Below, in pieces: positions 1 to 64,000 of a stretch of DNA of 64,000 nucleotides (position 1 is its first letter; every line of letters starts with the position of its first letter). Made by a program: the position numbers and the translations under genes. Where the stretch lies: the NCBI GenBank assembly GCA_016214695.1, contig JACRNY010000001.1, forward strand, positions 434,001 through 498,000. The letters run 5' to 3'. The notes under the pieces are model-generated. The model did not search any database, was not told the DNA's origin, and was given only the letters and a program-made list of their open reading frames with translations. Source of the DNA: Nitrosomonadales bacterium (GTDB taxonomy: Bacteria; Pseudomonadota; Gammaproteobacteria; Burkholderiales; Gallionellaceae).

Positions 1-445
1 CGAGCATGGTGGGTTGCGAAGGGCCGTAGATATCGGCATCGAGCATGCCGACGCGCGCGCCTTCGGCGGCCAGCGCCAGCGCCAGGTTGACGGCGGTGGT
101 GCTCTTGCCCACGCCACCCTTGCCGCTCGCTACCGCGATGATGTTCTTCACCCCGTCCACCAGCTTCACACCGCGCTGCACCGCATGCGGCACGACCTTG
201 CTGCTGACGCTCGCTTCGATCTTGCCGGCGCCCGGCAATGCGGATTTGAGGTGAACCTCGATGGCCGCCTTGATCTCGCCCCACACGCTTTTGGCCGGAT
301 AGCCCAGCAGCACGTCCAGGGTCACGTCATTGCCGCTGACCTTGACGTTCTTGATGGATTTGCCGCTGACGAAATCCTTCTTCGTGTTCGGGTCGATCAG
401 GTTCTTCAACGCGTTCTGCACATCTGCTTCGGTAAAACTCATCAT
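1..445 (-). CDS. apbC: Mrp/ApbC/NBP35 family Fe-S carrier ATPase (3' end outside window)
   Basis: P-loop ATPase that carries and delivers Fe-S clusters in the cytoplasm. About 148 residues are visible. The N-terminal part (roughly residues 5-85) has the MIP18/DUF59 look with a DPNTKKDFV stretch, and is followed by the deviant Walker A motif GKGGVGKST near residue 108 and the [11 protein letters not shown] motif near residue 137. Both are diagnostic of the family. Two consecutive ATGs (445 and 442) follow a CAGGAG ribosome site. The gene runs off the left edge. It is the last visible gene of the dsr transcription unit, 88 bp after a cysteine-rich protein gene, and could supply clusters to the many Fe-S proteins of the operon (inference). 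Confidence 0.93.
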
Positions 446-533
446 TCACTCCTGGTTGATATTCGTCCGGGATCGCATCCCGACTAAGACACTCGACATT
501 GTAGCGGGTGGCAGGGTCTGTGAGTGACTACCT

Positions 534-968
534 TTAACCGTGCCTGCCCTTGTAACACTGCGCAGCCGCATGGACGACCTGCGACCACGGGATCTCGGCC
601 CAATCACCCCACTGGCGCAAGGCGTTCTCCGCCAATCCATCCACGTTCGCCACCTCGGCGTCGCCGCGCATCTCCTGCTGCAATCCCTTGAGGCCGCCGC
701 ACTGCACACGCATCTCCTTGGCATGCGGCAGCACCGTATCGTCGTGCAAGGTGCCCAGCGCGAAGGAGAAAGCATGCCGCAACTGACCGTGCAATTCACC
801 GCAACGGGAATGGCTCGCCGCAGTGTGGCAGGTCACCGCTTCGCGCTCGGCGATCTGCTTCCGTTGCGCGCGCTCGCAGGCGACGCAACGTGTCAGCAGT
901 GCCTTCTCGAACACACAGGGGCGTGCCACCACCTCGGCGAACTTCTGCCGGTAGGCGGCTTCGTCCAT
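534..968 (-). CDS. Conserved cysteine-rich protein of unknown function
   Basis: 144 residues, no signal peptide or membrane segment, so probably cytoplasmic. It has seven cysteines at 18, 28, 31, 47, 56, 90 and 138. C28-x2-C31 and the CH/CGEL pair at 47 and 56 look like metal or cluster ligands, and a VQCGGLKGLQ block surrounds C90. It lies 5 bp after the neighbouring 75-aa gene and upstream of the Mrp-type carrier gene, within the tail of the dsr operon. I do not recognise a named family. A role in Fe-S or sulfur handling is inference from the cysteines and the context only. Confidence 0.75.
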   Translation of the reverse strand: MDEAAYRQKFAEVVARPCVFEKALLTRCVACERAQRKQIAEREAVTCHTAASHSRCGELHGQLRHAFSFALGTLHDDTVLPHAKEMRVQCGGLKGLQQEMRGDAEVANVDGLAENALRQWGDWAEIPWSQVVHAAAQCYKGRHG

Positions 969-973
969 GGGAC

Positions 974-1201
974 TTAGTCGTCCCCCAGCTGCGGGGCCGG
1001 CTCGCGCACTTCGTTGAGCAGATCCTCGGCGTGCAGTTCCGACTCGGCGTGGATCATCTTGATGAGCGAGCGCGAATCTTCCGCCTGCTCGGCGCGCAAC
1101 TGCTTGGCACGCGCCGACGCCTCGCGATAGGCATCGAACTGTTCCAGCTTCTGCAGCTGTTTGATGGGGAATTCGGTCACACGGTAGATAAAGTAGGGCA
1201 T
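974..1201 (-). CDS. Small conserved protein of unknown function
   Basis: 75 residues starting MPYFIYRV, with a charged, probably helical centre (EASARAKQLRAEQAEDS) and an acidic C-terminus. It has no cysteines and no signal or membrane segment. It is packed between the ankyrin gene (16 bp away) and the cysteine-rich gene (5 bp away), so it is almost certainly co-transcribed with them. The start is an ATG preceded by an AGGTGA site. I do not recognise a function. Confidence 0.72.
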   Translation of the reverse strand: MPYFIYRVTEFPIKQLQKLEQFDAYREASARAKQLRAEQAEDSRSLIKMIHAESELHAEDLLNEVREPAPQLGDD

Positions 1202-1217
1202 GGTGTCACCTCGTTCG

Positions 1218-1793
1218 TTATTTCGTGCCTGGACGTTTCAGGAAGGTGATGACATTCGCGCCGGGTGCGTTCTTGCTGGCGCAACTGCCCTCGCCCAGTC
1301 CGGCGAGTTGTTCGGCTTCGTGCAACAGATTGATGACGTCGACATAATTCTTCTGCTTCACCATCATCAGGGCGGTATAGCCGCCCTCGTTCTTCGCCAG
1401 CACTTCGGCACCGGCCTGCAACAATGCCTCGACCACTGCCGTCTCGCCATAACCTGCGGCCAGCATGAGCGGGCGCACACCATACCCGATGGCAGCCTCG
1501 ATATTGGCACCGGCAGCGATGAGCGCCTGCACCACCTCGGCGAAGCCGCGCTTCAGCTCGGGGTTGTAGCAGGCCTTCATCAGTGCTCCCCAGCCGGCGT
1601 TGTCGGTCGCATTGACGTCCGCACCGCGGCCGAGCAGCATGCCTACCATGTCGAGGTCGCCCGCATGGGCGGCCAGCATGAGCAGAGTGGCACCCGACTC
1701 GTCGCGTGCATTCACATCCGCTCCTGCAACCAGCATGCGCTGCACCGCAGCGGTATCACCGATCTTCACTGCTGCTATCGACTCTGTAGACAT
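1218..1793 (-). CDS. Ankyrin-repeat protein
   Basis: 191 residues with four to five ankyrin repeats covering about residues 4-160. Repeats carry the usual G-A-T-L-L/T-A-L-M and VV..LL..GA signatures, for example GADVNARDESGATLLMLAA. The short C-terminal tail (GSCASKNAPGANVITFLKR) is not repeat-like. No signal peptide is seen, so it is probably a cytoplasmic protein-protein interaction scaffold. It sits in the downstream part of the dsr operon between an exported protein gene and a 75-aa gene. Its partner is unknown. Confidence 0.85.
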   Translation of the reverse strand: MSTESIAAVKIGDTAAVQRMLVAGADVNARDESGATLLMLAAHAGDLDMVGMLLGRGADVNATDNAGWGALMKACYNPELKRGFAEVVQALIAAGANIEAAIGYGVRPLMLAAGYGETAVVEALLQAGAEVLAKNEGGYTALMMVKQKNYVDVINLLHEAEQLAGLGEGSCASKNAPGANVITFLKRPGTK

Positions 1794-1809
1794 GCGACCT
1801 CCGTTGTGA

Positions 1810-2709
1810 CTATTTCTTGACGGTGTTCTGAAGCGCCTTGCGGATCGCTTCCGGCGATTTCATGATGTTCATGAAGCTGTTCTTGCCCATCATGCTGAGA
1901 TCGGGGAAGTTGATGGCGATACGGAAACGCGCGTACAGCGCATACACCTTGTTGCCCGAGACCAGCACCTCGTACGGCAGGTGCGCAGTGGATTTCACGT
2001 CGCGGAAATCGATCTCGTTCATCATGAAACTGTCGTCCATCGCCTTGCTGTCGCCGCTGCCCTTGAGGCCCACGCCGAACACGCTCTCCTGCTTGCCGGG
2101 GATGTCGACACGGTAGACCTTGGACACGCCGTTCTGGTTGTTCGCCAGCTTGGCATCCACTGCCTGCACCGCTTCCTCATAGCTGCCGTATTCGGCCAGC
2201 TCGCTCGGCTCGTCGAAGTACTCCATGCCGATGGTGTAGTGGTACTTGCGCGCCTGCTTTGCAGTCAGACCCTTGGCACCGAACTCCTCCACCCTGCCCA
2301 GCGCCTTCTCCAGTGCCGCCGACACACCGGACAGGTCGCCGTTCATGCGGTACACATGCGACATGTAGACCGGGTTGGTGTAGCTCACCTGCACTTCCTT
2401 GCCGGCCTCGGTGACCGACACGCGCTGCACCGCACCGTAGCCGCCAGCCTCGGAGGCTGCTGCGTTCTTCTTCAGCTCATCGTTGGTGACGATGATGATA
2501 TTGGCGCCGGCATAGGGCGCGTATTCGCCCACTACGCTGAAGCCGGCTGTGGTCAGCGCAGTCTTCACCTGTGCAGACTTCTCGGCGACGGTTCCGGCCC
2601 CCTTGGAAGCCAGCACGAACGGCTTGAGTTTCACATCGTCGGCCTGTGCGACACCGACACAAAGCAGCAAAGCAGAAAGCAGCATCCTCTTGATCGTCAT
2701 ACGTACCAT
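1810..2709 (-). CDS. Exported protein of unknown function, weakly DUF302-like
   Basis: 299 residues from the ATG at 2709, which follows a GGGAGAG ribosome site. A longer frame to 2772 would overlap cysG and lacks a site. An N-terminal signal peptide (MLLSALLLCVGVAQADD, cleavage after AQA) points to the periplasm. The following part (KTALTTAGFSVVGEY) superficially resembles DUF302 proteins, but I would not assign that family. There are no cysteines in the mature part. It lies 38 bp after cysG in the dsr operon tail. A second, clearer DUF302 protein lies beside soxB in this window. Confidence 0.78.
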   Translation of the reverse strand: MVRMTIKRMLLSALLLCVGVAQADDVKLKPFVLASKGAGTVAEKSAQVKTALTTAGFSVVGEYAPYAGANIIIVTNDELKKNAAASEAGGYGAVQRVSVTEAGKEVQVSYTNPVYMSHVYRMNGDLSGVSAALEKALGRVEEFGAKGLTAKQARKYHYTIGMEYFDEPSELAEYGSYEEAVQAVDAKLANNQNGVSKVYRVDIPGKQESVFGVGLKGSGDSKAMDDSFMMNEIDFRDVKSTAHLPYEVLVSGNKVYALYARFRIAINFPDLSMMGKNSFMNIMKSPEAIRKALQNTVKK

Positions 2710-2747
2710 TATTTCTCTCCCTGGTTGTGTTGGACTACGGTTACAGC

Positions 2748-4127
2748 TTATGTCTTGTGCGGATGGAACCATGCCAGCTTGGCGCGCAGCGTGACCACGC
2801 CGCCGACGATGATGAGCGTCGGCGCCTGCGGTTTCTCGCGCTCGGCGATGGCGGGCAATGTCTTCAAAGTGCCGGTGATGACGCGCTGTGTAGGCTGCGT
2901 ACCATGTTGCACGATGGCGATGGGCGTGCTGTCCGGCATGCCGTGCGCGATCAGCTGCTCACACAGGTAATCCAGCCCGTGCAGCCCCATGTACACCACC
3001 ACCGTCTGCTTGGGCCGCGCCAGCGCTGCCCAATCCAGATTCATCGTGCCATCCTTCAGATGGCCGGTGACGAACATGCACGACTGCGCATAGTCGCGGT
3101 GCGTCAGCGGGATACCCGCATAGGAGGCGACACCGGAGGCCGCAGTGATACCGGGCACCACCTGGAAGGGGATGTTCTCCGCCGCCAGCGTTTCGATCTC
3201 CTCGCCGCCGCGGCCGAAGATGAAGGGATCGCCGCCCTTGAGCCGCAGCACGCGCTTGCCTTGCTTGGCCAGGCGCACCAGCAGCTCGTTGATCTCTTCC
3301 TGCGGCAGCGCGTGGTCGGCACGGCGTTTGCCAACATAGATGCGTTCGGCGTCGCGTCGCGTCATTTCGACGATGGGCTTGGTCACCAGCGCGTCGTACA
3401 CCACCACGTCGGCCTTCTGCATCAGGCGCAGCGCGCGGAAAGTGAGCAGATCGGGATCGCCGGGACCGGCACCTACCAGATACACCTCGCCGCGCTGGAT
3501 GTTGTCCTCGTCCTTGAGCATCTCCTGCAGCATCGCCTCGGCACCGCTCTCGTCGCCGGTCAGCACCTTCTCGGCGACCACTCCCTCGAACACGCTCTCC
3601 CAGAAGATGCGGCGCTTGGGCGGATTGGTGACGCGCGTCTTGACCAGTTCGCGGAAGCGCTCGGCGAAAGCAGCCAGCCGGTTGAAGTTCTGCGGGATCA
3701 CGGTCTCCAGTTTGCCGCGCATCATGCGCGTCAGCACCGGCGAGGCGCCGCCGCTGGAGAAGGCGACCATCAAGGGCGAACGGTCGAGGATCGCAGGCAT
3801 GATGAAGCTGCACAGCTCAGGATCGTCCACCACGTTCACCGGGATGCTGCGATTCTGCGCCAACGCGGAGACCTGCTTGTTCACTTCGCGGTCGTTGGTG
3901 GCGGCGATGACCAGCGTCATGCCGTCGAGGTGTCTGGCATCGAAGCGGGCGACGATCGCCTCGACCCCACCCTGCTTCGCCAGTTCGGCATCGATCTCGG
4001 GGGCGACCACGCGCACCTTGGCACCTGCTTCCAGCAACACGGCTGTCTTGCGCTTGGCGACTTCACCCCCGCCCACCACCAGGCATGGCTTGTCTTTGAC
4101 GTTCGCGAATATCGGCAGGAAATCCAC
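2748..4127 (-). CDS. cysG: Siroheme synthase CysG (dehydrogenase/ferrochelatase-SUMT fusion)
   Basis: 459 residues, the normal length for the trifunctional fusion. The N-terminal Rossmann part has [18 protein letters not shown] (about 18-35), typical of precorrin-2 dehydrogenase/sirohydrochlorin ferrochelatase. The C-terminal uroporphyrinogen-III methyltransferase starts at [15 protein letters not shown] (about 218) and contains [16 protein letters not shown] and [10 protein letters not shown]. It makes siroheme from uroporphyrinogen III. In this place it most likely supplies DsrAB, after amidation by DsrN, and it would also serve the siroheme enzyme NirB encoded further right. It starts 1 bp after the DUF4202 gene. 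Confidence 0.97.
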
Positions 4128-4128
4128 G

Positions 4129-4764
4129 TTAACCCTTCACTGCTTTCAGGATCAGGGGAACCAGGGCTTCCGGCAACTTGATCTTGCCCGCCAGCGCGAA
4201 CTCGTGTGCACGCTCGGACATCTTGTCCCAGGTCTTCTTGATGATGGGGATCCACTTGTCCTCGGTATAGTCCGGCTTCTGCTGGGCGAAGTGCAGCATG
4301 TAGTGTTCGATGAACACCAGGTCCACCACGTCTTCCATCAGCTGCGTCTCCGGATTGACCTTAAGCGCTTTCTTGCCGACGATGGTCTGCACACGGCCTA
4401 TCATCTCGTCGTCGTAACCGACCTCTTTCATCAGCCTGCCCGCCGTCTCGGCGTGGAACTTGTACAGCCCGGTGCGCCATTGCAGGTAGCCGTTGCGGTC
4501 CATCGGATAATTGCTGCGCGGCGTCTTCCAGCGCTGGATGTGCTGGGCACGGCAGGCCAGCTTGACCGCTTCGGATGCTTCCGGTGCATAGCGTTCCTGC
4601 ATCTCGGTCATGCGCTGCGCATAGAGCAGCTCCTTGGGATATTCCTTGCCGTCGGCCGTTTCCTTGTTGGGGTCTTCGGCGTTGGCCTTGTCGAATGCCG
4701 CGACGGCGGCCTGGTACAGCTTGCTGGTCATGATGTCTTCCCGATAGTTGAAATTGGTTTGCAT
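4129..4764 (-). CDS. DUF4202 family protein
   Basis: 211 residues from the ATG at 4764, which has an AAGGAG site 5 bp ahead. A longer frame to 4818 has no such site. The body ([48 protein letters not shown]) matches the DUF4202 family, a helical soluble protein whose conserved His/Asp/Glu residues resemble an HD-type metal site. The function is not established. The start overlaps the end of dsrN by 37 bp and the stop lies 1 bp before cysG. Placement between two tetrapyrrole genes suggests a siroheme-related role, but this is inference. Confidence 0.85.
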
Positions 4765-6194
4765 TGCTGCTCCTTGCACCGGCGCACGAAGGCGACGAAG
4801 CGCGTCGCCCAGTAGCAACTGCCGATGGTGCGCAGATGGGTATAGGAAGCCAGCAGGTTATGCAGGATGAGCCCGTCGCGGTCGCCGTCGATGCCGTAAC
4901 CGCGCTCGACATGGTAAGCGAAGCGCAAGTCCGGTGGAAGGTTCTCCAGGCTGGAGTAATGGAATTCGTGGGCACGGATCAAAGGTTGATTTTCACGGTC
5001 GCCTCCTCTCCCGCTTGCGGGGGAGGATTGAGGTGGGGGCAATTCCACTGGTTTGCCCGGGCGCGGCCACGGATGAGCATCATCTTCGCGCAGGTGCACA
5101 TAGCCGCGGCCGATGGGCTTGGCGTGCATCTTCACGTCGCCGGGGATAGCGCCGACCATCTCGTAAGTGCGACCTTCATATTCGATGCCGCGCGACAGGT
5201 ACATCAGGCCGCCGCATTCGGCATAGGCCGGCATGCCGTTTTCGATGGCCTGTTTGATCTGTGAGCGCAGACTGACGTTGGCTTCCAGTTCGGTGGCACA
5301 GGTCTCGGGGAAACCTCCGCCGATGTACAGCCCGTCCACTTCGGGCAGTTGCGCGTCGCGCAGCGCGTCGAACGGCACCAGTTGCGCGCCCGCCGCTTCC
5401 AGTGCCTCGAGATCGTCGGCGTAGTAGAAACCGAAAGAGCGGTCGCGCGCGATGCCTATCTTCACCTTGTCGCCGCAGGGCAGCGGACTGACCTCGGCCT
5501 TGTGCGGCACGGCCAGCGGTTCTTTCTTCGACAAAGCGAGCAGTTTGTCCAGATCGACCTGCTCGGCGATGGCTTCGCCGATCTGTTTGATCTTGGAAGT
5601 GGCGACATGCGACTCGTTGCTGGGCATCAGGCCGAGGTGGCGCTCTTCGATGCTGAGGCGCTCGTCATACTGGATCGCGCCGATCACCGGCACGTCGGTG
5701 TAATGCTCAATGACCTCGCGCAGCTTGGATTCATGGCGGCGACCGCCGAGGTTGTTGAGGATGACGCCGGCGATGTTGATGTCGCGATCGAAGGCCTGAT
5801 AGCCGAGGATCAGCGGCGCGATGCCGCGCGTCATGCCGCGCGCGTCGATCACCAGGACCACCGGCAGGTCGAGCAGTTTGGCCAATGCGGCGTTACTGTT
5901 GCTGCCGTCCAGGGCGAGGCCGTCATACAGCCCCTTGTTGCCCTCGACCAGATTCACCTCGGCGCTGTGTTGGGCGAAGGTGGCGACGATATCGTCGCGC
6001 TCCATCAGATAGAGATCGAGATTGAAGCAGGAGCGGCCGGCAGCCTGACCCAGCCACATCGGGTCGATGTAGTCGGGACCTTTCTTGAATGGCTGCACGG
6101 CATGTCCGCGCGCGGCGAGTGCCGCACACAGGCCGATGCTGACCATGGTTTTGCCGGAAGATTTATGTGCCGCCGAGATTAGGAAACGGTTCAT
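4728..6194 (-). CDS. dsrN: DsrN, siroheme amidase (cobyrinate a,c-diamide synthase family)
   Basis: 488 residues. The N-terminal P-loop part reads SAAHKSSGKTMVSIGLCAAL, followed by KKGPDYIDP. The C-terminal class I glutamine amidotransferase part has IGGGFPE and the nucleophile motif AYAECGGLMYLS, with the catalytic histidine in AHEFHYSS. In the Dsr pathway DsrN amidates siroheme for DsrAB. One oddity: about residues 383-398 are encoded by a palindromic intergenic-type repeat (around 5000-5045), reading PPPQSSPASGRGGD between two conserved blocks. This stretch is a probable surface-loop insertion and the frame stays open. The gene follows dsrP after a 73-bp gap with a strong hairpin. Confidence 0.95.
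   Translation of the reverse strand: MNRFLISAAHKSSGKTMVSIGLCAALAARGHAVQPFKKGPDYIDPMWLGQAAGRSCFNLDLYLMERDDIVATFAQHSAEVNLVEGNKGLYDGLALDGSNSNAALAKLLDLPVVLVIDARGMTRGIAPLILGYQAFDRDINIAGVILNNLGGRRHESKLREVIEHYTDVPVIGAIQYDERLSIEERHLGLMPSNESHVATSKIKQIGEAIAEQVDLDKLLALSKKEPLAVPHKAEVSPLPCGDKVKIGIARDRSFGFYYADDLEALEAAGAQLVPFDALRDAQLPEVDGLYIGGGFPETCATELEANVSLRSQIKQAIENGMPAYAECGGLMYLSRGIEYEGRTYEMVGAIPGDVKMHAKPIGRGYVHLREDDAHPWPRPGKPVELPPPQSSPASGRGGDRENQPLIRAHEFHYSSLENLPPDLRFAYHVERGYGIDGDRDGLILHNLLASYTHLRTIGSCYWATRFVAFVRRCKEQQCKPISTIGKTS
5000..5045. repeat. Palindromic repeat embedded in dsrN
   Basis: CCTCTCCC-GCTTGC-GGGGGAGG followed by ATTGAGGTGGGGGC, in frame within dsrN and encoding PPPQSSPASGRGGD. The same element lies between genes at 58428-58478, and a related one at 20615-20722. 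It falls between conserved parts of the amidotransferase domain. Confidence 0.85.
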
Positions 6195-6229
6195 CTGGGA
6201 CCTCGATCAGCCTGGTGGGATTAAGCGCA

Positions 6230-6260
6230 GAACCGGCACCGCGACGCGATGCCGGTCCTG
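6230..6260 (-). other. Strong hairpin between dsrP and dsrN
   Basis: On the minus strand ACCGGCATCGCG...CGCGGTGCCGGTT forms a long GC stem in the 73 bp between the two genes. There is no T-run after it. It could mark the end of the abundant dsrA-P message, with reduced read-through or differential stability for the downstream cofactor genes. Confidence 0.65.
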
Positions 6261-6267
6261 TACTTGT

Positions 6268-7449
6268 TCAATCCGAGATGTAGGGCTTGTCCTGCGGCAT
6301 GAAGTTCAGCACACGCACGCTGACGGTGGTGATCAGGAAGGCGATGCCCAAGCCGCCGAGTCCGAGCAGGAACTCGTAGATGGAAGGTGCGTAGCTGGCG
6401 ACCTGTCCGTCGGCGAAGCTGCTGCTGACTTCATAACCCGGGAAGATGCTCAACGGATAAGCCTGACCGCCGATGATGAACACATACAGCAGCGCGAAAG
6501 CGCCGAGCACCACTAGCAGCGATGCCACCATGACGCACTTGGTCTTGCCCAGACCGGGGAAGTAGATCAGCAGCAAAGGCAGCACGTTGCCCAGCACGAC
6601 ATAGCCCCACCAGAACAGGTTCGGGTAGACGCCGCCATCGCGCAGGATGAACAGCTCGAAGCCGGTCTGGTGCGCGAAGTACATATTGGTGAAATGGTAG
6701 GTCGCGACCATGTACAGCGAGCCGACCACGAACACGCCGAGCAGGTTCTTGGTACGCTGCAGGATGGCCGGGTCGAGCGTCTTGTCATTCCAGGCGTAGA
6801 TGACTTTCTGAACCACATGGAACACCGCCAGTCCCCAAGCAAAGGACAGCACGATGAACATCGGCGGCAGCAATGCCGAACCGTAGGCCTGGCGCGCGGT
6901 GAGGAATGCGAAGATCAGGCCGGTACCGGTGGTCAGCACGAAACGCCACACAAACACGGCCAGACCGGCCGCCTTGTTGAACGGATTCATGCGCCGCTCC
7001 ATCATCGTCCACAGGTAGACGATGACCAGCGAGAACATGCCGGAATACAGCACCACGTTCCAGGCGAACACCGAAGTGACGTTGTAGTTGGTGGCGGCGA
7101 CGATGATGCGGTCGGGACGGCCCAGATCCAGCATCAGCACGGCAAGTCCGCCTGCCAGCATGGCGATGGACAGCAGGCTGGCCAGCGGCGCACGCGCCTT
7201 GTACACGGCCTTGCCGAACACGGAACCGATGGAAGCGACGTTCAATACGCCGGATGCAGCGACGATCAGGAAGATGGCGAACACGTGCGGCATGCCCCAA
7301 ACGATCTGGTTGTTCATGCCGGAGATGATGTGGCCGTGATGCTCCATCATGTGCACGGCATAGGCACCGCCCAGCACAACCAGGCCACCGATGGCCAGCA
7401 GCACGTAATACAGACGGTTCATGGAGTACAGTTTGGAAAGGTCAGCCAT
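6268..7449 (-). CDS. dsrP: DsrP, NrfD-family integral membrane subunit of the DsrMKJOP complex
   Basis: 393 residues with about ten hydrophobic helices spread over the whole length, as in NrfD/PsrC-type quinone-interacting subunits. Typical blocks are LDLGRPDR (about 126-133) and the helices around WNVVLYSGMF. In the complex DsrP exchanges electrons with the quinone pool in the cytoplasmic membrane and pairs with the periplasmic Fe-S protein DsrO. It starts 3 bp after the dsrO stop. The order dsrJ-dsrO-dsrP is the standard one, which makes the assignment secure. Confidence 0.95.
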   Translation of the reverse strand: MADLSKLYSMNRLYYVLLAIGGLVVLGGAYAVHMMEHHGHIISGMNNQIVWGMPHVFAIFLIVAASGVLNVASIGSVFGKAVYKARAPLASLLSIAMLAGGLAVLMLDLGRPDRIIVAATNYNVTSVFAWNVVLYSGMFSLVIVYLWTMMERRMNPFNKAAGLAVFVWRFVLTTGTGLIFAFLTARQAYGSALLPPMFIVLSFAWGLAVFHVVQKVIYAWNDKTLDPAILQRTKNLLGVFVVGSLYMVATYHFTNMYFAHQTGFELFILRDGGVYPNLFWWGYVVLGNVLPLLLIYFPGLGKTKCVMVASLLVVLGAFALLYVFIIGGQAYPLSIFPGYEVSSSFADGQVASYAPSIYEFLLGLGGLGIAFLITTVSVRVLNFMPQDKPYISD

Positions 7450-7452
7450 GAT

Positions 7453-8169
7453 TTAAAGCCCTTGGTAACGAACGCCGGGGTTCAGTTGCAGGTCGGCGCG
7501 AATCTGCACGGATGCGACGCTGCGCACCTTCTTGTAGATCTCGCTGTTGGCGTCGTTGAGGTCGCCGAACAGAATGGCCTTGTTCTGGCAGGCTTCGGCG
7601 CAGGCCGGGATCTGGCCCTTGTCGATGCGGTGCACGCACAGGGAACAGGCTTCCACCGTGCCCTTGCCGCGCGGCACGTCGGGGTTCTGGTCGGTAAGCG
7701 TCTCATGCACGAAGGAACGCGCCTTGTACGGGCAGGCCATCATGCAATAGCGGCAACCGATGCACAGGTGGCGATCCACCAGCACGATACCGTCGGCGCG
7801 CTTGAACGATGCCTGGGTGGGACAGACATCCACACAGGGCGGATGCTCGCAATGCTGGCACATCATCGGCAACGACAGCGCACGGCCGCTGCTGACATCC
7901 TTGATCTCGATCTTGCGTATCCATTGCGAGTCGGTCGTGCCGGTCTTGCCGGACAAGCCGTTCTCCTTGTTGCAGGCGTTCACGCAGTCGTTGCAGCCTT
8001 CCTTGCACTGGGCGGTGTCGACAAGCATGCCCCAGCGCACTGTCGAGCTGGCAGCTTGCGTATCGCCTTGCGCAGTCTGGTACAACATCATCCCCGGCGC
8101 GATGGCGATGGCCGCGGCACCCGCCGAGGTCTTGAGGAATTGCCGGCGTTGAGTATCGATATCGCTCAT
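7453..8169 (-). CDS. dsrO: DsrO, periplasmic ferredoxin-like subunit of DsrMKJOP
   Basis: 238 residues from the ATG at 8169, which overlaps the dsrJ stop as ATGA and follows AAGGAAG. A Tat signal (TQRRQFLKTSAGAAA) shows export in folded form. Four cysteine clusters bind [4Fe-4S] centres: C-x2-C-x3-C (CKEGCNDC), CQHCEHPPCVDVCP, CIGCRYCMMACPY and CSLCVHRI. This is the usual NrfC/PsrB-like layout. It shuttles electrons between the triheme DsrJ and membrane DsrP. Confidence 0.95.
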   Translation of the reverse strand: MSDIDTQRRQFLKTSAGAAAIAIAPGMMLYQTAQGDTQAASSTVRWGMLVDTAQCKEGCNDCVNACNKENGLSGKTGTTDSQWIRKIEIKDVSSGRALSLPMMCQHCEHPPCVDVCPTQASFKRADGIVLVDRHLCIGCRYCMMACPYKARSFVHETLTDQNPDVPRGKGTVEACSLCVHRIDKGQIPACAEACQNKAILFGDLNDANSEIYKKVRSVASVQIRADLQLNPGVRYQGL

Positions 8170-8537
8170 TTGACTTCCTTGCTCGCGACTTCTGCCTTGC
8201 GTTTGCTGGCGTGACATTCAAAACAGTCGATCTTGACTGCAGCATAACGGTGGCAGCCGACACAGAAGCTGTCTTCGCGCGCCGTCACGCTGTTGTCGCT
8301 GGTGCTGGCGTGGCACTCCACGCAGGCCTTCAATGCTTCGGCCTCGACGCGCACGCCCTTGCGCACCGTTTCGTTGCGCTGGTGCTTGAGCATGTGCATG
8401 TGGTTCTTGCGCATCCACTGCGTATCCTTCACGCACTGCCCGCCCTTGCCGATGTCCAGCTTGGGAGCGTTCGCCTCGGCAGCCAAGGCTGCCGGGATGC
8501 ACAGGCACAACAGCAAAGATACGAGCAGTCTCATCAC
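8166..8537 (-). CDS. dsrJ: DsrJ, triheme c-type cytochrome of DsrMKJOP
   Basis: 123 residues with an uncleaved or cleavable N-terminal signal (MRLLVSLLLCLCIPAALAA). Three CxxCH heme sites are visible: CVECH (72-76), CVGCH (92-96) and CFECH (105-109). C35 in GGQCVKD may be the unusual cysteine axial ligand described for DsrJ. The protein faces the periplasm and passes electrons from sulfur chemistry to DsrO/DsrP. It overlaps dsrL by 4 bp and dsrO by 4 bp, so the three genes are translationally coupled. Confidence 0.95.
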   Translation of the reverse strand: MMRLLVSLLLCLCIPAALAAEANAPKLDIGKGGQCVKDTQWMRKNHMHMLKHQRNETVRKGVRVEAEALKACVECHASTSDNSVTAREDSFCVGCHRYAAVKIDCFECHASKRKAEVASKEVK

Positions 8538-10504
8538 TCACCCAGACCCATTTGAATGTAGCCGGTCGGACACACGTCGGAACAGATGTGGCAACCGATG
8601 CACTTGTCATAGTCGGTAGCAACGTAACGACCGGTCGTCGCCTCTGTCTTCTTGACGCGATACACGGCGGTCTGCGGGCAATAGACCACGCAGTTGTCGC
8701 ACTCGAAGCACATGCCGCAGCTCATGCAACGCTTGGCTTCGGCCACTGCCTCTTTCTCACCCAGCACGCCCAGACGATCCTGGAAGTTGCCCAGCGCGGT
8801 CTGCTTGTCCAGCGTGACGACATTGCGGATGTTGCGCGGCACATAACCGAAGTGGCCGAGGAACAGCTTGTCGTGCGGGATGATGTAACGGTCGGAGCGG
8901 TTGTCGAAGTTGTGCACCGCGACATTGGAGTTGCATGTGCCGCGCAGCGGCTCGTGCGATTCCTCGATCTTGATGCCCTTCTCGACCAGCTTGCGCATCA
9001 GGTCGAACTGGTGCGCGTCGATCTTCGGACGCTTCTCCAGATCTTTGCCCTGCAGGAAGTTGTCGATACCGTCGGCTGCGATCGAACCGTGGCCGATCGC
9101 AGTGGTCAGCAGGTGCGGGCGGATCACGTCGCCGCCGGCGAACACGCCTTGCTGGCCGTTCACCACATAGTTGCGGTCGGTGGAAACAGCGCCCTTACCA
9201 TTGTTGAACACTTCCAGACCGGTGAAGTCGACGGCCTGGCCGATCGCCGAAACGATCAGGTCGGCTTCGATGTCGTATTCGCTGCCTTCGATGTTCTTGA
9301 TCTCCAGCTTGCCGCCGACGAACTTCGCCTCGCACTTGGAGACGCGCAGTGCCGTGGCACGGCCATCCGCACCTCGCACGATGCCGAGAGGCACCATACC
9401 GCCGAGGATGTGGATGCCTTCAGCCAGCGCCTGCTCGATCTCGTGCTTGTTGGCCTGCATCTTGTCGATGTCGAACACCGATGTCAGCGCGACTTCCGCG
9501 CCCTGCTTGGCGGAGATATCGGCGACGTCGTGCGCCATGCGTCCGGCGATGGCCATCTCGGCATCGGTCGGCTTGGCGTTGGTGATGTGCCCCAGACGGC
9601 GGGCGACGGTCGCCACGTCGATGGAGGTGTCACCGCCGCCGACCACGACCACGCGCTTGCCGACGTGCTGCAGACGGCCTTCGTTGAAGGCCTGCAGGAA
9701 TGCGGTAGCAGTAACCACGTTGGGAGCTGCGCTGTCGGGGGTAGGCAGCGCACGGCCAGCCTGTGCGCCCATGCCCAGGAACACCGCATCGAAGTCCTTG
9801 CGGATCTGTTCCATGGTGATGTCGGTGCCGACGCGTGTCTTCATGCGGGTCTTCACGCCCAGTTCGATGATGCGCTGGATCTCCGCATCGAGTACATCGC
9901 GCGGGGTACGGAAACCGGGGATGCCGTAACGCATCATGCCGCCGAGGTGTTCATGCTCGTCGAAGATGGTGACGTCGTGACCCTTCAACACCAGCTGATA
10001 GGCGCAGGACAGGCCGGCAGGACCGCCGCCCAGGATCGCGACCTTCTTGCCGGAAGACTTGACGTTCGGCTTGTTGAACTTGAGCTTGTTGGCGACCGCG
10101 TACTCACCGAGGAAGTGCTCGACCGAGTTGATACCGACGTGGTCTTCCACCTCGTTGCGGTTGCAGCCGCTTTCGCACGGAGCCGGGCAGACACGACCCA
10201 TCACCGACGGGAACGGGTTTGCTTCTGTGAGACGGCGCCATGCATATTCCTGCCACGGCATGATCGGCTTGCCATCGGCGCCGTTCGGCACCTTTTCTGT
10301 ACCGCGCACGATACCCAGATAGCCACGGATGTCCTCACCTGCCGGGCAGCTGCCCTGGCAGGGCGGCGTCGACTGGATGTAGGTCGGGCACTTGTAGGAA
10401 TAGCCGGCCTGGAAGATCTTTTCGTTCATCCGGCGGACTTTGTTGTCGCCATCCTTGTAACGGCGGAAAGTGATCTTTTGCGGGGTTTCGCTGACTGCTG
10501 ACAT
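8534..10504 (-). CDS. dsrL: DsrL, NAD(P)H-dependent Fe-S flavoprotein
   Basis: 656 residues, the normal DsrL length. The N-terminal Fe-S region is glutamate-synthase-beta-like (CPTYIQSTPPCQGSCPAGED, CPAPCESGCNR). It is followed by the FAD dinucleotide fold (VAILGGGPAGLSCAYQL, about 153) and the NAD(P)-binding fold (VVVVGGGDTSIDVA, about 287). The C-terminal ferredoxin part has CMSCGMCFECDNC and CIGCHICSDVCP. DsrL is the electron partner of DsrAB and moves electrons between sulfite reductase chemistry and NAD(P)H. The ATG at 10504 has a GGAGAAG site. Confidence 0.96.
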   Translation of the reverse strand: MSAVSETPQKITFRRYKDGDNKVRRMNEKIFQAGYSYKCPTYIQSTPPCQGSCPAGEDIRGYLGIVRGTEKVPNGADGKPIMPWQEYAWRRLTEANPFPSVMGRVCPAPCESGCNRNEVEDHVGINSVEHFLGEYAVANKLKFNKPNVKSSGKKVAILGGGPAGLSCAYQLVLKGHDVTIFDEHEHLGGMMRYGIPGFRTPRDVLDAEIQRIIELGVKTRMKTRVGTDITMEQIRKDFDAVFLGMGAQAGRALPTPDSAAPNVVTATAFLQAFNEGRLQHVGKRVVVVGGGDTSIDVATVARRLGHITNAKPTDAEMAIAGRMAHDVADISAKQGAEVALTSVFDIDKMQANKHEIEQALAEGIHILGGMVPLGIVRGADGRATALRVSKCEAKFVGGKLEIKNIEGSEYDIEADLIVSAIGQAVDFTGLEVFNNGKGAVSTDRNYVVNGQQGVFAGGDVIRPHLLTTAIGHGSIAADGIDNFLQGKDLEKRPKIDAHQFDLMRKLVEKGIKIEESHEPLRGTCNSNVAVHNFDNRSDRYIIPHDKLFLGHFGYVPRNIRNVVTLDKQTALGNFQDRLGVLGEKEAVAEAKRCMSCGMCFECDNCVVYCPQTAVYRVKKTEATTGRYVATDYDKCIGCHICSDVCPTGYIQMGLGE

Positions 10505-10519
10505 GTTTGCTTCTCCTCG

Positions 10520-12049
10520 TTATTTCGGACCCAGCTGGATCGCATTGCTGACCAGTTGATGTACTCCGCCCACCATCTTTCTTTCGAAACCGTAGATGGG
10601 CAGGACCTTGGTGAACTGCGCCTTGCAGATGGCACAGATGGTCGCCATGAAGTTGACGCCGTGTTCGTCCACCGATTGCTTCAATACTTCCATGCGCGGC
10701 AGGGCTCCCTTGACGCGCAGGTCGATCAGGTCGTCGGTCAGCAACCCGCCACCGCCGCCGCAACAGAAGGTCTGTTCGCGTGTGGTATTGGGCGCCATCT
10801 CGACGAAATTATTCGCTACTGCCTTGATGATGTTGCGCGGGATCTCGAACTGGCCGCCGGGCATGTCGCCCATGCGCGATCCGCGCGCCACGTTGCACGA
10901 ATCGTGGAACGTGATGATGTGCTTGTCGTTCTTCGACTTGTCGAAGGTCAGGCGCTCGTCCTGGATCATGTCCCAGGTGAACTCGCAGATGTGCATCGGC
11001 TGCTTGTAGCGGTGATCCAGCTGTTTCTGCAACATCTGTGCGAAACGATCGTCGGCATCCGCACCGTCGCCAACGCCGGTCAGGGTGTTCCAGAAGCTGT
11101 AGGCGACGCGCCAGGCATGGCCGCACTCGCCCACGACGATGCGTTTGACGCCCAGTTCCAGCGCGGCCTGGCGGATACGCATGGCGATGGTGCGCAACTG
11201 GTCGTAGTTGCCGATGAACATGCCGAAGTTGCCCGCCTCGGACGACATGGACGACAGCGTCCAGCTGGTCCCGGTGGCATGGAACACCTTGGCGTAGCCG
11301 ATCAGACTGTCGATATGCGGTTCGGCGAAGAAGTCGGCGGACGGCGTGATCAGCAGCACTTCTGCGCCCTTCACGTCGATCGGGAACTTCACGTCGATGC
11401 CGGTGGCATCCTTGACGTCCTCTTCCAGGCCGGCCAGCGTGTCTTCCAGCGCCGGGCCTGGCAGGCCGAGATTGTTGCCGATCTTGTGCACCTTGCCGAT
11501 GATCTCGTTGGAGTACTTCTGGCCGTAACCGACGGAATCCAGTATCTCGCGCGCCGCCATGGTGATCTCGGCAGTGTCGATGCCGTAGGGGCAGAACACC
11601 GAGCAACGCCGGCATTCGGAGCACTGGTTGTAATAGTTGTACCACTCGTCCAGCACTTCGCGCGTCAGATCGCGCGCACCGACGAGTTTGGGGAACAGTT
11701 TGCCCGGCAGGGTGAAGTAGCGGCGGTAGACGCTGCGCATCAGGTCCTGGCGCGCCACCGGCATGTTCTTCGGGTCCTGCGTGCCGATGAAGTAGTGGCA
11801 CTTGTCGGAACAGGCGCCGCAATGCACACAGGCGTCCATGAACACGCGGAAAGAGCGGTATTTCGACAGCAGGTCGCCCATCTTGGCGATGACCTTGTCA
11901 TGCCAGTCTTCCACAAGTTGACCGGGGAAGCCGAGTGCCTCATTGATCTTCTCGCTGGCGACAAAGGGGCCTTTGCCCTCCATCGATCCGGGCTTCAGCG
12001 CGGGGACGATGGGGATGGTACGGTAGGCTGGCGCTACGATATCTGCCAT
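10520..12049 (-). CDS. dsrK: DsrK, HdrD-like catalytic Fe-S subunit of DsrMKJOP
   Basis: 509 residues from the ATG at 12049, one base after the dsrM stop. A longer frame to 12088 overlaps dsrM and is not needed. Two ferredoxin motifs occur near the N-terminus (CVHCGACSDKC and CSECRRCSVFCP). C-terminal CCG-type motifs (FHDSCNVARG and FCCGGGGG) match the heterodisulfide-reductase catalytic cluster. DsrK faces the cytoplasm and is thought to act on the DsrC trisulfide or disulfide, passing electrons to the heme b protein DsrM. Confidence 0.96.
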   Translation of the reverse strand: MADIVAPAYRTIPIVPALKPGSMEGKGPFVASEKINEALGFPGQLVEDWHDKVIAKMGDLLSKYRSFRVFMDACVHCGACSDKCHYFIGTQDPKNMPVARQDLMRSVYRRYFTLPGKLFPKLVGARDLTREVLDEWYNYYNQCSECRRCSVFCPYGIDTAEITMAAREILDSVGYGQKYSNEIIGKVHKIGNNLGLPGPALEDTLAGLEEDVKDATGIDVKFPIDVKGAEVLLITPSADFFAEPHIDSLIGYAKVFHATGTSWTLSSMSSEAGNFGMFIGNYDQLRTIAMRIRQAALELGVKRIVVGECGHAWRVAYSFWNTLTGVGDGADADDRFAQMLQKQLDHRYKQPMHICEFTWDMIQDERLTFDKSKNDKHIITFHDSCNVARGSRMGDMPGGQFEIPRNIIKAVANNFVEMAPNTTREQTFCCGGGGGLLTDDLIDLRVKGALPRMEVLKQSVDEHGVNFMATICAICKAQFTKVLPIYGFERKMVGGVHQLVSNAIQLGPK

Positions 12050-12050
12050 T

Positions 12051-12782
12051 TCAGTTCTTCTCCGATTCCAGTTTGGCAGCCCAGGCACTCAGATGACGCT
12101 TCTCGCGCGGATCGTCTTTCTGATTGCGGGTGGGTGAGAAAAAGACTCCTGGCGCGTGCAGCAATTTGCTGAAGGGGAACACAACCAGGAGCGCTACAAC
12201 CAGTGACAGATGCACGATCAGCAACAGGTCGGCCGGAAGCGCCTGGATGTCCAGATGCATCAAGCCGAGGAAATAAGTTTTCACCGCGATCACATCGGTG
12301 TGCGCGACGAACTTCATCATCAGGCCGGAGCCTGCGATGCCGATGAGCAGCACCAGCATCAGGTGATCGGACGGTGTGGAGATGTAACGGATGCGCTCGA
12401 CGAACAAGCGGCGCCCCCACAGTCCGAGCAATCCCAGCAGCATGGTGATGCCGGCATAGATACCGAACGGCTGGAGGAATTCGACCCACCCCCAGACCGG
12501 TTCGGTGAAATACCGCAGGTGACGCAAGGTCACCAGTGCCAGGCTGGCATGGAACAGCATGCCAAAGACCCAAATCCACAGATTGGATTTGAACAGGCTC
12601 TCGAAGAACACGACCTCGCGCGTCATGCGCAAAACCACGCCGCCGGTTGTGGTCGGCGCGGGTGTGGTCGGTATCTTCAGCGGAGCCGGTGTTCTGGCGT
12701 AGGTATTGATGCGATAGAGCAACCCTACGACAAACAACAGCGTAGCGAGGTAGAACAGGATCGCAAAGACGGTGCTCGCCAT
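12051..12782 (-). CDS. dsrM: DsrM, NarI-like membrane cytochrome b of DsrMKJOP
   Basis: 243 residues with about five transmembrane helices, for example residues 4-24, 68-88, 105-125, 140-160 and 188-205. Several histidines inside the helices (LFHASLA, TLRHLRY, LIVHLSL) are probable heme b ligands, as in NarI. DsrM exchanges electrons between the quinone pool and the cytoplasmic DsrK. It begins 27 bp after dsrC. The tail (RNQKDDPREKRHLS) is charged and cytoplasmic. Confidence 0.95.
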   Translation of the reverse strand: MASTVFAILFYLATLLFVVGLLYRINTYARTPAPLKIPTTPAPTTTGGVVLRMTREVVFFESLFKSNLWIWVFGMLFHASLALVTLRHLRYFTEPVWGWVEFLQPFGIYAGITMLLGLLGLWGRRLFVERIRYISTPSDHLMLVLLIGIAGSGLMMKFVAHTDVIAVKTYFLGLMHLDIQALPADLLLIVHLSLVVALLVVFPFSKLLHAPGVFFSPTRNQKDDPREKRHLSAWAAKLESEKN

Positions 12783-12809
12783 GAGGGATTCCCTATCGCT
12801 GTGCCTGGA

Positions 12810-13145
12810 TTAAATACAGCCAGTCGGCTTCGGCAGACCGGCGATCTTGCACGCCTGCTTACCCGGGCCGTACGGGAACAGACCGTACAGATACTCGCTG
12901 GTGCCCTTCTCGGCGCCCAGCTTCTTGCCGATAGCCTTGGTCAGCACGCGCACAGCCGGAGCGATCTGATATTCCTCGAAGTACTCGCGCAGGAAGTTGA
13001 CCACTTCCCAGTGCTGTTCGGTCATGGTGATGCTTTCAGTTTGCGCCATGTAGTTCGCAACGTCGGTATTCCAATCGGCCAGATTGATCAGATAACCTTC
13101 TTCGTCTGTTTCGTAGGTTTTGCCTGCGACTTCGATGCTTGCCAT
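12810..13145 (-). CDS. dsrC: DsrC, sulfur carrier protein with both redox cysteines
   Basis: 111 residues, standard length. The C-terminal arm keeps both functional cysteines, C99 and C110, ten residues apart in QACKIAGLPKPTGCI. The family core (DEEGYLINLADW, HWEVVNFLREYF, LFPYGPGKQACK) is intact. DsrC accepts persulfide sulfur from the TusA/DsrEFH relay and is the co-substrate of DsrAB and DsrK. The gene lies between dsrH and dsrM and has an AAGGAG site. It is the active paralogue; the copy at 17768 has neither cysteine. Confidence 0.97.
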   Translation of the reverse strand: MASIEVAGKTYETDEEGYLINLADWNTDVANYMAQTESITMTEQHWEVVNFLREYFEEYQIAPAVRVLTKAIGKKLGAEKGTSEYLYGLFPYGPGKQACKIAGLPKPTGCI

Positions 13146-13184
13146 GTTGATTCTCCTTCTATGCGTTGCAATTGATGATTCTGA

Positions 13185-13481
13185 TTAAAGCCAGGATTGG
13201 CAATTCTTGCTGTTCGACACGAGGTCGACGAAACCGCCGTAATCAACCGACGAAACGCCTTCCACGACCCGGTCGCCAAGACCGCGTGCGTCCAGATCGG
13301 GTGTCAGGACATATACTTTGAACTTGCCCATCGCTGCGCGCAACTTGGCTTCCGCTGCATTGCCGCGCGTCGCCGCATAGACTGCATCTTCGATGAGCAG
13401 GATTTCCCCGCCCGTCGCAGTGTTCAGACAACTGTCCAGCGTGCTGCTGTTCAGGGGCGATTGATTGATGATATGTAACAT
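13185..13481 (-). CDS. dsrH: DsrH, subunit of the DsrEFH sulfurtransferase
   Basis: 98 residues of the DsrH/TusB family (MLHIINQSPLNSSTLDSCL, then LLIEDAVYAA, then VYVLTPDLDARGL). The small flavodoxin-like fold forms the alpha2beta2gamma2 hexamer with DsrE and DsrF. It contains C18 in STLDSCL and a second cysteine in the C-terminal NCQSWL. DsrEFH takes sulfur from TusA/rhodanese donors and hands it to DsrC, encoded 39 bp downstream. It follows dsrF after 9 bp. Confidence 0.95.
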   Translation of the reverse strand: MLHIINQSPLNSSTLDSCLNTATGGEILLIEDAVYAATRGNAAEAKLRAAMGKFKVYVLTPDLDARGLGDRVVEGVSSVDYGGFVDLVSNSKNCQSWL

Positions 13482-13490
13482 GTATCCCCC

Positions 13491-13856
13491 TTAGAAACTC
13501 AAGACCACGTCTTGCTCATCCATCAGCTTGCCCATTTCGGCACGGCTGAGCACAGTGACGGGCACCAGGAAATCGTCCTCGGTCAGACCGCGTGCATCCA
13601 TGGCTTCCTTTTCGACATACAGCTTCTCGATGTCGTAGTCTTCCAATGCACGGTAGGCGGGCGAGAAGTTCTTGGTCTCGATGCCCTTGGTCTGCTGACC
13701 CTTCTTCAACTGATATACGCCGTCATCCAGGAAGGCCAGCGACACGTCCTGATCGAAGGCTGCGGTGATCAACACCACTTCCAGCGACTCCAGCGCGTAG
13801 ATCGTGCCGTAAGGCGCCTTGCGGTTGACGAACATGAATTTTTTTGCGTCACTCAT
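13491..13856 (-). CDS. dsrF: DsrF, subunit of the DsrEFH sulfurtransferase
   Basis: 121 residues of the DsrF/TusC family, with the conserved N-terminal KKFMFVNRKAPYGTIYALESLE and the block LAFLDDGVYQLKKGQ. It contains no cysteine, as is usual for a structural subunit. It forms the heterohexamer with DsrE and DsrH. The gene is 12 bp downstream of dsrE and 9 bp upstream of dsrH, in the standard order. Confidence 0.95.
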   Translation of the reverse strand: MSDAKKFMFVNRKAPYGTIYALESLEVVLITAAFDQDVSLAFLDDGVYQLKKGQQTKGIETKNFSPAYRALEDYDIEKLYVEKEAMDARGLTEDDFLVPVTVLSRAEMGKLMDEQDVVLSF

Positions 13857-13868
13857 CTCGTCTCTCCA

Positions 13869-14228
13869 TTAATCGCCGAAGGTGACCACGCGGTCACACT
13901 TGATACCGGCTTCCACCAGCTGGCCGAGACCGGAGATACGGAAACCCTGCGCCAGATTCTCTTCCTTGATACCGCGACGCAAGGCAGCCGCAACGCACAC
14001 CACGAGGTCGACCTTGTGATCTTCCGCCAGTTTGGTCCAGCGGTTCACGATGTGACGGTCATCCTGCGGCGGCTCGGTCAGCTTGGACGCATTGTTGACG
14101 CCATCGTGGTAGAAGAACACGCGCCATACTTCGTGCCCCTTCTCGATGGCGGCCTTGGCGAACAAGTAGGCCGAGTCGCTGGCTTGATGCTGATACGGAC
14201 CTTCGTTAACGACGATTCCCAATTTCAT
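13869..14228 (-). CDS. dsrE: DsrE, cysteine-bearing subunit of the DsrEFH sulfurtransferase
   Basis: 119 residues from the ATG at 14228 (MKLGIVVNEGPY). A longer frame begins inside dsrB and is not credible. C78, in VDLVVCVAAALRRGI, is the conserved sulfur-accepting cysteine of DsrE/TusD proteins. A second cysteine (C110, IKCDRVV) is near the end. DsrE receives persulfide sulfur and passes it to DsrC. The start lies 13 bp after the dsrB stop. Confidence 0.95.
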   Translation of the reverse strand: MKLGIVVNEGPYQHQASDSAYLFAKAAIEKGHEVWRVFFYHDGVNNASKLTEPPQDDRHIVNRWTKLAEDHKVDLVVCVAAALRRGIKEENLAQGFRISGLGQLVEAGIKCDRVVTFGD

Positions 14229-14241
14229 ACCATGCCCTCGC

Positions 14242-15321
14242 TTAGAAACGGATATGCGTCGAAGCATTCAGGTTGTAACGGGAACCGCGCCAGTCGTCGA
14301 TCAGGTACTTGGTGAACGGCAGACCAGTCTTCTCGAAGAAACGGGGCCAGCCGATACGGTCGATCCAGTCAGCCAGACGCTCCCAGGGACGGGCATCTTC
14401 CTTGTATACGGTCAGGATGTTCTTGACCACGGCGCCGACTTCGGGCCAGCGCGGAGGATTGTTGGGCAGACCGGCAGCGACCATCTTCATGAAGGTGGGC
14501 TTGCCGCGTGCATTGGAGTTCTTGCCACCGACCCAGATGGCCAGCTTGGAGTTCTCCGGATCGTTGATCTGCATCGGGGGGCAGGGAGGATAGCAAGCGC
14601 CGCAGCACATACACTTGGTCTCGTCGATCTCCAGCGAAGGCTTGCCGTTGACCATCGCGGGACGGATCGCCGCGACCGGGCAACGGGCAACCACTGCCGG
14701 ACGTTCGCACACGTTGGCGACCAGGTCATGGTTGATGACCGGCGGCTTGGTGTGCTGCACGATGATGGCGAGGTCAGCCTGGCCGCCGCAGTTGATCTCG
14801 CAGCAGGAGGTGGACAGGTGCACACGGTTGGGCATCTCTTCGCGCTTGAACTCGTCAATCAGTTCGTCCATCAGCGCCTTCACCACGCCGGAAGCGTCGG
14901 TGCCGGGGATGTCGCAGTGCAGCCAGCCCTGGGTGTGCGCGATCATGGTGATCGAGTTGCCGGTACCGCCCACGGGGAAGCCATGCTTCTCCAGTTCGGC
15001 GATCAGCGGAGCGACCTTCTTCTCGTCCGACACGATGTACTCGATGTTGGAACGGATGGTGAAGCGGACGCGACCTTCGGCGAACTTGTCGGCGATATCA
15101 CACAGCGTGCGGATGGTGTAAACATCCATCTGACGCTGGGTACCGGCACGAACGGACCACACCTGGTCACCGCTGTGGGCGACATGGTGCAGCACGCCGG
15201 GACGGGGACGGTCATGGTATTTCCAGTCGCCGAAGTTCTTGGCCAAGACTGGGTGCAGGAACTTCTTGTTATCCGGTACGCCAGTCTCTTTCGGCTTGCG
15301 CATCTGTACGGGTGCATTCAT
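14242..15321 (-). CDS. dsrB: DsrB, beta subunit of reverse-type dissimilatory sulfite reductase
   Basis: 359 residues, the normal length. The siroheme-[4Fe-4S] ligand region includes STSCCEINCGG and CERPAVVARCP. The inserted ferredoxin domain has CMCCGACYPPCPP (about 242-254). DsrAB sits in the cytoplasm and, in sulfur oxidizers, oxidizes sulfur carried by DsrC to sulfite. The accompanying dsrEFH and dsrL genes mark it as the oxidative (reverse) type. It begins 12 bp after dsrA with an AAGGAGATAAGAAG leader. Confidence 0.97.
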   Translation of the reverse strand: MNAPVQMRKPKETGVPDNKKFLHPVLAKNFGDWKYHDRPRPGVLHHVAHSGDQVWSVRAGTQRQMDVYTIRTLCDIADKFAEGRVRFTIRSNIEYIVSDEKKVAPLIAELEKHGFPVGGTGNSITMIAHTQGWLHCDIPGTDASGVVKALMDELIDEFKREEMPNRVHLSTSCCEINCGGQADLAIIVQHTKPPVINHDLVANVCERPAVVARCPVAAIRPAMVNGKPSLEIDETKCMCCGACYPPCPPMQINDPENSKLAIWVGGKNSNARGKPTFMKMVAAGLPNNPPRWPEVGAVVKNILTVYKEDARPWERLADWIDRIGWPRFFEKTGLPFTKYLIDDWRGSRYNLNASTHIRF

Positions 15322-15333
15322 CTTCTTATCTCC

Positions 15334-16626
15334 TTAAGCTTGCTTCTTGGCTTTGATCTTGGCGACTTCATCGTCCCAGCCGTCGGTACGGACGTAGGGG
15401 TTCATGCGCGGCGAATTGATCATCGCCGGATCCACTTCGATCTCCATCGCATCGAGGAAGTTGGACAAGCCGATACGCTCGATCATCTCGCCGGTACGCT
15501 CATGCTCCAGTGCGTTCTCGGCAAAGAAGTCGATGGTGCGCTGTGCGAAATCGACCAGCACCTCGACTTCTTCTTCGGTATCCAGCTTCATGAACGGGAT
15601 CACCACTGTACCCATCAGGCCGCCGATCTTCAGGTGGCTCTTGCCGCCGACCAGAACGCTTGCGCCCTTGTCTTTGCCGGGAGCCAGTGCACCGGTCATC
15701 ACGTTGATGCAGTGCATGCAGCGTACGCAATCCTGGTTGTCGATCTCGACCGCATGAGTGTCACTCACCTTGACGCTGGAGATGTGCTCGCCCTTCTTGA
15801 TCTTGCCGATCTCCTTGACCTGGAAGGTCTTGGTCGGGCAGCGAGCGACCACGTCGTTCACCAGCTCATCCATGCCGTGCTTGGCGAACCATGTCTTGGC
15901 CAGCGCTTCGTCGGTACGGATGTTGTCGCGCCATGTGCCGATCACGGCCATGTCGGCGCGCTGGATCGCGTTCATGCAGTCGTTCGGGCAGCCCGAGAAC
16001 TTGAACTTGAACTTGTACGGCAGGGAAGGACGATGCAGATCGTCGAGGAAGGTGTTCAGCACGGCACGGTGTGCCTGGGCTTCGTTGTAGCAGGACTGCT
16101 CGCAACGGGCAGCGCCGACGCAAGACATGGAAGTACGCACTGCGGGGCCCGCGCCGCCGAGGTCGAAACCCATCTCATTGAACTCGTCGAAGGCTTTCTG
16201 CACGTTCTCGGTAGTGCAACCCTGGAACATGATGTCGCCGGATTGGCCGTGGAAGGCGATCAGGCCGGAACCATGTCTCTCCCAGATGTCGCAGAACTGG
16301 CGCAGGGTGGCGGTATCGTAGTGCATACCGGGAGGAGGCATGACGCGCAGGGTATGGAACTCGGCTGCGTCCTTGAACTGGGGAGTGCCGTCTGCGTTCT
16401 TCAGTTCGGTGAAACGCGGGATGACGCCACCGCCATAACCGAACACGCCGACCGTGCCGCCCTTCCAGAAGCCCTTGCGGGTCTTGTAAGAAGCCTCGAG
16501 CTGACCCAGCAGGTCAACTGCGATGTCCTTGTCCTTGGCCAGACGTTTCAGGCCGGTGACAAAACTTGGCCATTCGCCCTTTTCGAGCTCATCCAGATTC
16601 GGGGTGTTATGCATCTTTTTCGCCAT
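15334..16626 (-). CDS. dsrA: DsrA, alpha subunit of reverse-type dissimilatory sulfite reductase
   Basis: 430 residues, the normal length. The siroheme-[4Fe-4S] ligands are seen as C-x5-C (SCVGAARCEQSC, about 173-184) and C-x3-C (FSGCPNDCMN, about 215). A ferredoxin domain follows with CVRCMHC. DsrA forms the alpha2beta2 enzyme with DsrB. It is the first gene of the minus-strand operon. Its ATG is preceded by GAAAGGATAATTATT. The promoter lies in the 295-bp divergent region to its right. Confidence 0.97.
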   Translation of the reverse strand: MAKKMHNTPNLDELEKGEWPSFVTGLKRLAKDKDIAVDLLGQLEASYKTRKGFWKGGTVGVFGYGGGVIPRFTELKNADGTPQFKDAAEFHTLRVMPPPGMHYDTATLRQFCDIWERHGSGLIAFHGQSGDIMFQGCTTENVQKAFDEFNEMGFDLGGAGPAVRTSMSCVGAARCEQSCYNEAQAHRAVLNTFLDDLHRPSLPYKFKFKFSGCPNDCMNAIQRADMAVIGTWRDNIRTDEALAKTWFAKHGMDELVNDVVARCPTKTFQVKEIGKIKKGEHISSVKVSDTHAVEIDNQDCVRCMHCINVMTGALAPGKDKGASVLVGGKSHLKIGGLMGTVVIPFMKLDTEEEVEVLVDFAQRTIDFFAENALEHERTGEMIERIGLSNFLDAMEIEVDPAMINSPRMNPYVRTDGWDDEVAKIKAKKQA

Positions 16627-16921
16627 AATAATTATCCTTTCAGTCGCGTTGCGCTAGGTTGCCCGGCGGGGGCTGGAATTCCGGTCTCTCGTACGGGTTC
16701 TGGCTTGCTGCTGCCGACCCGGTTTCTTAATGGTCCCGCATGTTACGGTTCCGCAACAAGCCTAACCATCACCCAGAGCGGGTATCCAAGGTAACCCTAA
16801 AGGGTGGTAGTTTTCCCTTCCCCGGTAGTATTTCAATACTGAACATATTGGCGCTAGACTTGCACCATCTATACATTGCCCGTTATCGTCCCGTTCTGGT
16901 CCGACGAACGGAAAGGTAAAC
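16627..16921. promoter_or_regulatory. Divergent control region between dsrA and the Cas6-like/sulfur-carrier operon
   Basis: 295 bp without a gene. It must hold the dsr operon promoter on the minus strand, which I cannot place with confidence. On the plus strand a plausible sigma-70 promoter reads TTGGCG at 16848-16853, a 16-bp spacer, then TATACA at 16870-16875. This puts a start about 40 bp ahead of the gene at 16922. A dyad AGTATT-TC-AATACT lies at 16827-16840, just upstream of that -35, and is a candidate operator for either direction. Confidence 0.6.
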
Positions 16922-17137
16922 ATGGCACAAATCACCGAACTTAGCAAAATCCAGGTTCCGTTAGGCGGACAACAGATCGAGCTGCAACAGATCGACCACG
17001 CCGAGGACGGGATGAGTATGTTGCGCGTTCGCATCCGGGAAGGCAAACGTTTCACGATCTTCGATATCGACCCGGCCACAGCCGCTGAATGGGCGACCAC
17101 CATGCAGCAATGGGCACAGACACAGGAGCGCAAGTGA
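16922..17137 (+). CDS. Small conserved-looking protein of unknown function
   Basis: 71 residues, soluble, no cysteines, no signal. The sequence alternates hydrophobic and charged residues (MLRVRIREGKRFTIFDIDPATAAEWA), suggesting a small beta-alpha fold. The start is an ATG after GGAAAGGTAAAC. It is the first gene of the plus-strand operon facing dsrA. Its stop codon overlaps the GTG start of the Cas6-like gene (GTGA), so the two are translationally coupled. I do not recognise a function. Confidence 0.8.
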   Translation: MAQITELSKIQVPLGGQQIELQQIDHAEDGMSMLRVRIREGKRFTIFDIDPATAAEWATTMQQWAQTQERK

Positions 17138-17736
17138 GCACGCTGAAGGTTGAGATGATAGACCTGGTGTTCGACCTGCGCGGGGAGACCCTGCCGCTGG
17201 ATTACCCATTCGCCCTGTGGGAAGAATTGGCGCGGCTTGCGCCCGGATTGGCGGAAAGCGAAGATGTCGGCGTGTTGCCACTGAAGGTCGCGGAAAACAA
17301 GGAATTCGCGTTGTTGCCCAAGCGTACCAAGCTGGTCCTGCGTCTGCCGGCCAGCCTGTCCGGGGTCGCGGCGAACCTGAGCGGCGCACAACTGGACATC
17401 TCGGCCAGCGTCCTGTCGCTGGGCGAGGTAAAAAGACGGGAGATACAGGCCCACCCCACCCTGCATGCGCAACTGGCAGCGGGGGGCGCGGACGAACTTG
17501 AATTCATGGAGTCAGTACAAGCTCACTTCAGCGCACTGGAGATCAGTGCCAATACGATCTGCGGCAGACGCCGTACGTTGAGCGATGGGAGGCAGTCGAT
17601 CAGCGGTTACAGCCTGGTGGTGCACGACCTCAAGCCGGAAGCTTCCATACTGCTGCAAAGCGTGGGCATGGGAGAAGGAAGGCGGTTCGGTTGCGGCATC
17701 TTCATGCCTTACAAGGTCATCTCCGATCTGGAGTGA
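17134..17736 (+). CDS. Cas6/Cmx6-like RNA endonuclease homologue, solitary
   Basis: 200 residues from a GTG at 17134 that overlaps the previous stop and has AGGAG 6 bp ahead. Sequence blocks match the type I-MYXAN Cas6/Cmx6 family: ALLPKRTKLVLRLPASL (59-75), AHPTLHAQL (106-114, H107 a candidate catalytic residue), ICGRRRTL, and the C-terminal glycine-rich loop GMGEGRRFGCG (178-188). That loop fits the Cas6 pattern GxGx5GxG. Cas6 proteins bind and cut hairpin RNA in CRISPR transcripts. No other cas gene and no CRISPR array is present in the window. It lies between a 71-aa gene and a DsrC paralogue, so its RNA target is unknown. Confidence 0.8.
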   Translation: MSTLKVEMIDLVFDLRGETLPLDYPFALWEELARLAPGLAESEDVGVLPLKVAENKEFALLPKRTKLVLRLPASLSGVAANLSGAQLDISASVLSLGEVKRREIQAHPTLHAQLAAGGADELEFMESVQAHFSALEISANTICGRRRTLSDGRQSISGYSLVVHDLKPEASILLQSVGMGEGRRFGCGIFMPYKVISDLE

Positions 17737-17767
17737 CTGTTTTTAAACACGAAAAGGAGAATCAACG

Positions 17768-18097
17768 ATGGGATACGTAGTTGCCGGAAACGAACTGGAA
17801 ACCAATGACGAAGGCTACCTGCTGGAGCCGGATTACAGCGAAGAGGTCGTCAACGTGATCGCGGCGGCCGAAGGCATCACGCTGACCCCGAAGCACTGGG
17901 AAGTCATCAATTACATGCGCGAAGAGTACAAAGAGAACGGCCACACCCCGAATTTCCGCAACATGCTGAAGGGCGTCAACGAATTCTGGCCGGAGGCGGA
18001 CAGCAAAGCGCTGTACGATCTGTTCCCGATCGGCCCGGCCAAACAGGCAGCCAAGATCGCCGGCCTGCCGCAACCCCTGGGTAAGGGCGGCTACTAA
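17768..18097 (+). CDS. DsrC/TusE-family protein lacking both redox cysteines (RspA-like)
   Basis: 109 residues that align over the full length with DsrC: NDEGYLLEPDYSEEVV, KHWEVINYMREEY and LFPIGPAKQAAKIAGLPQP. Where DsrC has its first cysteine this protein has alanine (QAAKIAGL), and the C-terminus ends PLGKGGY with no cysteine. It therefore cannot carry sulfur in the known way. Cysteine-less homologues have been grouped as RspA and proposed to be regulatory. The gene follows an AAAGGAG site and is followed by a strong intercistronic hairpin and the tandem TusA gene. Confidence 0.9.
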   Translation: MGYVVAGNELETNDEGYLLEPDYSEEVVNVIAAAEGITLTPKHWEVINYMREEYKENGHTPNFRNMLKGVNEFWPEADSKALYDLFPIGPAKQAAKIAGLPQPLGKGGY

Positions 18098-18111
18098 GAG
18101 AAACCACCGAC

Positions 18112-18140
18112 CATCCGGCCAGACTTCGCTCTGCCGGATG
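18112..18140 (+). other. Intercistronic RNA hairpin between dsrC-like and tusA-tusA genes
   Basis: Inverted arms ATCCGGC...GCCGGAT, extended by AGA/TCT around a short loop, give a strong hairpin in the transcript. It is not followed by a T-run, so it does not look like a terminator. It lies 15 bp after one stop and 18 bp before the next start, just ahead of the ribosome site. It could be an mRNA stabilizer or processing site. A role as substrate for the Cas6-like protein encoded in the same operon is speculation. Confidence 0.7.
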
Positions 18141-18157
18141 ATCATAAGGAGAAACAC

Positions 18158-18628
18158 ATGGATATGGTCAACGTAGTACTCGACATGAAGGGGCTTTCCT
18201 GCCCGAGGCCGCTCATCGGTGCGAAACGCATGGTCGACGAGCTTTCCCCCGGTCAGGTATTGCTGCTGGTATCCGATTGCCCCGGCACGCCGGACGACCT
18301 GTTCGTCTGGGCCAAGCAGACCGGCAACCAGATCCTGAAGACCGAGAAGATGCCCGAGGGCGGCACCGGTTACCACATCCAGAAGGGCCAGGCCATCCAC
18401 AAGGCCAACGTCACCCTGGACATCCGTGGCGCGGTCTGCCCAGGCCCCATCGTTGAAGCCAAGAAGCTGCTGAACGGCATGCAGAACGGCGAAATCCTGC
18501 GCCTGGTCAGCGACTGTCCCGGTGTGGAATCCGACATCGGCGGCTGGGCTTCCGCAACCGGCATGACCCTGGTGGAAGGCATCGAACCCGAACCCGGCGT
18601 GCACGAGTTCTACATCCGCAAAGGCTGA
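18158..18628 (+). CDS. Tandem TusA-TusA sulfur carrier protein
   Basis: 156 residues made of two complete TusA/SirA domains, about 1-77 and 83-156. Each domain has its conserved CPxP cysteine: GLSCPRP with C15 and GAVCPGP with C94. Each also has a second SDCPG cysteine. TusA proteins carry persulfide sulfur from rhodaneses or cysteine desulfurase to acceptors such as DsrEFH. TusA is normally a single domain of about 80 residues, so this is a fusion. The start ATG follows AAGGAG. Placement beside dsr fits a donor role to DsrE/DsrC or to the cysteine-less DsrC paralogue. Confidence 0.92.
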   Translation: MDMVNVVLDMKGLSCPRPLIGAKRMVDELSPGQVLLLVSDCPGTPDDLFVWAKQTGNQILKTEKMPEGGTGYHIQKGQAIHKANVTLDIRGAVCPGPIVEAKKLLNGMQNGEILRLVSDCPGVESDIGGWASATGMTLVEGIEPEPGVHEFYIRKG

Positions 18629-18631
18629 CCG

Positions 18632-19228
18632 TTGCGCATCAAGAGCACCTGGTTCAAGGAAGGCCGCGAACGCACACCGCAGGAGATTTCGGATGCCCTG
18701 TCGTTCACGATCTCGCGCATCGCCGACAACGCACTGAAGAACACGCGCAAGGCGAAGTTCGAGATTGAGGTAGGCCCGCAGTATCTCGACTTCCTCGGTG
18801 AATTTCTGGCTTTCCTCATCCTCGTCGCCGACCGCATCGCCTACCGCGACCTGCCGGCCGAGGATCGTGCCGTCTTCACCGGCAACCTGGCCAACCGCGT
18901 CGGCGAGACCTATGCCGAGAACCGCAGCCGCCTGCTCGAACAGGACTACAAGGAGTGCAAACAGCGCTTCATCGACCTGATCAACCAGCGCGCCGGCGAA
19001 TATGCCGATTTCGGCTATGACGAAAAAGGCCCGGATTACGGCTTCTACCGCTACCTGGCCTACTGTATCGGCAACGTGCTCAGCGAAGCGGACGCCAACT
19101 GGGTCATCGACCCGATGATCAGCTTCGAGGCGCCGGAAGCGGTGCAGATGGTAGAGAAGACCCTGCGCGGCCTGAACGAGGCCGAACCGCGCAAGCCGCG
19201 CCGCCGCGCTTCCGCCGGCGGGGACTGA
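18632..19228 (+). CDS. Protein of unknown function in the sulfur-carrier operon
   Basis: 198 residues starting at a TTG 4 bp after the tusA-tusA stop; no ATG alternative fits the N-terminus well. The sequence is largely helical (EISDALSFTISRIADNALKN, YLDFLGEFLAFLILVADRIA), with one moderately hydrophobic stretch near 48-67. It ends in a basic tail (RKPRRRASAGGD). Two cysteines (in KECKQRF and AYCIGN) are not in a known motif. Its stop codon touches the ATG of the dioxygenase gene. I do not recognise the family. Confidence 0.82.
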   Translation: MRIKSTWFKEGRERTPQEISDALSFTISRIADNALKNTRKAKFEIEVGPQYLDFLGEFLAFLILVADRIAYRDLPAEDRAVFTGNLANRVGETYAENRSRLLEQDYKECKQRFIDLINQRAGEYADFGYDEKGPDYGFYRYLAYCIGNVLSEADANWVIDPMISFEAPEAVQMVEKTLRGLNEAEPRKPRRRASAGGD

Positions 19229-20098
19229 ATGAGCAACCCTTTCGTTCTCGACGATACCGCAGCCTATATGCGCTGGCGCGAGCAGAAGCTCGCCTGCGCC
19301 CCGCAATCGGCAAGCGACCTGATCGTCGAAGTACGCGACCCGCGCGCGCTGCAGCCGTCCGAACACGCCGCGCTGGCCGAACGCGTGCGCAACTGCAACA
19401 TGGCCATCTACGCCAGCCCCATGCACGAGGAAGACACCGACATCCTGCGCCTGTTGGGAGCGCAGTTCGGACTGCGTCAGCTCGATGCCAACTGGCTGGC
19501 GGGCGAAGACGGCGTCTCCGAGATCAAGGTGTTCGACGGCGGCACCCGCCAGAACTACATCCCCTACACCGACAAACCCATCAAGTGGCACACCGACGGC
19601 TATTACAATCCGCCGGAGCGGCAGATACGGGCCATGGTGCTGCATTGTGTGCGCTCGGCCGCCAGCGGCGGCGAGAACCGCCTGATGGACCACGAGATGG
19701 CCTATCTGATGCTGCGCGACGAAGACCCGCGGCACATCGCGGCGCTGATGCAAGCGGACGCGATGACCATCCCGGAACGGGTAGACGAAGCCGACGGCGT
19801 GCGCGCCGCGCAGAGCGGACCGGTGTTCTCGCTGGATGCCAACGGCTATCTGCACATGCGCTACACCGCGCGCACCCGCAGCATCGAATGGAAACAGGAT
19901 GCGGCGACTCGGGCAGCGGTCTCCGCACTGGAGCGCCTGCTGGCTGCGGATACCCCGCTGGTGTTCCAGGCGCGCCTAGAACCCGGCATGGGACTGCTAT
20001 GCAACAACGTGCTGCACGACCGCGGCGCCTTCACCGACGACGCCAGACACCCGCGCCTGCTCTACCGCGCCCGCTATCTCGACCGCATCGCGCTCTGA
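19229..20098 (+). CDS. TauD/TfdA-family Fe(II)/2-oxoglutarate dioxygenase
   Basis: 289 residues, about the usual family length. The iron-binding HxD motif is seen in KWHTDGYYNPP (about 118-128). The distal histidine is in NNVLHDRGAF, followed by an arginine-containing end (RLLYRARYLDR) for 2-oxoglutarate. The substrate cannot be read from the sequence; taurine, sulfonates and betaines are known for the family. It starts directly at the stop of the preceding gene (TGAATG), so it belongs to the sulfur-carrier operon. A link to organosulfur use is inference. Confidence 0.87.
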   Translation: MSNPFVLDDTAAYMRWREQKLACAPQSASDLIVEVRDPRALQPSEHAALAERVRNCNMAIYASPMHEEDTDILRLLGAQFGLRQLDANWLAGEDGVSEIKVFDGGTRQNYIPYTDKPIKWHTDGYYNPPERQIRAMVLHCVRSAASGGENRLMDHEMAYLMLRDEDPRHIAALMQADAMTIPERVDEADGVRAAQSGPVFSLDANGYLHMRYTARTRSIEWKQDAATRAAVSALERLLAADTPLVFQARLEPGMGLLCNNVLHDRGAFTDDARHPRLLYRARYLDRIAL

Positions 20099-20141
20099 CC
20101 GCCGCTTTACAGGAGGCAGCGCCCTGCCTTACATTGCCCCC

Positions 20142-20600
20142 ATGAAAAGACTCCTGCTTCTCTCGCTCGCGCTGTTGGCTGCCTGCAGCTCGGCGCCCAC
20201 AAGACAAGATGCCGCAAGCGACGAGCAGATGAACGAACTGGTGATGTATGCCGTGAGTCTGGCCGACACCCCCTACCGCTACGGCGGCAATTCTTCCGGT
20301 AGCGGCTTCGACTGCAGCGGCTTCGTCGGCCATGTCTATCGCCAGACGCTGGGACTCTCGCTGCCGCGCACCAGCCGCGAGATCAGCCGTGTCGGCCGGG
20401 CGATCGGGCAGCACGAGCTGCGCCCCGGCGATCTGGTGTTCTACAACACGCAGAATGCCTCGTTCTCGCATGTGGGGATCTATATCGGCGAAGGGAAGTT
20501 CGTGCATTCGCCGCGAACCGGCGAGACAGTCAGAACTGAAGATATGCAGATGAAGTATTGGGTGGCGCGCTTCGACGGTGCGCGGAGGATACGCCGCTGA
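20142..20600 (+). CDS. NlpC/P60-family lipoprotein, peptidoglycan endopeptidase
   Basis: 152 residues. The lipobox LLAACSS gives lipidation at C15. The NlpC/P60 domain covers about 33-145, with the catalytic cysteine in FDCSGFVGHVYRQ and the histidines in SHVGIYIG and FVHSPRTG. It cuts peptide stems in peptidoglycan from an outer-membrane anchor. It is a 152-residue Spr-like single-domain form. It begins 43 bp after the dioxygenase gene and may have its own promoter. Confidence 0.93.
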   Translation: MKRLLLLSLALLAACSSAPTRQDAASDEQMNELVMYAVSLADTPYRYGGNSSGSGFDCSGFVGHVYRQTLGLSLPRTSREISRVGRAIGQHELRPGDLVFYNTQNASFSHVGIYIGEGKFVHSPRTGETVRTEDMQMKYWVARFDGARRIRR

Positions 20601-20614
20601 TCAAGTGAGTCATT

Positions 20615-20722
20615 CCCTCCCCCTTGCAGGGGGAGGGTTAGGGTGGGGGTAGAAATCCAACAGGCACGAGATGTGAGTTTCTACCCCCATCCCAGCCTTC
20701 CCCCTGCAAGGGGGAAGGTGTG
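20615..20722. repeat. Palindromic G-tract intergenic repeat pair
   Basis: Two convergent copies of a CCCTCCCCCTTGCAGGGGG-type element flank about 25 bp. Outer arms are CCCTCCCCCTTGCAGGG and CCCCCTGCAAGGGGGAAGG, inner arms GGGGGTAGAAA and TTTCTACCCCC. Together they form a long imperfect hairpin between two convergent genes and could terminate both. Related elements occur at 5000-5045 (inside dsrN), 24325-24361 (inside nasA) and 58428-58478. Confidence 0.85.
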
Positions 20723-20750
20723 AACGTTCAGCAGTTTAACAATTCCCCGA

Positions 20751-22752
<2,002 letters not shown>

Positions 22753-22761
22753 AGGCGGCGC

Positions 22762-23280
22762 GTGAAGGAAAAGCCGGAGCAGGACACAGACTTGTTCCGG
22801 CAAGCACTGGAAGGCGTGACCCCGCTCCCGCCTCCCGACCGCATCACTCCCAACCCGAAACCGCGCAAGTTCACTGCCTCCGCAGCGCCCTCCCCTGCCA
22901 TCCCCGATACCCTCTCCGACCACGGCGCGGGTGATGTCGCAATCACCGAATTCCTGCACAACGGACTCAACCGCATGACCCTGCGCGACCTGCGCCGTGG
23001 GCGCTGGAAGATCGAGGACGAACTCGACCTGCACGGCCTCACCAACGACGATGCGAGAAAGTTGCTGGTAGAGTTTTTGCATCAGGCCACGCAACGCGGG
23101 CTGCGCTGCGTCAACATCATCCACGGCAAAGGCTGGCGCAGCGAAGGGCGCGACGGAATATTGAAGGTGAACACCCGCCACTGGCTCACACAGCATCCCG
23201 GCGTACTCGCGTTCTGCGAAGCGCCGGTAAATGCAGGCGGTGGCGGTGCGGTGCGGGTGTTGCTGAAGGCAATGAGTTAG
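22762..23280 (+). CDS. Smr-domain protein (putative endonuclease)
   Basis: 172 residues from a GTG start 9 bp after trxB. The N-terminal 80 residues are proline-rich and probably disordered. The Smr domain occupies about 85-170, with DELDLHGLTNDDA and VNIIHGKGWRSEG, the two hallmark motifs (LDLHG and HGKG). Proteobacterial proteins with this layout include YfcN/SmrB, a ribosome-collision nuclease. The closest relative cannot be settled from the sequence alone. Confidence 0.9.
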   Translation: MKEKPEQDTDLFRQALEGVTPLPPPDRITPNPKPRKFTASAAPSPAIPDTLSDHGAGDVAITEFLHNGLNRMTLRDLRRGRWKIEDELDLHGLTNDDARKLLVEFLHQATQRGLRCVNIIHGKGWRSEGRDGILKVNTRHWLTQHPGVLAFCEAPVNAGGGGAVRVLLKAMS

Positions 23281-23306
23281 CGCGATCGGGAACAAGGATC
23301 GACACT

Positions 23307-25985
23307 TCAACGCCGCTCAAGCAAACGCCGTATCTCCGGCACACAAGAGCCGCAACCCGTTCCCGCTTTCAGGCACTGCCCCACCGCCTCGACGCTGTTC
23401 AGGCCTTGTGAGTGGATGGCATTCAGGATGGTCTTTTCTCCCACGCTATGGCAAGCACACACGATGTGTCCGGTATCGGAAACCGTGCCCAGCGGGGGAC
23501 GCGCGGACAGCAAGCCGGCCAGGTCGGCGGGAGCCAGCCGGGGCTGATTGAACAAGCTGGCCAGCCATTCGCGGTCCGGCAGGCGCTGATCGGGCGCGAT
23601 GAAGAACACCGCTTGCAGGCGGCCGTCCTGCAGACAGGCCGCGCGATAACGTCCCATCGCCGCATCACGATATTCGATCCACTCTGCGGCAACAGGCAGA
23701 GCAGCCTGCACCCAGGCGCGCCAGTCCTCCGGCAACTGCTCGCCGCCGATCTCATGGCGCCAGTGGCCCGCGCCCTGCGAGCAGGCGCAGTAAGCGGCAT
23801 CCTTGAAATCCAGTCTTGTGCGGCTCAGCACGAACCCCTGCCAGGCAGTCTGATAAGGCTCGACCCGCACCGGCGTGTGCTTGGATTCCGGCTGGCCGGA
23901 GATCGGATCGGTGATCGGCGCGACCAGCGCATCCACGCGCGCCGATCTGGCAAAGGCATCATTCCAGTGCATCGGCACGAACACCGAGCCGATACGCTGA
24001 TCCTCGCTGACCTGCACGCGTGCCAGCATGTTGCCCTGGCGGCTGCGCAGGCGCGCCAGGCCGCCGTCCTGCAATCGATGCGTCTGCGCATCGTCGGCGT
24101 GTATCTGCACAAAGGGTTCGAACACATGCGCATTCAGGCGCGGCACTTTGCCGGTGCGCGTCATGGTGTGCCACTGGTCGCGGATGCGGCCGGTGTTCAG
24201 CCGCAGCGGAAAATCCGCATCGGTCGCGACGGCAGGCAGGCGCGGCGCGACTGCGACCATGCGTGCCTTGCCGCCCGGGGTGAAGAACTTTCCGTCGGCG
24301 AACAATCGCTGCGTGCCTTTAAATCCCCCCTGCCCCCCTTTTTCAAAGGGGGGTTCTTGAGTCACCGGCCATTGCTCGGGTTGCATCGTGTCGTATCCGG
24401 CATCGTTCATCTCTGCCAGCGCGCTGATGTCGAATGCTCGTGCCCCTTTGTTCTCAAACCCGGACAGCCGGGCATGCTCGTTGAATATCTGCGCCGGTTT
24501 TGTGTACGCGAACGCTGCGGCGAAACCCATGCGCTGCGCCACCTGGGTGATGATCCACCAGTCCGGTCGCGCTTCCCCCGCCGCCGGCAGGAAGGAGCGT
24601 TGGCGCGAGATGCGCCGCTCGGAATTGGTCACCGCACCGTCTTTCTCGCCCCAGCCCGCGGCCGGCAGCAGGATATCGGCACAGGCCGTGGTGTCGGTAT
24701 GCTGCACGCAATCGGACACCACCACCAGCTCGCATCCCATCAGCGCGGCGCGCACGCGATCCGCATCCGGCATACTCACCGCGGGATTCGTGCCCATGAT
24801 CCACACCGCCTTGATCTTGCCGTCGGCGATGGCCTGGAACATGTCCACCGCTTTCAGTCCCGGCGCACGCGCCATGTTTGTCGCCTGCCAGAATCGCTCG
24901 ACGAGTTCCACACTCGCCGCATCGGAAAAATCCAGATGCGCCGCGAGTTGATTCGCCAGCCCGCCCACCTCGCGCCCGCCCATCGCATTCGGCTGGCCGG
25001 TGACCGAGAACGGCCCCATGCCGGGGCGGCCGATGCGCCCGGTAGCCAGATGCACGTTGATGATCGCGTTGGCCTTGTCCACACCGCTGGAGGATTGGTT
25101 GACGCCTTGCGAAAAAATAGTCACGCAACGCTCGGTGCGCGCGAACAGGTGGAAGAACTCGCCGACATCGGTTTCGGCCACGCCGCACGCCTGCGCCACC
25201 GCGGGGATCGAAGCGACGGCACGCGCCGCCTCGAAAGCCGCGGCGAATCCTTCCACATGTTGCTCGACGTAGGCCAGGTCGAGTGCGTCCTCGCGCCGCA
25301 GGTGATGCAGCAGGCCGTTGAACAGGTAGGCATCGCTTCCTGGCGCGATGGCCAGATGCAGGTCGGCGATATCGCAGGTCGCCGTGCGCCGCGGATCGAC
25401 CACCACCACCCGCATGTGCGGGCGGGATTTTTTCGCCGCGGCCAGACGCTGGTACAGCACCGGATGCGCCCACGCATAATTGGAACCGACGATGACCACC
25501 AGGTCCGCGGCCTCGACATCCTCATAACAGACCGGCACCGCATCAGCGCCGAAGGCGCGCTTGTGCGCAGCCACCGCCGTGGACATGCACAGGCGCGAAT
25601 TGGTGTCGATGTTCGCGCTGCCGATGAAACCCTTCATCAGTTTGTTGGCGACGTAGTAATCCTCGGTCAGCAGCTGCCCCGAGACATAGAACGCCACCGC
25701 ATCCGGCCCGTGCTGCCGGATGACTTTGCCGAAACCTTCCGCCACGCGATCCAGCGCCGCCTCCCAGGAGGTTTGCGCGCCGTCCACAACGGGATGCAGC
25801 AGACGCCCTTCGCTGCCCAGCGTCTCGGCCAGCACGGCGCCCTTGGAGCACAAGCGCCCGAGATTGGCCGGATGCTGCGGATCGCCGGATACCCGCACTT
25901 CGCCGTTCTCCGCCACCGTGGCCAGCACGCCGCAACCCACGCCGCAGTACGGGCAGGTGGTGCGTATGGCCTGCGGCGCAGTCAT
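23307..25985 (-). CDS. nasA: NasA, assimilatory nitrate reductase catalytic subunit
   Basis: 892 residues from the ATG at 25985, which overlaps the nirD stop as ATGA; another ATG lies 9 bp earlier. An N-terminal [4Fe-4S] site is formed by C11, C14, C18 and C46 (TTCPYCGVGC, LCSKG). The molybdopterin domain has SNYAWAHPVLYQR and GTNPAVSMPDADRVR. A BFD-type [2Fe-2S] domain ends the protein (CACHSVGEKT, GTGCGSCVPEI). Residues about 541-553 (EPPFEKGGQGGFKG) come from a dispersed palindromic repeat. The enzyme reduces nitrate to nitrite in the cytoplasm and feeds NirBD. Confidence 0.95.
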   Translation of the reverse strand: MTAPQAIRTTCPYCGVGCGVLATVAENGEVRVSGDPQHPANLGRLCSKGAVLAETLGSEGRLLHPVVDGAQTSWEAALDRVAEGFGKVIRQHGPDAVAFYVSGQLLTEDYYVANKLMKGFIGSANIDTNSRLCMSTAVAAHKRAFGADAVPVCYEDVEAADLVVIVGSNYAWAHPVLYQRLAAAKKSRPHMRVVVVDPRRTATCDIADLHLAIAPGSDAYLFNGLLHHLRREDALDLAYVEQHVEGFAAAFEAARAVASIPAVAQACGVAETDVGEFFHLFARTERCVTIFSQGVNQSSSGVDKANAIINVHLATGRIGRPGMGPFSVTGQPNAMGGREVGGLANQLAAHLDFSDAASVELVERFWQATNMARAPGLKAVDMFQAIADGKIKAVWIMGTNPAVSMPDADRVRAALMGCELVVVSDCVQHTDTTACADILLPAAGWGEKDGAVTNSERRISRQRSFLPAAGEARPDWWIITQVAQRMGFAAAFAYTKPAQIFNEHARLSGFENKGARAFDISALAEMNDAGYDTMQPEQWPVTQEPPFEKGGQGGFKGTQRLFADGKFFTPGGKARMVAVAPRLPAVATDADFPLRLNTGRIRDQWHTMTRTGKVPRLNAHVFEPFVQIHADDAQTHRLQDGGLARLRSRQGNMLARVQVSEDQRIGSVFVPMHWNDAFARSARVDALVAPITDPISGQPESKHTPVRVEPYQTAWQGFVLSRTRLDFKDAAYCACSQGAGHWRHEIGGEQLPEDWRAWVQAALPVAAEWIEYRDAAMGRYRAACLQDGRLQAVFFIAPDQRLPDREWLASLFNQPRLAPADLAGLLSARPPLGTVSDTGHIVCACHSVGEKTILNAIHSQGLNSVEAVGQCLKAGTGCGSCVPEIRRLLERR
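24325..24361. repeat. Palindromic repeat embedded in nasA
   Basis: A CCCCCCTGCCCCCC / CAAAGGGGGG palindrome in frame within nasA, encoding EPPFEKGGQGGFKG. This peptide is the usual translation of a common intergenic C/G-tract repeat. It sits between the molybdopterin domain and the C-terminal domains. The codon frame is kept, so it is an insertion that the protein tolerates. Confidence 0.8.
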
Positions 25986-26308
25986 GCTTTGCATACTCCC
26001 GCCTCGGCTTCGAGAAACAGTTCGCCGTGGGCGACGCGCACTTCAAGCCGATGTGCGCATCCGCTGTCCGGTGCGATGGCCTCGCCACTCTCCAGATCGA
26101 TCACCCAGCTGTGCAGTGGACAGGTGACGCGCTTGCCGTGCACGATGCCTTGCGACAGCGGCCCGCCCTTGTGCGGGCAGCGGTTGTTGAGCGCGAACAC
26201 CTGATCGTCCACGCTGCGGAACAGCGCGATCTCGCCCGTTGCGGTCTTGACCACCCGCGAACCCTGACGCGGGATGTCTTCCAGCTTGCCGACTTGTATC
26301 CAGTTCAT
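25982..26308 (-). CDS. nirD: NirD, Rieske-type small subunit of assimilatory nitrite reductase
   Basis: 108 residues. The Rieske-like site is complete: CPHKGGPLSQG (about 45) and CPLHSWVIDL (about 64). Many NirD proteins have lost these ligands, so this copy may hold a real [2Fe-2S] cluster. It works with NirB to reduce nitrite to ammonium. It overlaps nasA by 4 bp. It is separated from nirB by 178 bp that include a dispersed repeat, but is probably in the same transcript. Confidence 0.93.
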   Translation of the reverse strand: MNWIQVGKLEDIPRQGSRVVKTATGEIALFRSVDDQVFALNNRCPHKGGPLSQGIVHGKRVTCPLHSWVIDLESGEAIAPDSGCAHRLEVRVAHGELFLEAEAGVCKA

Positions 26309-26382
26309 TTATTCACCTCATCTGTTATGTGGGTGGCACTTTCAGTGCCTATGCATATCACTTCAAAGCCAAAACATCTTTT

Positions 26383-26475
26383 GCCACAGAGAACACAGAG
26401 TTCACAGAGAAAACCTTTTCCACCCCGTGTCTGATCACCTGCAACTCTCTCTGTGTTCTCTGTGCCCTCTGTGGC
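26383..26475. repeat. Inverted CACAGAGAACACAGAG-type repeat between nirD and nirB
   Basis: Left arm GCCACAGAGAACACAGAG (from 26383) and right arm CTCTGTGTTCTCTGTGCC...GTGGC (26446-26475) flank about 36 bp. A related nested element lies at 55143-55346. This is a widespread type of dispersed intergenic repeat, and its function here is unknown. It interrupts an otherwise tightly packed operon. Confidence 0.85.
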
Positions 26476-26486
26476 TATTTTTGCAT

Positions 26487-28931
26487 TTATGCAATCGTTG
26501 CCAATGCGGTGAACTCATGCGCTTCTTTGCCTTCGGCACGCTCTCTCCACGGATCGTCCTGCGAATACTGCTGCGACTTGAGGAAGCGCGCGTACAACTC
26601 GGCACGGCCCTGCGCATCATCGACGATGTGGCGCTTGACGTAAGGCAGGCCGACGCGTTCTATCCACGGCGCGGTACGGTCCAGGTAATGGGCGTCCTCG
26701 CGGTACAGCTGCATGAAGGCGCCGCAATATTCCAGCACCTCGGCTTCGCTTGAGACCTTGCACAGGAAATCGGTGACGCGCACCTTGACGCCGCCGTTGC
26801 CGCCAACATGGATCTCGTAGCCCGAGTCCACGCAGACAATGCCGAAATCCTTGATGGTGGCTTCGGCGCAGTTGCGCGGGCAGCCGGACACCGCGATCTT
26901 GAACTTGTGCGGCGTCCACGAACCCCAGGTCATCTGCTCCACCTTGATGCCCAGGCCGGTGGAATCCTGCGTGCCGAAACGGCACCACTCCGAACCGACG
27001 CAGGTCTTCACCGTGCGCAGCGATTTGCCGTAGGCATGGCCGGAGACGAAGCCCGCCTCGACCAGCTCGGCCCACATCTTCGGCAGATTCTCCTTGGTGA
27101 TGCCGTACAGGCCGATGCGCTGTCCGCCGGTGATGTGCACGGTGGGCACTTCATGGCGTTCGGCGATCTCGGCGATGGCGCGCAACTGTGAAGGCGAAGT
27201 GACGCCGCCCCAGATGCGCGGGATCACCGAATAGGTGCCGTCTTTCTGGATGTTGGCATGCACGCGCTCGTTGACGAAACGCGAGCGGCTGTCGTCCACA
27301 TATTCGCCCGGCCAGGCGGCCAGCAGATAATAGTTGAGCGCGGGGCGGCAGACATGGCAGCCGTCCGCCGTCTTCCACTCCAGCGCCTTCATCAACTCCG
27401 GAATGCTCTTCAATCCGCGCTCTTGTATCGTCTTGTACATATCCTGATGCGCGTATTCGGTGCAACCGCAGATCGGCTTCTTGCTCGGCTTGGCGGAATA
27501 GTCGCCGCCCACGGTGTTCGCCAGGATCGCCTCCACCAGCCCGGTGCACGAGCCGCACGAGGCGGAAGCCTTGGTATGGGCGCGCACCTCGTCCAGCGTG
27601 AACAGTTTCTTGTCGATGATGGTATTGACGATGGTGCCCTTGCACACGCCGTTGCAGCCGCAGATCTCGGTCGAGTCCGGCATGTCCATCACGCCTGCCT
27701 TGGCGCCGTGGCCGGAATCGCCGAGGTGCATCTGGCCGAACAGCAGGTGCTCGCGCATCTCCGATACATCGGTGCCGTCGCGCATCATCTGGAAATACCA
27801 GGGGCCGTCCACGGTGTCGCCGTACATCACCGCACCGCGCAGCTTGTTGTCGCGCAGCACCAGTTTCTTGTACACGCCGCGTGCCGCATCCTGCAGCAGT
27901 AATTCGTCATCCCCCGCCACCGGATTGAAATCGCCGGCCGAGAACAGGTCGATGCCGGTCACCTTGAGCTTGGTCGAGACGGACGAGCCTTCGTAGCGCA
28001 TCCTGCCGTATCGGGCGAGATGGTTCGCCGCCACCTTGGCCTGCTCGAACAGCGGCGCCACCAGGCCGTAAGTCTGGCCGCGATGCTGCACGCATTCGCC
28101 CACCGAGTAGATCTTCGGATCGTAGGTCTGCATGGTGTCGCTCACCACGATGCCGCGCTCGCAGTGGATGCCGGCCGACTTGGCCAGCGCGATGTTGGGA
28201 CGTATGCCCGCCGACATCACCACCAGATCGGCAGCGATCTCTTCGCCGTCCTTGAAACGCAATCCGGTGACCGCAGTCTCGCCGAGGATGGCGTCGGTCT
28301 GGCGCGACAGATAGAACTTCAGCCCGCGCTTCTCCAACGCTTCCTTCAGCAGTCCGCCGCCGACCTTGTCCAGCTGGCGCTCCATCGGCCACTCGCACAG
28401 GTGCACCACCGATACATCCATGCCGCGCAGCGACAGGCCGTTGGCCGCTTCCAGCCCGAGCAGGCCGCCACCGATCACCACCGCGCGCTTGCCCGGCTGC
28501 GCCGCGGCCAGCATCTTCTCCACATCGGCGATGCTGCGATAGCCCAACACGCCGGGCAGATCGATGCCGGGGACCGGCAGCATGATGGGATTGGAGCCGG
28601 TGGCGATCAGCAAGCGGTCGTAAGGCGCGACGATGCCGTCTTCCGTCTCGACCGTGCAGCGCACGCGGTCGATCTTCGTCACCGTCTTGCCCGTGTGCAA
28701 AGTGATATGGTTCTCCTCATACCAGCTCCAGTCGTTCAGCACCGTGTCCTGGAACGGCATCTCGCCCGACAGAACGGGAGAAAGCAGGATGCGGTTGTAG
28801 TTGGGTTGCGGCTCGGCGCCGAACACGGTGATATCGAATTCGTCCGCCGACATCTTGAGCAGCTCCTCGATAGTGCGTATGCCCGCCATGCCGTTGCCGA
28901 TCACCACCAGTCTCATCTTTGTTTTCGTCAT
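26487..28931 (-). CDS. nirB: NirB, large subunit of NAD(P)H-dependent assimilatory nitrite reductase
   Basis: 814 residues; ATGs at 28934 and 28931 follow AGGAG, and the second has the better spacing. FAD-binding VVIGNGMAGIRTIEELL starts the protein and NAD-binding VVIGGGLLGLEAANGL follows near 152. BFD [2Fe-2S] cysteines are in CGCNGVCKGT and SASCGSCTGL. The C-terminal siroheme-[4Fe-4S] domain has TCVGSEWCRFG and SGCPRNCAEA. It reduces nitrite to ammonium in six electrons. An ANTAR-type leader precedes it, so expression is probably switched by NasT. Confidence 0.97.
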   Translation of the reverse strand: MTKTKMRLVVIGNGMAGIRTIEELLKMSADEFDITVFGAEPQPNYNRILLSPVLSGEMPFQDTVLNDWSWYEENHITLHTGKTVTKIDRVRCTVETEDGIVAPYDRLLIATGSNPIMLPVPGIDLPGVLGYRSIADVEKMLAAAQPGKRAVVIGGGLLGLEAANGLSLRGMDVSVVHLCEWPMERQLDKVGGGLLKEALEKRGLKFYLSRQTDAILGETAVTGLRFKDGEEIAADLVVMSAGIRPNIALAKSAGIHCERGIVVSDTMQTYDPKIYSVGECVQHRGQTYGLVAPLFEQAKVAANHLARYGRMRYEGSSVSTKLKVTGIDLFSAGDFNPVAGDDELLLQDAARGVYKKLVLRDNKLRGAVMYGDTVDGPWYFQMMRDGTDVSEMREHLLFGQMHLGDSGHGAKAGVMDMPDSTEICGCNGVCKGTIVNTIIDKKLFTLDEVRAHTKASASCGSCTGLVEAILANTVGGDYSAKPSKKPICGCTEYAHQDMYKTIQERGLKSIPELMKALEWKTADGCHVCRPALNYYLLAAWPGEYVDDSRSRFVNERVHANIQKDGTYSVIPRIWGGVTSPSQLRAIAEIAERHEVPTVHITGGQRIGLYGITKENLPKMWAELVEAGFVSGHAYGKSLRTVKTCVGSEWCRFGTQDSTGLGIKVEQMTWGSWTPHKFKIAVSGCPRNCAEATIKDFGIVCVDSGYEIHVGGNGGVKVRVTDFLCKVSSEAEVLEYCGAFMQLYREDAHYLDRTAPWIERVGLPYVKRHIVDDAQGRAELYARFLKSQQYSQDDPWRERAEGKEAHEFTALATIA

Positions 28932-28944
28932 CATGTACTCCTCT

Positions 28945-29033
28945 CAATAAAAAGCGCCGTCCGGCTGCAAGCCGAAACGACGCCTTTGTCGTTGCCACAT
29001 TCCATGTCTCAAACCCGGAACCCGCCGTTGGGT
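28945..29033 (-). promoter_or_regulatory. ANTAR-type two-hairpin antitermination leader of nirB
   Basis: On the minus strand, hairpin P1 (29020-29033) has stem ACCC/GGGT and hexaloop AACGGC. Hairpin P2 (28976-28993) has stem AACGAC/GTCGTT and hexaloop AAAGGC. Both loops carry A at position 1 and G at position 4, the signature bound by ANTAR-domain proteins. P2 shares its 3' arm with a terminator stem (about 28951-28985) followed by TTTTTATT. Binding of NasT would hold P1-P2 and prevent the terminator. The leader ends just ahead of the nirB ribosome site. Confidence 0.9.
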
Positions 29034-29069
29034 CACTTCCGGTGTTTGTCGTTACTGTCTTTGCTGCCG

Positions 29070-29390
29070 CTACGAAACTGCACTCACCGCATACGGAGAC
29101 TTTGCGCAGAAGATGCCGATCTCGTCTCCTGCTGCGATGCCGTCCGAGAACCGGGCGAGTTGCCCGTTCACGGTGCAAACCACATTGTGCTCATCCAGCA
29201 CATGGGTCCATCTGCTGCCGCGCCCCCGCAACCTGTCCAGTACCTGTGCGATGGAAGAGATGTCTTCCTGCACATCCATACGCTCCGAAGTCATCATCAG
29301 CGCCTCGCTGGCGTAGCCGAAATACATGATCTCGACCTCATGCCTGTTTGCATGTGCGGACCAGTACAGTGATCGCAGGAGTTTTCTCAT
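29070..29390 (-). CDS. MoaD/ThiS-like ubiquitin-fold protein without a C-terminal diglycine
   Basis: 106 residues from an ATG 4 bp after the ABC ATPase stop. An inner ATG at 29327, giving 85 residues, is equally possible and closer to the MoaD length. The part from EIMYFGYASEALMMTSERMDV to GDEIGIFCAKSP follows the beta-grasp pattern of MoaD, the molybdopterin synthase sulfur carrier. It ends SPYAVSAVS, so the activating GG terminus is missing. Placed between nitrate transporter and nitrite reductase genes it may relate to molybdenum cofactor for NasA, but it cannot act as a classical MoaD. Confidence 0.7.
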   Translation of the reverse strand: MRKLLRSLYWSAHANRHEVEIMYFGYASEALMMTSERMDVQEDISSIAQVLDRLRGRGSRWTHVLDEHNVVCTVNGQLARFSDGIAAGDEIGIFCAKSPYAVSAVS

Positions 29391-29394
29391 TTGG

Positions 29395-30186
29395 CTACGC
29401 CGCCTTCTTCGCCTGCTTCTGGTACAGGAACTCCAGCACCGCACCGCGCAGGCTGTGGTAATGCGCATCGTTCGCCAGCGCCAGGCGGTTGCGCGGCTTG
29501 GGCAGGTCGACAGTCAATATCTCGCCGATGGTCGCCGCCGGGCCGTTGGTCATCATCACGATGCGGTCGGACAGCAGCACCGCCTCGTCCACATCGTGGG
29601 TGACCATCACCACCGTGCTTTTGGTGGCCGCCACGATCTTCATCAGTTCGTCCTGCAGGTGCGCACGCGTCAAGGCATCCAGCGCGCCGAACGGCTCGTC
29701 CATCAGCAGCACCTTGGGTTGCATCGACAGCGCGCGGGCGATGCCGACGCGCTGCTTCATGCCGCCGGAGATCTCGTGCGGCAATTTCTGCGCCGCATGG
29801 GACAGATGCACCAGTTCGAGCGCATCGTTTGCGCGCTGCGCGAGTTGCGCCTTGCTCTCGCTGGCACCGAACACACGCTCGACCGCGAGGTGGACGTTCT
29901 CGAAACAGGTCAGCCAGGGCAGCAGCGAATGGTTCTGGAACACCACGCCGCGGTCCGGGCCGGGGCCGGCGATCTCGCGATCCGCGCAGAGCATGACGCC
30001 GTCGGTCGGCATCAGCAGTCCCGCGATCAGGTTGAGCAGGGTGGATTTGCCGCAGCCCGAGTGCCCGATCAGGGTGATGAACTCGCCCGGATCGATCTTC
30101 AGGTCGATGTCCTTGAGCGCGACGAACGTGCCCTGCTTGGTCTCGAACGACATCTGCACATTCTCTATCTGTACATATTTCTTCAT
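29395..30186 (-). CDS. nrtD: Nitrate ABC transporter ATPase (NrtD/NrtC-like)
   Basis: 263 residues from the ATG at 30186; a longer frame runs into nrtB and is rejected. Walker A GHSGCGKST (about 41-49), signature ISGGMKQRV, Walker B VLLMDEPFGALD and the switch histidine MVTHDVDEA are intact. It powers nitrate uptake with NrtA and NrtB. It lacks the NrtA-like C-terminal extension of cyanobacterial NrtC. It lies 11 bp after nrtB. Confidence 0.94.
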   Translation of the reverse strand: MKKYVQIENVQMSFETKQGTFVALKDIDLKIDPGEFITLIGHSGCGKSTLLNLIAGLLMPTDGVMLCADREIAGPGPDRGVVFQNHSLLPWLTCFENVHLAVERVFGASESKAQLAQRANDALELVHLSHAAQKLPHEISGGMKQRVGIARALSMQPKVLLMDEPFGALDALTRAHLQDELMKIVAATKSTVVMVTHDVDEAVLLSDRIVMMTNGPAATIGEILTVDLPKPRNRLALANDAHYHSLRGAVLEFLYQKQAKKAA

Positions 30187-30197
30187 GGTGTTTCCGA

Positions 30198-30971
30198 TCA
30201 GTAACTGAAGCGTTTGGCGACCTGCACCAGCATCAATTCCAGCAACAGGCCGATGATGCCGACCACGAAGATGGCGATGATGATGTGCTCGACGTTGAGG
30301 TTGTTCCACTCATCCCACACCCAGAAGCCGATGCCCACGCCGCCGGTCAGCATCTCCGCCGCCACGATCACCAGCCAGGCCGTGCCGATGGCCAGGCGGA
30401 TGCCGGTGAGCATGTAAGGCAGGGTCGCCGGGAACAAGATCTTGGTGAACACCTTCCATTCCGACAGGTTGAGCACGCGCGCCACGTTCAGGTAATCCTG
30501 CGGCAACTGGCGCACGCCCATCGCGGTGTTGATGATCATCGGCCAGATGCTGGAGATGAAGATCACCCAGATGGCCGCCGGGTTGGCCGCCTGGAACACC
30601 AGCAGACCGATGGGCAGCCAGGCCAGTGGCGACACCGGTCGCAGCATGCTGACGATGGGCGAGGTCATCTTGTCGAGGAAACCGAAGCGACCGATCATGA
30701 ATCCGAGCGGGATGCCGATCAGCGCCGCCAACCCGAAACCGATGCCGACACGTCCCAGCGAATTCAGGATGTTCCAGCCTATGCCCTGGTCGTTCGGCGT
30801 CTTCTGGTAGAACGGATCGCTGAACAGCACCACCGCCGAGTCCCAGGTCTTGGCCGGCCCCGGCAGCGTCTCGCTGCCCTGCGCCAGCATCGACCAAATG
30901 AACAGGAACAGGGCGATGCCGATGAGGGGCGGCACCCAATGCTCCGCCAGATGTTTTCTGAGCTTGATCAT
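30198..30971 (-). CDS. nrtB: Nitrate ABC transporter permease NrtB
   Basis: 257 residues from the ATG at 30971, which overlaps the nrtA stop as ATGA. There are about six membrane helices. The EAA-type loop that contacts the ATPase is visible around LPQDYLNVARVLNLSEWKVFTKILFPATLP, written here only as a location (about 165-194). It is a member of the nitrate/sulfonate/taurine permease family; nitrate is inferred from neighbouring nasA and nirBD. Confidence 0.94.
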   Translation of the reverse strand: MIKLRKHLAEHWVPPLIGIALFLFIWSMLAQGSETLPGPAKTWDSAVVLFSDPFYQKTPNDQGIGWNILNSLGRVGIGFGLAALIGIPLGFMIGRFGFLDKMTSPIVSMLRPVSPLAWLPIGLLVFQAANPAAIWVIFISSIWPMIINTAMGVRQLPQDYLNVARVLNLSEWKVFTKILFPATLPYMLTGIRLAIGTAWLVIVAAEMLTGGVGIGFWVWDEWNNLNVEHIIIAIFVVGIIGLLLELMLVQVAKRFSY

Positions 30972-32257
30972 GCCCGCACCTTGAAGCTGGCCGCGTACTT
31001 CTTCGGATCCTTGCCGTCCCATACGGTGCCGTCGATCAGCTTGGAAGTGCGCATCACATCCTTGGGCACCGCCACCTTGACCTGCGACGCCGCCTGCTTG
31101 TAGAGATCAATGCGATTGATCTGCTTCGCCACGGCCAGATAGTCCGGATCTTCCTTGAGCAGGCCCCAGCGTTTGTGCTGCGTGAGGAACCACATGCCGT
31201 CCGACAGGTAGGGGAAGTTCACCGCGCCGTCGTTGCAGAACTTCATGTAGTTGGGGTCGTTCCACTTCTTGCCTAGACCGTCTTCGTATTTACCCGCCAG
31301 GCGCTGGTCGATCACGTCGACCGGGCAGTTCACATACGACTTGTCGGCGATGATCTCGGCCACCTTGCGGCGGTTGGCCATGTCGTCGATGTACTTGGAG
31401 GCTTCCAGCACAGCCATGATCAGCGCGCGTGCGGTGTTGGGATATTTCTGCGCGAACTCGGCGGTGCAGCCCAGCACCTTCTCCGGATGGTCTTTCCAGA
31501 TGTCTTGCGTCGTGGCGGCGGTGAAGCCGATCTTGTCGTAGATGGCGCGGTTGTTCCAGGGTTCGCCGACGCAGAAACCGTCCATGTTGCCGATGCGCAT
31601 GTTGGCCACCATCTGCGGGGGCGGAACGGTGATGGTCTTCACATCGCTGAGCGGGTTGATGTCATAGCTGGCCAGCCAGTAATACAGCCACATCGCGTGC
31701 GTGCCGGTGGGGAAGGTCTGCGCGAAGGTGTAGTCGCGCTTCTCGCTGTCCACCAGCTTCTTCAGCGTTGCACCGGTGGTCGCGCCTTTGTCCTTGAGCT
31801 GGTTGGAAAGCGTGATGGCCTGGCCGTTGTTGTTCAGCGTCATCAGCACCGACATGTCCTTCTTCTGTCCGCCGATGCCGAGGTGCACGCCGTAGACCAG
31901 ACCGTACAGCACATGCGCCGCATGCAGCTCGCCGTTCACCATCTTGTCGCGCACCGCCGCCCAGGAGGCTTCCTTGGACACATTGATCTTGATGCCGTAT
32001 TTCTCGTCGAACTTCATCACCGAGGCGAGCACCACCGAGGCGCAATCGGTCAGCGGGATGAAACCCACATTCACTTCCTTCAGTTCCGGCGCATCGGAAC
32101 CGGCCGCCCAGGCCGCCGAACGCGTACCCATCGGCACCATGGACATGATCCCCGCTGCACCCAGGATCGCACCTGTCTTCTTCATAAAATCCCTCCGGCT
32201 GTTCAGTTCGGGAGCGTTGGCGCTCGCAATGACTATTTCCTGTTTTGGCTTGTCCAT
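30968..32257 (-). CDS. nrtA: Nitrate-binding protein NrtA (Tat-exported)
   Basis: 429 residues from the ATG at 32257, which has AGGAG 8 bp ahead; a TTG two codons earlier is possible. A Tat signal (NSRRDFMKKTGAILGAAG) is followed by the NrtA/CmpA-type binding domain: VGFIPLTDCASVVLA, TFPTGTHAMWLYYWLA and DGFCVGEPWNNRA. These blocks are typical of nitrate/nitrite or bicarbonate binders. It delivers nitrate to NrtBD. It is the first gene of the nitrate operon, downstream of a sigma-54 promoter and an ANTAR leader. Confidence 0.95.
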   Translation of the reverse strand: MDKPKQEIVIASANAPELNSRRDFMKKTGAILGAAGIMSMVPMGTRSAAWAAGSDAPELKEVNVGFIPLTDCASVVLASVMKFDEKYGIKINVSKEASWAAVRDKMVNGELHAAHVLYGLVYGVHLGIGGQKKDMSVLMTLNNNGQAITLSNQLKDKGATTGATLKKLVDSEKRDYTFAQTFPTGTHAMWLYYWLASYDINPLSDVKTITVPPPQMVANMRIGNMDGFCVGEPWNNRAIYDKIGFTAATTQDIWKDHPEKVLGCTAEFAQKYPNTARALIMAVLEASKYIDDMANRRKVAEIIADKSYVNCPVDVIDQRLAGKYEDGLGKKWNDPNYMKFCNDGAVNFPYLSDGMWFLTQHKRWGLLKEDPDYLAVAKQINRIDLYKQAASQVKVAVPKDVMRTSKLIDGTVWDGKDPKKYAASFKVRA

Positions 32258-32296
32258 CTTCAAATCTCCTTTTAGAAAAATCCTGTGGCTCGAAAA

Positions 32297-32377
32297 TAAA
32301 AAAGGCGTCCGACTGCGCTAAACGCAGTGGGACGCCTTTGTCCTTTGTTGCTTAATTCTCCGAACCGCCGTTGATTC
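32297..32377 (-). promoter_or_regulatory. ANTAR-type two-hairpin antitermination leader of nrtA
   Basis: On the minus strand, P1 (32362-32377) has stem GAATC/GGTTC and hexaloop AACGGC. P2 (32330-32343) has stem GGAC/GTCC and hexaloop AAAGGC. Both loops are identical to those of the nirB leader and have A1 and G4. P2 overlaps a strong terminator, GGCGTCC...GGACGCC (32304-32335), followed by TTTTTTATTTT. This is the arrangement regulated by NasR/NasT-type ANTAR proteins. NasT is encoded just to the right. Confidence 0.92.
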
Positions 32378-32393
32378 GTTGATGCCCAGTACT

Positions 32394-32410
32394 ATGCAAC
32401 AGTCGTGCCA
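32394..32410 (-). promoter_or_regulatory. Sigma-54 promoter of the nitrate operon
   Basis: The minus strand reads TGGCACGACTGTTGCAT, a full match to the consensus TGGCAC(G)-N4-TTGC(A/T) with correct GG-GC spacing. Transcription would start about 12 bp downstream, near 32384, only a few bases before hairpin P1 of the leader. This implies NtrC-type nitrogen control on top of NasT antitermination. I did not find a convincing full NtrC site, only GGTGC/GCACC half-sites near 32508-32530. Confidence 0.85.
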
Positions 32411-32525
32411 GTGATCACATCATGCAACTATCTCTATTAGATTCAGCCGGATGCCCATTTCCAAACGAACATCCGCGCGATCCGCTCGCAGCCAACGACG
32501 AACCGCTTTGGTGCGTCGCGGTGCA

Positions 32526-33101
32526 TCACGCACTCAATTCTTTCGCGAAGATGATCGCCTCGGCGATCTCCGACAAACGTTTGCCCTTGCTCATGGCCAT
32601 GTTGCGCATACGTTTATAAGCCTCCGGCTCGCTATAGCCGTGGTCGGCCATCAATATGCCCTTGGCTCTATCCACCAGCTTGCGCTCAACCAACTGACTC
32701 TTCGCTTCCTTCAACTCATCGCGCAAGCGCTTGTGTTCCAGGAAGCGCGCCGCAGCCACATTAATGATGCCGCTCAGATCCTCGCTCTGCACCGCATGGG
32801 ATACATACGCACTCACCCCGGCCCGCATCGCCTCCTGGATGCTTTGCTGGTCCTTCTGCGCCCCCAGCACCACCACCGGTTTCTCCAGCGTGGTCGACAT
32901 CAGGCTGATCTGTTCCAACGTGTCGCGACCCGGCGCATTGGCATCGACGATGATCACATCGGCCGAAGCCGCCTGTATCGAACGCTCGTCCACCTGCTCC
33001 CAGGCCAAAATGCCGACAACGTCGAACTCGGCCAGCTCAAGACTGGCCTTCAACCATGCCGCCCTGTCTCTTACATCATCGATGATCAGAATTCGTTTCA
33101 A
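32526..33101 (-). CDS. nasT: NasT, ANTAR-domain response regulator (antiterminator)
   Basis: 191 residues from a TTG at 33101 with GGGGAG 5 bp ahead. An N-terminal receiver domain has the early acidic pair (ILIIDD) and a likely phospho-acceptor aspartate in VIIVDANAPG. The C-terminal ANTAR domain (about 128-188) has KLVDRAKGILMADHGYSEPEAY and MSKGKRLSEIAEAI. It binds the paired hexaloop hairpins in the nrtA and nirB leaders and allows read-through. Its usual partner, the nitrate sensor NasS, is not adjacent. Confidence 0.93.
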   Translation of the reverse strand: MKRILIIDDVRDRAAWLKASLELAEFDVVGILAWEQVDERSIQAASADVIIVDANAPGRDTLEQISLMSTTLEKPVVVLGAQKDQQSIQEAMRAGVSAYVSHAVQSEDLSGIINVAAARFLEHKRLRDELKEAKSQLVERKLVDRAKGILMADHGYSEPEAYKRMRNMAMSKGKRLSEIAEAIIFAKELSA

Positions 33102-33374
33102 CTTGGCTCCCCGTATTTCCTGTACAGGTCAGCAATAAGCGAGCCAAGGCCGGATTGCCTTGATATATGGGCATCCAAGGGGAGGGCGATTGGATTGTGC
33201 ACAAGAACGGTGCGTAGTGCGAGGGGTTGGTGCGGCCGTGCTCGCATTTTGCGAGTCGCAAGCTCGCAGCCAGCTCGCCCGACCTCCATACCGCATATCG
33301 CTGGCATGCCAGGCTCCTTAATTAACCCCGACATGACTATTCAGACTATTGCCTCAAGGCAATATATTGCTAGA
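33102..33374. other. Gap between nasT and the toxin-antitoxin genes
   Basis: 273 bp. It must hold the nasT promoter on the minus strand and the toxin-antitoxin promoter on the plus strand. A dyad TTGCC-TCAA-GGCAA at 33349-33362 ends 12 bp before the toxin start and is a candidate autoregulatory operator. A 78-codon minus-strand frame overlapping the nasT start is not called as a gene. Confidence 0.6.
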
Positions 33375-33689
33375 ATGCCACATATGGAAACGCAACTCGT
33401 CATCAAGGACAGAGTACGCAAAGGCAATGCGCTCATCGAGCGGGTTGTCTGGGTGGTTCCCGCTCCCGTGAAGGGCTGTTCGCACCGCTTCAAGTATCGG
33501 CTGTACTGCGGACAGAATGGCGCAACCGTGGTGCGCTATGACAATGAATCCGGCAAAGGCGATCATCGGCATGTGGGCAAGAACGAACGTCAGCAAACCT
33601 ACCAGTTCACCACACTGGAACAACTGATATTGGATTTCGAGGCGGATGTCATCGGCCTGTTAGGAGGAAAAGATGAAAGCGATCATTGA
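33375..33689 (+). CDS. TumE-family toxin (DUF6516-like)
   Basis: 104 residues from the ATG at 33375; another in-frame ATG is at 33384. The sequence (LIERVVWVVPAPVKGCSHRFKYRLYCG, VVRYDNESGKGDHRH, YQFTTLEQLILDFEADV) matches the TumE toxin family, small basic proteins encoded just ahead of a winged-helix antitoxin. Only motif positions are relied on here: the YDNE-GKGDHRH block at about 55-67. It overlaps the next gene by 17 bp, typical of a toxin-antitoxin pair. The toxic activity is not established from the sequence. Confidence 0.82.
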   Translation: MPHMETQLVIKDRVRKGNALIERVVWVVPAPVKGCSHRFKYRLYCGQNGATVVRYDNESGKGDHRHVGKNERQQTYQFTTLEQLILDFEADVIGLLGGKDESDH

Positions 33690-34041
33690 GCTGACCAGTT
33701 GGAAGACTTCCCAGGCACGTGCCGTGCGCGCAGCCAAAAGAGCCGACGCAGGCAAGCCTGTCTCGGCCGATTACCACCTCGATTTTGATTCGATGGCGAG
33801 TCTTTTCTCGGACATCACCCCCGCGCGAATGCAAGTGATCGAAACCTCCAAGCAACTCGGTGCGCTTAGCGTGTATGCCTTGGCCAAGGCAATGGGGCGA
33901 AATTACTCGAACGTGCATCGCGACGTGAACAAACTGCTGGAGCTTGAACTCCTGGCGCGCGATAAAAACGGGAAAGTTTATGTGCCGTGGCAAGACGTGG
34001 TGCTGAATGTTTCATTGACAGGGGATTCGCTGGCTGCGTGA
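33673..34041 (+). CDS. TumA-like winged-helix antitoxin/transcriptional regulator
   Basis: 122 residues with an AGGAGG site in the end of the toxin gene. The middle (about 50-105) is a MarR/HVO_A0114-type winged helix: LGALSVYALAKAMGRNYSNV and HRDVNKLLELELLARD. The N-terminal part is basic (ARAVRAAKRADAG). It would neutralize the toxin and repress the pair at the upstream dyad. The next 114 bp to the IS element contain nothing I can support. Confidence 0.83.
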   Translation: MKAIIELTSWKTSQARAVRAAKRADAGKPVSADYHLDFDSMASLFSDITPARMQVIETSKQLGALSVYALAKAMGRNYSNVHRDVNKLLELELLARDKNGKVYVPWQDVVLNVSLTGDSLAA

Positions 34042-34150
34042 CGTCTCCATGCAAGAAGCTATGTCGCTGCGACAAGGCTTGCGAATTTATTCCGAACCAG
34101 ACCCCATATCGTTTCATACGAGGCAGTCGCGCTGCGTGCCATGCATGGCT

Positions 34151-35397
34151 GCTATTCGGTGCGGATTCAACCCGTCGATGCAACTAGCTGGTTAAATCGT
34201 TCAGCCGGTGTTTCATAGTTTAGCGTCTTCCTTGGGCGCTCATTTAGCTTTCTCGCCACCCCATTTAGCTGTGCTTGCGTGTATCCGGAGATGTCCATAC
34301 CTTTTGGGAAGTACTGTCTCAACAACCCATTGGTATTTTCATTCGTCCCGCGCTGCCAAGGATTCTGAGGGTCGCAGAAATAGACATTGATGTCGGTCGC
34401 CAAGGTAAAACGCTTGTGGTCTGCCATCTCCTTACCCCGATCCCACGTCAACGATTTGTAGAGCTCCTGCGGTAGCTTGTGTGCATGTTTGATCAATGCA
34501 TTTATGACGGTCTCGGTATCTTTCCCTGCTACCTTCACCAACATCACATAGCGTGTCTGGCGCTCAACAAGTGTCGCAATCTGGCTACTTAAAGTCCCAC
34601 ACAACAGGTCGCCCTCCCAGTGGCCTGGCACTGCCCGGTCTTCTGCTGTGGCCGGACGCTCGCTAATCGATACCGCATCAGTGATTCGGCCATGATTGTC
34701 TGTCTTCTGCGTATGATGCCGCGAACGGCGCATGACTCGCGTGCGCCGCAGGTGGGCCAGAAGCTCCTTCTTCAATGCGCCTCTGGCCTGAATGTAGAGG
34801 CTGCGATAGATGGTCTCGTGCGACACCTGATAGTCCTCGTCATCTGGATAGGTGCATTTTAGCCACCCGGCAATCTGCTCCGGTGACCATGCCATTTTCA
34901 GTTTGGCCGCCACAATCTGTGCCGTTGCGCGGTTCTTCACCAGTTTACAAGGTTGGGGGCGATGTGCACGATCCCACGCAGCTTGGTCAGCTTGGCTTGC
35001 TCGATAGCTCTCTCGATCACCGTTACGTTCGAGTTCTCGACTAATTGTCGAAGAGGCACGGCCAAGCTTCTTGGCGATAGAGCAGATTGAATCCCCGGCA
35101 ACGACTGACCGAGAGATCTCTTCGCGTTCAGACAAGGTCAGGGCCAGCCTAGAACGCCGTCGTGGAACCGGCCGTATCCCGCCGGACTCAGCCAGGATGC
35201 GCTCGATTGATGGATGGTTCCGATCAAACAGCTGCGCTATTTGCTGGAGTGAGTCGCCTTTCTGCCAGCGATCCCACATAAGCGCCTTCTGAGATTCCGT
35301 GTAATAGATGCGAGGTCTTCGTTTCATCTGCAACACTCCTTCTGCTTACGCAGATTCTAGTGTGTTGCATCGACGGGTTGAATCCGCACCGATTAGC
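34151..35397. mobile_element. IS30-family insertion sequence, apparently intact
   Basis: About 1.24 kb. Terminal inverted repeats are perfect over 29 bp: 34156-34184 starts TCGGTGCGGATTC and 35364-35392 is its complement. They extend to about 34 bp with one mismatch (GCT...AGC). One transposase gene fills the element. A target duplication is not evident, so the exact ends are uncertain by a few bases. It sits between the antitoxin stop and the glnB terminator and breaks no gene. Confidence 0.9.
34167..35336 (-). CDS. IS30-family transposase
   Basis: 389 residues, full length. Two N-terminal helix-turn-helix regions are seen (DSLQQIAQLFDRNHPSIERI and SICSIAKKLGRASSTISREL). The DDE catalytic core includes GHWEGDLLCG, LTWDRGKEMADH and NPWQRGTNENTNGLLRQYFPKG, the classic IS30 DDE blocks. 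The stop codon lies inside the left inverted repeat. The gene is unbroken and could be active. Confidence 0.96.
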   Translation of the reverse strand: MLQMKRRPRIYYTESQKALMWDRWQKGDSLQQIAQLFDRNHPSIERILAESGGIRPVPRRRSRLALTLSEREEISRSVVAGDSICSIAKKLGRASSTISRELERNGDRESYRASQADQAAWDRAHRPQPCKLVKNRATAQIVAAKLKMAWSPEQIAGWLKCTYPDDEDYQVSHETIYRSLYIQARGALKKELLAHLRRTRVMRRSRHHTQKTDNHGRITDAVSISERPATAEDRAVPGHWEGDLLCGTLSSQIATLVERQTRYVMLVKVAGKDTETVINALIKHAHKLPQELYKSLTWDRGKEMADHKRFTLATDINVYFCDPQNPWQRGTNENTNGLLRQYFPKGMDISGYTQAQLNGVARKLNERPRKTLNYETPAERFNQLVASTG

Positions 35398-35419
35398 AAA
35401 CATTCGACTGGAACAACAC

Positions 35420-35458
35420 CACAAAAACAAAACGCCACAGCAATTGCCGTGGCGTTCT
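35420..35458 (-). terminator. Rho-independent terminator of glnB
   Basis: On the minus strand AACGCCACGGC-AATT-GCTGTGGCGTT forms a long stem followed by TTGTTTTTG. It lies 20 bp after the glnB stop and just outside the IS30 element. Confidence 0.88.
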
Positions 35459-35478
35459 GTATTGCCGAAACCGGAAGC

Positions 35479-35947
<469 letters not shown>

Positions 35948-35963
35948 GGATTCTGCGTTTCCC

Positions 35964-36389
35964 CTATCCGTTCTTCGCCGTGCAGGTCCCGCCGCTGCAT
36001 TCGCCGTATAGCGTGAGCGCGTGGTCGCTCAGGGTGAAGCCGAGTTTTTCGGCGATCTCGCGCTGGCGGTCTTCGATGACCTTGTCGTAGAACTCTTCCA
36101 CCCGGCCGCAGCGCACACAGACGATGTGGTCGTGGTGCGGGCCGCGTTCGAGTTCGAATACGGTCTGGCCGCCTTCGAATTGGTGGCGCGTGATGAGCCC
36201 TGCCGCCTCGAACTGGGCCAAGGCGCGGTAGACGGTGGCCAGCCCGATCACTTCCCCGCTCTCGCTCAACTGGCGGTAGATGGTTTCGGCGGTCATGTGC
36301 TTGGACTTGGCGTTCTCGAGCAAGCCCAGGATCTTGAGGCGCGGCGTGGTGACCTTCAGGCCGACGTTGCGCAGTTCTTCGCTTTCCAT
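35964..36389 (-). CDS. fur: Fur, ferric uptake regulator
   Basis: 141 residues. The N-terminal winged helix (KVTTPRLKILGLLE, GLATVYRALAQFEAAGL) is followed by the metal-binding dimerization domain with HHDHIVCVRCGRVEEF. A C-terminal ECSGGTC pair provides a second CxxxxC. Fur-Fe(II) represses iron uptake genes. Three Fur boxes lie between this gene and the divergent porin gene, so it probably controls itself and the porin. Confidence 0.96.
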   Translation of the reverse strand: MESEELRNVGLKVTTPRLKILGLLENAKSKHMTAETIYRQLSESGEVIGLATVYRALAQFEAAGLITRHQFEGGQTVFELERGPHHDHIVCVRCGRVEEFYDKVIEDRQREIAEKLGFTLSDHALTLYGECSGGTCTAKNG

Positions 36390-36444
36390 CTGGTATTCCT
36401 CTTTATCTGTATCCCGGTTGCGACTTTAACAAAAATACTTGCGC

Positions 36445-36499
36445 ATGAGAATTATTCTCATGTACAGTGAGAACCATTCTCACTTGAGATTCATTCTCA
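36445..36499. promoter_or_regulatory. Three tandem Fur boxes between fur and the porin gene
   Basis: Box 1 (36445-36461) ATGAGAAT-T-ATTCTCAT is a perfect palindrome. Box 2 (36467-36483) GTGAGAA-CCA-TTCTCAC is also perfect. Box 3 (36485-36499) TGAGATTCATTCTCA is near-perfect. They match the GAGAATnATTCTC Fur core and are spaced by about 18-22 bp. They overlap the likely promoters in both directions. Confidence 0.93.
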
Positions 36500-36559
36500 C
36501 CAACCAGTTTATAGATAGCAAGTTAATAGATATCAATCACTTGAATAGGAGATTACCTC

Positions 36560-37783
36560 ATGAAACAACCCAGACACCTCGCCCTCGCCTTGGCCATCAC
36601 CGGCATCCTGAGCGCTCCCGCCCACGCCGAAACCAATACCGAAGACCGCCTGCGCGCGCTGGAGCTGCGCCTGAACACGCTGGAGAACGAGAACCGCTCC
36701 CTGAAGGATCAGGTTCGCCAGACCGAACAGAAAGTGGACGCGACCGGCACGCAGATGGAAAGGATCGCCAGCCAGGGCGGTGCATCCAGCACAGCCACCA
36801 AGTTCGGCGGCTACGGCGAGTTGCACCTCAACAAATTGAAGAACCGCAAAGCGGGCGGCAGCAACAAGGATGAGCTGGACCTGCACCGCTTCGTGATCTT
36901 CATGGGGCATGAGTTCAGCGAGCAGATCCGCTTCTTCTCCGAACTGGAAGTGGAGCACGCCATGGCCAAGGATACTGCTGCCGGCAGTTCGGGCGTGGTG
37001 GCGGTGGAACAGGCTTATCTCGATTTCACCGTGAGCGATGCACTGTCGGTGAAGGCGGGCATGATGGTGATGCCGGTCGGCATCATCAGCGAGACGCATG
37101 AACCGCCGACCTTCTACGGCGTGGAGCGCAACCCGGTGGAGACCAGCATCATCCCGACAACCTGGCGCGAGGGCGGCGTCGCTGTCACGGCGCGGATGGC
37201 GAACAACATCTCGATCGACGGCATGATCAGCAGCGGTCTGGCGACGACTGCCGCCAAGAACTATGCGGTGCGCGACGGACGCCTGAGCGTTGCCAGCGCC
37301 AAAGCCAAAGACCCCGCCTACACCGCGCGCCTGAAGTGGACCGGCATTCCCGGCATCGAGTTGGCCACCACGGTGCAACACCAGGCAGACATCACCCAGA
37401 GTGCCGATGCCACGGCAGGTGCAGCCACACTGTATGAAGCGCATGCGGTGGTGAACCACGGCAGGTTCGGATTGCGTACGCTGTATGCCGGATGGAACCT
37501 GGACGGCAGCGGCCCCAAAGCGGTCGGTGCGGACAAGCAGAACGGCTGGTATGTGGAACCCTCGTGGAAGTTCACCGAGCAATGGGGCGTGTTCGTGCGC
37601 CGCAGCACCTGGGACAACCGCGCGGGTGACGTGGCGGACAGCCGCTACAAGCAGACCGACTTCGGCGTGAACTACTGGCCGCATGCCGATGTGGTGGTGA
37701 AGCTGGATTACCAGAACCAGCAGGTACCGGGCGGGCAGGATGAGTTCGATGGATTTAACCTCGGCCTCGGTTACCAGTTCTGA
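36560..37783 (+). CDS. Fur-controlled outer-membrane porin (OprP/OprO-like)
   Basis: 407 residues with a signal peptide (LALALAITGILSAPAHAE). A short coiled coil follows (about 27-60, LRALELRLNTLENEN), then a beta-barrel that begins GGYGELHLNKLK and ends in the aromatic GLGYQF typical of outer-membrane insertion. Coiled coil plus barrel is common in phosphate-selective-porin-like proteins. The substrate is unknown. The Fur boxes point to expression under iron limitation. Confidence 0.88.
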   Translation: MKQPRHLALALAITGILSAPAHAETNTEDRLRALELRLNTLENENRSLKDQVRQTEQKVDATGTQMERIASQGGASSTATKFGGYGELHLNKLKNRKAGGSNKDELDLHRFVIFMGHEFSEQIRFFSELEVEHAMAKDTAAGSSGVVAVEQAYLDFTVSDALSVKAGMMVMPVGIISETHEPPTFYGVERNPVETSIIPTTWREGGVAVTARMANNISIDGMISSGLATTAAKNYAVRDGRLSVASAKAKDPAYTARLKWTGIPGIELATTVQHQADITQSADATAGAATLYEAHAVVNHGRFGLRTLYAGWNLDGSGPKAVGADKQNGWYVEPSWKFTEQWGVFVRRSTWDNRAGDVADSRYKQTDFGVNYWPHADVVVKLDYQNQQVPGGQDEFDGFNLGLGYQF

Positions 37784-37792
37784 ACATGGCGA

Positions 37793-37990
37793 ATGAATCT
37801 ACTGCGCGACTGGATGGCCGCGTTGCGCGGTGCTCGGAATCCTCATGTACTTTGTGTACATTCCGGTTCCTGCGCTCCGTGCGCCTTGCCCTCCAGTCGC
37901 TCGCGACGATTCCTGTCGCCATGTTTGGCTGCTAACGCAATTGGGAGTTTCGGGCAGGCGTCTGTGACGAACTGCGGTTCATTTCTTCCG
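37793..37990. repeat. Palindromic intergenic element after the porin gene
   Basis: The stretch contains opposed copies of GCGCGACTGGA / TCCAGTCGCTCGCG and a central hairpin GGAATCCTCATGTAC...GTACATTCCGGTTCC, with CTTTGT in the loop. It has no protein-coding character. Similar elements recur between genes in many betaproteobacteria. Its function is not known; folding could end transcription of the porin gene. Confidence 0.75.
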
Positions 37991-37998
37991 GATTTGAC

Positions 37999-38514
37999 AT
38001 GATGCTATTCAGATATCTTTTATTGCTCCTTCTTTCGTTCTCAGCCCTGGCAGCCGATCAGGAAACGGAGATCGAGCGCTTCCTCGGCGAGACGCTGGGC
38101 AAACCGCCGGCAGCGGAGATGCTGTGGATCGTCGGCGACTTGCAGCCCGCCGCACGCGCCATCCTCGAACATGACTACCCTGCCGCGCGTGTGCGCTACT
38201 GGCGCGCCGGCACGCGCACGGTATGGGTGCTGGACGAGATCGGCAAGGAGATGCCGATCACCGTTGGTATCGCCATCGACAAGGGTGCGGTTGAACGCGT
38301 GAAGGTGCTGGTGTATCGCGAGAGTCGCGGCTGGGAAGTGAAGAGCCCGTCGTTCGTCGCGCAGTACTTCGGCGCGAAGCTGGACAACGCGAAAAAACTG
38401 GACAAGCAGATCGACGGCATCTCCGGCGCGACGCTGTCGGTGCGCGCGCTGAGCCGCTTGACGCGGCTCGCGCTGCTGTTCGACCAGCACATCAACAAAG
38501 GAGGCAAACTGTGA
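37999..38514 (+). CDS. Periplasmic FMN-binding-domain protein
   Basis: 171 residues with a signal peptide (YLLLLLLSFSALAAD). The C-terminal FMN-binding domain has QIDGISGATLSVRALSRL (about 138-155). SGATLS matches the [S/T]GAT[S/T] motif in which the threonine is flavinylated in NqrC/RnfG-type proteins. It overlaps the next gene, a membrane cytochrome-like protein, by 4 bp (GTGA). The pair may move electrons across the inner membrane. A ferric-reductase role beside a Fur-controlled porin is inference. Confidence 0.85.
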   Translation: MMLFRYLLLLLLSFSALAADQETEIERFLGETLGKPPAAEMLWIVGDLQPAARAILEHDYPAARVRYWRAGTRTVWVLDEIGKEMPITVGIAIDKGAVERVKVLVYRESRGWEVKSPSFVAQYFGAKLDNAKKLDKQIDGISGATLSVRALSRLTRLALLFDQHINKGGKL

Positions 38515-38966
38515 GCGCATGGGGCATGCATCTGACTCCTTCGGCGCGCCGGCAGGTGCTGGGCGCGATCTGGCTGGTCGTGTTGAGCGGGGTGCTGTGG
38601 ATTGCGCTCGGCTTCTATCTCGATGCCGACGACTACACCGACCCGTTACGCGCATGGCGCCATCGCGTGCTGGTGCTGCACGGCATCGCGGCCTATGTGC
38701 TGCTGTGGGTCATCGGCCGTCTGTTCGCCCTGCACCAGCAGGGCAACTGGCGCGCACAACGCAACCGTGCGAGCGGATTGGCGTTATCGCTGGCACTGCT
38801 GCTGCTCGCGGGCAGCGGACTGACGCTGTATTACCCGCCGCACGAGGACTGGCGCGATGCGTTCAGCATGCTGCATCAGGTGCTGGGGGTGGCGTTGGTG
38901 CTGCTGGTGCCGCTGCATGTCGTGCTGGCGCGCAAGGATCGCCAACGACGGCGTGCAGGGCAGTAG
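38511..38966 (+). CDS. Four-helix membrane protein, probable heme b electron carrier
   Basis: 151 residues from a GTG that overlaps the previous stop. Four hydrophobic helices lie at about 14-34, 54-72, 85-106 and 120-138. Histidines in or near helices (VLVLHGIAAYVLL, SMLHQVLGVALVLLVPLHVVLA) could bind heme b as in DUF4405-type cytochromes. Partner of the FMN-binding protein encoded just upstream. The exact family is not certain. Confidence 0.8.
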   Translation: MSAWGMHLTPSARRQVLGAIWLVVLSGVLWIALGFYLDADDYTDPLRAWRHRVLVLHGIAAYVLLWVIGRLFALHQQGNWRAQRNRASGLALSLALLLLAGSGLTLYYPPHEDWRDAFSMLHQVLGVALVLLVPLHVVLARKDRQRRRAGQ

Positions 38967-38972
38967 ACGAAG

Positions 38973-39401
38973 CTATGCGGACTGGAACATCTGCCACCAG
39001 CGCCTGCGGCTCTCGGGGGTGGGCGCGTGGTTCTCGATGAGTGCGGGCTGCGCGGTGCTGAGTATCCAGCGCGGCGGCGTGGATGTCTTGCTGCAAGAAG
39101 AGCCGAGTGAGTTGGGATCGTAGACCTTGATCAAGGTGGGGTGCTCGATATGGTCGGCATAGACGATGCCGCACAGGTGGTAGTCGTGATCCTGCCGCAG
39201 CAGCTTGTCCAGCGCATCGATACGCGTGGCCAGATCGTCGCCGGCGAACGGAGTGGCCGGCAAGTCCTCGCCGATCTGGTACAAATACCACTGCCCCGTC
39301 TTGACGCGCGCCCACAGCGCATCGAGGTCCTGCCACTGCAGCATGCCGTAGAACTTTCCGGTCAGGCGCGCGTGGAATGCTTCTGCTTCTGTACGTTCCA
39401 T
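38973..39401 (-). CDS. Conserved protein of unknown function
   Basis: 142 residues from the ATG at 39401; a TTG two codons earlier is possible. It is soluble, with aromatic-rich blocks (FYGMLQWQDLDALWARVK, QWYLYQIGEDLPATPF, YHLCGIVYAD) and ends RRRWWQMFQSA. No signal or membrane segment is seen. It is convergent with the FMN/cytochrome pair and stands alone. I do not recognise a function. Confidence 0.72.
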   Translation of the reverse strand: MERTEAEAFHARLTGKFYGMLQWQDLDALWARVKTGQWYLYQIGEDLPATPFAGDDLATRIDALDKLLRQDHDYHLCGIVYADHIEHPTLIKVYDPNSLGSSCSKTSTPPRWILSTAQPALIENHAPTPESRRRWWQMFQSA

Positions 39402-39433
39402 ATTCAACTCAATTAATCCATCAGGTCAAAAAA

Positions 39434-39563
39434 CGTCATTCCGGCGAAGGCCGGAATCCAGCAAAAACAACACTCCGCGAAGCGGACAAAACAACCATGC
39501 TGATCCGCTTGCGCGGGGATAATGATCAACTGGATTCCGGCCTTCGCCGGAATGACGAGTGGG
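39434..39563. repeat. Inverted pair of CATTCCGGCGAAGGCCGGAAT repeats
   Basis: Left copy GTCATTCCGGCGAAGGCCGG (from about 39436) and right copy CCGGCCTTCGCCGGAATGAC (to about 39555) face each other across about 65 bp. Each copy is itself a hairpin. This is a widespread dispersed repeat between genes. It probably ends transcription of nadE on the minus strand, although there is no T-run. Confidence 0.88.
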
Positions 39564-39577
39564 AAAATCAGCCGGGC

Positions 39578-41182
39578 TCAAAATTCGTCCTGATAACGTA
39601 CGGTGATCGGATAACGCCAGTCCTTGCCGAAGCCGCGGTCGGTGATACGCACGCCGACCGGCGCCTGGCGGCGCTTGTATTCGGCGATGCGCACCAGTTT
39701 CACCACGCGCTGCACATCGGCCTCGGCATAGCCCTTGGCAATGATCTCGCCGATGTTCATGTTCTTCTCGACATAGCAGGCCATGATGGCGTCCAGCACG
39801 TCGTATGGCGGCAGGCTGTCCTGGTCGGTCTGGTCCGGCTTCAGTTCGGCGCTGGGCGGGCGCGTGATGATGCGTTCGGGGATGGCACGCCCCAGCGTGT
39901 TGCGCCAATTGGCCAGGCGATACACCCAGGTCTTGCTCACGTCCTTGAGCACGGCAAAACCGCCCGCCATGTCGCCGTACAGTGTGGCGTAGCCGACGGT
40001 CATCTCGGACTTGTTGCCGGTGGTCAGCACCAGCGAGCCGGTCTTGTTGGAGATCGCCATCAGCAGCACGCCGCGGATGCGCGCCTGCAGGTTCTCTTCG
40101 GTGGTGTCAGCGGGCAGCCCCTTGAACAGCGGCGCCAAAGTGTCCTGCAGCGCGTTGAAGGTCGGCACGATATCCAGCTCTTCATATTGCACGCCGAGCA
40201 GTTTCACCATCTCGCGCGAGTCGTCTATGCTGATCTGCGCGGTGTAGGGCGACGGCATCATCACTGCGCGCACCTTGTCCGCGCCCAGTGCATCCACGGC
40301 GACCGCCAGTGTCAGCGCGGAATCGATGCCGCCGGACAGGCCCAGCAGCACGCCGGGGAAACGGTTCTTCTGAATGTAGTCGCGCACGCCCAGGCACAGC
40401 GCGCGGTAGATGCTGGCCTCGTCCTTCTCCACTTTCGCCTGCTCGCCTTTGACCAGCTTGCCATCCCTGATCTCGACGTATCCCAACACCTCTTCGAACG
40501 CCGGAAACTGGTGCGTCAGTTCGCCCATCTGATCCATGACGAAGGAAGAGCCGTCGAACACCAGTTCGTCCTGGCCGCCCACCATGTTGGCATACACCAC
40601 CGCCAGACCGGTGTCGCCGATGCGCTGGCGGATGGTGTCGTAGCGGGTGACCTGTTTGTTGAAGTGATAGGGCGATGCGTTCAGCACCAGCAGCACTTGC
40701 GCGCCGGCTTCCTTGGCCCGTATCGCCGCATGCTCGTGCCACACATCGGCACAGATGTTGATACCGAACTTGATGCCGTCCATCTGCAGCAGGCACGGTT
40801 CGCTGCCGTGCTCGAAATAGCGCTCTTCGTCGAACACGCTGTGGTTGGGCAGCGCATGCTTGTGATAGGTGGCGACGATCCTGCCGTCGCGCAGGATGGA
40901 GGCCGCATTGAAGCGGCGCTTGCCGACCGCGTGCGGATGCCCGACGATCATTGTGATGCCCGGCACCTGCTGTGCGAGATCGCGCAGCACGGCATCGCAG
41001 GAACGGTAGAACCCTTCACGCAGCAGCAGATCCTCGGGCGGGTAACCGCACAGGCTGAGTTCGGGCGTCAGCAGGATATCCGCACCTTGCGCCTTTGCGC
41101 GCGCTGCGTAGTCGGCGATCCTGGCGGCGTTGCCGGCGAGGTCGCCGACGGTGCAGTTGATCTGGGCGATGGCGATCTTCAT
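39578..41182 (-). CDS. nadE: Glutamine-dependent NAD+ synthetase NadE
   Basis: 534 residues, normal for the glutamine-using type. The N-terminal nitrilase-like glutaminase has catalytic E42 (LLTPELSLCGYPPED), K (YHKHALPNHSVFDE) and C (GINICADVWHE). The C-terminal synthetase has the ATP-binding SGGIDSALTLAVA (about 286) and TTGNKSEMTVGYATLYGD. It amidates deamido-NAD in the last step of NAD synthesis. rmuC lies 17 bp upstream on the same strand. Confidence 0.97.
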   Translation of the reverse strand: MKIAIAQINCTVGDLAGNAARIADYAARAKAQGADILLTPELSLCGYPPEDLLLREGFYRSCDAVLRDLAQQVPGITMIVGHPHAVGKRRFNAASILRDGRIVATYHKHALPNHSVFDEERYFEHGSEPCLLQMDGIKFGINICADVWHEHAAIRAKEAGAQVLLVLNASPYHFNKQVTRYDTIRQRIGDTGLAVVYANMVGGQDELVFDGSSFVMDQMGELTHQFPAFEEVLGYVEIRDGKLVKGEQAKVEKDEASIYRALCLGVRDYIQKNRFPGVLLGLSGGIDSALTLAVAVDALGADKVRAVMMPSPYTAQISIDDSREMVKLLGVQYEELDIVPTFNALQDTLAPLFKGLPADTTEENLQARIRGVLLMAISNKTGSLVLTTGNKSEMTVGYATLYGDMAGGFAVLKDVSKTWVYRLANWRNTLGRAIPERIITRPPSAELKPDQTDQDSLPPYDVLDAIMACYVEKNMNIGEIIAKGYAEADVQRVVKLVRIAEYKRRQAPVGVRITDRGFGKDWRYPITVRYQDEF

Positions 41183-41199
41183 AGACCCTCTATCAAATC

Positions 41200-42459
41200 C
41201 TAATCAATCTCCGGCAATGCTGCCGGATGGTCCAGCTCCACCTTTTCGATGCTGGTGAAGCGCTTCGAGATCTTCTCGCTGGTGATCTGCACATCTTTCG
41301 CGTCCTCATGCGCCTGACGGATGTGGTCGGCCAGTTTTTTCATGCGCTCGTCAAAGCGGCCAAACTCTTTTCCAAGTTTGCCCAGCTCGTCCTTGATGAT
41401 GTGTACCTGCTTGCGTGTCTCCACGTCCTTCATCACCGCGCGTGCGGTGTTGAGCACAGCCATCAGCGTGGTCGGCGACACGATCCACACGCGGCGCTGC
41501 ATGGCGTAATCGACCACCTCGGGATGATGCGCATGGATCTCGGCGAACACCGCCTCGGCCGGCACGAACATCACCGCGCCGTCCGACGTGACCTCGGGGA
41601 TGATGTACTTGCTGCTGATGTCGTCCACATGCTTCTTGATGTCGGCCTTGAACTGCCGCTCCGCCACCAGTTTCTCGGCCGGGCTCGCCGCATCGAACAT
41701 GCGGTGATAGTTTTCCAGCGGGAATTTGGAATCGACCGCGACCATGCCGGTCGGCTCGGGCAATTTCAGCACGCAGTCGGCGCGGCTGCCGTTGGGCAGG
41801 GTGTATTGCATCTCGTAGGCCTGCGGCGACAGGATGTTGCGCACCAGCCCTTCCAGCTGCACTTCGCCGAATGCGCCGCGCGAACGTTTGTCGCCGAGCA
41901 GTTCCTGCAGACTGACGACATTCGTGGTGAGGCCGTCGATCTTCTTCTGTGCCTCGTCGATGGTCGCCAGTCGCGCCATCACGCTGACGAAAGTCTCGTT
42001 GGTCTTCTTGAAGCCCTCGTCCAGACGCTCGTTGACCTTGCCGCCGATCTGCTCCAGCCGGCCGTCCACCGTCTTGCTCAAGGTCTCGATGCTGTTGCGC
42101 AGGTGTTGCGAGGCGTTGTTGAACGATTCCTGGATCAGCTTCTGGTCGGCGCGTCCCTGCTCCGCCATCTTCTCCAGCATCTGCCCCAGCATCTCGGTGC
42201 GCAGTGCGGCGATGGCATCGCGCGTGGCGCGCAGCTCCTCGCTCACGGCGGAACGCAGGCGTTCCGATTCGGCCGCCTGTGCGGCGATCAGGCGGTCGCC
42301 CTGTTTGCTCAGGCCGTCGTGCAGGTCGGTGAGCATGGCGCGGTGCTGCTGCTCCAGCACGCTCGCCGTGCGGGCGGGCTGGCTGCGCAGCATGAGCAGT
42401 AAGGCGATGACACCCAGCAGGGCAAGAGCGGACAGCAGGATGAGGATGGTCTCGGTCAT
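41200..42459 (-). CDS. rmuC: RmuC-family DNA recombination protein
   Basis: 419 residues. A single N-terminal membrane helix (ILILLSALALLGVIALLLML) is followed by a long coiled coil (about 35-165) and the RmuC nuclease-like domain (about 170-360) with VAVDSKFPLENYHRM and VMFVPAEAVFAEIHAHHPEVVDYA. RmuC limits inversions at short repeats in E. coli; its biochemical action is not settled. Neighbours nadE and dienelactone hydrolase are probably unrelated. Confidence 0.95.
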   Translation of the reverse strand: MTETILILLSALALLGVIALLLMLRSQPARTASVLEQQHRAMLTDLHDGLSKQGDRLIAAQAAESERLRSAVSEELRATRDAIAALRTEMLGQMLEKMAEQGRADQKLIQESFNNASQHLRNSIETLSKTVDGRLEQIGGKVNERLDEGFKKTNETFVSVMARLATIDEAQKKIDGLTTNVVSLQELLGDKRSRGAFGEVQLEGLVRNILSPQAYEMQYTLPNGSRADCVLKLPEPTGMVAVDSKFPLENYHRMFDAASPAEKLVAERQFKADIKKHVDDISSKYIIPEVTSDGAVMFVPAEAVFAEIHAHHPEVVDYAMQRRVWIVSPTTLMAVLNTARAVMKDVETRKQVHIIKDELGKLGKEFGRFDERMKKLADHIRQAHEDAKDVQITSEKISKRFTSIEKVELDHPAALPEID

Positions 42460-42473
42460 GGCGGAAGTATAAA

Positions 42474-42502
42474 TGACAAAGGGCGCTTGCGCGCCCCTCG
42501 TC
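42474..42502. terminator. GC hairpin terminator between dienelactone hydrolase and rmuC genes
   Basis: GACAAAGGGCGC-TTGC-GCGCCCCTCGTC forms a strong hairpin. On the minus strand it is followed by TTTGTCATTTAT, which serves as a weak T-run for the hydrolase gene. An almost identical hairpin occurs at 43361-43388. Confidence 0.75.
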
Positions 42503-42519
42503 CGATGCGGATCCCGTCC

Positions 42520-43311
42520 CTACTTCGCCTTGAACGCCTCTGCCAGGAACGCCATGCCTGCGTCCCAGGAAGCCTTGTCGGCCGCCGCATCGTAGGCCAG
42601 CGGCAGCTTGAACTGCTGCCCGAACTTGTCCGCGTCCGGATTGGTGAAGGCATGCTTGGCGCCGGGATAGGTCACCGCCTTGTAGGTCACGCCGGCCTTG
42701 TCCATCTCCTGGCGGAAGGCGTCGACCTGCGCGGCCGGGATCATCGGGTCGGCCTCGCCGGTGAAGGATGCCACGCGTGCCTGGACCTTGCCCGCCTCGG
42801 CCGGAGCGGCAGTGCCGAGGCCGCCGTGGAAGCTCACCACCGCTTTCAGCGGCTCGCCGATGCGCGCCATGTTGAGCACCACCGAGCCGCCGAAGCAGTA
42901 ACCGATGGCGGCGATGTTGCCGGCGTCCACCGTGCGTTCCTTGCCGAGCAGTTTGTAGGCGGCATCGAACCGGGATTTGGCCAGCGCCGCGTTCTTCGAC
43001 ACTTCGCTGGCGAACTTGCCGGCGTCGTCCGGATGGTGCGCCTGCTTGCCGTCGCCGTACATGTCCACCGCCAGCGCGGTGTAGCCCTGTTGCGCCAGCA
43101 TGCGGGCGCGCATGCGCGCATATTCGTTGTGACCCCACCATTCGTGCACCACCAGGATGCCGGGGCGCTTGCCTTGCTGCGCATCGTCCCAGGCGATGTA
43201 ACCTTTCAGCGTGGTGCCGTTGGCGCTATAGCTGACTTCCTTGCCCTGCACCGCAGCCTGGGCGGCGGCGGCAACAAACATGAGTCCAATGAACCACAAT
43301 GTCTTTTTCAT
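42520..43311 (-). CDS. Dienelactone hydrolase family protein (exported)
   Basis: 263 residues from the ATG at 43311; a longer frame to 43365 crosses a terminator hairpin and is rejected. The signal peptide is WFIGLMFVAAAAQAA. The alpha/beta-hydrolase triad is visible: nucleophile cysteine in GYCFGGSVV, histidine in AKHAFTNPD and the aspartate in FTGEADPMIP, with the family block VVHEWWGHN. Its natural substrate is unknown. Export to the periplasm is unusual compared with the cytoplasmic chlorocatechol enzyme. Confidence 0.92.
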   Translation of the reverse strand: MKKTLWFIGLMFVAAAAQAAVQGKEVSYSANGTTLKGYIAWDDAQQGKRPGILVVHEWWGHNEYARMRARMLAQQGYTALAVDMYGDGKQAHHPDDAGKFASEVSKNAALAKSRFDAAYKLLGKERTVDAGNIAAIGYCFGGSVVLNMARIGEPLKAVVSFHGGLGTAAPAEAGKVQARVASFTGEADPMIPAAQVDAFRQEMDKAGVTYKAVTYPGAKHAFTNPDADKFGQQFKLPLAYDAAADKASWDAGMAFLAEAFKAK

Positions 43312-43360
43312 GGCATCTGCTCCGGTTGTGGGTGGACGGGCAGTATAGATCAGCTGAAAT

Positions 43361-43388
43361 GACAAAGGGCGCTTGCGCGCCCCTTGTC
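43361..43388. terminator. GC hairpin terminator downstream of typA
   Basis: GACAAAGGGCGC-TTGC-GCGCCCCTTGTC, 20 bp after the typA stop on the minus strand, followed there by ATTTCAG. Nearly the same as the hairpin at 42474, so probably a recurring terminator form in this genome. Confidence 0.78.
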
Positions 43389-43407
43389 TACTGCATCATG
43401 CCTGTCC

Positions 43408-45237
43408 TTACTCCGACTTGGAGGCGCGCTTGCGCTCGTGCTCCTTGAGGTAACGCTTGCGGATGCGGATGGTCTTCGGCGTCAGCTCGACCAGTTCGTC
43501 GTCGTCGATGAACTCGACGGCGGATTCCAGCGTCAGCTTGATCGGCGTGGTCAGGCGCACCGCTTCGTCGGTGCCGGAGGCGCGCACGTTGGTGAGCTTC
43601 TTGCCCTTGATCGGGTTGACGATGAGGTCGTTGTCGCGGCTGTGGATGCCGATGACCATGCCTTCGTACAGCTTGTCGCCGGGCGACACGAACATGCGGC
43701 CGCGGTCTTCCAGGTTCCACAGCGCGTAGGCCACGGCCTCGCCGTCTTCCGCCGAGATGAGCACGCCGTTGTGGCGTCCCGGCAGGTCGGCCTTGACCGG
43801 ACCGTAGTCGTCGAACACGTGGCTCATCAGGCCGGTGCCGCGCGTCATGGTCATGAAGTCGGACTGGAAGCCGATCAGACCTCGCGCCGGGATGTGGTAT
43901 TCCAGGCGGGTACGGCCCTGGCCGTCGGATTCCATATTGGTCAGTTCGCCGCGGCGGCGACCGATCTCTTCCATGATGCCGCCCTGATGTTCGTCTTCCA
44001 GGTCGATGGTCAGGTTCTCGTACGGCTCGCATTTCTCGCCGTTGATCTCCTTGACCACCACGCGCGGTTTGCCCACGGCCATCTCGAAGCCTTCGCGGCG
44101 CATGTTCTCCAGCAGGATGGTGAGGTGCAGTTCGCCGCGGCCGGAGACGCGGAACACATCGGCGTCCTGCGTGTCTTCCACTTTCAAAGCCACGTTGGTC
44201 AGCAATTCCTTGGTCAGGCGATCACGGATCTGGCGGCTGGTGACGAACTTGCCTTCGGTGCCCGCCAGCGGCGAGGTGTTCACCATGAAGTCCATGTTCA
44301 GCGTGGGTTCGTCCACCATCAGCATGGGCAGACCGACAGGTTGATCCTTGTCGCAGATGGTGACGCCGATACCGATGTCTTCCAGACCGGAGATGATGAT
44401 GATGTCGCCGGCTTCGGCGCTGTCCACCGGCACGCGATCCAGACCCTGGAAGCCCAGCACCTGGTTGATGCGGCCGGAACCGACCTGTTTCTCATGGTTC
44501 ATCACCACGACCGACTGGCCCGGTTTGATACGGCCGTTCAGCACGCGACCGACGCCGAGACGGCCGGTGAAGGTGGAGTAGTCCAGCGCGGCCAATTGCA
44601 GCTGCAGCGGCGCTTCGGGATCGCCCGGCGGTGTCGGCACGTGTTTCAGCACGGTGTCGAACAGCGGCTTCATGTCGGCAGCGGAACCACCCTTGGACGG
44701 TGCGTCGTTCAGATCGAGGCAGGCCCAGCCGTTCAGGCCGGAGGCGTAGATCACGGGGAAATCGAGTTGTTCGTCGCTGGCGCCCAGCTTGTCGAACAGG
44801 TCGAAGGTCTGATCCAGCACCCAGTCCGGACGCGAACCGGGGCGGTCGACCTTGTTGATCACGACGATGGGCTTGAGGCCCAGCGCCAGCGCCTTCTTGG
44901 TCACGAAGCGGGTCTGCGGCATCGGGCCTTCGACCGCATCCACCAGCAGCAGCACGCCGTTGACCATGCCCAGCACGCGCTCCACCTCGCCGCCGAAGTC
45001 GGCGTGTCCGGGCGTATCCACGATGTTGATGTGGGTGCCGTTGTATTCGATGGCAGTGTTCTTCGCCAGGATGGTGATGCCGCGCTCTTTTTCCAGATCG
45101 TTGCTGTCCATCACGCGCACATCCACTTTCTGATGTGCAGCGAAGGTTCCGGACTGGCGCAGCAGTTGGTCAACCAGTGTGGTCTTGCCGTGGTCAACGT
45201 GGGCAATGATGGCGATGTTGCGGAGGGCGCGGGACAT
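43408..45237 (-). CDS. typA: TypA/BipA ribosome-associated GTPase
   Basis: 609 residues, the normal length. GTPase motifs are [17 protein letters not shown] (G1), the [16 protein letters not shown] block (G3) and [14 protein letters not shown] (G4). EF-G-like domains III and V and the BipA C-terminal domain ([16 protein letters not shown]) follow. It acts in ribosome assembly and stress or cold adaptation. It stands alone on the minus strand. Confidence 0.98.
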
Positions 45238-45370
45238 GATGTACTACCTGTGCTGGATTCAAAGGGGGCGCATTCTAGCACAGAGCTTTCAGACAGTTAT
45301 GACATCTATATGTCGGTGAAAGGCAGCCGATCCGGCCTGCGGGAAAATGCGGGGCGGGAGCCCCGCCGGG

Positions 45371-46039
45371 TCAGTAAGCGCTCAGCCCCTGGCCGTAGAA
45401 CGGCGGCCTGCGCCGGTTCAGCCATTCCAGCATGATGAGCTCATCATCGGTGTGGTTGACGACCTTGGCGTCCGCCATGGACGGCATGCCCTTGTCGTGA
45501 TGGATGAGGACAGGATGGTCGTGGTGGCGGGTCTCGATGCGATCCACCCGCCCGGGTTCCGCCGTTGGCTCGATCTCGGCCGCGCCGTAACAGAGGCAGA
45601 AGTACACTTTTTTCGGCTCGGCCTCGATGTAGCAGGCGGTGCCGCGGATACCGATGACGGCGGTGGGCACCGCCAGACGTTTCGCGCCGGGTTCGAACAC
45701 CGACAGGATGCGGCCGCTGACGACACGAAAGAACTCCTTCGCCGCCTCGCGACCGAACTGCACCTCGCTGTTGCTGCGCTGCAGGAAAGCATTGCGGTCG
45801 ATGACATAGATGGCCTCGCCGTCCGCGCCGGTGGTGACCTTGTCGCCCGGCAGCACGGCTTGCCCCTCGCGCGCGCGCTTGCCGTTGATGCGGACATCGC
45901 CTTTGATCTTGTGCATGCCCTGCACGGAAGGGTAATTGCCGGCGGCGAGCGCATCGCGGATCAGGCCGGGGATGCCCATGCCGGACAGCAGCCCCAGGGC
46001 GGTCAGTTGTTTCAGCAGGCGGCGGCGTGATCTATTCAT
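45371..46039 (-). CDS. FecR-domain exported protein
   Basis: 222 residues. The N-terminus is a Tat-like signal (MNRSRRRLLKQLTALGLLSG). A FecR domain spans about 45-155 with LPGDKVTTGADGEAIYVID and AVIGIRGTACYIEAE. Unlike classic FecR sigma regulators it has no cytoplasmic anti-sigma domain. It is therefore a free periplasmic FecR protein. It lies downstream of the GGDEF gene with a strong hairpin in between. Its role is not known. Confidence 0.88.
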   Translation of the reverse strand: MNRSRRRLLKQLTALGLLSGMGIPGLIRDALAAGNYPSVQGMHKIKGDVRINGKRAREGQAVLPGDKVTTGADGEAIYVIDRNAFLQRSNSEVQFGREAAKEFFRVVSGRILSVFEPGAKRLAVPTAVIGIRGTACYIEAEPKKVYFCLCYGAAEIEPTAEPGRVDRIETRHHDHPVLIHHDKGMPSMADAKVVNHTDDELIMLEWLNRRRPPFYGQGLSAY

Positions 46040-46062
46040 GGCGGTTCACTCGCTGGTTGTCC

Positions 46063-46084
46063 GGAACGGGGGGATCCCCGTTCC
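46063..46084. terminator. Hairpin between the GGDEF and FecR-domain genes
   Basis: GGAACGGGG-GGAT-CCCCGTTCC is a perfect 9-bp stem 30 bp after the GGDEF stop on the minus strand. There is no T-run, so it may be a weak terminator or an mRNA-stabilizing structure. Confidence 0.6.
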
Positions 46085-46114
46085 TGCTGGCGGATGTTAG
46101 CAGACCGGCGGGGC

Positions 46115-47815
46115 TCAGGCTTCGGCGAAACGCACCTGGTTGCGACCGGCCGCCTTGGCCTGATACATCGCCGCATCTGCCAGCTTGAGCAGGTCTTCCT
46201 GGGTGACCCCGTGATTGTTGAACAAGGCCACGCCCATGCTGGCGGTGCAGCGGTGCTCGACGATGCGCGGCTCGATCCCGCCTTCCTGCAATACCGTCAA
46301 ACGGTAAGGCTCGCCCAGGATCTGGCGTATCTTTTCCGCCACCACGCCGGCCTGAGCCAGCGATCTCTCCCGGTCGGTATCCAGTTCGCTCAGCATCACC
46401 ACGAACTCGTCGCCGCCGAAACGCGCCACGGTATCGACCTCGCGCACGCAGCTGGTGATGCGGCGCGCCACCTCGATCAGCAACAGGTCACCCACGTCGT
46501 GGCCGTGCTCGTCGTTGAGCGGCTTGAAATTGTCCAGGTCCATGAACATCAGTGCGGCATAGCGGTTGCTGCGCTTGCAGGCCGAGATGACCTGGTTGAA
46601 ACGGTCCAGCAGCAGGCGCCGGTTGGGCAGCTGCGTCAGCGTGTCATAGAACGCCAGATTGCGGATCTGCTCCTCGGCCTTCTTGCGCTCGCCGATGTCG
46701 CGCGTCACGCCGAGCAGGATCAGGTCGCCATGTTCGTTGCGGGCGAAGTGTGTCGTCACCTCGGTCCATACCGGCAAACCGTTGCTGCAGAACTGCTCCA
46801 CCTCGTCGGTATAGACATGGCTTCCGTCCTTGCCTTCCAGGAACAGTTTGCTGCGTTCCTCTATCCAGCCCTGGATATCCTCATAAGACCTGGGCGACAG
46901 CGTGTAGCGCATCGGTTGTTCCAGTATCTCGTCCACGCTGTAACCGAGCAGCTTCTTGACCGAGGGACTCATGTACTCCCAGCGGTGCGTCCTCAGGTTC
47001 GCGATCCAGATCACGTCGGAGATGTTGTCGGCAAGGAAGCGATACTTGGCTTCGCTCTCGCTGATCTGTTTCTTCTGCTCTTCGATCGCATTCAGCATGC
47101 GGTCGAGATGTCGCGCCAGCACACCGATCTCGTCCTGCCGCCCGACATCGGCACGTCGTTTGCCCCAGCCGCGTTCCACGGCAGAAGCGACCTGCATCAG
47201 ATGATCAAGGCCGGCGGTCAACCGCCGCGCCAGCACCAGCGCCACCAGCGATACCGCCAGCACCGCGAACAGCAGGAACAGCAGCCACATCCGGGTCAAT
47301 GCTTCCAGGCTGGCATTCACCATGTTGCGCGACATCTCCACCCTGGACCAGCCGAGCTGCCGTCCTTCGGCCATGACCGGATGCGCCACGACGATCACCT
47401 CGGCATTGTCGAGCAACACGAGCTGATCCCTGGTGTTGGCAGCCATCATCTTGCGGCTGATCTCGTCGGTCACGAAGAAGCCGACCTCGTCCGGATTGGT
47501 CGAGGCCAGCACCTCGCCGTGCTTGTCCAGGAAATAGGCGCGCCGCAGATCGGGAGTCCTGGCAACACCCTGCACCACCTCCTGCAGGCCGACCAGATCG
47601 TTGGCGAGTGCCCAGGAAGTGCCGCTGATGGAAAGCGTATGCGACATCTCTGTCGCCCGTTCGTTGGAGAAACGGTGCAACTCCTCGCGCTGCTGCTTGA
47701 GCACCAGATAACCGAAGCCCAGCATCAGTCCGAACGACGCCAGTGCGAAACCCAGGATCAGCTGCCGCCTTATCGAGCCGCGCCAGTATGCGCTTATGTA
47801 GGTGGCAAATTTCAT
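46115..47815 (-). CDS. Membrane diguanylate cyclase with periplasmic sensor, HAMP, PAS and GGDEF domains
   Basis: 566 residues. Two membrane helices (about 17-38 and 173-195) flank a periplasmic sensor region. A HAMP-like segment (196-250), a PAS domain (about 258-380, WEYMSPSVKKLLGY) and a GGDEF domain (about 395-555) follow. The active-site motif is intact in VARFGGDEFVVML, so it should make c-di-GMP. There is no EAL domain. The gene starts 5 bp after the PhnD-like lipoprotein gene, suggesting that the lipoprotein feeds a ligand signal to this sensor. Confidence 0.95.
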   Translation of the reverse strand: MKFATYISAYWRGSIRRQLILGFALASFGLMLGFGYLVLKQQREELHRFSNERATEMSHTLSISGTSWALANDLVGLQEVVQGVARTPDLRRAYFLDKHGEVLASTNPDEVGFFVTDEISRKMMAANTRDQLVLLDNAEVIVVAHPVMAEGRQLGWSRVEMSRNMVNASLEALTRMWLLFLLFAVLAVSLVALVLARRLTAGLDHLMQVASAVERGWGKRRADVGRQDEIGVLARHLDRMLNAIEEQKKQISESEAKYRFLADNISDVIWIANLRTHRWEYMSPSVKKLLGYSVDEILEQPMRYTLSPRSYEDIQGWIEERSKLFLEGKDGSHVYTDEVEQFCSNGLPVWTEVTTHFARNEHGDLILLGVTRDIGERKKAEEQIRNLAFYDTLTQLPNRRLLLDRFNQVISACKRSNRYAALMFMDLDNFKPLNDEHGHDVGDLLLIEVARRITSCVREVDTVARFGGDEFVVMLSELDTDRERSLAQAGVVAEKIRQILGEPYRLTVLQEGGIEPRIVEHRCTASMGVALFNNHGVTQEDLLKLADAAMYQAKAAGRNQVRFAEA

Positions 47816-47820
47816 CGCAT

Positions 47821-48714
47821 TCAGTACTCGACATGCCGCACAGCGGCGGAAAAGACCTGCAGATATTGCCGCACGGGCCGGTATGTCTCGCTGGTCGCAT
47901 ACTCGAAGCGTTCTACCCCCAATTTCTTCAGGATCTCTTTCCCTTCGGGCGTATCGCGCAGACCGACCAGCACCTTGCTGACCTTCTCCGCCAGGATCGG
48001 CTGCACATCGTCACGCACCACCCAGCCGTTGTTCGGCAGGGTCTCGGTCTGCCACCTCACTTCCAGTTCTGCCGCCTGCTTCGGATTCTCCTGCTGAAAA
48101 ATCTTCCACGGCACCGGCCAGGTCGCGCCCGCCGCCACATGTCCGCGCAGCACATTCATGATCGATGACTCCTGCGAGCCGACATAGACATTGGTGATGT
48201 CGCGATTCACATCGAGGCCGTGGGTATGCAGATAGTATTGCGGCATCATGGTCGCCGCCAGCGCAGTCGGTGCGGGATAAGCGACCTTCCTGCCCTTGAG
48301 ATCCGCCACCTGGCGGATGCCGCTGTCCTTGCGCACCAGGATGATGCCGCGGAACTGCTCGTCGTTGCCCATCTTGGCGAACACGTGATAACCGTGCTTG
48401 AGCGAACGCAGGGTCTGGTAGGGATTGGGCATGGCGAAGTCGAAACGTCTGCCGTACAACTTCTTGTCGAACTCCTCGTAGTTGCGCGAGGCCTCCAGCC
48501 GGAAACGCGCCTGCGGGATCGCCGCGTTCAGCCGGTCCACGACGGGGCCGTACATCTCCAGCAGGCGCTTGGGATTGTGCAGGGGATGGATGCCGACCAC
48601 GTATTCCCTGACGTCGCCCACGCCGCGCGGCGAGAATGCAGGCTGATAGCTCTCTTCCTGCTTGCCGCAACCGGCGAGCAACAGAACAAAAAGCACGACG
48701 ACACGCCAATACAT
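47821..48714 (-). CDS. PhnD-like substrate-binding lipoprotein
   Basis: 297 residues. Lipobox VLLLAGCGK gives lipidation at C16. The body is a phosphonate/phosphate-type periplasmic binding protein: EYVVGIHPLHNPKRLLEMYGP, FDFAMPNPYQT, DLKGRKVAYPAPTALAATMM and VGSQESSIMNVLRGHV. No ABC transporter genes are near. It is paired with a sensor diguanylate cyclase gene 5 bp downstream, so it is more likely a ligand-sensing partner than a transport protein (inference). Confidence 0.92.
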   Translation of the reverse strand: MYWRVVVLFVLLLAGCGKQEESYQPAFSPRGVGDVREYVVGIHPLHNPKRLLEMYGPVVDRLNAAIPQARFRLEASRNYEEFDKKLYGRRFDFAMPNPYQTLRSLKHGYHVFAKMGNDEQFRGIILVRKDSGIRQVADLKGRKVAYPAPTALAATMMPQYYLHTHGLDVNRDITNVYVGSQESSIMNVLRGHVAAGATWPVPWKIFQQENPKQAAELEVRWQTETLPNNGWVVRDDVQPILAEKVSKVLVGLRDTPEGKEILKKLGVERFEYATSETYRPVRQYLQVFSAAVRHVEY

Positions 48715-49058
48715 GACATCTCCCTGTCAGTAGCCCCGCCTCCCGTGTGTGTTTCTTGTATTTATGCCCGGAAATATACCTGCAATCGGGGCATCAGCCT
48801 ATGTCTTCTGCCGCACCAAACATATCGCTGGCTTTTATTCCTTCGCTGGGTATAATGCGCGCCTTGCCGTTTCAGGACGGCATTGAGTCCATCGTTTTCT
48901 GACCCCTTGCACCTGTACTTCTAAAGTGCGCCCTGCTTCACCGGTTAGCGACGATGTTTTGTTTGCGCCGGTAGAGGTACGTAATCTCCCCTACTGAATT
49001 TCATTGTGTGGCCAAGCGCCACGCATGCGCTGTGTCTTATTCATTTTAAGGAATCACT
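48715..49058 (+). promoter_or_regulatory. Promoter and long leader of the DEAD-box helicase gene
   Basis: 344 bp without a gene. A -10 box TATAAT lies at 48851-48856, which puts the start near 48863 and gives a leader of about 195 bases. The leader begins with a hairpin GCCGT-TTCAGG-ACGGC (about 48868-48883). The helicase has a GTG start at 49059 behind AAGGAAT. Long leaders are common in cold-inducible helicase genes, so control at the RNA level is plausible. Confidence 0.65.
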
Positions 49059-50651
<1,593 letters not shown>

Positions 50652-50674
50652 TCACCGCGCTTCGCCGCAACGGA

Positions 50675-50702
50675 AAGGCACGCTCAGGGCGTGCCTTTTT
50701 GC
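50675..50702 (+). terminator. Rho-independent terminator of the helicase gene
   Basis: GGCACGC-TCAG-GGCGTGCC followed by TTTTTGCG, 24 bp after the helicase stop. Confidence 0.92.
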
Positions 50703-50782
50703 GTTAGCCACTCTGCATTCGAGGTTGTGCCGCCAAGCGCTATCCACTATCCTCGCGTCTGTTCGCAATATCGATAATCGAC

Positions 50783-51574
50783 ATGTCCATCAGCATCAAG
50801 ACCCAGCAGGAGATCGAAAAGATGCGCATCGCCGGTCGTCTGGCCGGAGAAGTGCTCGACTACATCGCGCCTTTCGTCAAAGCCGGTGTCACCACCGACG
50901 AACTCGACAAGCTCTGCCACGATTACATGGTGAACGTGCAGGGTTGCATCCCCGCGCCGCTCAACTACGCGCCGCACGGACATACGCCCTACCCGAAATC
51001 CATCTGCACCTCGCTCAACCACCAGGTGTGCCACGGCGTGCCCAGCGACAAGAAGCTGAAGAACGGCGACATCGTCAATCTCGACATCACCACGATCAAG
51101 GACGGTTATCACGGCGACACCAGCCGCATGTACTACGTCGGCGAACCTTCCATCCAGGCCCGGCGTCTGTGTGAAGTCGCCTACGAATCGATGTGGCGCG
51201 GCATCCGCACCGTGCGGGCCGGTTCCCACCTGGGCGACATCGGCCATGCCATCCAGACCTTCGTCGAAGGCATGGGCTACAGCGTGGTGCGCGAGTTCTG
51301 CGGCCACGGCATCGGCAGCAAGTTCCACGAGGAGCCGCAGGTGCTGCACTACGGCAAGGCCGGTAGCGGCCCGCGTCTGGAAGCAGGCATGATCTTCACC
51401 ATCGAACCGATGGTGAATGCCGGCAGGAAAGAGATCAAACAACTGGGCGACGGCTGGACCGTGGTAACCAAGGACCACAGCCTGTCGGCACAGTGGGAGC
51501 ACACCATACTGGTCACCGAGAGCGGCTACGAGGTGCTGACGCTCTCCGCCGGGGCGCCTCCCATCCCCGCCTGA
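50783..51574 (+). CDS. map: Methionine aminopeptidase Map, type I
   Basis: 263 residues, typical length. The five metal ligands are found in NLDITTIKDGYHGDTSRMY (two aspartates), FCGHGIGSKFHEEPQ (histidine), FTIEPMVN (glutamate) and WEHTILVT (glutamate). It removes the initiator methionine from new proteins. glnD follows after 9 bp. Confidence 0.97.
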   Translation: MSISIKTQQEIEKMRIAGRLAGEVLDYIAPFVKAGVTTDELDKLCHDYMVNVQGCIPAPLNYAPHGHTPYPKSICTSLNHQVCHGVPSDKKLKNGDIVNLDITTIKDGYHGDTSRMYYVGEPSIQARRLCEVAYESMWRGIRTVRAGSHLGDIGHAIQTFVEGMGYSVVREFCGHGIGSKFHEEPQVLHYGKAGSGPRLEAGMIFTIEPMVNAGRKEIKQLGDGWTVVTKDHSLSAQWEHTILVTESGYEVLTLSAGAPPIPA

Positions 51575-51583
51575 TCCCCTCCC

Positions 51584-54118
51584 ATGAAGACCATCGCGGA
51601 GATCCGGGACAGTCTGCGCGCCGCCCGGCACGCCCTGCAGCAGGAATATCTGGCCCACCCGAATCCCGCACGCTATCTGCGCGTCCACGCCAAACTGATG
51701 GATGCGCACCTGCGCGCGATCTGGACGATGCTCGCCATACCGCGCGATCTGGCGCTGGTGGCCGTGGGCGGTTACGGCCGCGCCGAACTCTATCCGAAAT
51801 CCGACATCGACCTGCTCATCCTGCTGCCCCGGCAACCCGACGAACCCTTGCAACAGCAGCTGCAGGATCTGGTCGGCAAGTTGTGGGACATCGGCCTGGA
51901 GGTCGGCCACAGCGTGCGCACCGTGGGCGACTGCATGGCCGAGTCGTCCGACGTGACCGTGCAGACCAACCTGCTGGAGGCGCGTCATATCACCGGCGAT
52001 TGCGCGCTGTTCGAGGAGATGCGCGAAGCGCTGGCCGAGCACCTGAGCCGCCGTGCGTTCTACCTTGCCAAGGCGCAGGAACAGGAACAGCGCCACACCC
52101 GCTACATCGACACCGACCACAACCTCGAACCTAACCTGAAAGAGAGTCCGGGCGGCCTGCGCGACCTGCAATCGGTGCTGTGGATCTCGCGCGCCTGCGG
52201 TTTCGGCCACACCTGGCAGGCGCTGGCACAGGCCGACCTGATCACCGCCACCGAAGCGCGCCAGGTCGCCCATCACGAGCACCTGCTGCAGGATCTGCGC
52301 ATCCGCCTGCATTATCTTTCCGGCCGCCATGACGACCGGCTGGTGTTCGAATACCAGACCGCGCTCGCCGAGCAGCTCGGCATCAAGGCCAGCTCGCAGC
52401 GCCGCGCCAGCGAACACCTGATGCAGCATTACTACCGCACGCGCCGCGCCGTGCTGCAACTCAACGCGGTGCTGCTGCAGACCATACGCGCGCGCATCTT
52501 CCCCGCTGCCGAGACCTGGCCGATCAACGAACGCTTCGTCGCGCGCGACGACAAACTGGAGGCGCGCGACGAGGCTCTGTTCGAGCGCGAACCTTCCGCC
52601 ATACTGGAGAGCTTCCTGCTGCTGGAACAACATCCGCGCCTGAGCGGATTCTCCGCACCGACCCTGCGCGCACTCTGGCGCGCACGCCGCTCCATCGGCT
52701 CGGAGTTCCGCAACGACCCGCGCAACCGCGCCCTGTTCATGGAGATCGTGCGCCAGCCGCAGGGGCTCACCCACGCCTTGCGGCGCATGAACCAGCAGGA
52801 CATCCTCGGGCGCTACCTGCCAGCCTTCGGCCGCATCGTCGGGCAGATGCAGCATGACCTGTTCCATGTCTACACCGTGGACGAACATATCCTGATGGTG
52901 GTGCGCAACCTGCGCCGCTTCACCCTGGAGCAATACGCGCACGAATATCCGCTGTGCAGCAGACTCATCAGGGACTTCGCCCGTCCGGAAGTGCTCTATA
53001 TCGCCGGCCTGTTCCACGACATCGCCAAGGGCCGCGGCGGCGACCACTCGAAACTCGGGCGCGCCGATGCGCGACGCTTCTGCAGGCAACACGGCCTGAT
53101 GCGCGAGGATACCGAGCTGGTGGTGTGGCTGGTCGAGCAGCACCTGAGCATGTCCGCCACCGCGCAGAAGCAGGACCTCTCCGACCAGGACGTGATCGCC
53201 GCCTTCGCCTCGAAGATCAAGAACGAACGCTATCTCGCCGCACTCTATCTGCTCACTGTCGCCGACATCCGCGGCACCAGCGCCAAGGTATGGAACGCCT
53301 GGAAGGGGAAACTGCTGGAGGATCTGTATACCGCCGTACGCCGTTACATGAGCAGCGGCAAGATCGCCGACCAGGTCGGCGAGGTGCGCCGCGTCGCGGC
53401 CGAGACACTGAGTCTGTACGCCATCTCGACCGAGGTGTACGAACTGCTGTGGGCGCAGCTCGATGCCGATTACTTCCTGCGCCACGAACCGCACGAGATC
53501 GCCTGGCATACGCGCCTGCTGGCGCACCGCGTGAACACCGACACCCCCATCGTCAAGACGCGACTCAGCCGCATCGGCGAAGGCATCCAGGTGCTGGTGT
53601 ACGCGCAGGACAAACCCTGGCTGTTCGCCAACATCTGCAATTTCTTCGCGCGCATGAGCTACAACATCATGGAAGCCAAGGTGCACACCACCCAGCACGG
53701 CTATGCGCTGGACAGTTTCCAGGTGATGGACACAAACAACAGCGGCACCGTCTATCGCGACGTGATGAACTACATCGAGTACGAGCTGGCGCAGCTGCTC
53801 GCCAGCGAGGCACCGCCGGGCGCGCCGCACACCGGCCGCGTCAGCCGCCAGCTCAAGCATTTCCCCATCGCGCCGCAGGTCGACATCACCCGCGACGAGA
53901 AGGGACGGCACATCCTCTCGGTGGTGGCGGGCGACCGCCCCGGCCTGCTGGCGCGCATCGCCTGGGTGCTGGCGCAGCACCGCATCGAATTGCACAGCGC
54001 CAAGATCAACACGCTGGGCGCGCGCGCGGAGGACACTTTCTGGATCGGCGGGGAAGAACTGCAAAATCCGCAGCAAGTGGACGAACTTCGCGAAGCGCTG
54101 CGCCAGCAACTGGCCTGA
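51584..54118 (+). CDS. glnD: GlnD, bifunctional PII uridylyltransferase/uridylyl-removing enzyme
   Basis: 844 residues. The nucleotidyltransferase motif GGYGRAELYPKSDIDLLIL starts near residue 62. The HD domain for uridylyl removal shows YIAGLFHDIAKGRGGDHS (about 467). Two ACT domains end the protein, the first near 660-740 (VLVYAQDKPWLFANICNFF) and the second near 775-844 (VVAGDRPGLLARIAWVLAQH). It senses glutamine and modifies Y51 of GlnB, whose gene is at 35479 in this window. Confidence 0.97.
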   Translation: MKTIAEIRDSLRAARHALQQEYLAHPNPARYLRVHAKLMDAHLRAIWTMLAIPRDLALVAVGGYGRAELYPKSDIDLLILLPRQPDEPLQQQLQDLVGKLWDIGLEVGHSVRTVGDCMAESSDVTVQTNLLEARHITGDCALFEEMREALAEHLSRRAFYLAKAQEQEQRHTRYIDTDHNLEPNLKESPGGLRDLQSVLWISRACGFGHTWQALAQADLITATEARQVAHHEHLLQDLRIRLHYLSGRHDDRLVFEYQTALAEQLGIKASSQRRASEHLMQHYYRTRRAVLQLNAVLLQTIRARIFPAAETWPINERFVARDDKLEARDEALFEREPSAILESFLLLEQHPRLSGFSAPTLRALWRARRSIGSEFRNDPRNRALFMEIVRQPQGLTHALRRMNQQDILGRYLPAFGRIVGQMQHDLFHVYTVDEHILMVVRNLRRFTLEQYAHEYPLCSRLIRDFARPEVLYIAGLFHDIAKGRGGDHSKLGRADARRFCRQHGLMREDTELVVWLVEQHLSMSATAQKQDLSDQDVIAAFASKIKNERYLAALYLLTVADIRGTSAKVWNAWKGKLLEDLYTAVRRYMSSGKIADQVGEVRRVAAETLSLYAISTEVYELLWAQLDADYFLRHEPHEIAWHTRLLAHRVNTDTPIVKTRLSRIGEGIQVLVYAQDKPWLFANICNFFARMSYNIMEAKVHTTQHGYALDSFQVMDTNNSGTVYRDVMNYIEYELAQLLASEAPPGAPHTGRVSRQLKHFPIAPQVDITRDEKGRHILSVVAGDRPGLLARIAWVLAQHRIELHSAKINTLGARAEDTFWIGGEELQNPQQVDELREALRQQLA

Positions 54119-54223
54119 CTAAGGCCTGATCGCAGTGTGGCGACTGCGGCATCGGGCGGGCATGACGCAGGATCACTTCTGGCATAATCGATCACACTCG
54201 CAACCCGAACAGACAGCCGAGAG

Positions 54224-55138
54224 GTGATCATGCCGAAACTGCTCTTCCTGCTTTCCCTGCTCTTCCCGACGCTCGCGCTTGCGGCAGCACTGCCGGTCGA
54301 GCAGATCGCCGCCGGTGTGTATGTGCATCGCGGCGAACACAAGGACCTCGAAGCCGGTTACGGCGGCGACATCTGCAACATCAGCTTCGTCGTCGGCGAC
54401 AAGGGCATCGCAGTGATCGACACCGGCGGCTCGCCCAGGGTCGGTTCCGGTTTGCGCGAGGCGATCCGCAAGGTCTCCCGATTGCCCATCCTTTATGTCA
54501 TCAACACCCATGTGCATCCCGACCACTCGCTCGGCAATGCCGCTTTCAAGCAGGACAAGCCGGTGTTCGTCGGGCATGGCAAACTGGCCGAAGCGATGGC
54601 ATTGCGCAAGGAGACCTATCTGCGCAACCAGGTCGTATGGGTCGGGGCTGACGCGGCTGGTACGGAGATGATCGCCCCCACGCTGTCTGTCGCCGACACG
54701 CACGAGATCGATCTGGGCGGGCGCACGCTGCGTCTGCAGGCGCACCCGCTCGCGCACAGCCCGACCGATCTGACCGTGTTCGATACGGCGAGCAAGACGC
54801 TGTGGACCGGCGACCTGCTGTTCGTCGAGCGCACGCCATCCATCGACGGCAACATCCCGAACTGGCTGGAAGTGATCGAACAGTTGCGCACCACGCCCGC
54901 GGCGCACTTCGTTGCGGGACACGGCTCGACCGGCAAAGGGCTGAGTGCCGCCCTCGACGACGAGAAACGCTATCTGGGCACCCTGCTGAACGACGTGCGT
55001 GCCGCCATCAAACAAGGCTTGAGCATGGAGCAGACCATCCCGACCGCGGCCCGCTCCGAACAGGGCAAGTGGTTGCTGTTCGACGCGGTCAACCGCCGCA
55101 ACGTCGCGTTGCTCTACCCGCAGCTGGAATGGGAATGA
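54224..55138 (+). CDS. SoxH-like exported metallo-beta-lactamase-fold hydrolase
   Basis: 304 residues with a signal peptide (LLFLLSLLFPTLALAAA). The metal-binding motif is in INTHVHPDHSLGNAAF (HxHxDH), with further ligands in AHPLAHSP, TGDLLF and AGHGS. It resembles the quinoprotein-relay zinc metallohydrolase/SoxH group found with sox genes. The exact reaction is unknown. It is convergent with the DUF302-soxB end of the sox operon. Confidence 0.88.
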   Translation: MIMPKLLFLLSLLFPTLALAAALPVEQIAAGVYVHRGEHKDLEAGYGGDICNISFVVGDKGIAVIDTGGSPRVGSGLREAIRKVSRLPILYVINTHVHPDHSLGNAAFKQDKPVFVGHGKLAEAMALRKETYLRNQVVWVGADAAGTEMIAPTLSVADTHEIDLGGRTLRLQAHPLAHSPTDLTVFDTASKTLWTGDLLFVERTPSIDGNIPNWLEVIEQLRTTPAAHFVAGHGSTGKGLSAALDDEKRYLGTLLNDVRAAIKQGLSMEQTIPTAARSEQGKWLLFDAVNRRNVALLYPQLEWE

Positions 55139-55142
55139 ATAT

Positions 55143-55346
55143 GTAGGGTGGCACGTCGCGCCTACGCGAAAACACAAAAACAATTAGCCACAGAGAGCAA
55201 GGCAGTAAGCACAGCTTCGGTGGTTTCAATCGGCTTTCTCTGTGATCTCTGTGGCAAACAGGTTTTGAATTTCAGAATGAAGTTGAAGGGTGCGCGGAAA
55301 TATCATTCGCAACCGCGTGGGCAGATGAAGCCTGCCCACCCTACAG
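55143..55346. repeat. Nested inverted repeat at the convergent sox/SoxH-like junction
   Basis: Outer arms GTAGGGTGG (55143) and CCCACCCTAC (to about 55345). Inner arms AGCCACAGAGAGCAAGG (55186) and CTCTGTGATCTCTGTGGC (to about 55255), the same family as the repeat at 26383-26475. The element fills the 200 bp between two convergent genes and may end both transcripts. Confidence 0.82.
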
Positions 55347-55847
55347 ATCGCCGCGGCTGGCGGCCACCATCATGTCTTTCATCGCCGCCATCACACGCTC
55401 GGCGCTGCTGCGCGCATCGGCGGGCAATTTCTTGACCTTGGCGAGGTCCATCATCATCGAGATGAGCCAGCGCTTTCCCTGCGCATCTTCCAGCACCGCG
55501 ATGCGGCACGGCATGTAGGCGATCATCACGGGATCGGCCTGAAGCATCTTGTTGGCGGTCAAACCGTCGCAGAAGTTGAATATCTCCATGCGTCTGGCCG
55601 GCTTGCCGGTGAGCGCCTCGATCTCCTTGTAGATCGCATTCACCCCGACGAACTTGAGGTTGTGCTGGTTGGCGCGCAGCTTGAGCGACTCCACCGCGTC
55701 GTCGAAACTGACACTGTCCTGCACCTGGATGCGCGCGATCTGCAGTTTCACATCCTGGTAAGTGATGCCCTTGGGCTCGTCGGCGGCCACTGCCGTTTGC
55801 ACGGTCAGCACAGCCAGCAGAGCGAAGATGAAACGGAGTTTGCTCAT
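55341..55847 (-). CDS. DUF302-domain exported protein
   Basis: 168 residues with a signal peptide (FIFALLAVLTVQTAVAAD). The DUF302 domain (about 45-130) shows ESLKLRANQHNLKFVGVN, EIFNFCDGLTANKMLQAD and AYMPCRIAVLED. DUF302 proteins are often found with sulfur oxidation genes; their function is unknown. The two cysteines of the mature protein lie in FNFCD and MPCRI. It is the last gene of the sox operon, 21 bp after soxB. Confidence 0.9.
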   Translation of the reverse strand: MSKLRFIFALLAVLTVQTAVAADEPKGITYQDVKLQIARIQVQDSVSFDDAVESLKLRANQHNLKFVGVNAIYKEIEALTGKPARRMEIFNFCDGLTANKMLQADPVMIAYMPCRIAVLEDAQGKRWLISMMMDLAKVKKLPADARSSAERVMAAMKDMMVAASRGDL

Positions 55848-55868
55848 GGCGATTCCTTTCTATCGGTC

Positions 55869-57593
55869 TCAGATCATGCCGGGGTTGCCGGCGACACCCT
55901 TCAACTTCGGCACATTGGGCGCGGTCACCTTGACGACCTTCTCGTTGCGCAGATGGCGCGCGACCACGTCCCAGATCGGCTCGCCGCCCCTGTCACGCGC
56001 GGCTTCCGTCACCGGCGCCCAGCCGGCCACCTTGTAGGTCTTGCTCGCATCCAGCGGCTTGCCGTTCAGGCGCATGTCCTGGATGCGCTTACCCATCGCC
56101 GCCCCCGGCTCGCAGGTGTATTCCAGACCGCCCACGCGCACCATGTCACCGCCCTGCTGGTAATAGGGATCGGGATTGAACAGGTTGTCGCACACATCCT
56201 CCAGCACCGTCTTGATCTGCTCGCCGCTCATCTCGGTGACGGTGGAGTACGGATAGGTGATGGCGGTCTGGTTGAGTACATCGTCCATGGTGATGGTCGA
56301 ACCCGGCAGCAGCGAGGTGCCCCAGCGGAAACCCGGCGAGAAGGCGATGGGCGCATCCTTCTCCTTCATCATCGCATCGAGTATCAGCTGGTCGAAGCTG
56401 CCGTTGAAATTGCCGCGGCGATAGAGCAGACCGTCGGTGGTCGCCAGTTTTTCGGAGAGTTTGCTTTCGTACGGCGCACGGTGTCTCTGCATCAGCGCCG
56501 TCATGTTCGCGTCTGCCGTCAGCAGATTGGCGAACACCGGCAGCAGCTTGTAGCGGAAGCTTGCCACCTTGCCCGCCTTGACCTCGAAATCCAGCACGCC
56601 GAGGAACTTGCCGTTCGATCCCGCGTTGGTCACCAGCGTGGTGCCGCCGCGATTCTTCACCGGGATGGGCGCGGGGATGCCGTCGTGGGTGTGGCCGCCG
56701 AGGATGGCATCCAGCCCGCTGACGCGCGAGGCGAGCTTGAGGTCGACGTCCATGCCGTTGTGCGACAGCAGCACCACGACCTGCGCGCCCTTCTTGCGCG
56801 CCTCGTCGATGACGAGTTGCAGGTTCTCTTCCTGGATGCCGTACGACCAGTCCGGTACGAAGTAACGCGGGTTGGCGATGGTGCTGTAGGGGAAGGCCTG
56901 GCCGATGATCGCCACCGGCACCTTGTTGATCTCGCGGATGACATAGGGCTTGAACACCGCATCGCCGAAGTCGGCGGTCTTCACGTTCTGTGCGACCACG
57001 TCCATCTTGCCGGACAACTGGCCTTCCTCGACCTCCTTGATGCGCTGCGCGCCGTACATGCACTCGAAGTGCATGGTCATCACATCCACGCCCAGTTCGA
57101 GACAGGCGTCTATCATGTCCTGGCCCTTGCTCCACAGCGCCTGCCCGCTGCCCTGCCAGGTGTCGCCGCCGTCCAGCAGCAAAGCGCCGGGGCGCGAGGC
57201 GCGTATCTGTTTGACCAGTGTGGCGAGGTGGGCGAAGCCGCCGACCTTGCCGTAGGTGCGCGCGGCATCGATGTAATTGAGGCTGGTGTATGCGTGCGCC
57301 TCGGGCGAGCCGGGCTTCACGCCGAAATGTTTGAGCAGGGCATTGCCGACCAGATGCGGCGGCTTGCCGCTCATCGCGCCCACGCCGAGGTTGATCTCGG
57401 GCTCGCGGAAATACATCGGGTTCAGTTGCGCATGACTGTCGGTGATATGCAGCAGGCTGACATTGCCATGGCGCGGCAAGTCGTACATGCGCGCGGCATT
57501 GCCCGCGGCATGACTCTCATTGTTGTGCAGCATAAAACCGCCCGCCGAAGCGATGGCCAGTATCTGCAGAAATTCGCGACGATTCATATCCAT
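55869..57593 (-). CDS. soxB: SoxB, thiosulfohydrolase of the Sox pathway
   Basis: 574 residues from the ATG at 57593 with GGAGG 6 bp ahead. A Tat signal (MNRREFLQILAIASAGGF) exports the folded protein. Metallophosphoesterase-type metal sites are in LLHITDSHAQLNP, LLDGGDTWQGSG, LLSHNGMDVD and GGHTHDGIP. SoxB removes sulfate from the sulfonate bound to the SoxYZ cysteine in the periplasm. A strong hairpin lies between soxX and this gene. Confidence 0.96.
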   Translation of the reverse strand: MDMNRREFLQILAIASAGGFMLHNNESHAAGNAARMYDLPRHGNVSLLHITDSHAQLNPMYFREPEINLGVGAMSGKPPHLVGNALLKHFGVKPGSPEAHAYTSLNYIDAARTYGKVGGFAHLATLVKQIRASRPGALLLDGGDTWQGSGQALWSKGQDMIDACLELGVDVMTMHFECMYGAQRIKEVEEGQLSGKMDVVAQNVKTADFGDAVFKPYVIREINKVPVAIIGQAFPYSTIANPRYFVPDWSYGIQEENLQLVIDEARKKGAQVVVLLSHNGMDVDLKLASRVSGLDAILGGHTHDGIPAPIPVKNRGGTTLVTNAGSNGKFLGVLDFEVKAGKVASFRYKLLPVFANLLTADANMTALMQRHRAPYESKLSEKLATTDGLLYRRGNFNGSFDQLILDAMMKEKDAPIAFSPGFRWGTSLLPGSTITMDDVLNQTAITYPYSTVTEMSGEQIKTVLEDVCDNLFNPDPYYQQGGDMVRVGGLEYTCEPGAAMGKRIQDMRLNGKPLDASKTYKVAGWAPVTEAARDRGGEPIWDVVARHLRNEKVVKVTAPNVPKLKGVAGNPGMI

Positions 57594-57701
57594 GGAAAAC
57601 CTCCGTACTTGACTGATGGCTGAACGCGGCACCGTCGTCCATGCAGCGACGGTAAGCGACAGTATCAGCCGGATCCTTGCGATCCAGTGCTTGGGTTGGA
57701 A

Positions 57702-57732
57702 GCCCGCCCCTCCGCAACGGGAGGGGCGGCGG
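57702..57732. other. Strong hairpin between soxX and soxB
   Basis: GCCGCCCCTCC-like arms (CCGCCCCTCC-GCAAC-GGGAGGGGCGG) within the sox operon, 8 bp after the soxX stop. No T-run follows on the minus strand. It could stabilize the upstream soxYZAX message or attenuate read-through to soxB. Confidence 0.7.
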
Positions 57733-57739
57733 CATCGTG

Positions 57740-58369
57740 TTACTTGGCGTTGACCGGCGATTCCGGATCCAGCAGCAACGCCACCAGGTCCTTCATCTGG
57801 GCCTCGCTGAGGATGCCCATGTGCCCGAAACGCGGCATGTTGGCGCAGGCATTGTAGGCCTTGGCATTGTAGATATGCCCGTAGACGCTACGCTGCACTT
57901 CTTCCTTCATGCCCTTCTTGTTGCCGTAGTTGCGCAGGCTGGGGCCGATGGTGCCGTAGGATATCTCCTTGGCGGAGAGCTGGTGGCAGTTGTAGCAGTT
58001 GCCGCCGGCCGGATCTTCCGGCTTGTCGCTCCAGGTCATGCCGCGTCCGCTCTGCGCCAGCTTCTCGCCGGCCTTCCAGTCGCCCATGTATTTGCCGTCG
58101 GCGGGCCACTTGATCTCCTTGGCCTGGGCCGCTTCCAGCTTGGCCTTGAGCTTGTCGGGCACGTCGTCCTCGTACTTGCTGCAGGCTGCCTGCAGGGCGT
58201 CCTGGTTCACGCGGTCCGCCTTGGCGATACCCTTGTCGCGGAAGTCACGCTTGATGATCGCAGTCGCCTTGGCTTCCAGCTTGGAGTCATGAGACCCGGC
58301 CAGCACGGATGCCGATGCGGTTGCGAGGCTTACAGTCATTACCATTCCGATGATGTGTTTTGCGTTCAT
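57740..58369 (-). CDS. soxX: SoxX, monoheme cytochrome c subunit of SoxAX
   Basis: 209 residues from the ATG at 58369 (AAGGAG site). A longer frame to 58456 runs into a dispersed repeat and is rejected. Signal peptide up to SVLAGS. The heme site CYNCH is at 125-129 and the methionine ligand is probably M178 in ACANMPRFGHMG. The N-terminal 90 residues before the heme domain make it a longer SoxX than the shortest versions. SoxAX joins thiosulfate to SoxYZ. Confidence 0.93.
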   Translation of the reverse strand: MNAKHIIGMVMTVSLATASASVLAGSHDSKLEAKATAIIKRDFRDKGIAKADRVNQDALQAACSKYEDDVPDKLKAKLEAAQAKEIKWPADGKYMGDWKAGEKLAQSGRGMTWSDKPEDPAGGNCYNCHQLSAKEISYGTIGPSLRNYGNKKGMKEEVQRSVYGHIYNAKAYNACANMPRFGHMGILSEAQMKDLVALLLDPESPVNAK

Positions 58370-58427
58370 GATCGTCGTCTCCTTACGGGCATGGCAATCG
58401 CCACACCCAATTAATAGTCGCCATACC

Positions 58428-58478
58428 CGTCCCCTCTCCTCAATCCTCTCCCGCAAGCGGGCGAGGAGGCGAACGAAT
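58428..58478. repeat. Palindromic CTCTCCCGCAAGCGGG-type repeat between soxA and soxX
   Basis: CCTCTCCTCAATCCTCTCCC-GCAAGC-GGGCGAGGAGG. It is the same type as the element inside dsrN (5000-5045) and sits in the 127 bp between soxA and soxX. Confidence 0.85.
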
Positions 58479-58496
58479 CGCTACACGAGTATTTGA

Positions 58497-59315
58497 TTAT
58501 CGTTTCAGTCCGGGACCTGCATACTCTGCACCATTCGCATTGACCGCAAGGAACATGGTCAGCGCGACCGTCGCTTCGGAAGCGAACTTCGGTTCGGGGA
58601 AACGCTGCTGGCGGAAGCAATCGTTCAGGCGCCACTGGAACGAACGTGTCAGGCCCTGCGAGACGCGATACGCCGGCCAGCTGGTATAGGCGGTCTGCGC
58701 ATCTTCCTTGGTGTTCAGGTTGGGCAGGTCCTGCATGCGGATACGCGAACCGCTGGTGCCGTGACAGGTCGAACAGGCGAAGTCATACGGACCGGCGCGG
58801 TAATTGAAGATGAGTTTGCCGATCTGGTAGGCCTCTTTTTCCTTGGGATGCTTGGTCGAGACCGCCATCTTGATGCCCTTGGACTGCCCCACCACATAGG
58901 AAGCCAGCGAGGAGATATCGGAAGGCTTCTTGTCGCTGGCGAAAGGCTTGGCGGTGATCTCTTCCTCGGGTATGCCCTGCAAGGTGGTCATGCAGGTCAG
59001 CAGACGCGACTCCAGATCCTGCACCATCCTGGTGTCCTTGAAGTAGCGCGGCAGTTCGGCGTAGGCACCCTTCACCACACCTGCCCCCTTGCCCAGATCG
59101 CATTTCTCCAGGCTGGCCTGCTTGGGACCGCCGGGTTTCTTCCACAACTCTTCGCCGCGCATCTCATCGAAGTCGGCCGGATTGCCGTCGCTGATCATCT
59201 CGCGGTACTGCTCGATCTTTTCGGAGTCGGAAACCGCCTTCTCCTCTGCCTGCACTGCACCGCTTGCTGCAAATGCCAATACTAAAAGCATGCTTGCCAA
59301 TTTATCGGTATTCAT
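58497..59315 (-). CDS. soxA: SoxA, cytochrome c subunit of SoxAX (single-heme type)
   Basis: 272 residues from the ATG at 59315 (GGGAGG site). Signal peptide up to VQAEE. Only one CxxCH site is present (CSTCH, 181-185). The N-terminal half keeps two lone cysteines (C72, C108) where two-heme SoxA has its first heme. C233 in LNDCFRQQRFPEP is the cysteine ligand of the active-site heme. It forms the heterodisulfide between thiosulfate and SoxY. Confidence 0.95.
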   Translation of the reverse strand: MNTDKLASMLLVLAFAASGAVQAEEKAVSDSEKIEQYREMISDGNPADFDEMRGEELWKKPGGPKQASLEKCDLGKGAGVVKGAYAELPRYFKDTRMVQDLESRLLTCMTTLQGIPEEEITAKPFASDKKPSDISSLASYVVGQSKGIKMAVSTKHPKEKEAYQIGKLIFNYRAGPYDFACSTCHGTSGSRIRMQDLPNLNTKEDAQTAYTSWPAYRVSQGLTRSFQWRLNDCFRQQRFPEPKFASEATVALTMFLAVNANGAEYAGPGLKR

Positions 59316-59378
59316 CAATGCCTCCCTGGAATGTCCGGCCACGCAAGTTGTGTGGCCAGCATGGATCGTCATTACGCC

Positions 59379-59693
59379 TTACGCGGCGATGGTTGCCTCG
59401 TCGGTGCGCGTGTCACCCTTGTTGTCCACCCATGTGACCGCGACCTTCTCGCCCGCGGCACCGCCCTTGAAATGGAACAACAGGTACGGGTTCTTGGAGA
59501 TGGACTGGCCGAACTGGGCTTCCAGCACGGTACGTCCCTGATGTTGCACTTTCACCTCCGTGATGAACCATGCCGGCACCAGCGTGCCGTCTGCTTCCTT
59601 GCGCAGACCGGTCTCCATCTCGTGCTGCATGAGGACCTTGACTTCGGTTACGCCGTCTTTGACAGAGGCGCGGATTTTCATCGGATTACCCAT
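59379..59693 (-). CDS. soxZ: SoxZ, partner of the sulfur carrier SoxY
   Basis: 104 residues, normal length, without a signal peptide; it is exported as a complex with Tat-carrying SoxY. Family blocks are PMKIRASVKDGVTEVKVLM, HEMETGLRK and NPYLLFHFKGGAAGEKVAVTW. It contains no cysteine. It forms the SoxYZ heterodimer. It lies 40 bp after soxY. Confidence 0.96.
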   Translation of the reverse strand: MGNPMKIRASVKDGVTEVKVLMQHEMETGLRKEADGTLVPAWFITEVKVQHQGRTVLEAQFGQSISKNPYLLFHFKGGAAGEKVAVTWVDNKGDTRTDEATIAA

Positions 59694-59733
59694 AGCTCTT
59701 CATCCTTTATCGTCTGATTACAATCGGAAACCG

Positions 59734-60231
59734 TTAGCCGCCGCAGCCGCCGGCAGTCACCTTGACTTCCCTGGCCGTGCGGTAGAACTTGCCATCCGCC
59801 TTGACCAGCGCCACGACGTTCGCGGTCTGGCCCATCTTGACGCGCGTCGTGACCAAGCCTTCGGTTCCCTGCGGGATGGTGAAGGTCGCTGCCAGTACGT
59901 TGGGGTTCTTGTCCACGAAGATGGAGATCTGCTCGACCTTCGGCAAGTTGCAGACGACGGTCACCGGTACGACGGAGCCGTTCTCGGCGATCTCGGGCAC
60001 GGTCAGTTTGATCGCATCCGCACTGTTTTCCGGCGATGCCGCATTCAGCGCAGTGAGCGCCTCATCCATGCTCTTGGACGAGAATGCAGTCTTGTTCCAT
60101 TCGGCCAGGGCAGCGCGCGAGTGCAGCAGACCGAACAGGCCGAACATCGTCAGCAGACCGAGTCCGCCCCCCGTCTTGAGCGCATTGCGGCGCTCCATGT
60201 TGATTGTTTCCAGCTCTGCTCTATTCGTCAT
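59734..60231 (-). CDS. soxY: SoxY, covalent sulfur carrier of the Sox pathway
   Basis: 165 residues from the ATG at 60231 with GGGGAAAAGA ahead; an inner ATG at 60198 is also possible. A Tat signal (MERRNALKTGGGLGLL) is present. The C-terminus VTAGGCGG carries the swinging-arm cysteine that binds thiosulfate intermediates. It is the first gene of the soxYZAXB operon. soxCD is not encoded here, so the remaining sulfane sulfur must be removed in another way. Confidence 0.96.
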   Translation of the reverse strand: MTNRAELETINMERRNALKTGGGLGLLTMFGLFGLLHSRAALAEWNKTAFSSKSMDEALTALNAASPENSADAIKLTVPEIAENGSVVPVTVVCNLPKVEQISIFVDKNPNVLAATFTIPQGTEGLVTTRVKMGQTANVVALVKADGKFYRTAREVKVTAGGCGG

Positions 60232-60478
60232 TCTTTTCCCCCACTGGATAAATACCGTTAGTAAAGAAATGCCACTTTTCTCCCCTGTTCCGCCGGAGAG
60301 CAAATCGCCGCTGCGGCAAGCATCTGCCAAAAGCGATGTTGGCACGATAAGGGGGCGTGGCAAAGAAGAAAATTGGCACGTTCGAGTAACCGACTACGCA
60401 CTTGTGCGTAGTGGGGTGCGCAGAGATCAGGCGGGTATAATCCGGCAGCTTCATCGCCCTTGGAGAGAAGAGGTTTTT
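60232..60478. promoter_or_regulatory. Divergent control region between soxY and the sensor kinase, with a perfect dyad
   Basis: A dyad ACTACGCAC-TT-GTGCGTAGT lies at 60393-60412. A -10 box TATAAT for the kinase gene lies at 60436-60441, so the dyad sits just upstream of its -35 position. It is centred about 170 bp ahead of the soxY start. FixJ/NarL-type regulators use short dyads of this kind, so it is the best candidate site for the response regulator encoded at 62254. I could not place the soxY promoter. Confidence 0.75.
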
Positions 60479-62257
60479 TTGTTCATATTCCGCACCGTCT
60501 TTACCCGCTTTGTCCTTGCGGCTTTGATGATCGCCCAGCCTGCCTGCGCACTCGCAGCGGAAACCTCCGTGCGTATCGGCGTGTTGTCATACCGGGAAAT
60601 GGACGGAGTGCTTTTCAACTGGGCGGAGATCCAGACCAGGCTTGCAGCCGCCATCCCCGGCTACAAGTTCGAACTCTCGCCCATGGATGGCAAGCAATTG
60701 CACGAAGCCGTGAGCAGAGGTGAACTGGGCTTCGTCCTCACCAATAGCTCCCAGTATGTTGCGCTCGCCTCGGAGTTCGGCATCCAGCGCATCGCCACCA
60801 TCATCCTGCCCGAAGCGGCATCGCCGCAGAAGGCGCTGGGATCGACAGTGCTGACTTTGTCCGATCGCAAGGACGTGAACAAACTTTCCGATCTGCGCGG
60901 CAAGCGTGTCGCGGTGGTCGCCAACGATGCCTTCGGCGGCTATCTCGCCGCCGCACGGGAATTGCTCGGCGCCGGAGTCGATCTGGAAGCCGGTGATGCC
61001 AACCTGGTCTATGTGGGATTTCCCATGACCCAGGCGATCGACGCCCTGCGCAGCAACGAAGCAGATGTGGCCATCGTCCGCACCTGCCTGATCGAACACC
61101 TGGCCAAACAGGGCAAGCTGCGGCTGGCCGATTTCAAGGTGGTGTCGCCGCGCCCGGAACCCGGTTTCAAATGCATCCCGTCAACGCAGCTCTATCCGGA
61201 CTGGCCGCTGGCCGCCGCGCGCGACATGGACCTGGAACTGGCCAAGAAGGTCGCCGTGACCCTGCTCTCCATGCCTCCTTCTGTCAGAGGTTTGTCCTGG
61301 AGCATCCCTGCCGACTATCAGCCTATCCTGGAGCTTGACCGCGACCTCATGATCGGCCCCTACGCCGAGCTGAGGACGAACAGCATTCGCGGAATCATAA
61401 AAAACTATCGCCCTTACCTGCTGGTCGCGCTGCTCATCCTTGTCGGTGTCGCGATCTATTTCATCCGCGTCCAGATCCTGGTCAAGCGGCGCACTAGAGA
61501 ACTGCGGGAATCCAGGGCGAATGCCTACAAACTGCAGATCAAGACCGAACATATGGCGCGGCTCTCCATTCTGGGAGAGATGGCGAGCACACTGGCGCAC
61601 GAACTCAATCAGCCTCTGGCGACCATCGCCGCCTATGCCCAGGGACTGGAACGGAACTGCGCTTCCGGGCAGGTCAACGTGGACATGGTCACCAAAGTGA
61701 ACAGGGAGATCGTCGCCCAGACCGAGCGCGCCGACAAAGTCATACGCCAGGTGCGCACTTTCGCCCGCAAGCGCATGGCGGCCAGCGAACTGCGCCCGAT
61801 CGCGGAAACGGTCGGTGAAGCGATAGCCAACTTCTCCACCATGCTGCCGGCCTTGCCTCCGGTCAATTTAGACAACCGCCTGCCGGCGGGTAAAATGCTC
61901 AAGGCCGATCATCAACAGATACAACAAGTGCTGATCAACCTGATGAAGAACGCCGCCGATGCCATGATCTCCCTGCCCGCGGAAAACCGCTTGATCGATA
62001 TCGTCCTTGACCAGAGCGGCAACGACTTGACCATCGCCGTTTCCGATCGCGGCCCCCTGATCTCGCCGGAAACACTCGCACAGTTTTTCGAGCCATTCTT
62101 CACCACCAAACCCGACGGGCTCGGACTCGGACTTGCCATTTGCAAAAGTATCGCCGAAGCACACAGTGGCAAGTTGAGCGTCCATCCCCGCGAGCCGCAA
62201 CCCGGACTCGTTTTCCAACTCAACCTGCCGGAATACCGAAATGGGCACCTCCAATGA
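60479..62257 (+). CDS. TtrS/ThsS-like sensor histidine kinase with PhnD-type sensor domain
   Basis: 592 residues from a TTG at 60479 behind AGAGG. A longer upstream frame is antisense to soxY. Signal or anchor helix, then a periplasmic PhnD-like binding domain (about 25-290, VRIGVLSYREMDGVL, FVLTNSSQYVAL, DLRGKRVAVVANDAFGG). A membrane helix (about 308-328) leads to the kinase: H-box STLAHELNQPLATIAAYAQG, N-box INLMKNAADAM and a G-box GLGLGLAICK. TtrS and ThsS sense tetrathionate or thiosulfate through such a domain. Divergent from soxYZAXB, so thiosulfate sensing is likely (inference). Confidence 0.92.
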   Translation: MFIFRTVFTRFVLAALMIAQPACALAAETSVRIGVLSYREMDGVLFNWAEIQTRLAAAIPGYKFELSPMDGKQLHEAVSRGELGFVLTNSSQYVALASEFGIQRIATIILPEAASPQKALGSTVLTLSDRKDVNKLSDLRGKRVAVVANDAFGGYLAAARELLGAGVDLEAGDANLVYVGFPMTQAIDALRSNEADVAIVRTCLIEHLAKQGKLRLADFKVVSPRPEPGFKCIPSTQLYPDWPLAAARDMDLELAKKVAVTLLSMPPSVRGLSWSIPADYQPILELDRDLMIGPYAELRTNSIRGIIKNYRPYLLVALLILVGVAIYFIRVQILVKRRTRELRESRANAYKLQIKTEHMARLSILGEMASTLAHELNQPLATIAAYAQGLERNCASGQVNVDMVTKVNREIVAQTERADKVIRQVRTFARKRMAASELRPIAETVGEAIANFSTMLPALPPVNLDNRLPAGKMLKADHQQIQQVLINLMKNAADAMISLPAENRLIDIVLDQSGNDLTIAVSDRGPLISPETLAQFFEPFFTTKPDGLGLGLAICKSIAEAHSGKLSVHPREPQPGLVFQLNLPEYRNGHLQ

Positions 62258-62883
62258 ATGAATGCATAGCCCCACTCGTCATCGTCGTCGATGATGACGC
62301 ATCGCTGCGCAAAGCCCTCGTGTTCCTGCTCGAATCGGTCGGCTGGCGAGTCGCAGCGTATGAATCGGCGGAAGCATTCCTGGCTGCACTGGATGACCTC
62401 ACCCAACCGGGATGCCTGATCCTGGACGTGCGCATGCCGCTGATGAGCGGTCTGGAGCTGCAGCGCACCCTCAATGAGCGCGGCGTACAGTTGCCGGTCA
62501 TCTTCCTCACCGGGCATGCCGACGTCACCATCGCCGTGCAGGCCATGAAGTTCGGCGCCAGCGACTTCATCGAGAAACCGTTCAAGGACCAGACGCTGCT
62601 CGACGCCGTCAGTCATGCCGTCAGGCGCGACCTCATGCGGCACAAGGAGAACGAGACCAGGTCGATGCTGTCGGAACGCCTGAGCAAGCTGACGCTGCGT
62701 GAAATGGAAGTTGCGCGGCTGGTGGTGGAAGGTCTGCCTTACAAGGCGATCGGCATGCGGTTGTATATCTCCGAACGGACCGTTCAGGTGCATTGCCAGA
62801 ATCTCAAATCGAAGCTGGGCATCAATTCTTCTGCGGAACTGACCCAGCTGTTGCTGCAGTTCAACGACAACAAGGGAACGTGA
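62254..62883 (+). CDS. FixJ-family response regulator (TtrR/ThsR-like)
   Basis: 209 residues from the ATG at 62254, which overlaps the kinase stop (ATGA). The receiver domain has VIVVDDDASLR, the phospho-acceptor aspartate in CLILDVRMPLMSG and the lysine in FIEKPFKDQ. The LuxR/FixJ-type helix-turn-helix (about 145-200) reads LTLREMEVARLVVEGLPYK and ISERTVQVHCQNLKSKLG. It is the partner of the upstream kinase and should bind the dyad at 60393-60412 to control sox. Confidence 0.94.
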   Translation: MNECIAPLVIVVDDDASLRKALVFLLESVGWRVAAYESAEAFLAALDDLTQPGCLILDVRMPLMSGLELQRTLNERGVQLPVIFLTGHADVTIAVQAMKFGASDFIEKPFKDQTLLDAVSHAVRRDLMRHKENETRSMLSERLSKLTLREMEVARLVVEGLPYKAIGMRLYISERTVQVHCQNLKSKLGINSSAELTQLLLQFNDNKGT

Positions 62884-62936
62884 TCCGGCAATAAAAAAAC
62901 CGGCGTCCCTTTATAGCCGCCGAATCAACTCAAAGA

Positions 62937-62972
62937 AAAATGGCTGATGAATCTTCATTCATCAGCCATTTT
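62937..62972. terminator. Bidirectional rho-independent terminator
   Basis: AAAATGGCTGATGAAT-CTTC-ATTCATCAGCCATTTT, a perfect 16-bp stem with A/T-rich ends. It serves the response regulator gene (plus) and the FadL-family gene (minus). Confidence 0.93.
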
Positions 62973-63034
62973 CATCATCGACCAGCCCCGACAAACCCGC
63001 GCCAGGCGCGGACTTGCCGAAACCGGATTAATGC

Positions 63035-64000
63035 TTAGTACAGGTAGCTATACAGCAGTTGCGCGCTGTATCCACCGAAGTCGACTGTCACGCCGGAACC
63101 GTTGGTCGCGGAGACCTTGGGCACATAGACGTAGGCGAAGTCCACGTTCGACTGTTTGCTCACGGCGTAGCCCATACCCAGAGTCAGGTGGTTCTTGGCG
63201 ATAGCGGGGAACAACGGATGCATATACTTATCCGGCACCGGATTGTTGGCGATATTCACACCACCGCGCACGGTCAGCACATCGCTGGTCTTGTATGCGG
63301 CACCCAGCTGGAACACGTTCTGGTCGGCCCAGTTCTGGTTCAGGGTCATATCGACGGACTGTCCGGCCATGCCCATAGGTGCGCCACCATCAGCAGTAAA
63401 AGTCATGCTGAAATTCTTCATGACATCTTTCCAGCCGATGTTCTTGTAATCGGCGACCACCAACAATTTATCGCTGGCCTGATAAGCCATGCCGAGAGCG
63501 ATGGTCTGCGGCCACTGGAAGTTGTGCACCGCGACGCTGCCTTTTACCGGGACTGTGACTGGACCGCCACCTACAGCGGGGCCGGAGACGTTCATCGACA
63601 TCGTCGCACCAGTGGTGGTGAGATCGCCGATTGCGGTCTTGCTGTGGTAGGTCGCGCCCAAGGTCAACTGGCTGCTGATCTTGTAAGTGCCGCCCAGCTT
63701 GAAGGCAAAACCGTCACCCTTGGCTTGGCCGGTAAACGCACTGTCATTGGAGAAGTCGATACGCGCCCAATTGAGACCCGTCAGTTGACCGGCTCCGAAT
63801 GCGCCAGCCAGCGTGTTGACCATGCTGCCGCTCGCGCTGCCATAGGTCTGGGTGCCGCCGAAGCTGGAGACCATATCCATGAATTGGCCACCAGAAAGGG
63901 CCATCTTCAGGTCCATGCCCGCCCAGACGAAGTCCACGCTGCCTGCAACGGTGATCTTGTCATCCATCTGGTAGGCCAGAGGAATGATGAAGCGGCCAAC
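63035..64000 (-). CDS. FadL/TodX-family outer-membrane transporter (5' end outside window)
   Basis: About 321 C-terminal residues are visible; the frame stays open to the right edge (GRFIIPLAYQMDDK). Repeating amphipathic strands (FKLGGTYKISSQLTLGATYHSK, LVVADYKNIGWKDVMKNF, VFQLGAAYKTSDVLTVRGGV) and the terminal VDFGGYSAQLLYSYLY match the OMPP1/FadL barrel. These motifs are cited by position: about 120-140, 195-213 and the last 16 residues of the visible part. It moves hydrophobic compounds across the outer membrane. The substrate is unknown. Confidence 0.92.
   Translation of the reverse strand, partial: VGRFIIPLAYQMDDKITVAGSVDFVWAGMDLKMALSGGQFMDMVSSFGGTQTYGSASGSMVNTLAGAFGAGQLTGLNWARIDFSNDSAFTGQAKGDGFAFKLGGTYKISSQLTLGATYHSKTAIGDLTTTGATMSMNVSGPAVGGGPVTVPVKGSVAVHNFQWPQTIALGMAYQASDKLLVVADYKNIGWKDVMKNFSMTFTADGGAPMGMAGQSVDMTLNQNWADQNVFQLGAAYKTSDVLTVRGGVNIANNPVPDKYMHPLFPAIAKNHLTLGMGYAVSKQSNVDFAYVYVPKVSATNGSGVTVDFGGYSAQLLYSYLY

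Follow-up and report, generated by a model that had tools for sequence, protein, structure and literature searches.

The window analyzed here, a 64-kb stretch of DNA, harbors a cas6 gene in an operon that is divergent from dsrA, the first gene of a dsr operon. The genes and features of the locus are as follows.

12810-13145, minus strand: canonical DsrC of the dsr operon, ending in GCI (sequence and DsrC comparison).
15334-16626, minus strand: dsrA, the divergent neighbor and first gene of the dsr operon (sequence and locus comparison).
16627-16921, no strand assigned: divergent promoter region between dsrA and the DUF6967 gene, with a conserved palindrome at about 16790-16808 (sequence and 73-locus alignment).
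16922-17137, plus strand: DUF6967 protein of 71 aa (PF22295, 1.6e-31; AlphaFold2).
17134-17736, plus strand: dsr-linked Cas6 of 200 aa (PF09559, TIGR02807, PADLOC, 8fcj_B and AlphaFold2).
17768-18097, plus strand: cysteine-less DsrC paralogue ending in KGGY (PF04358, 7.5e-34; TIGR03342; C-terminus kept in relatives).
18158-18628, plus strand: two-domain TusA-like protein (PF01206, two stretches).
18632-19228, plus strand: 198-aa protein, conserved in its place in the operon across the window's order (locus comparison; no Pfam match).
19229-20098, plus strand: TauD/TfdA-family dioxygenase (PF02668, 1.8e-18).

An earlier note, made from the letters of this DNA, had described the open reading frame at 17134-17736 as a solitary Cas6/Cmx6-like RNA endonuclease, translationally coupled to a 71-aa protein and suggestive of a Cas6 fold recruited for RNA processing or RNA-binding control linked to sulfur trafficking. 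The gene begins with GTG and shares four bases (GTGA) with the stop of the 71-aa gene before it, in keeping with the coupling described in the note. The genes that follow were also read correctly; Pfam and NCBIfam families agree on a cysteine-less DsrC, a two-domain TusA, a protein without a Pfam match and a TauD-like dioxygenase.

The product of 17134-17736 is a true Cas6-family protein. It matches the Pfam Cas6 model PF09559 at 3.1e-49 (168 bits, cut-off 26.7) and the NCBIfam model TIGR02807 (cas6_cmx6, type I-MYXAN) with 128.2 bits (cut-off 98.85). Six Cas6 models of PADLOC match it as well, and among solved structures its sequence matches PDB 8fcj_B at 8e-14. An AlphaFold2 model built from 35 sequences (mean pLDDT 92.5, pTM 0.87) has the tandem RAMP fold of Cas6. 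The best Foldseek match of this model is again 8fcj_B (TM 0.86-0.87, identity 25-26%), followed by Cas6 of Pyrococcus, Thermus, E. coli and others, and the top 41 rows are all Cas6, Cse3 or Cascade structures. The profile search and the structure prediction that the note had proposed as checks therefore both favor its assignment, and the predicted fold is not an unrelated one. The glycine-rich C-terminal loop and the other sequence blocks named in the note are present; the loop is kept in relatives, with G178, G180, G186 and G188 each found in at least 149 of 150 aligned rows.

The window protein and type I-MYXAN Cas6/Cmx6 (TIGR02807, PF09559) thus belong to a common family by curated models and have the glycine-rich loop in common. 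They differ in that the window copy is without cas neighbors, lies in an operon with a DsrC paralogue beside dsrA, and carries the branch-specific residues R64, E121, G144 and K194. The closest solved structure, 8fcj chain B (TM 0.87), is the Cas6 of a type I-B CRISPR transposon and, unlike the window protein, belongs to a Cascade complex. That a curated model names the dsr-linked gene a type I-MYXAN Cas6 serves as a warning for annotation.

Cas6 proteins are known as CRISPR RNA nucleases. A repeat search of the 64-kb window revealed no CRISPR-like array, and Pfam and NCBIfam families revealed no cas neighbors of the window gene, in agreement with the note, which had seen neither an array nor another cas gene in 64 kb. 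The genome from which the window comes (2.66 Mb, nine contigs, 99.97% complete) contains one PF09559 gene and no Cas1 match, and the strongest Cas3-core match in it (1.7e-9) falls short of the cut-off. A displaced CRISPR locus elsewhere in this genome, which the note had named as grounds against its own reading, did not appear by Cas1 or Cas3, the array search having covered the window. Within the order, 23 of the 36 Cas6 genomes gave no Cas1 match, and among genomes of other orders the same holds for 27 of 58; the 58 were hand-chosen (57 of the 81 described below, plus G784) and are all at least 90% complete. Overall, 50 of the 94 Cas6 genomes tested are without a Cas1 match, including the three of 1.0-1.1 Mb (G612, G710 and G818). 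It follows from the same counts that nearly half of the tested Cas6 genomes do carry some Cas1 match (13 of 36 and 31 of 58), several of them weak. Eight of the 36 Cas6 genomes of the order have a Cas3-core match over the cut-off.

Cas6 co-occurs with dsrA across the class, mostly beside it. In a sample of 200 genomes from the window's order, PF09559 was found in 36, DUF6967 in 36 and both in 34, while dsrA was over the cut-off in 38 and present in pieces in two more (G014 and G161). With these two counted as positive, Cas6 was found in 36 of 40 dsrA-positive genomes and in none of the 160 others (Fisher 1e-35, or 1e-31 if only dsrA over the cut-off counts as positive, relatedness being ignored in both). 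At all 36 Cas6 loci dsrA is divergent and adjacent, in G161 as a dsrA piece on the same contig. The arrangement is nearly constant. The dsr operon occupies one strand, and the divergent genes are DUF6967, Cas6, the DsrC-like gene, TusA and/or rhodanese or neither, the 198-aa protein and often the dioxygenase; DUF6967 was not found in the G135 and G173 loci. Four dsrA-positive genomes of the order lack Cas6. The contigs of G122 and G145 stop at or just past dsrA, and G083 and G132 have an intact locus without Cas6 that is also without the KGGY DsrC. As a separate observation, second dsrA-like genes without the remaining dsr operon in the fetched stretch occur at L218, L219, L220 and L221, in genomes that also own a full locus.

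Named relatives point the same way. A pattern scan of the contigs of 84,980 species yielded 412 relatives, and the best 80 of the 412 were kept; these are annotated as Gallionella, Sideroxydans, Nitrosomonadales and unplaced Proteobacteria, among others. dsrA lies divergent beside Cas6 in 75 of the 80 loci (a count that keeps duplicates), and in the remaining five the contig starts too close to Cas6 to show dsrA, under 900 bases ahead of it. The 80 include at least five loci already present in the order sample. Taken together, the order and the named loci give 116 rows, of which six are duplicates, leaving 110 distinct rows.

The possibility that this Cas6 is specific to the window's order was considered from a phylum sample of 398 genomes, in which Cas6 was found in 5 of 52 dsrA-positive genomes, all five from that order, and in none of the 346 others. 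It was ruled out by a search of the class, from whose other orders the phylum sample had contained no dsrA-positive genome. In the class sample of 274 genomes, dsrA was over the cut-off in 87, or 86 without the window's own genome, and Cas6 was found in 81 of these 86 genomes of other orders (77 of 80 and 4 of 6). Among genomes with dsrA pieces only, Cas6 was present in five of seven, being absent in G650 and G802. In four of the five misses the contig stops on the flank that should carry Cas6, at most 0.7 kb from dsrA in G642, G679 and G772 and about 1.9 kb from dsrA, after a TauD-like gene, in G692. Contig ends do not explain all five, since in G776 (86% complete) the contig continues for 7.8 kb next to dsrA and no Cas6 appears there. 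In 61 of the 81 genomes Cas6 and dsrA are divergent and no more than 6 kb apart. In the remaining 20 it is on another contig (19 genomes) or about 41 kb away (G678, a complete genome of 1.4 Mb). Because dsrA is well inside its contig in some of the 19, adjacency of Cas6 and dsrA is usual but not universal.

Outside the class the picture is different. PF09559 was not found in the 47 dsrA-positive genomes of the phylum sample that lie outside the order, none of which belong to the class. These 47 cannot all be taken as fair controls, since only 5 of the 19 loci fetched from them contain a full dsr operon (L278-L282). In thirteen of the 19 (L283-L292 and L294-L296), dsrA, dsrB and dsrL were the only genes of the operon recognized, and L293 shows dsrABEFH but not the rest. 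A small protein and a TauD-like gene accompany four of the five full operons, with DUF6967 in addition in L278, L281 and L282. Full dsr loci without Cas6 outside the class, together with G776, indicate that the pathway can probably run without Cas6.

A frequent companion of Cas6 is the DsrC paralogue. The protein encoded at 17768-18097 has no cysteine and thus lacks the C-terminal cysteines of a redox-active DsrC. Its KGGY end is found in 111 of 113 DsrC-like rows from the order and the named loci, whereas true DsrC ends in GCV or GCI. In a count of 113 rows that keeps duplicates, 93 contain no cysteine, 19 contain one and 1 contains two. Forty loci were fetched from other orders, 37 of them picked with both genes on one contig; 37 of 40 is therefore no fair rate of linkage, for which the 61 of 81 given above is used instead. 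A KGGY DsrC is directly downstream of Cas6 in 32 of the 40 (29 cysteine-free, 3 with one cysteine), and no DsrC-like gene was found in that position in the other 8. DsrC-family proteins without redox cysteines, which we take to be those called RspA, are known; the window paralogue differs from them by its KGGY end and its place next to Cas6. No sulfur paper with the name RspA was found in the open-licence literature. A KGGY-type DsrC is also encoded at L278, outside the class, in a genome in which PF09559 was not found. The paralogue can therefore exist without Cas6, and the pair is not obligatory.

Other genes also accompany Cas6. Of the 40 loci fetched from other orders, 33 carry a TauD-like gene on the same strand as Cas6. 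The set that recurs there, close to dsrA, is made up of Cas6, a KGGY-type DsrC, a small protein and a TauD-like gene. The two-domain TusA went undetected in these 40 loci, and in about half of the order's loci a rhodanese protein takes its place (the rhodanese family was tested on one protein). A survey of co-occurrence, as the note had suggested, thus ties Cas6 to dsrA and to the KGGY DsrC, but not to TusA as a constant companion. The 198-aa protein, which has no Pfam match at E 1, is present in the window and in each of the 37 further loci fetched from the order. Another recurring protein, about 65 aa long and with a motif like DVKPxxxDTPxxW, lies between the TauD-like gene and Cas6 or DUF6967 in L278, L280-L282, L238 and other loci; neither of the two members tested has a significant Pfam match. 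DUF6967 is modeled by AlphaFold2 (pLDDT 92.4) as four strands and a helix. PUR proteins lead its Foldseek list, with 14 of the top 20 matches and probabilities of up to 0.99. The DUF6967 model thus resembles PUR-repeat nucleic-acid-binding domains such as those of PUR-alpha, a likeness that is unproven and below significance (best E 0.27). DUF6967 gave no PUR match in sequence searches.

The dsr-linked Cas6 proteins form a branch of their own. In a quick tree of 44 dsr-linked sequences and 8 comparators (8fcj, one Gloeobacter plasmid gene, and six plasmid-borne cas6 genes with cas3 and cas8 or cmx8 as neighbors), the split between the two sets has SH-aLRT 99 and a branch of 0.74. Rows of other orders group together with 97, and rows of the window's order with only 33. 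The Gloeobacter plasmid gene (L188, 2953-3744) is itself a Cas6/Cmx6 without annotated cas neighbors in its 6.6-kb stretch, near PAPS-reductase-family and cupin genes. Residues were counted over 150 rows, the 110 distinct rows from the window's order and the named loci plus 40 from other orders. R70 is present in all 150, R64, E121 and G144 in 149 each and K194 in 147, whereas R64 occurs in one of the eight comparators and E121, G144 and K194 in none. The gene is under purifying selection, with dN/dS of 0.27, 0.14 and 0.14 for the window copy against three relatives, the last two at dS above 1, and none of 156 Cas6 rows is shorter than 170 aa.

The residues that might cut RNA are variable. H24 and H48 are present in all 40 rows of other orders, and the window protein has Y24 and L48. 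Among the 110 rows, 22 have both histidines, 78 have Y24 without H48 and 10 are mixed; H24 as such is found in 28. In the comparators H24 occurs in seven of eight and H48 in 8fcj only. The catalytic histidine of Cas6e and Cas6f presumably lies near the place of H24 and H48, by the first helix. With both absent, the endonuclease role named in the earlier note is uncertain for the window copy, which may only bind. Judged by these residues, Cas6 of the window clade probably binds RNA without cutting. The change of histidines follows related rows and may reflect very few events, so it proves little.

We put at about even the chance that this Cas6 branch has a role apart from CRISPR and assists the reverse-Dsr pathway, where it would partner the KGGY DsrC by binding RNA and, in most lineages, perhaps by cleaving it. 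A CRISPR Cas6 would have been recruited once, early in the class, and the recruited protein would bind RNA. The KGGY DsrC, which is without the usual cysteines for carrying sulfur, may dock to the Dsr machinery or report its state. Together Cas6 and the KGGY DsrC, here perhaps with the PUR-like DUF6967, would bind a specific RNA and, in most lineages, cleave it; such binding or cleavage would adjust the expression of sulfur genes. In the window clade, with the histidines gone, only the binding step would probably remain. Of the recruitment to sulfur metabolism proposed in the note, the fold, the CRISPR-free context and the class-wide link to sulfur genes are now seen, and the activity on RNA is putative. 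A role of a DsrC protein in regulation has a precedent, since in Allochromatium vinosum the DNA upstream of the dsr cluster is bound by DsrC, as stated in PMC5944118; that the KGGY form might act likewise is our extrapolation. In Sideroxydans lithotrophicus the dsr genes are upregulated on thiosulfate according to PMC8788666, whose main text does not contain the word CRISPR. A more specific version is less likely than not: a Cas6 that has left CRISPR could have become a conserved regulator of bacterial energy metabolism, assembling with the KGGY DsrC, a look-alike of a sulfur carrier, into a small ribonucleoprotein. By sensing the flow of sulfur and cutting or holding one specific RNA, this particle would set reverse-Dsr activity throughout a class of sulfur oxidizers, small genomes included.

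It is rather unlikely, yet worth serious attention, that the Cas6 fold serves as an RNA-free protein adaptor through which the KGGY DsrC, and perhaps the dioxygenase too, is tethered to the Dsr complexes. The frequent pairing with a DsrC paralogue would suit an adaptor, as would the loss of both histidines in a large clade whose gene is still under purifying selection and the conservation of E121 and G144 only in the dsr branch. The search for an RNA element in the intercistronic gaps and the dsrA/DUF6967 region, which found none, also leans this way. A hairpin at 18112-18140, in the gap between the DsrC-like and tusA genes, folds well but was rejected as a Cas6 substrate; some close relatives have a hairpin at this place whose sequence is unrelated, and in many loci the gap is short and forms no stable fold. 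Compared with shuffles that preserve mononucleotides only, structured gaps occur downstream of dsrC and of the DsrC-like gene and in the dsrA-dsrB or dsrB-dsrE interval; no sequence shared among the structured gaps of one genome was seen by eye in 22 loci. Such gaps were set aside as substrate evidence, since they are also present in genomes without detected Cas6, where the dsrC-dsrM gap is structured in four of six loci (one of the six, L297 of G692, having a contig end near dsrA). No consensus RNA fold was found on either strand of the dsrA/DUF6967 region in 73 aligned loci, a weak negative because the rows are so diverse that the method returns almost no pairs. Rfam had no match in the window. 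What argues against an RNA-free adaptor is the near-invariance of the glycine-rich loop and of several arginines and lysines, which we assume to be the RNA-contact features of Cas6.

The note had also considered a tRNA target, with 2-thiolation in mind. That the RNA partner is a tRNA or another stable RNA, with tRNA thiolation or cleavage tied to sulfur supply, appears improbable. TusA and a DsrC/TusE relative do share the operon here, but TusA is outside the conserved core, replaced by rhodanese in about half of the order's loci and undetected in the 40 loci of other orders, which makes thiolation a weak guess. Moreover, the tie is to dsrA, and the window contains no tRNA gene. It is more doubtful still that this is a defense gene carried as a passenger in a core metabolic locus; PADLOC lists the family, but Cas6 is co-inherited with dsrA even where the two genes lie apart and is kept in small genomes. 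Least credible is a CRISPR Cas6 that still serves arrays elsewhere in the genome or is left over from a displaced CRISPR locus, for which the match to the equivalog model cas6_cmx6 and the Cas1 matches of 44 genomes stand against the lack of a Cas1 match in its own genome and in 50 of 94, the co-occurrence with dsrA, and a branch apart from comparators of which six lie beside cas3 and cas8 or cmx8, the search for arrays having covered the window.

A Cas6 that accompanies dsrA in more than 100 genomes and is kept without Cas1 would be a rare case of a CRISPR protein in core metabolism, and a testable missing player in reverse-Dsr sulfur oxidation. Its presence, CRISPR-free, beside the reverse sulfite reductase genes of sulfur-oxidizing proteobacteria points to a possibly RNA-linked step in bacterial sulfur metabolism. 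No paper linking Cas6 to dsr genes was among the matches listed in the open-licence literature.

Two further features of these loci were observed. Strong short hairpins follow dsrC, in the dsrC-dsrM gap, in many loci (L251, L254, L257, L259 and others), and perhaps protect the dsrC message. The palindrome in the dsrA/DUF6967 promoter region (window 16790-16808, 73 loci) is of the TAACCCTNANGGGTGGT type, takes the form TACCC-N4-GGGTA in some other lineages, and is possibly the operator of a regulator.
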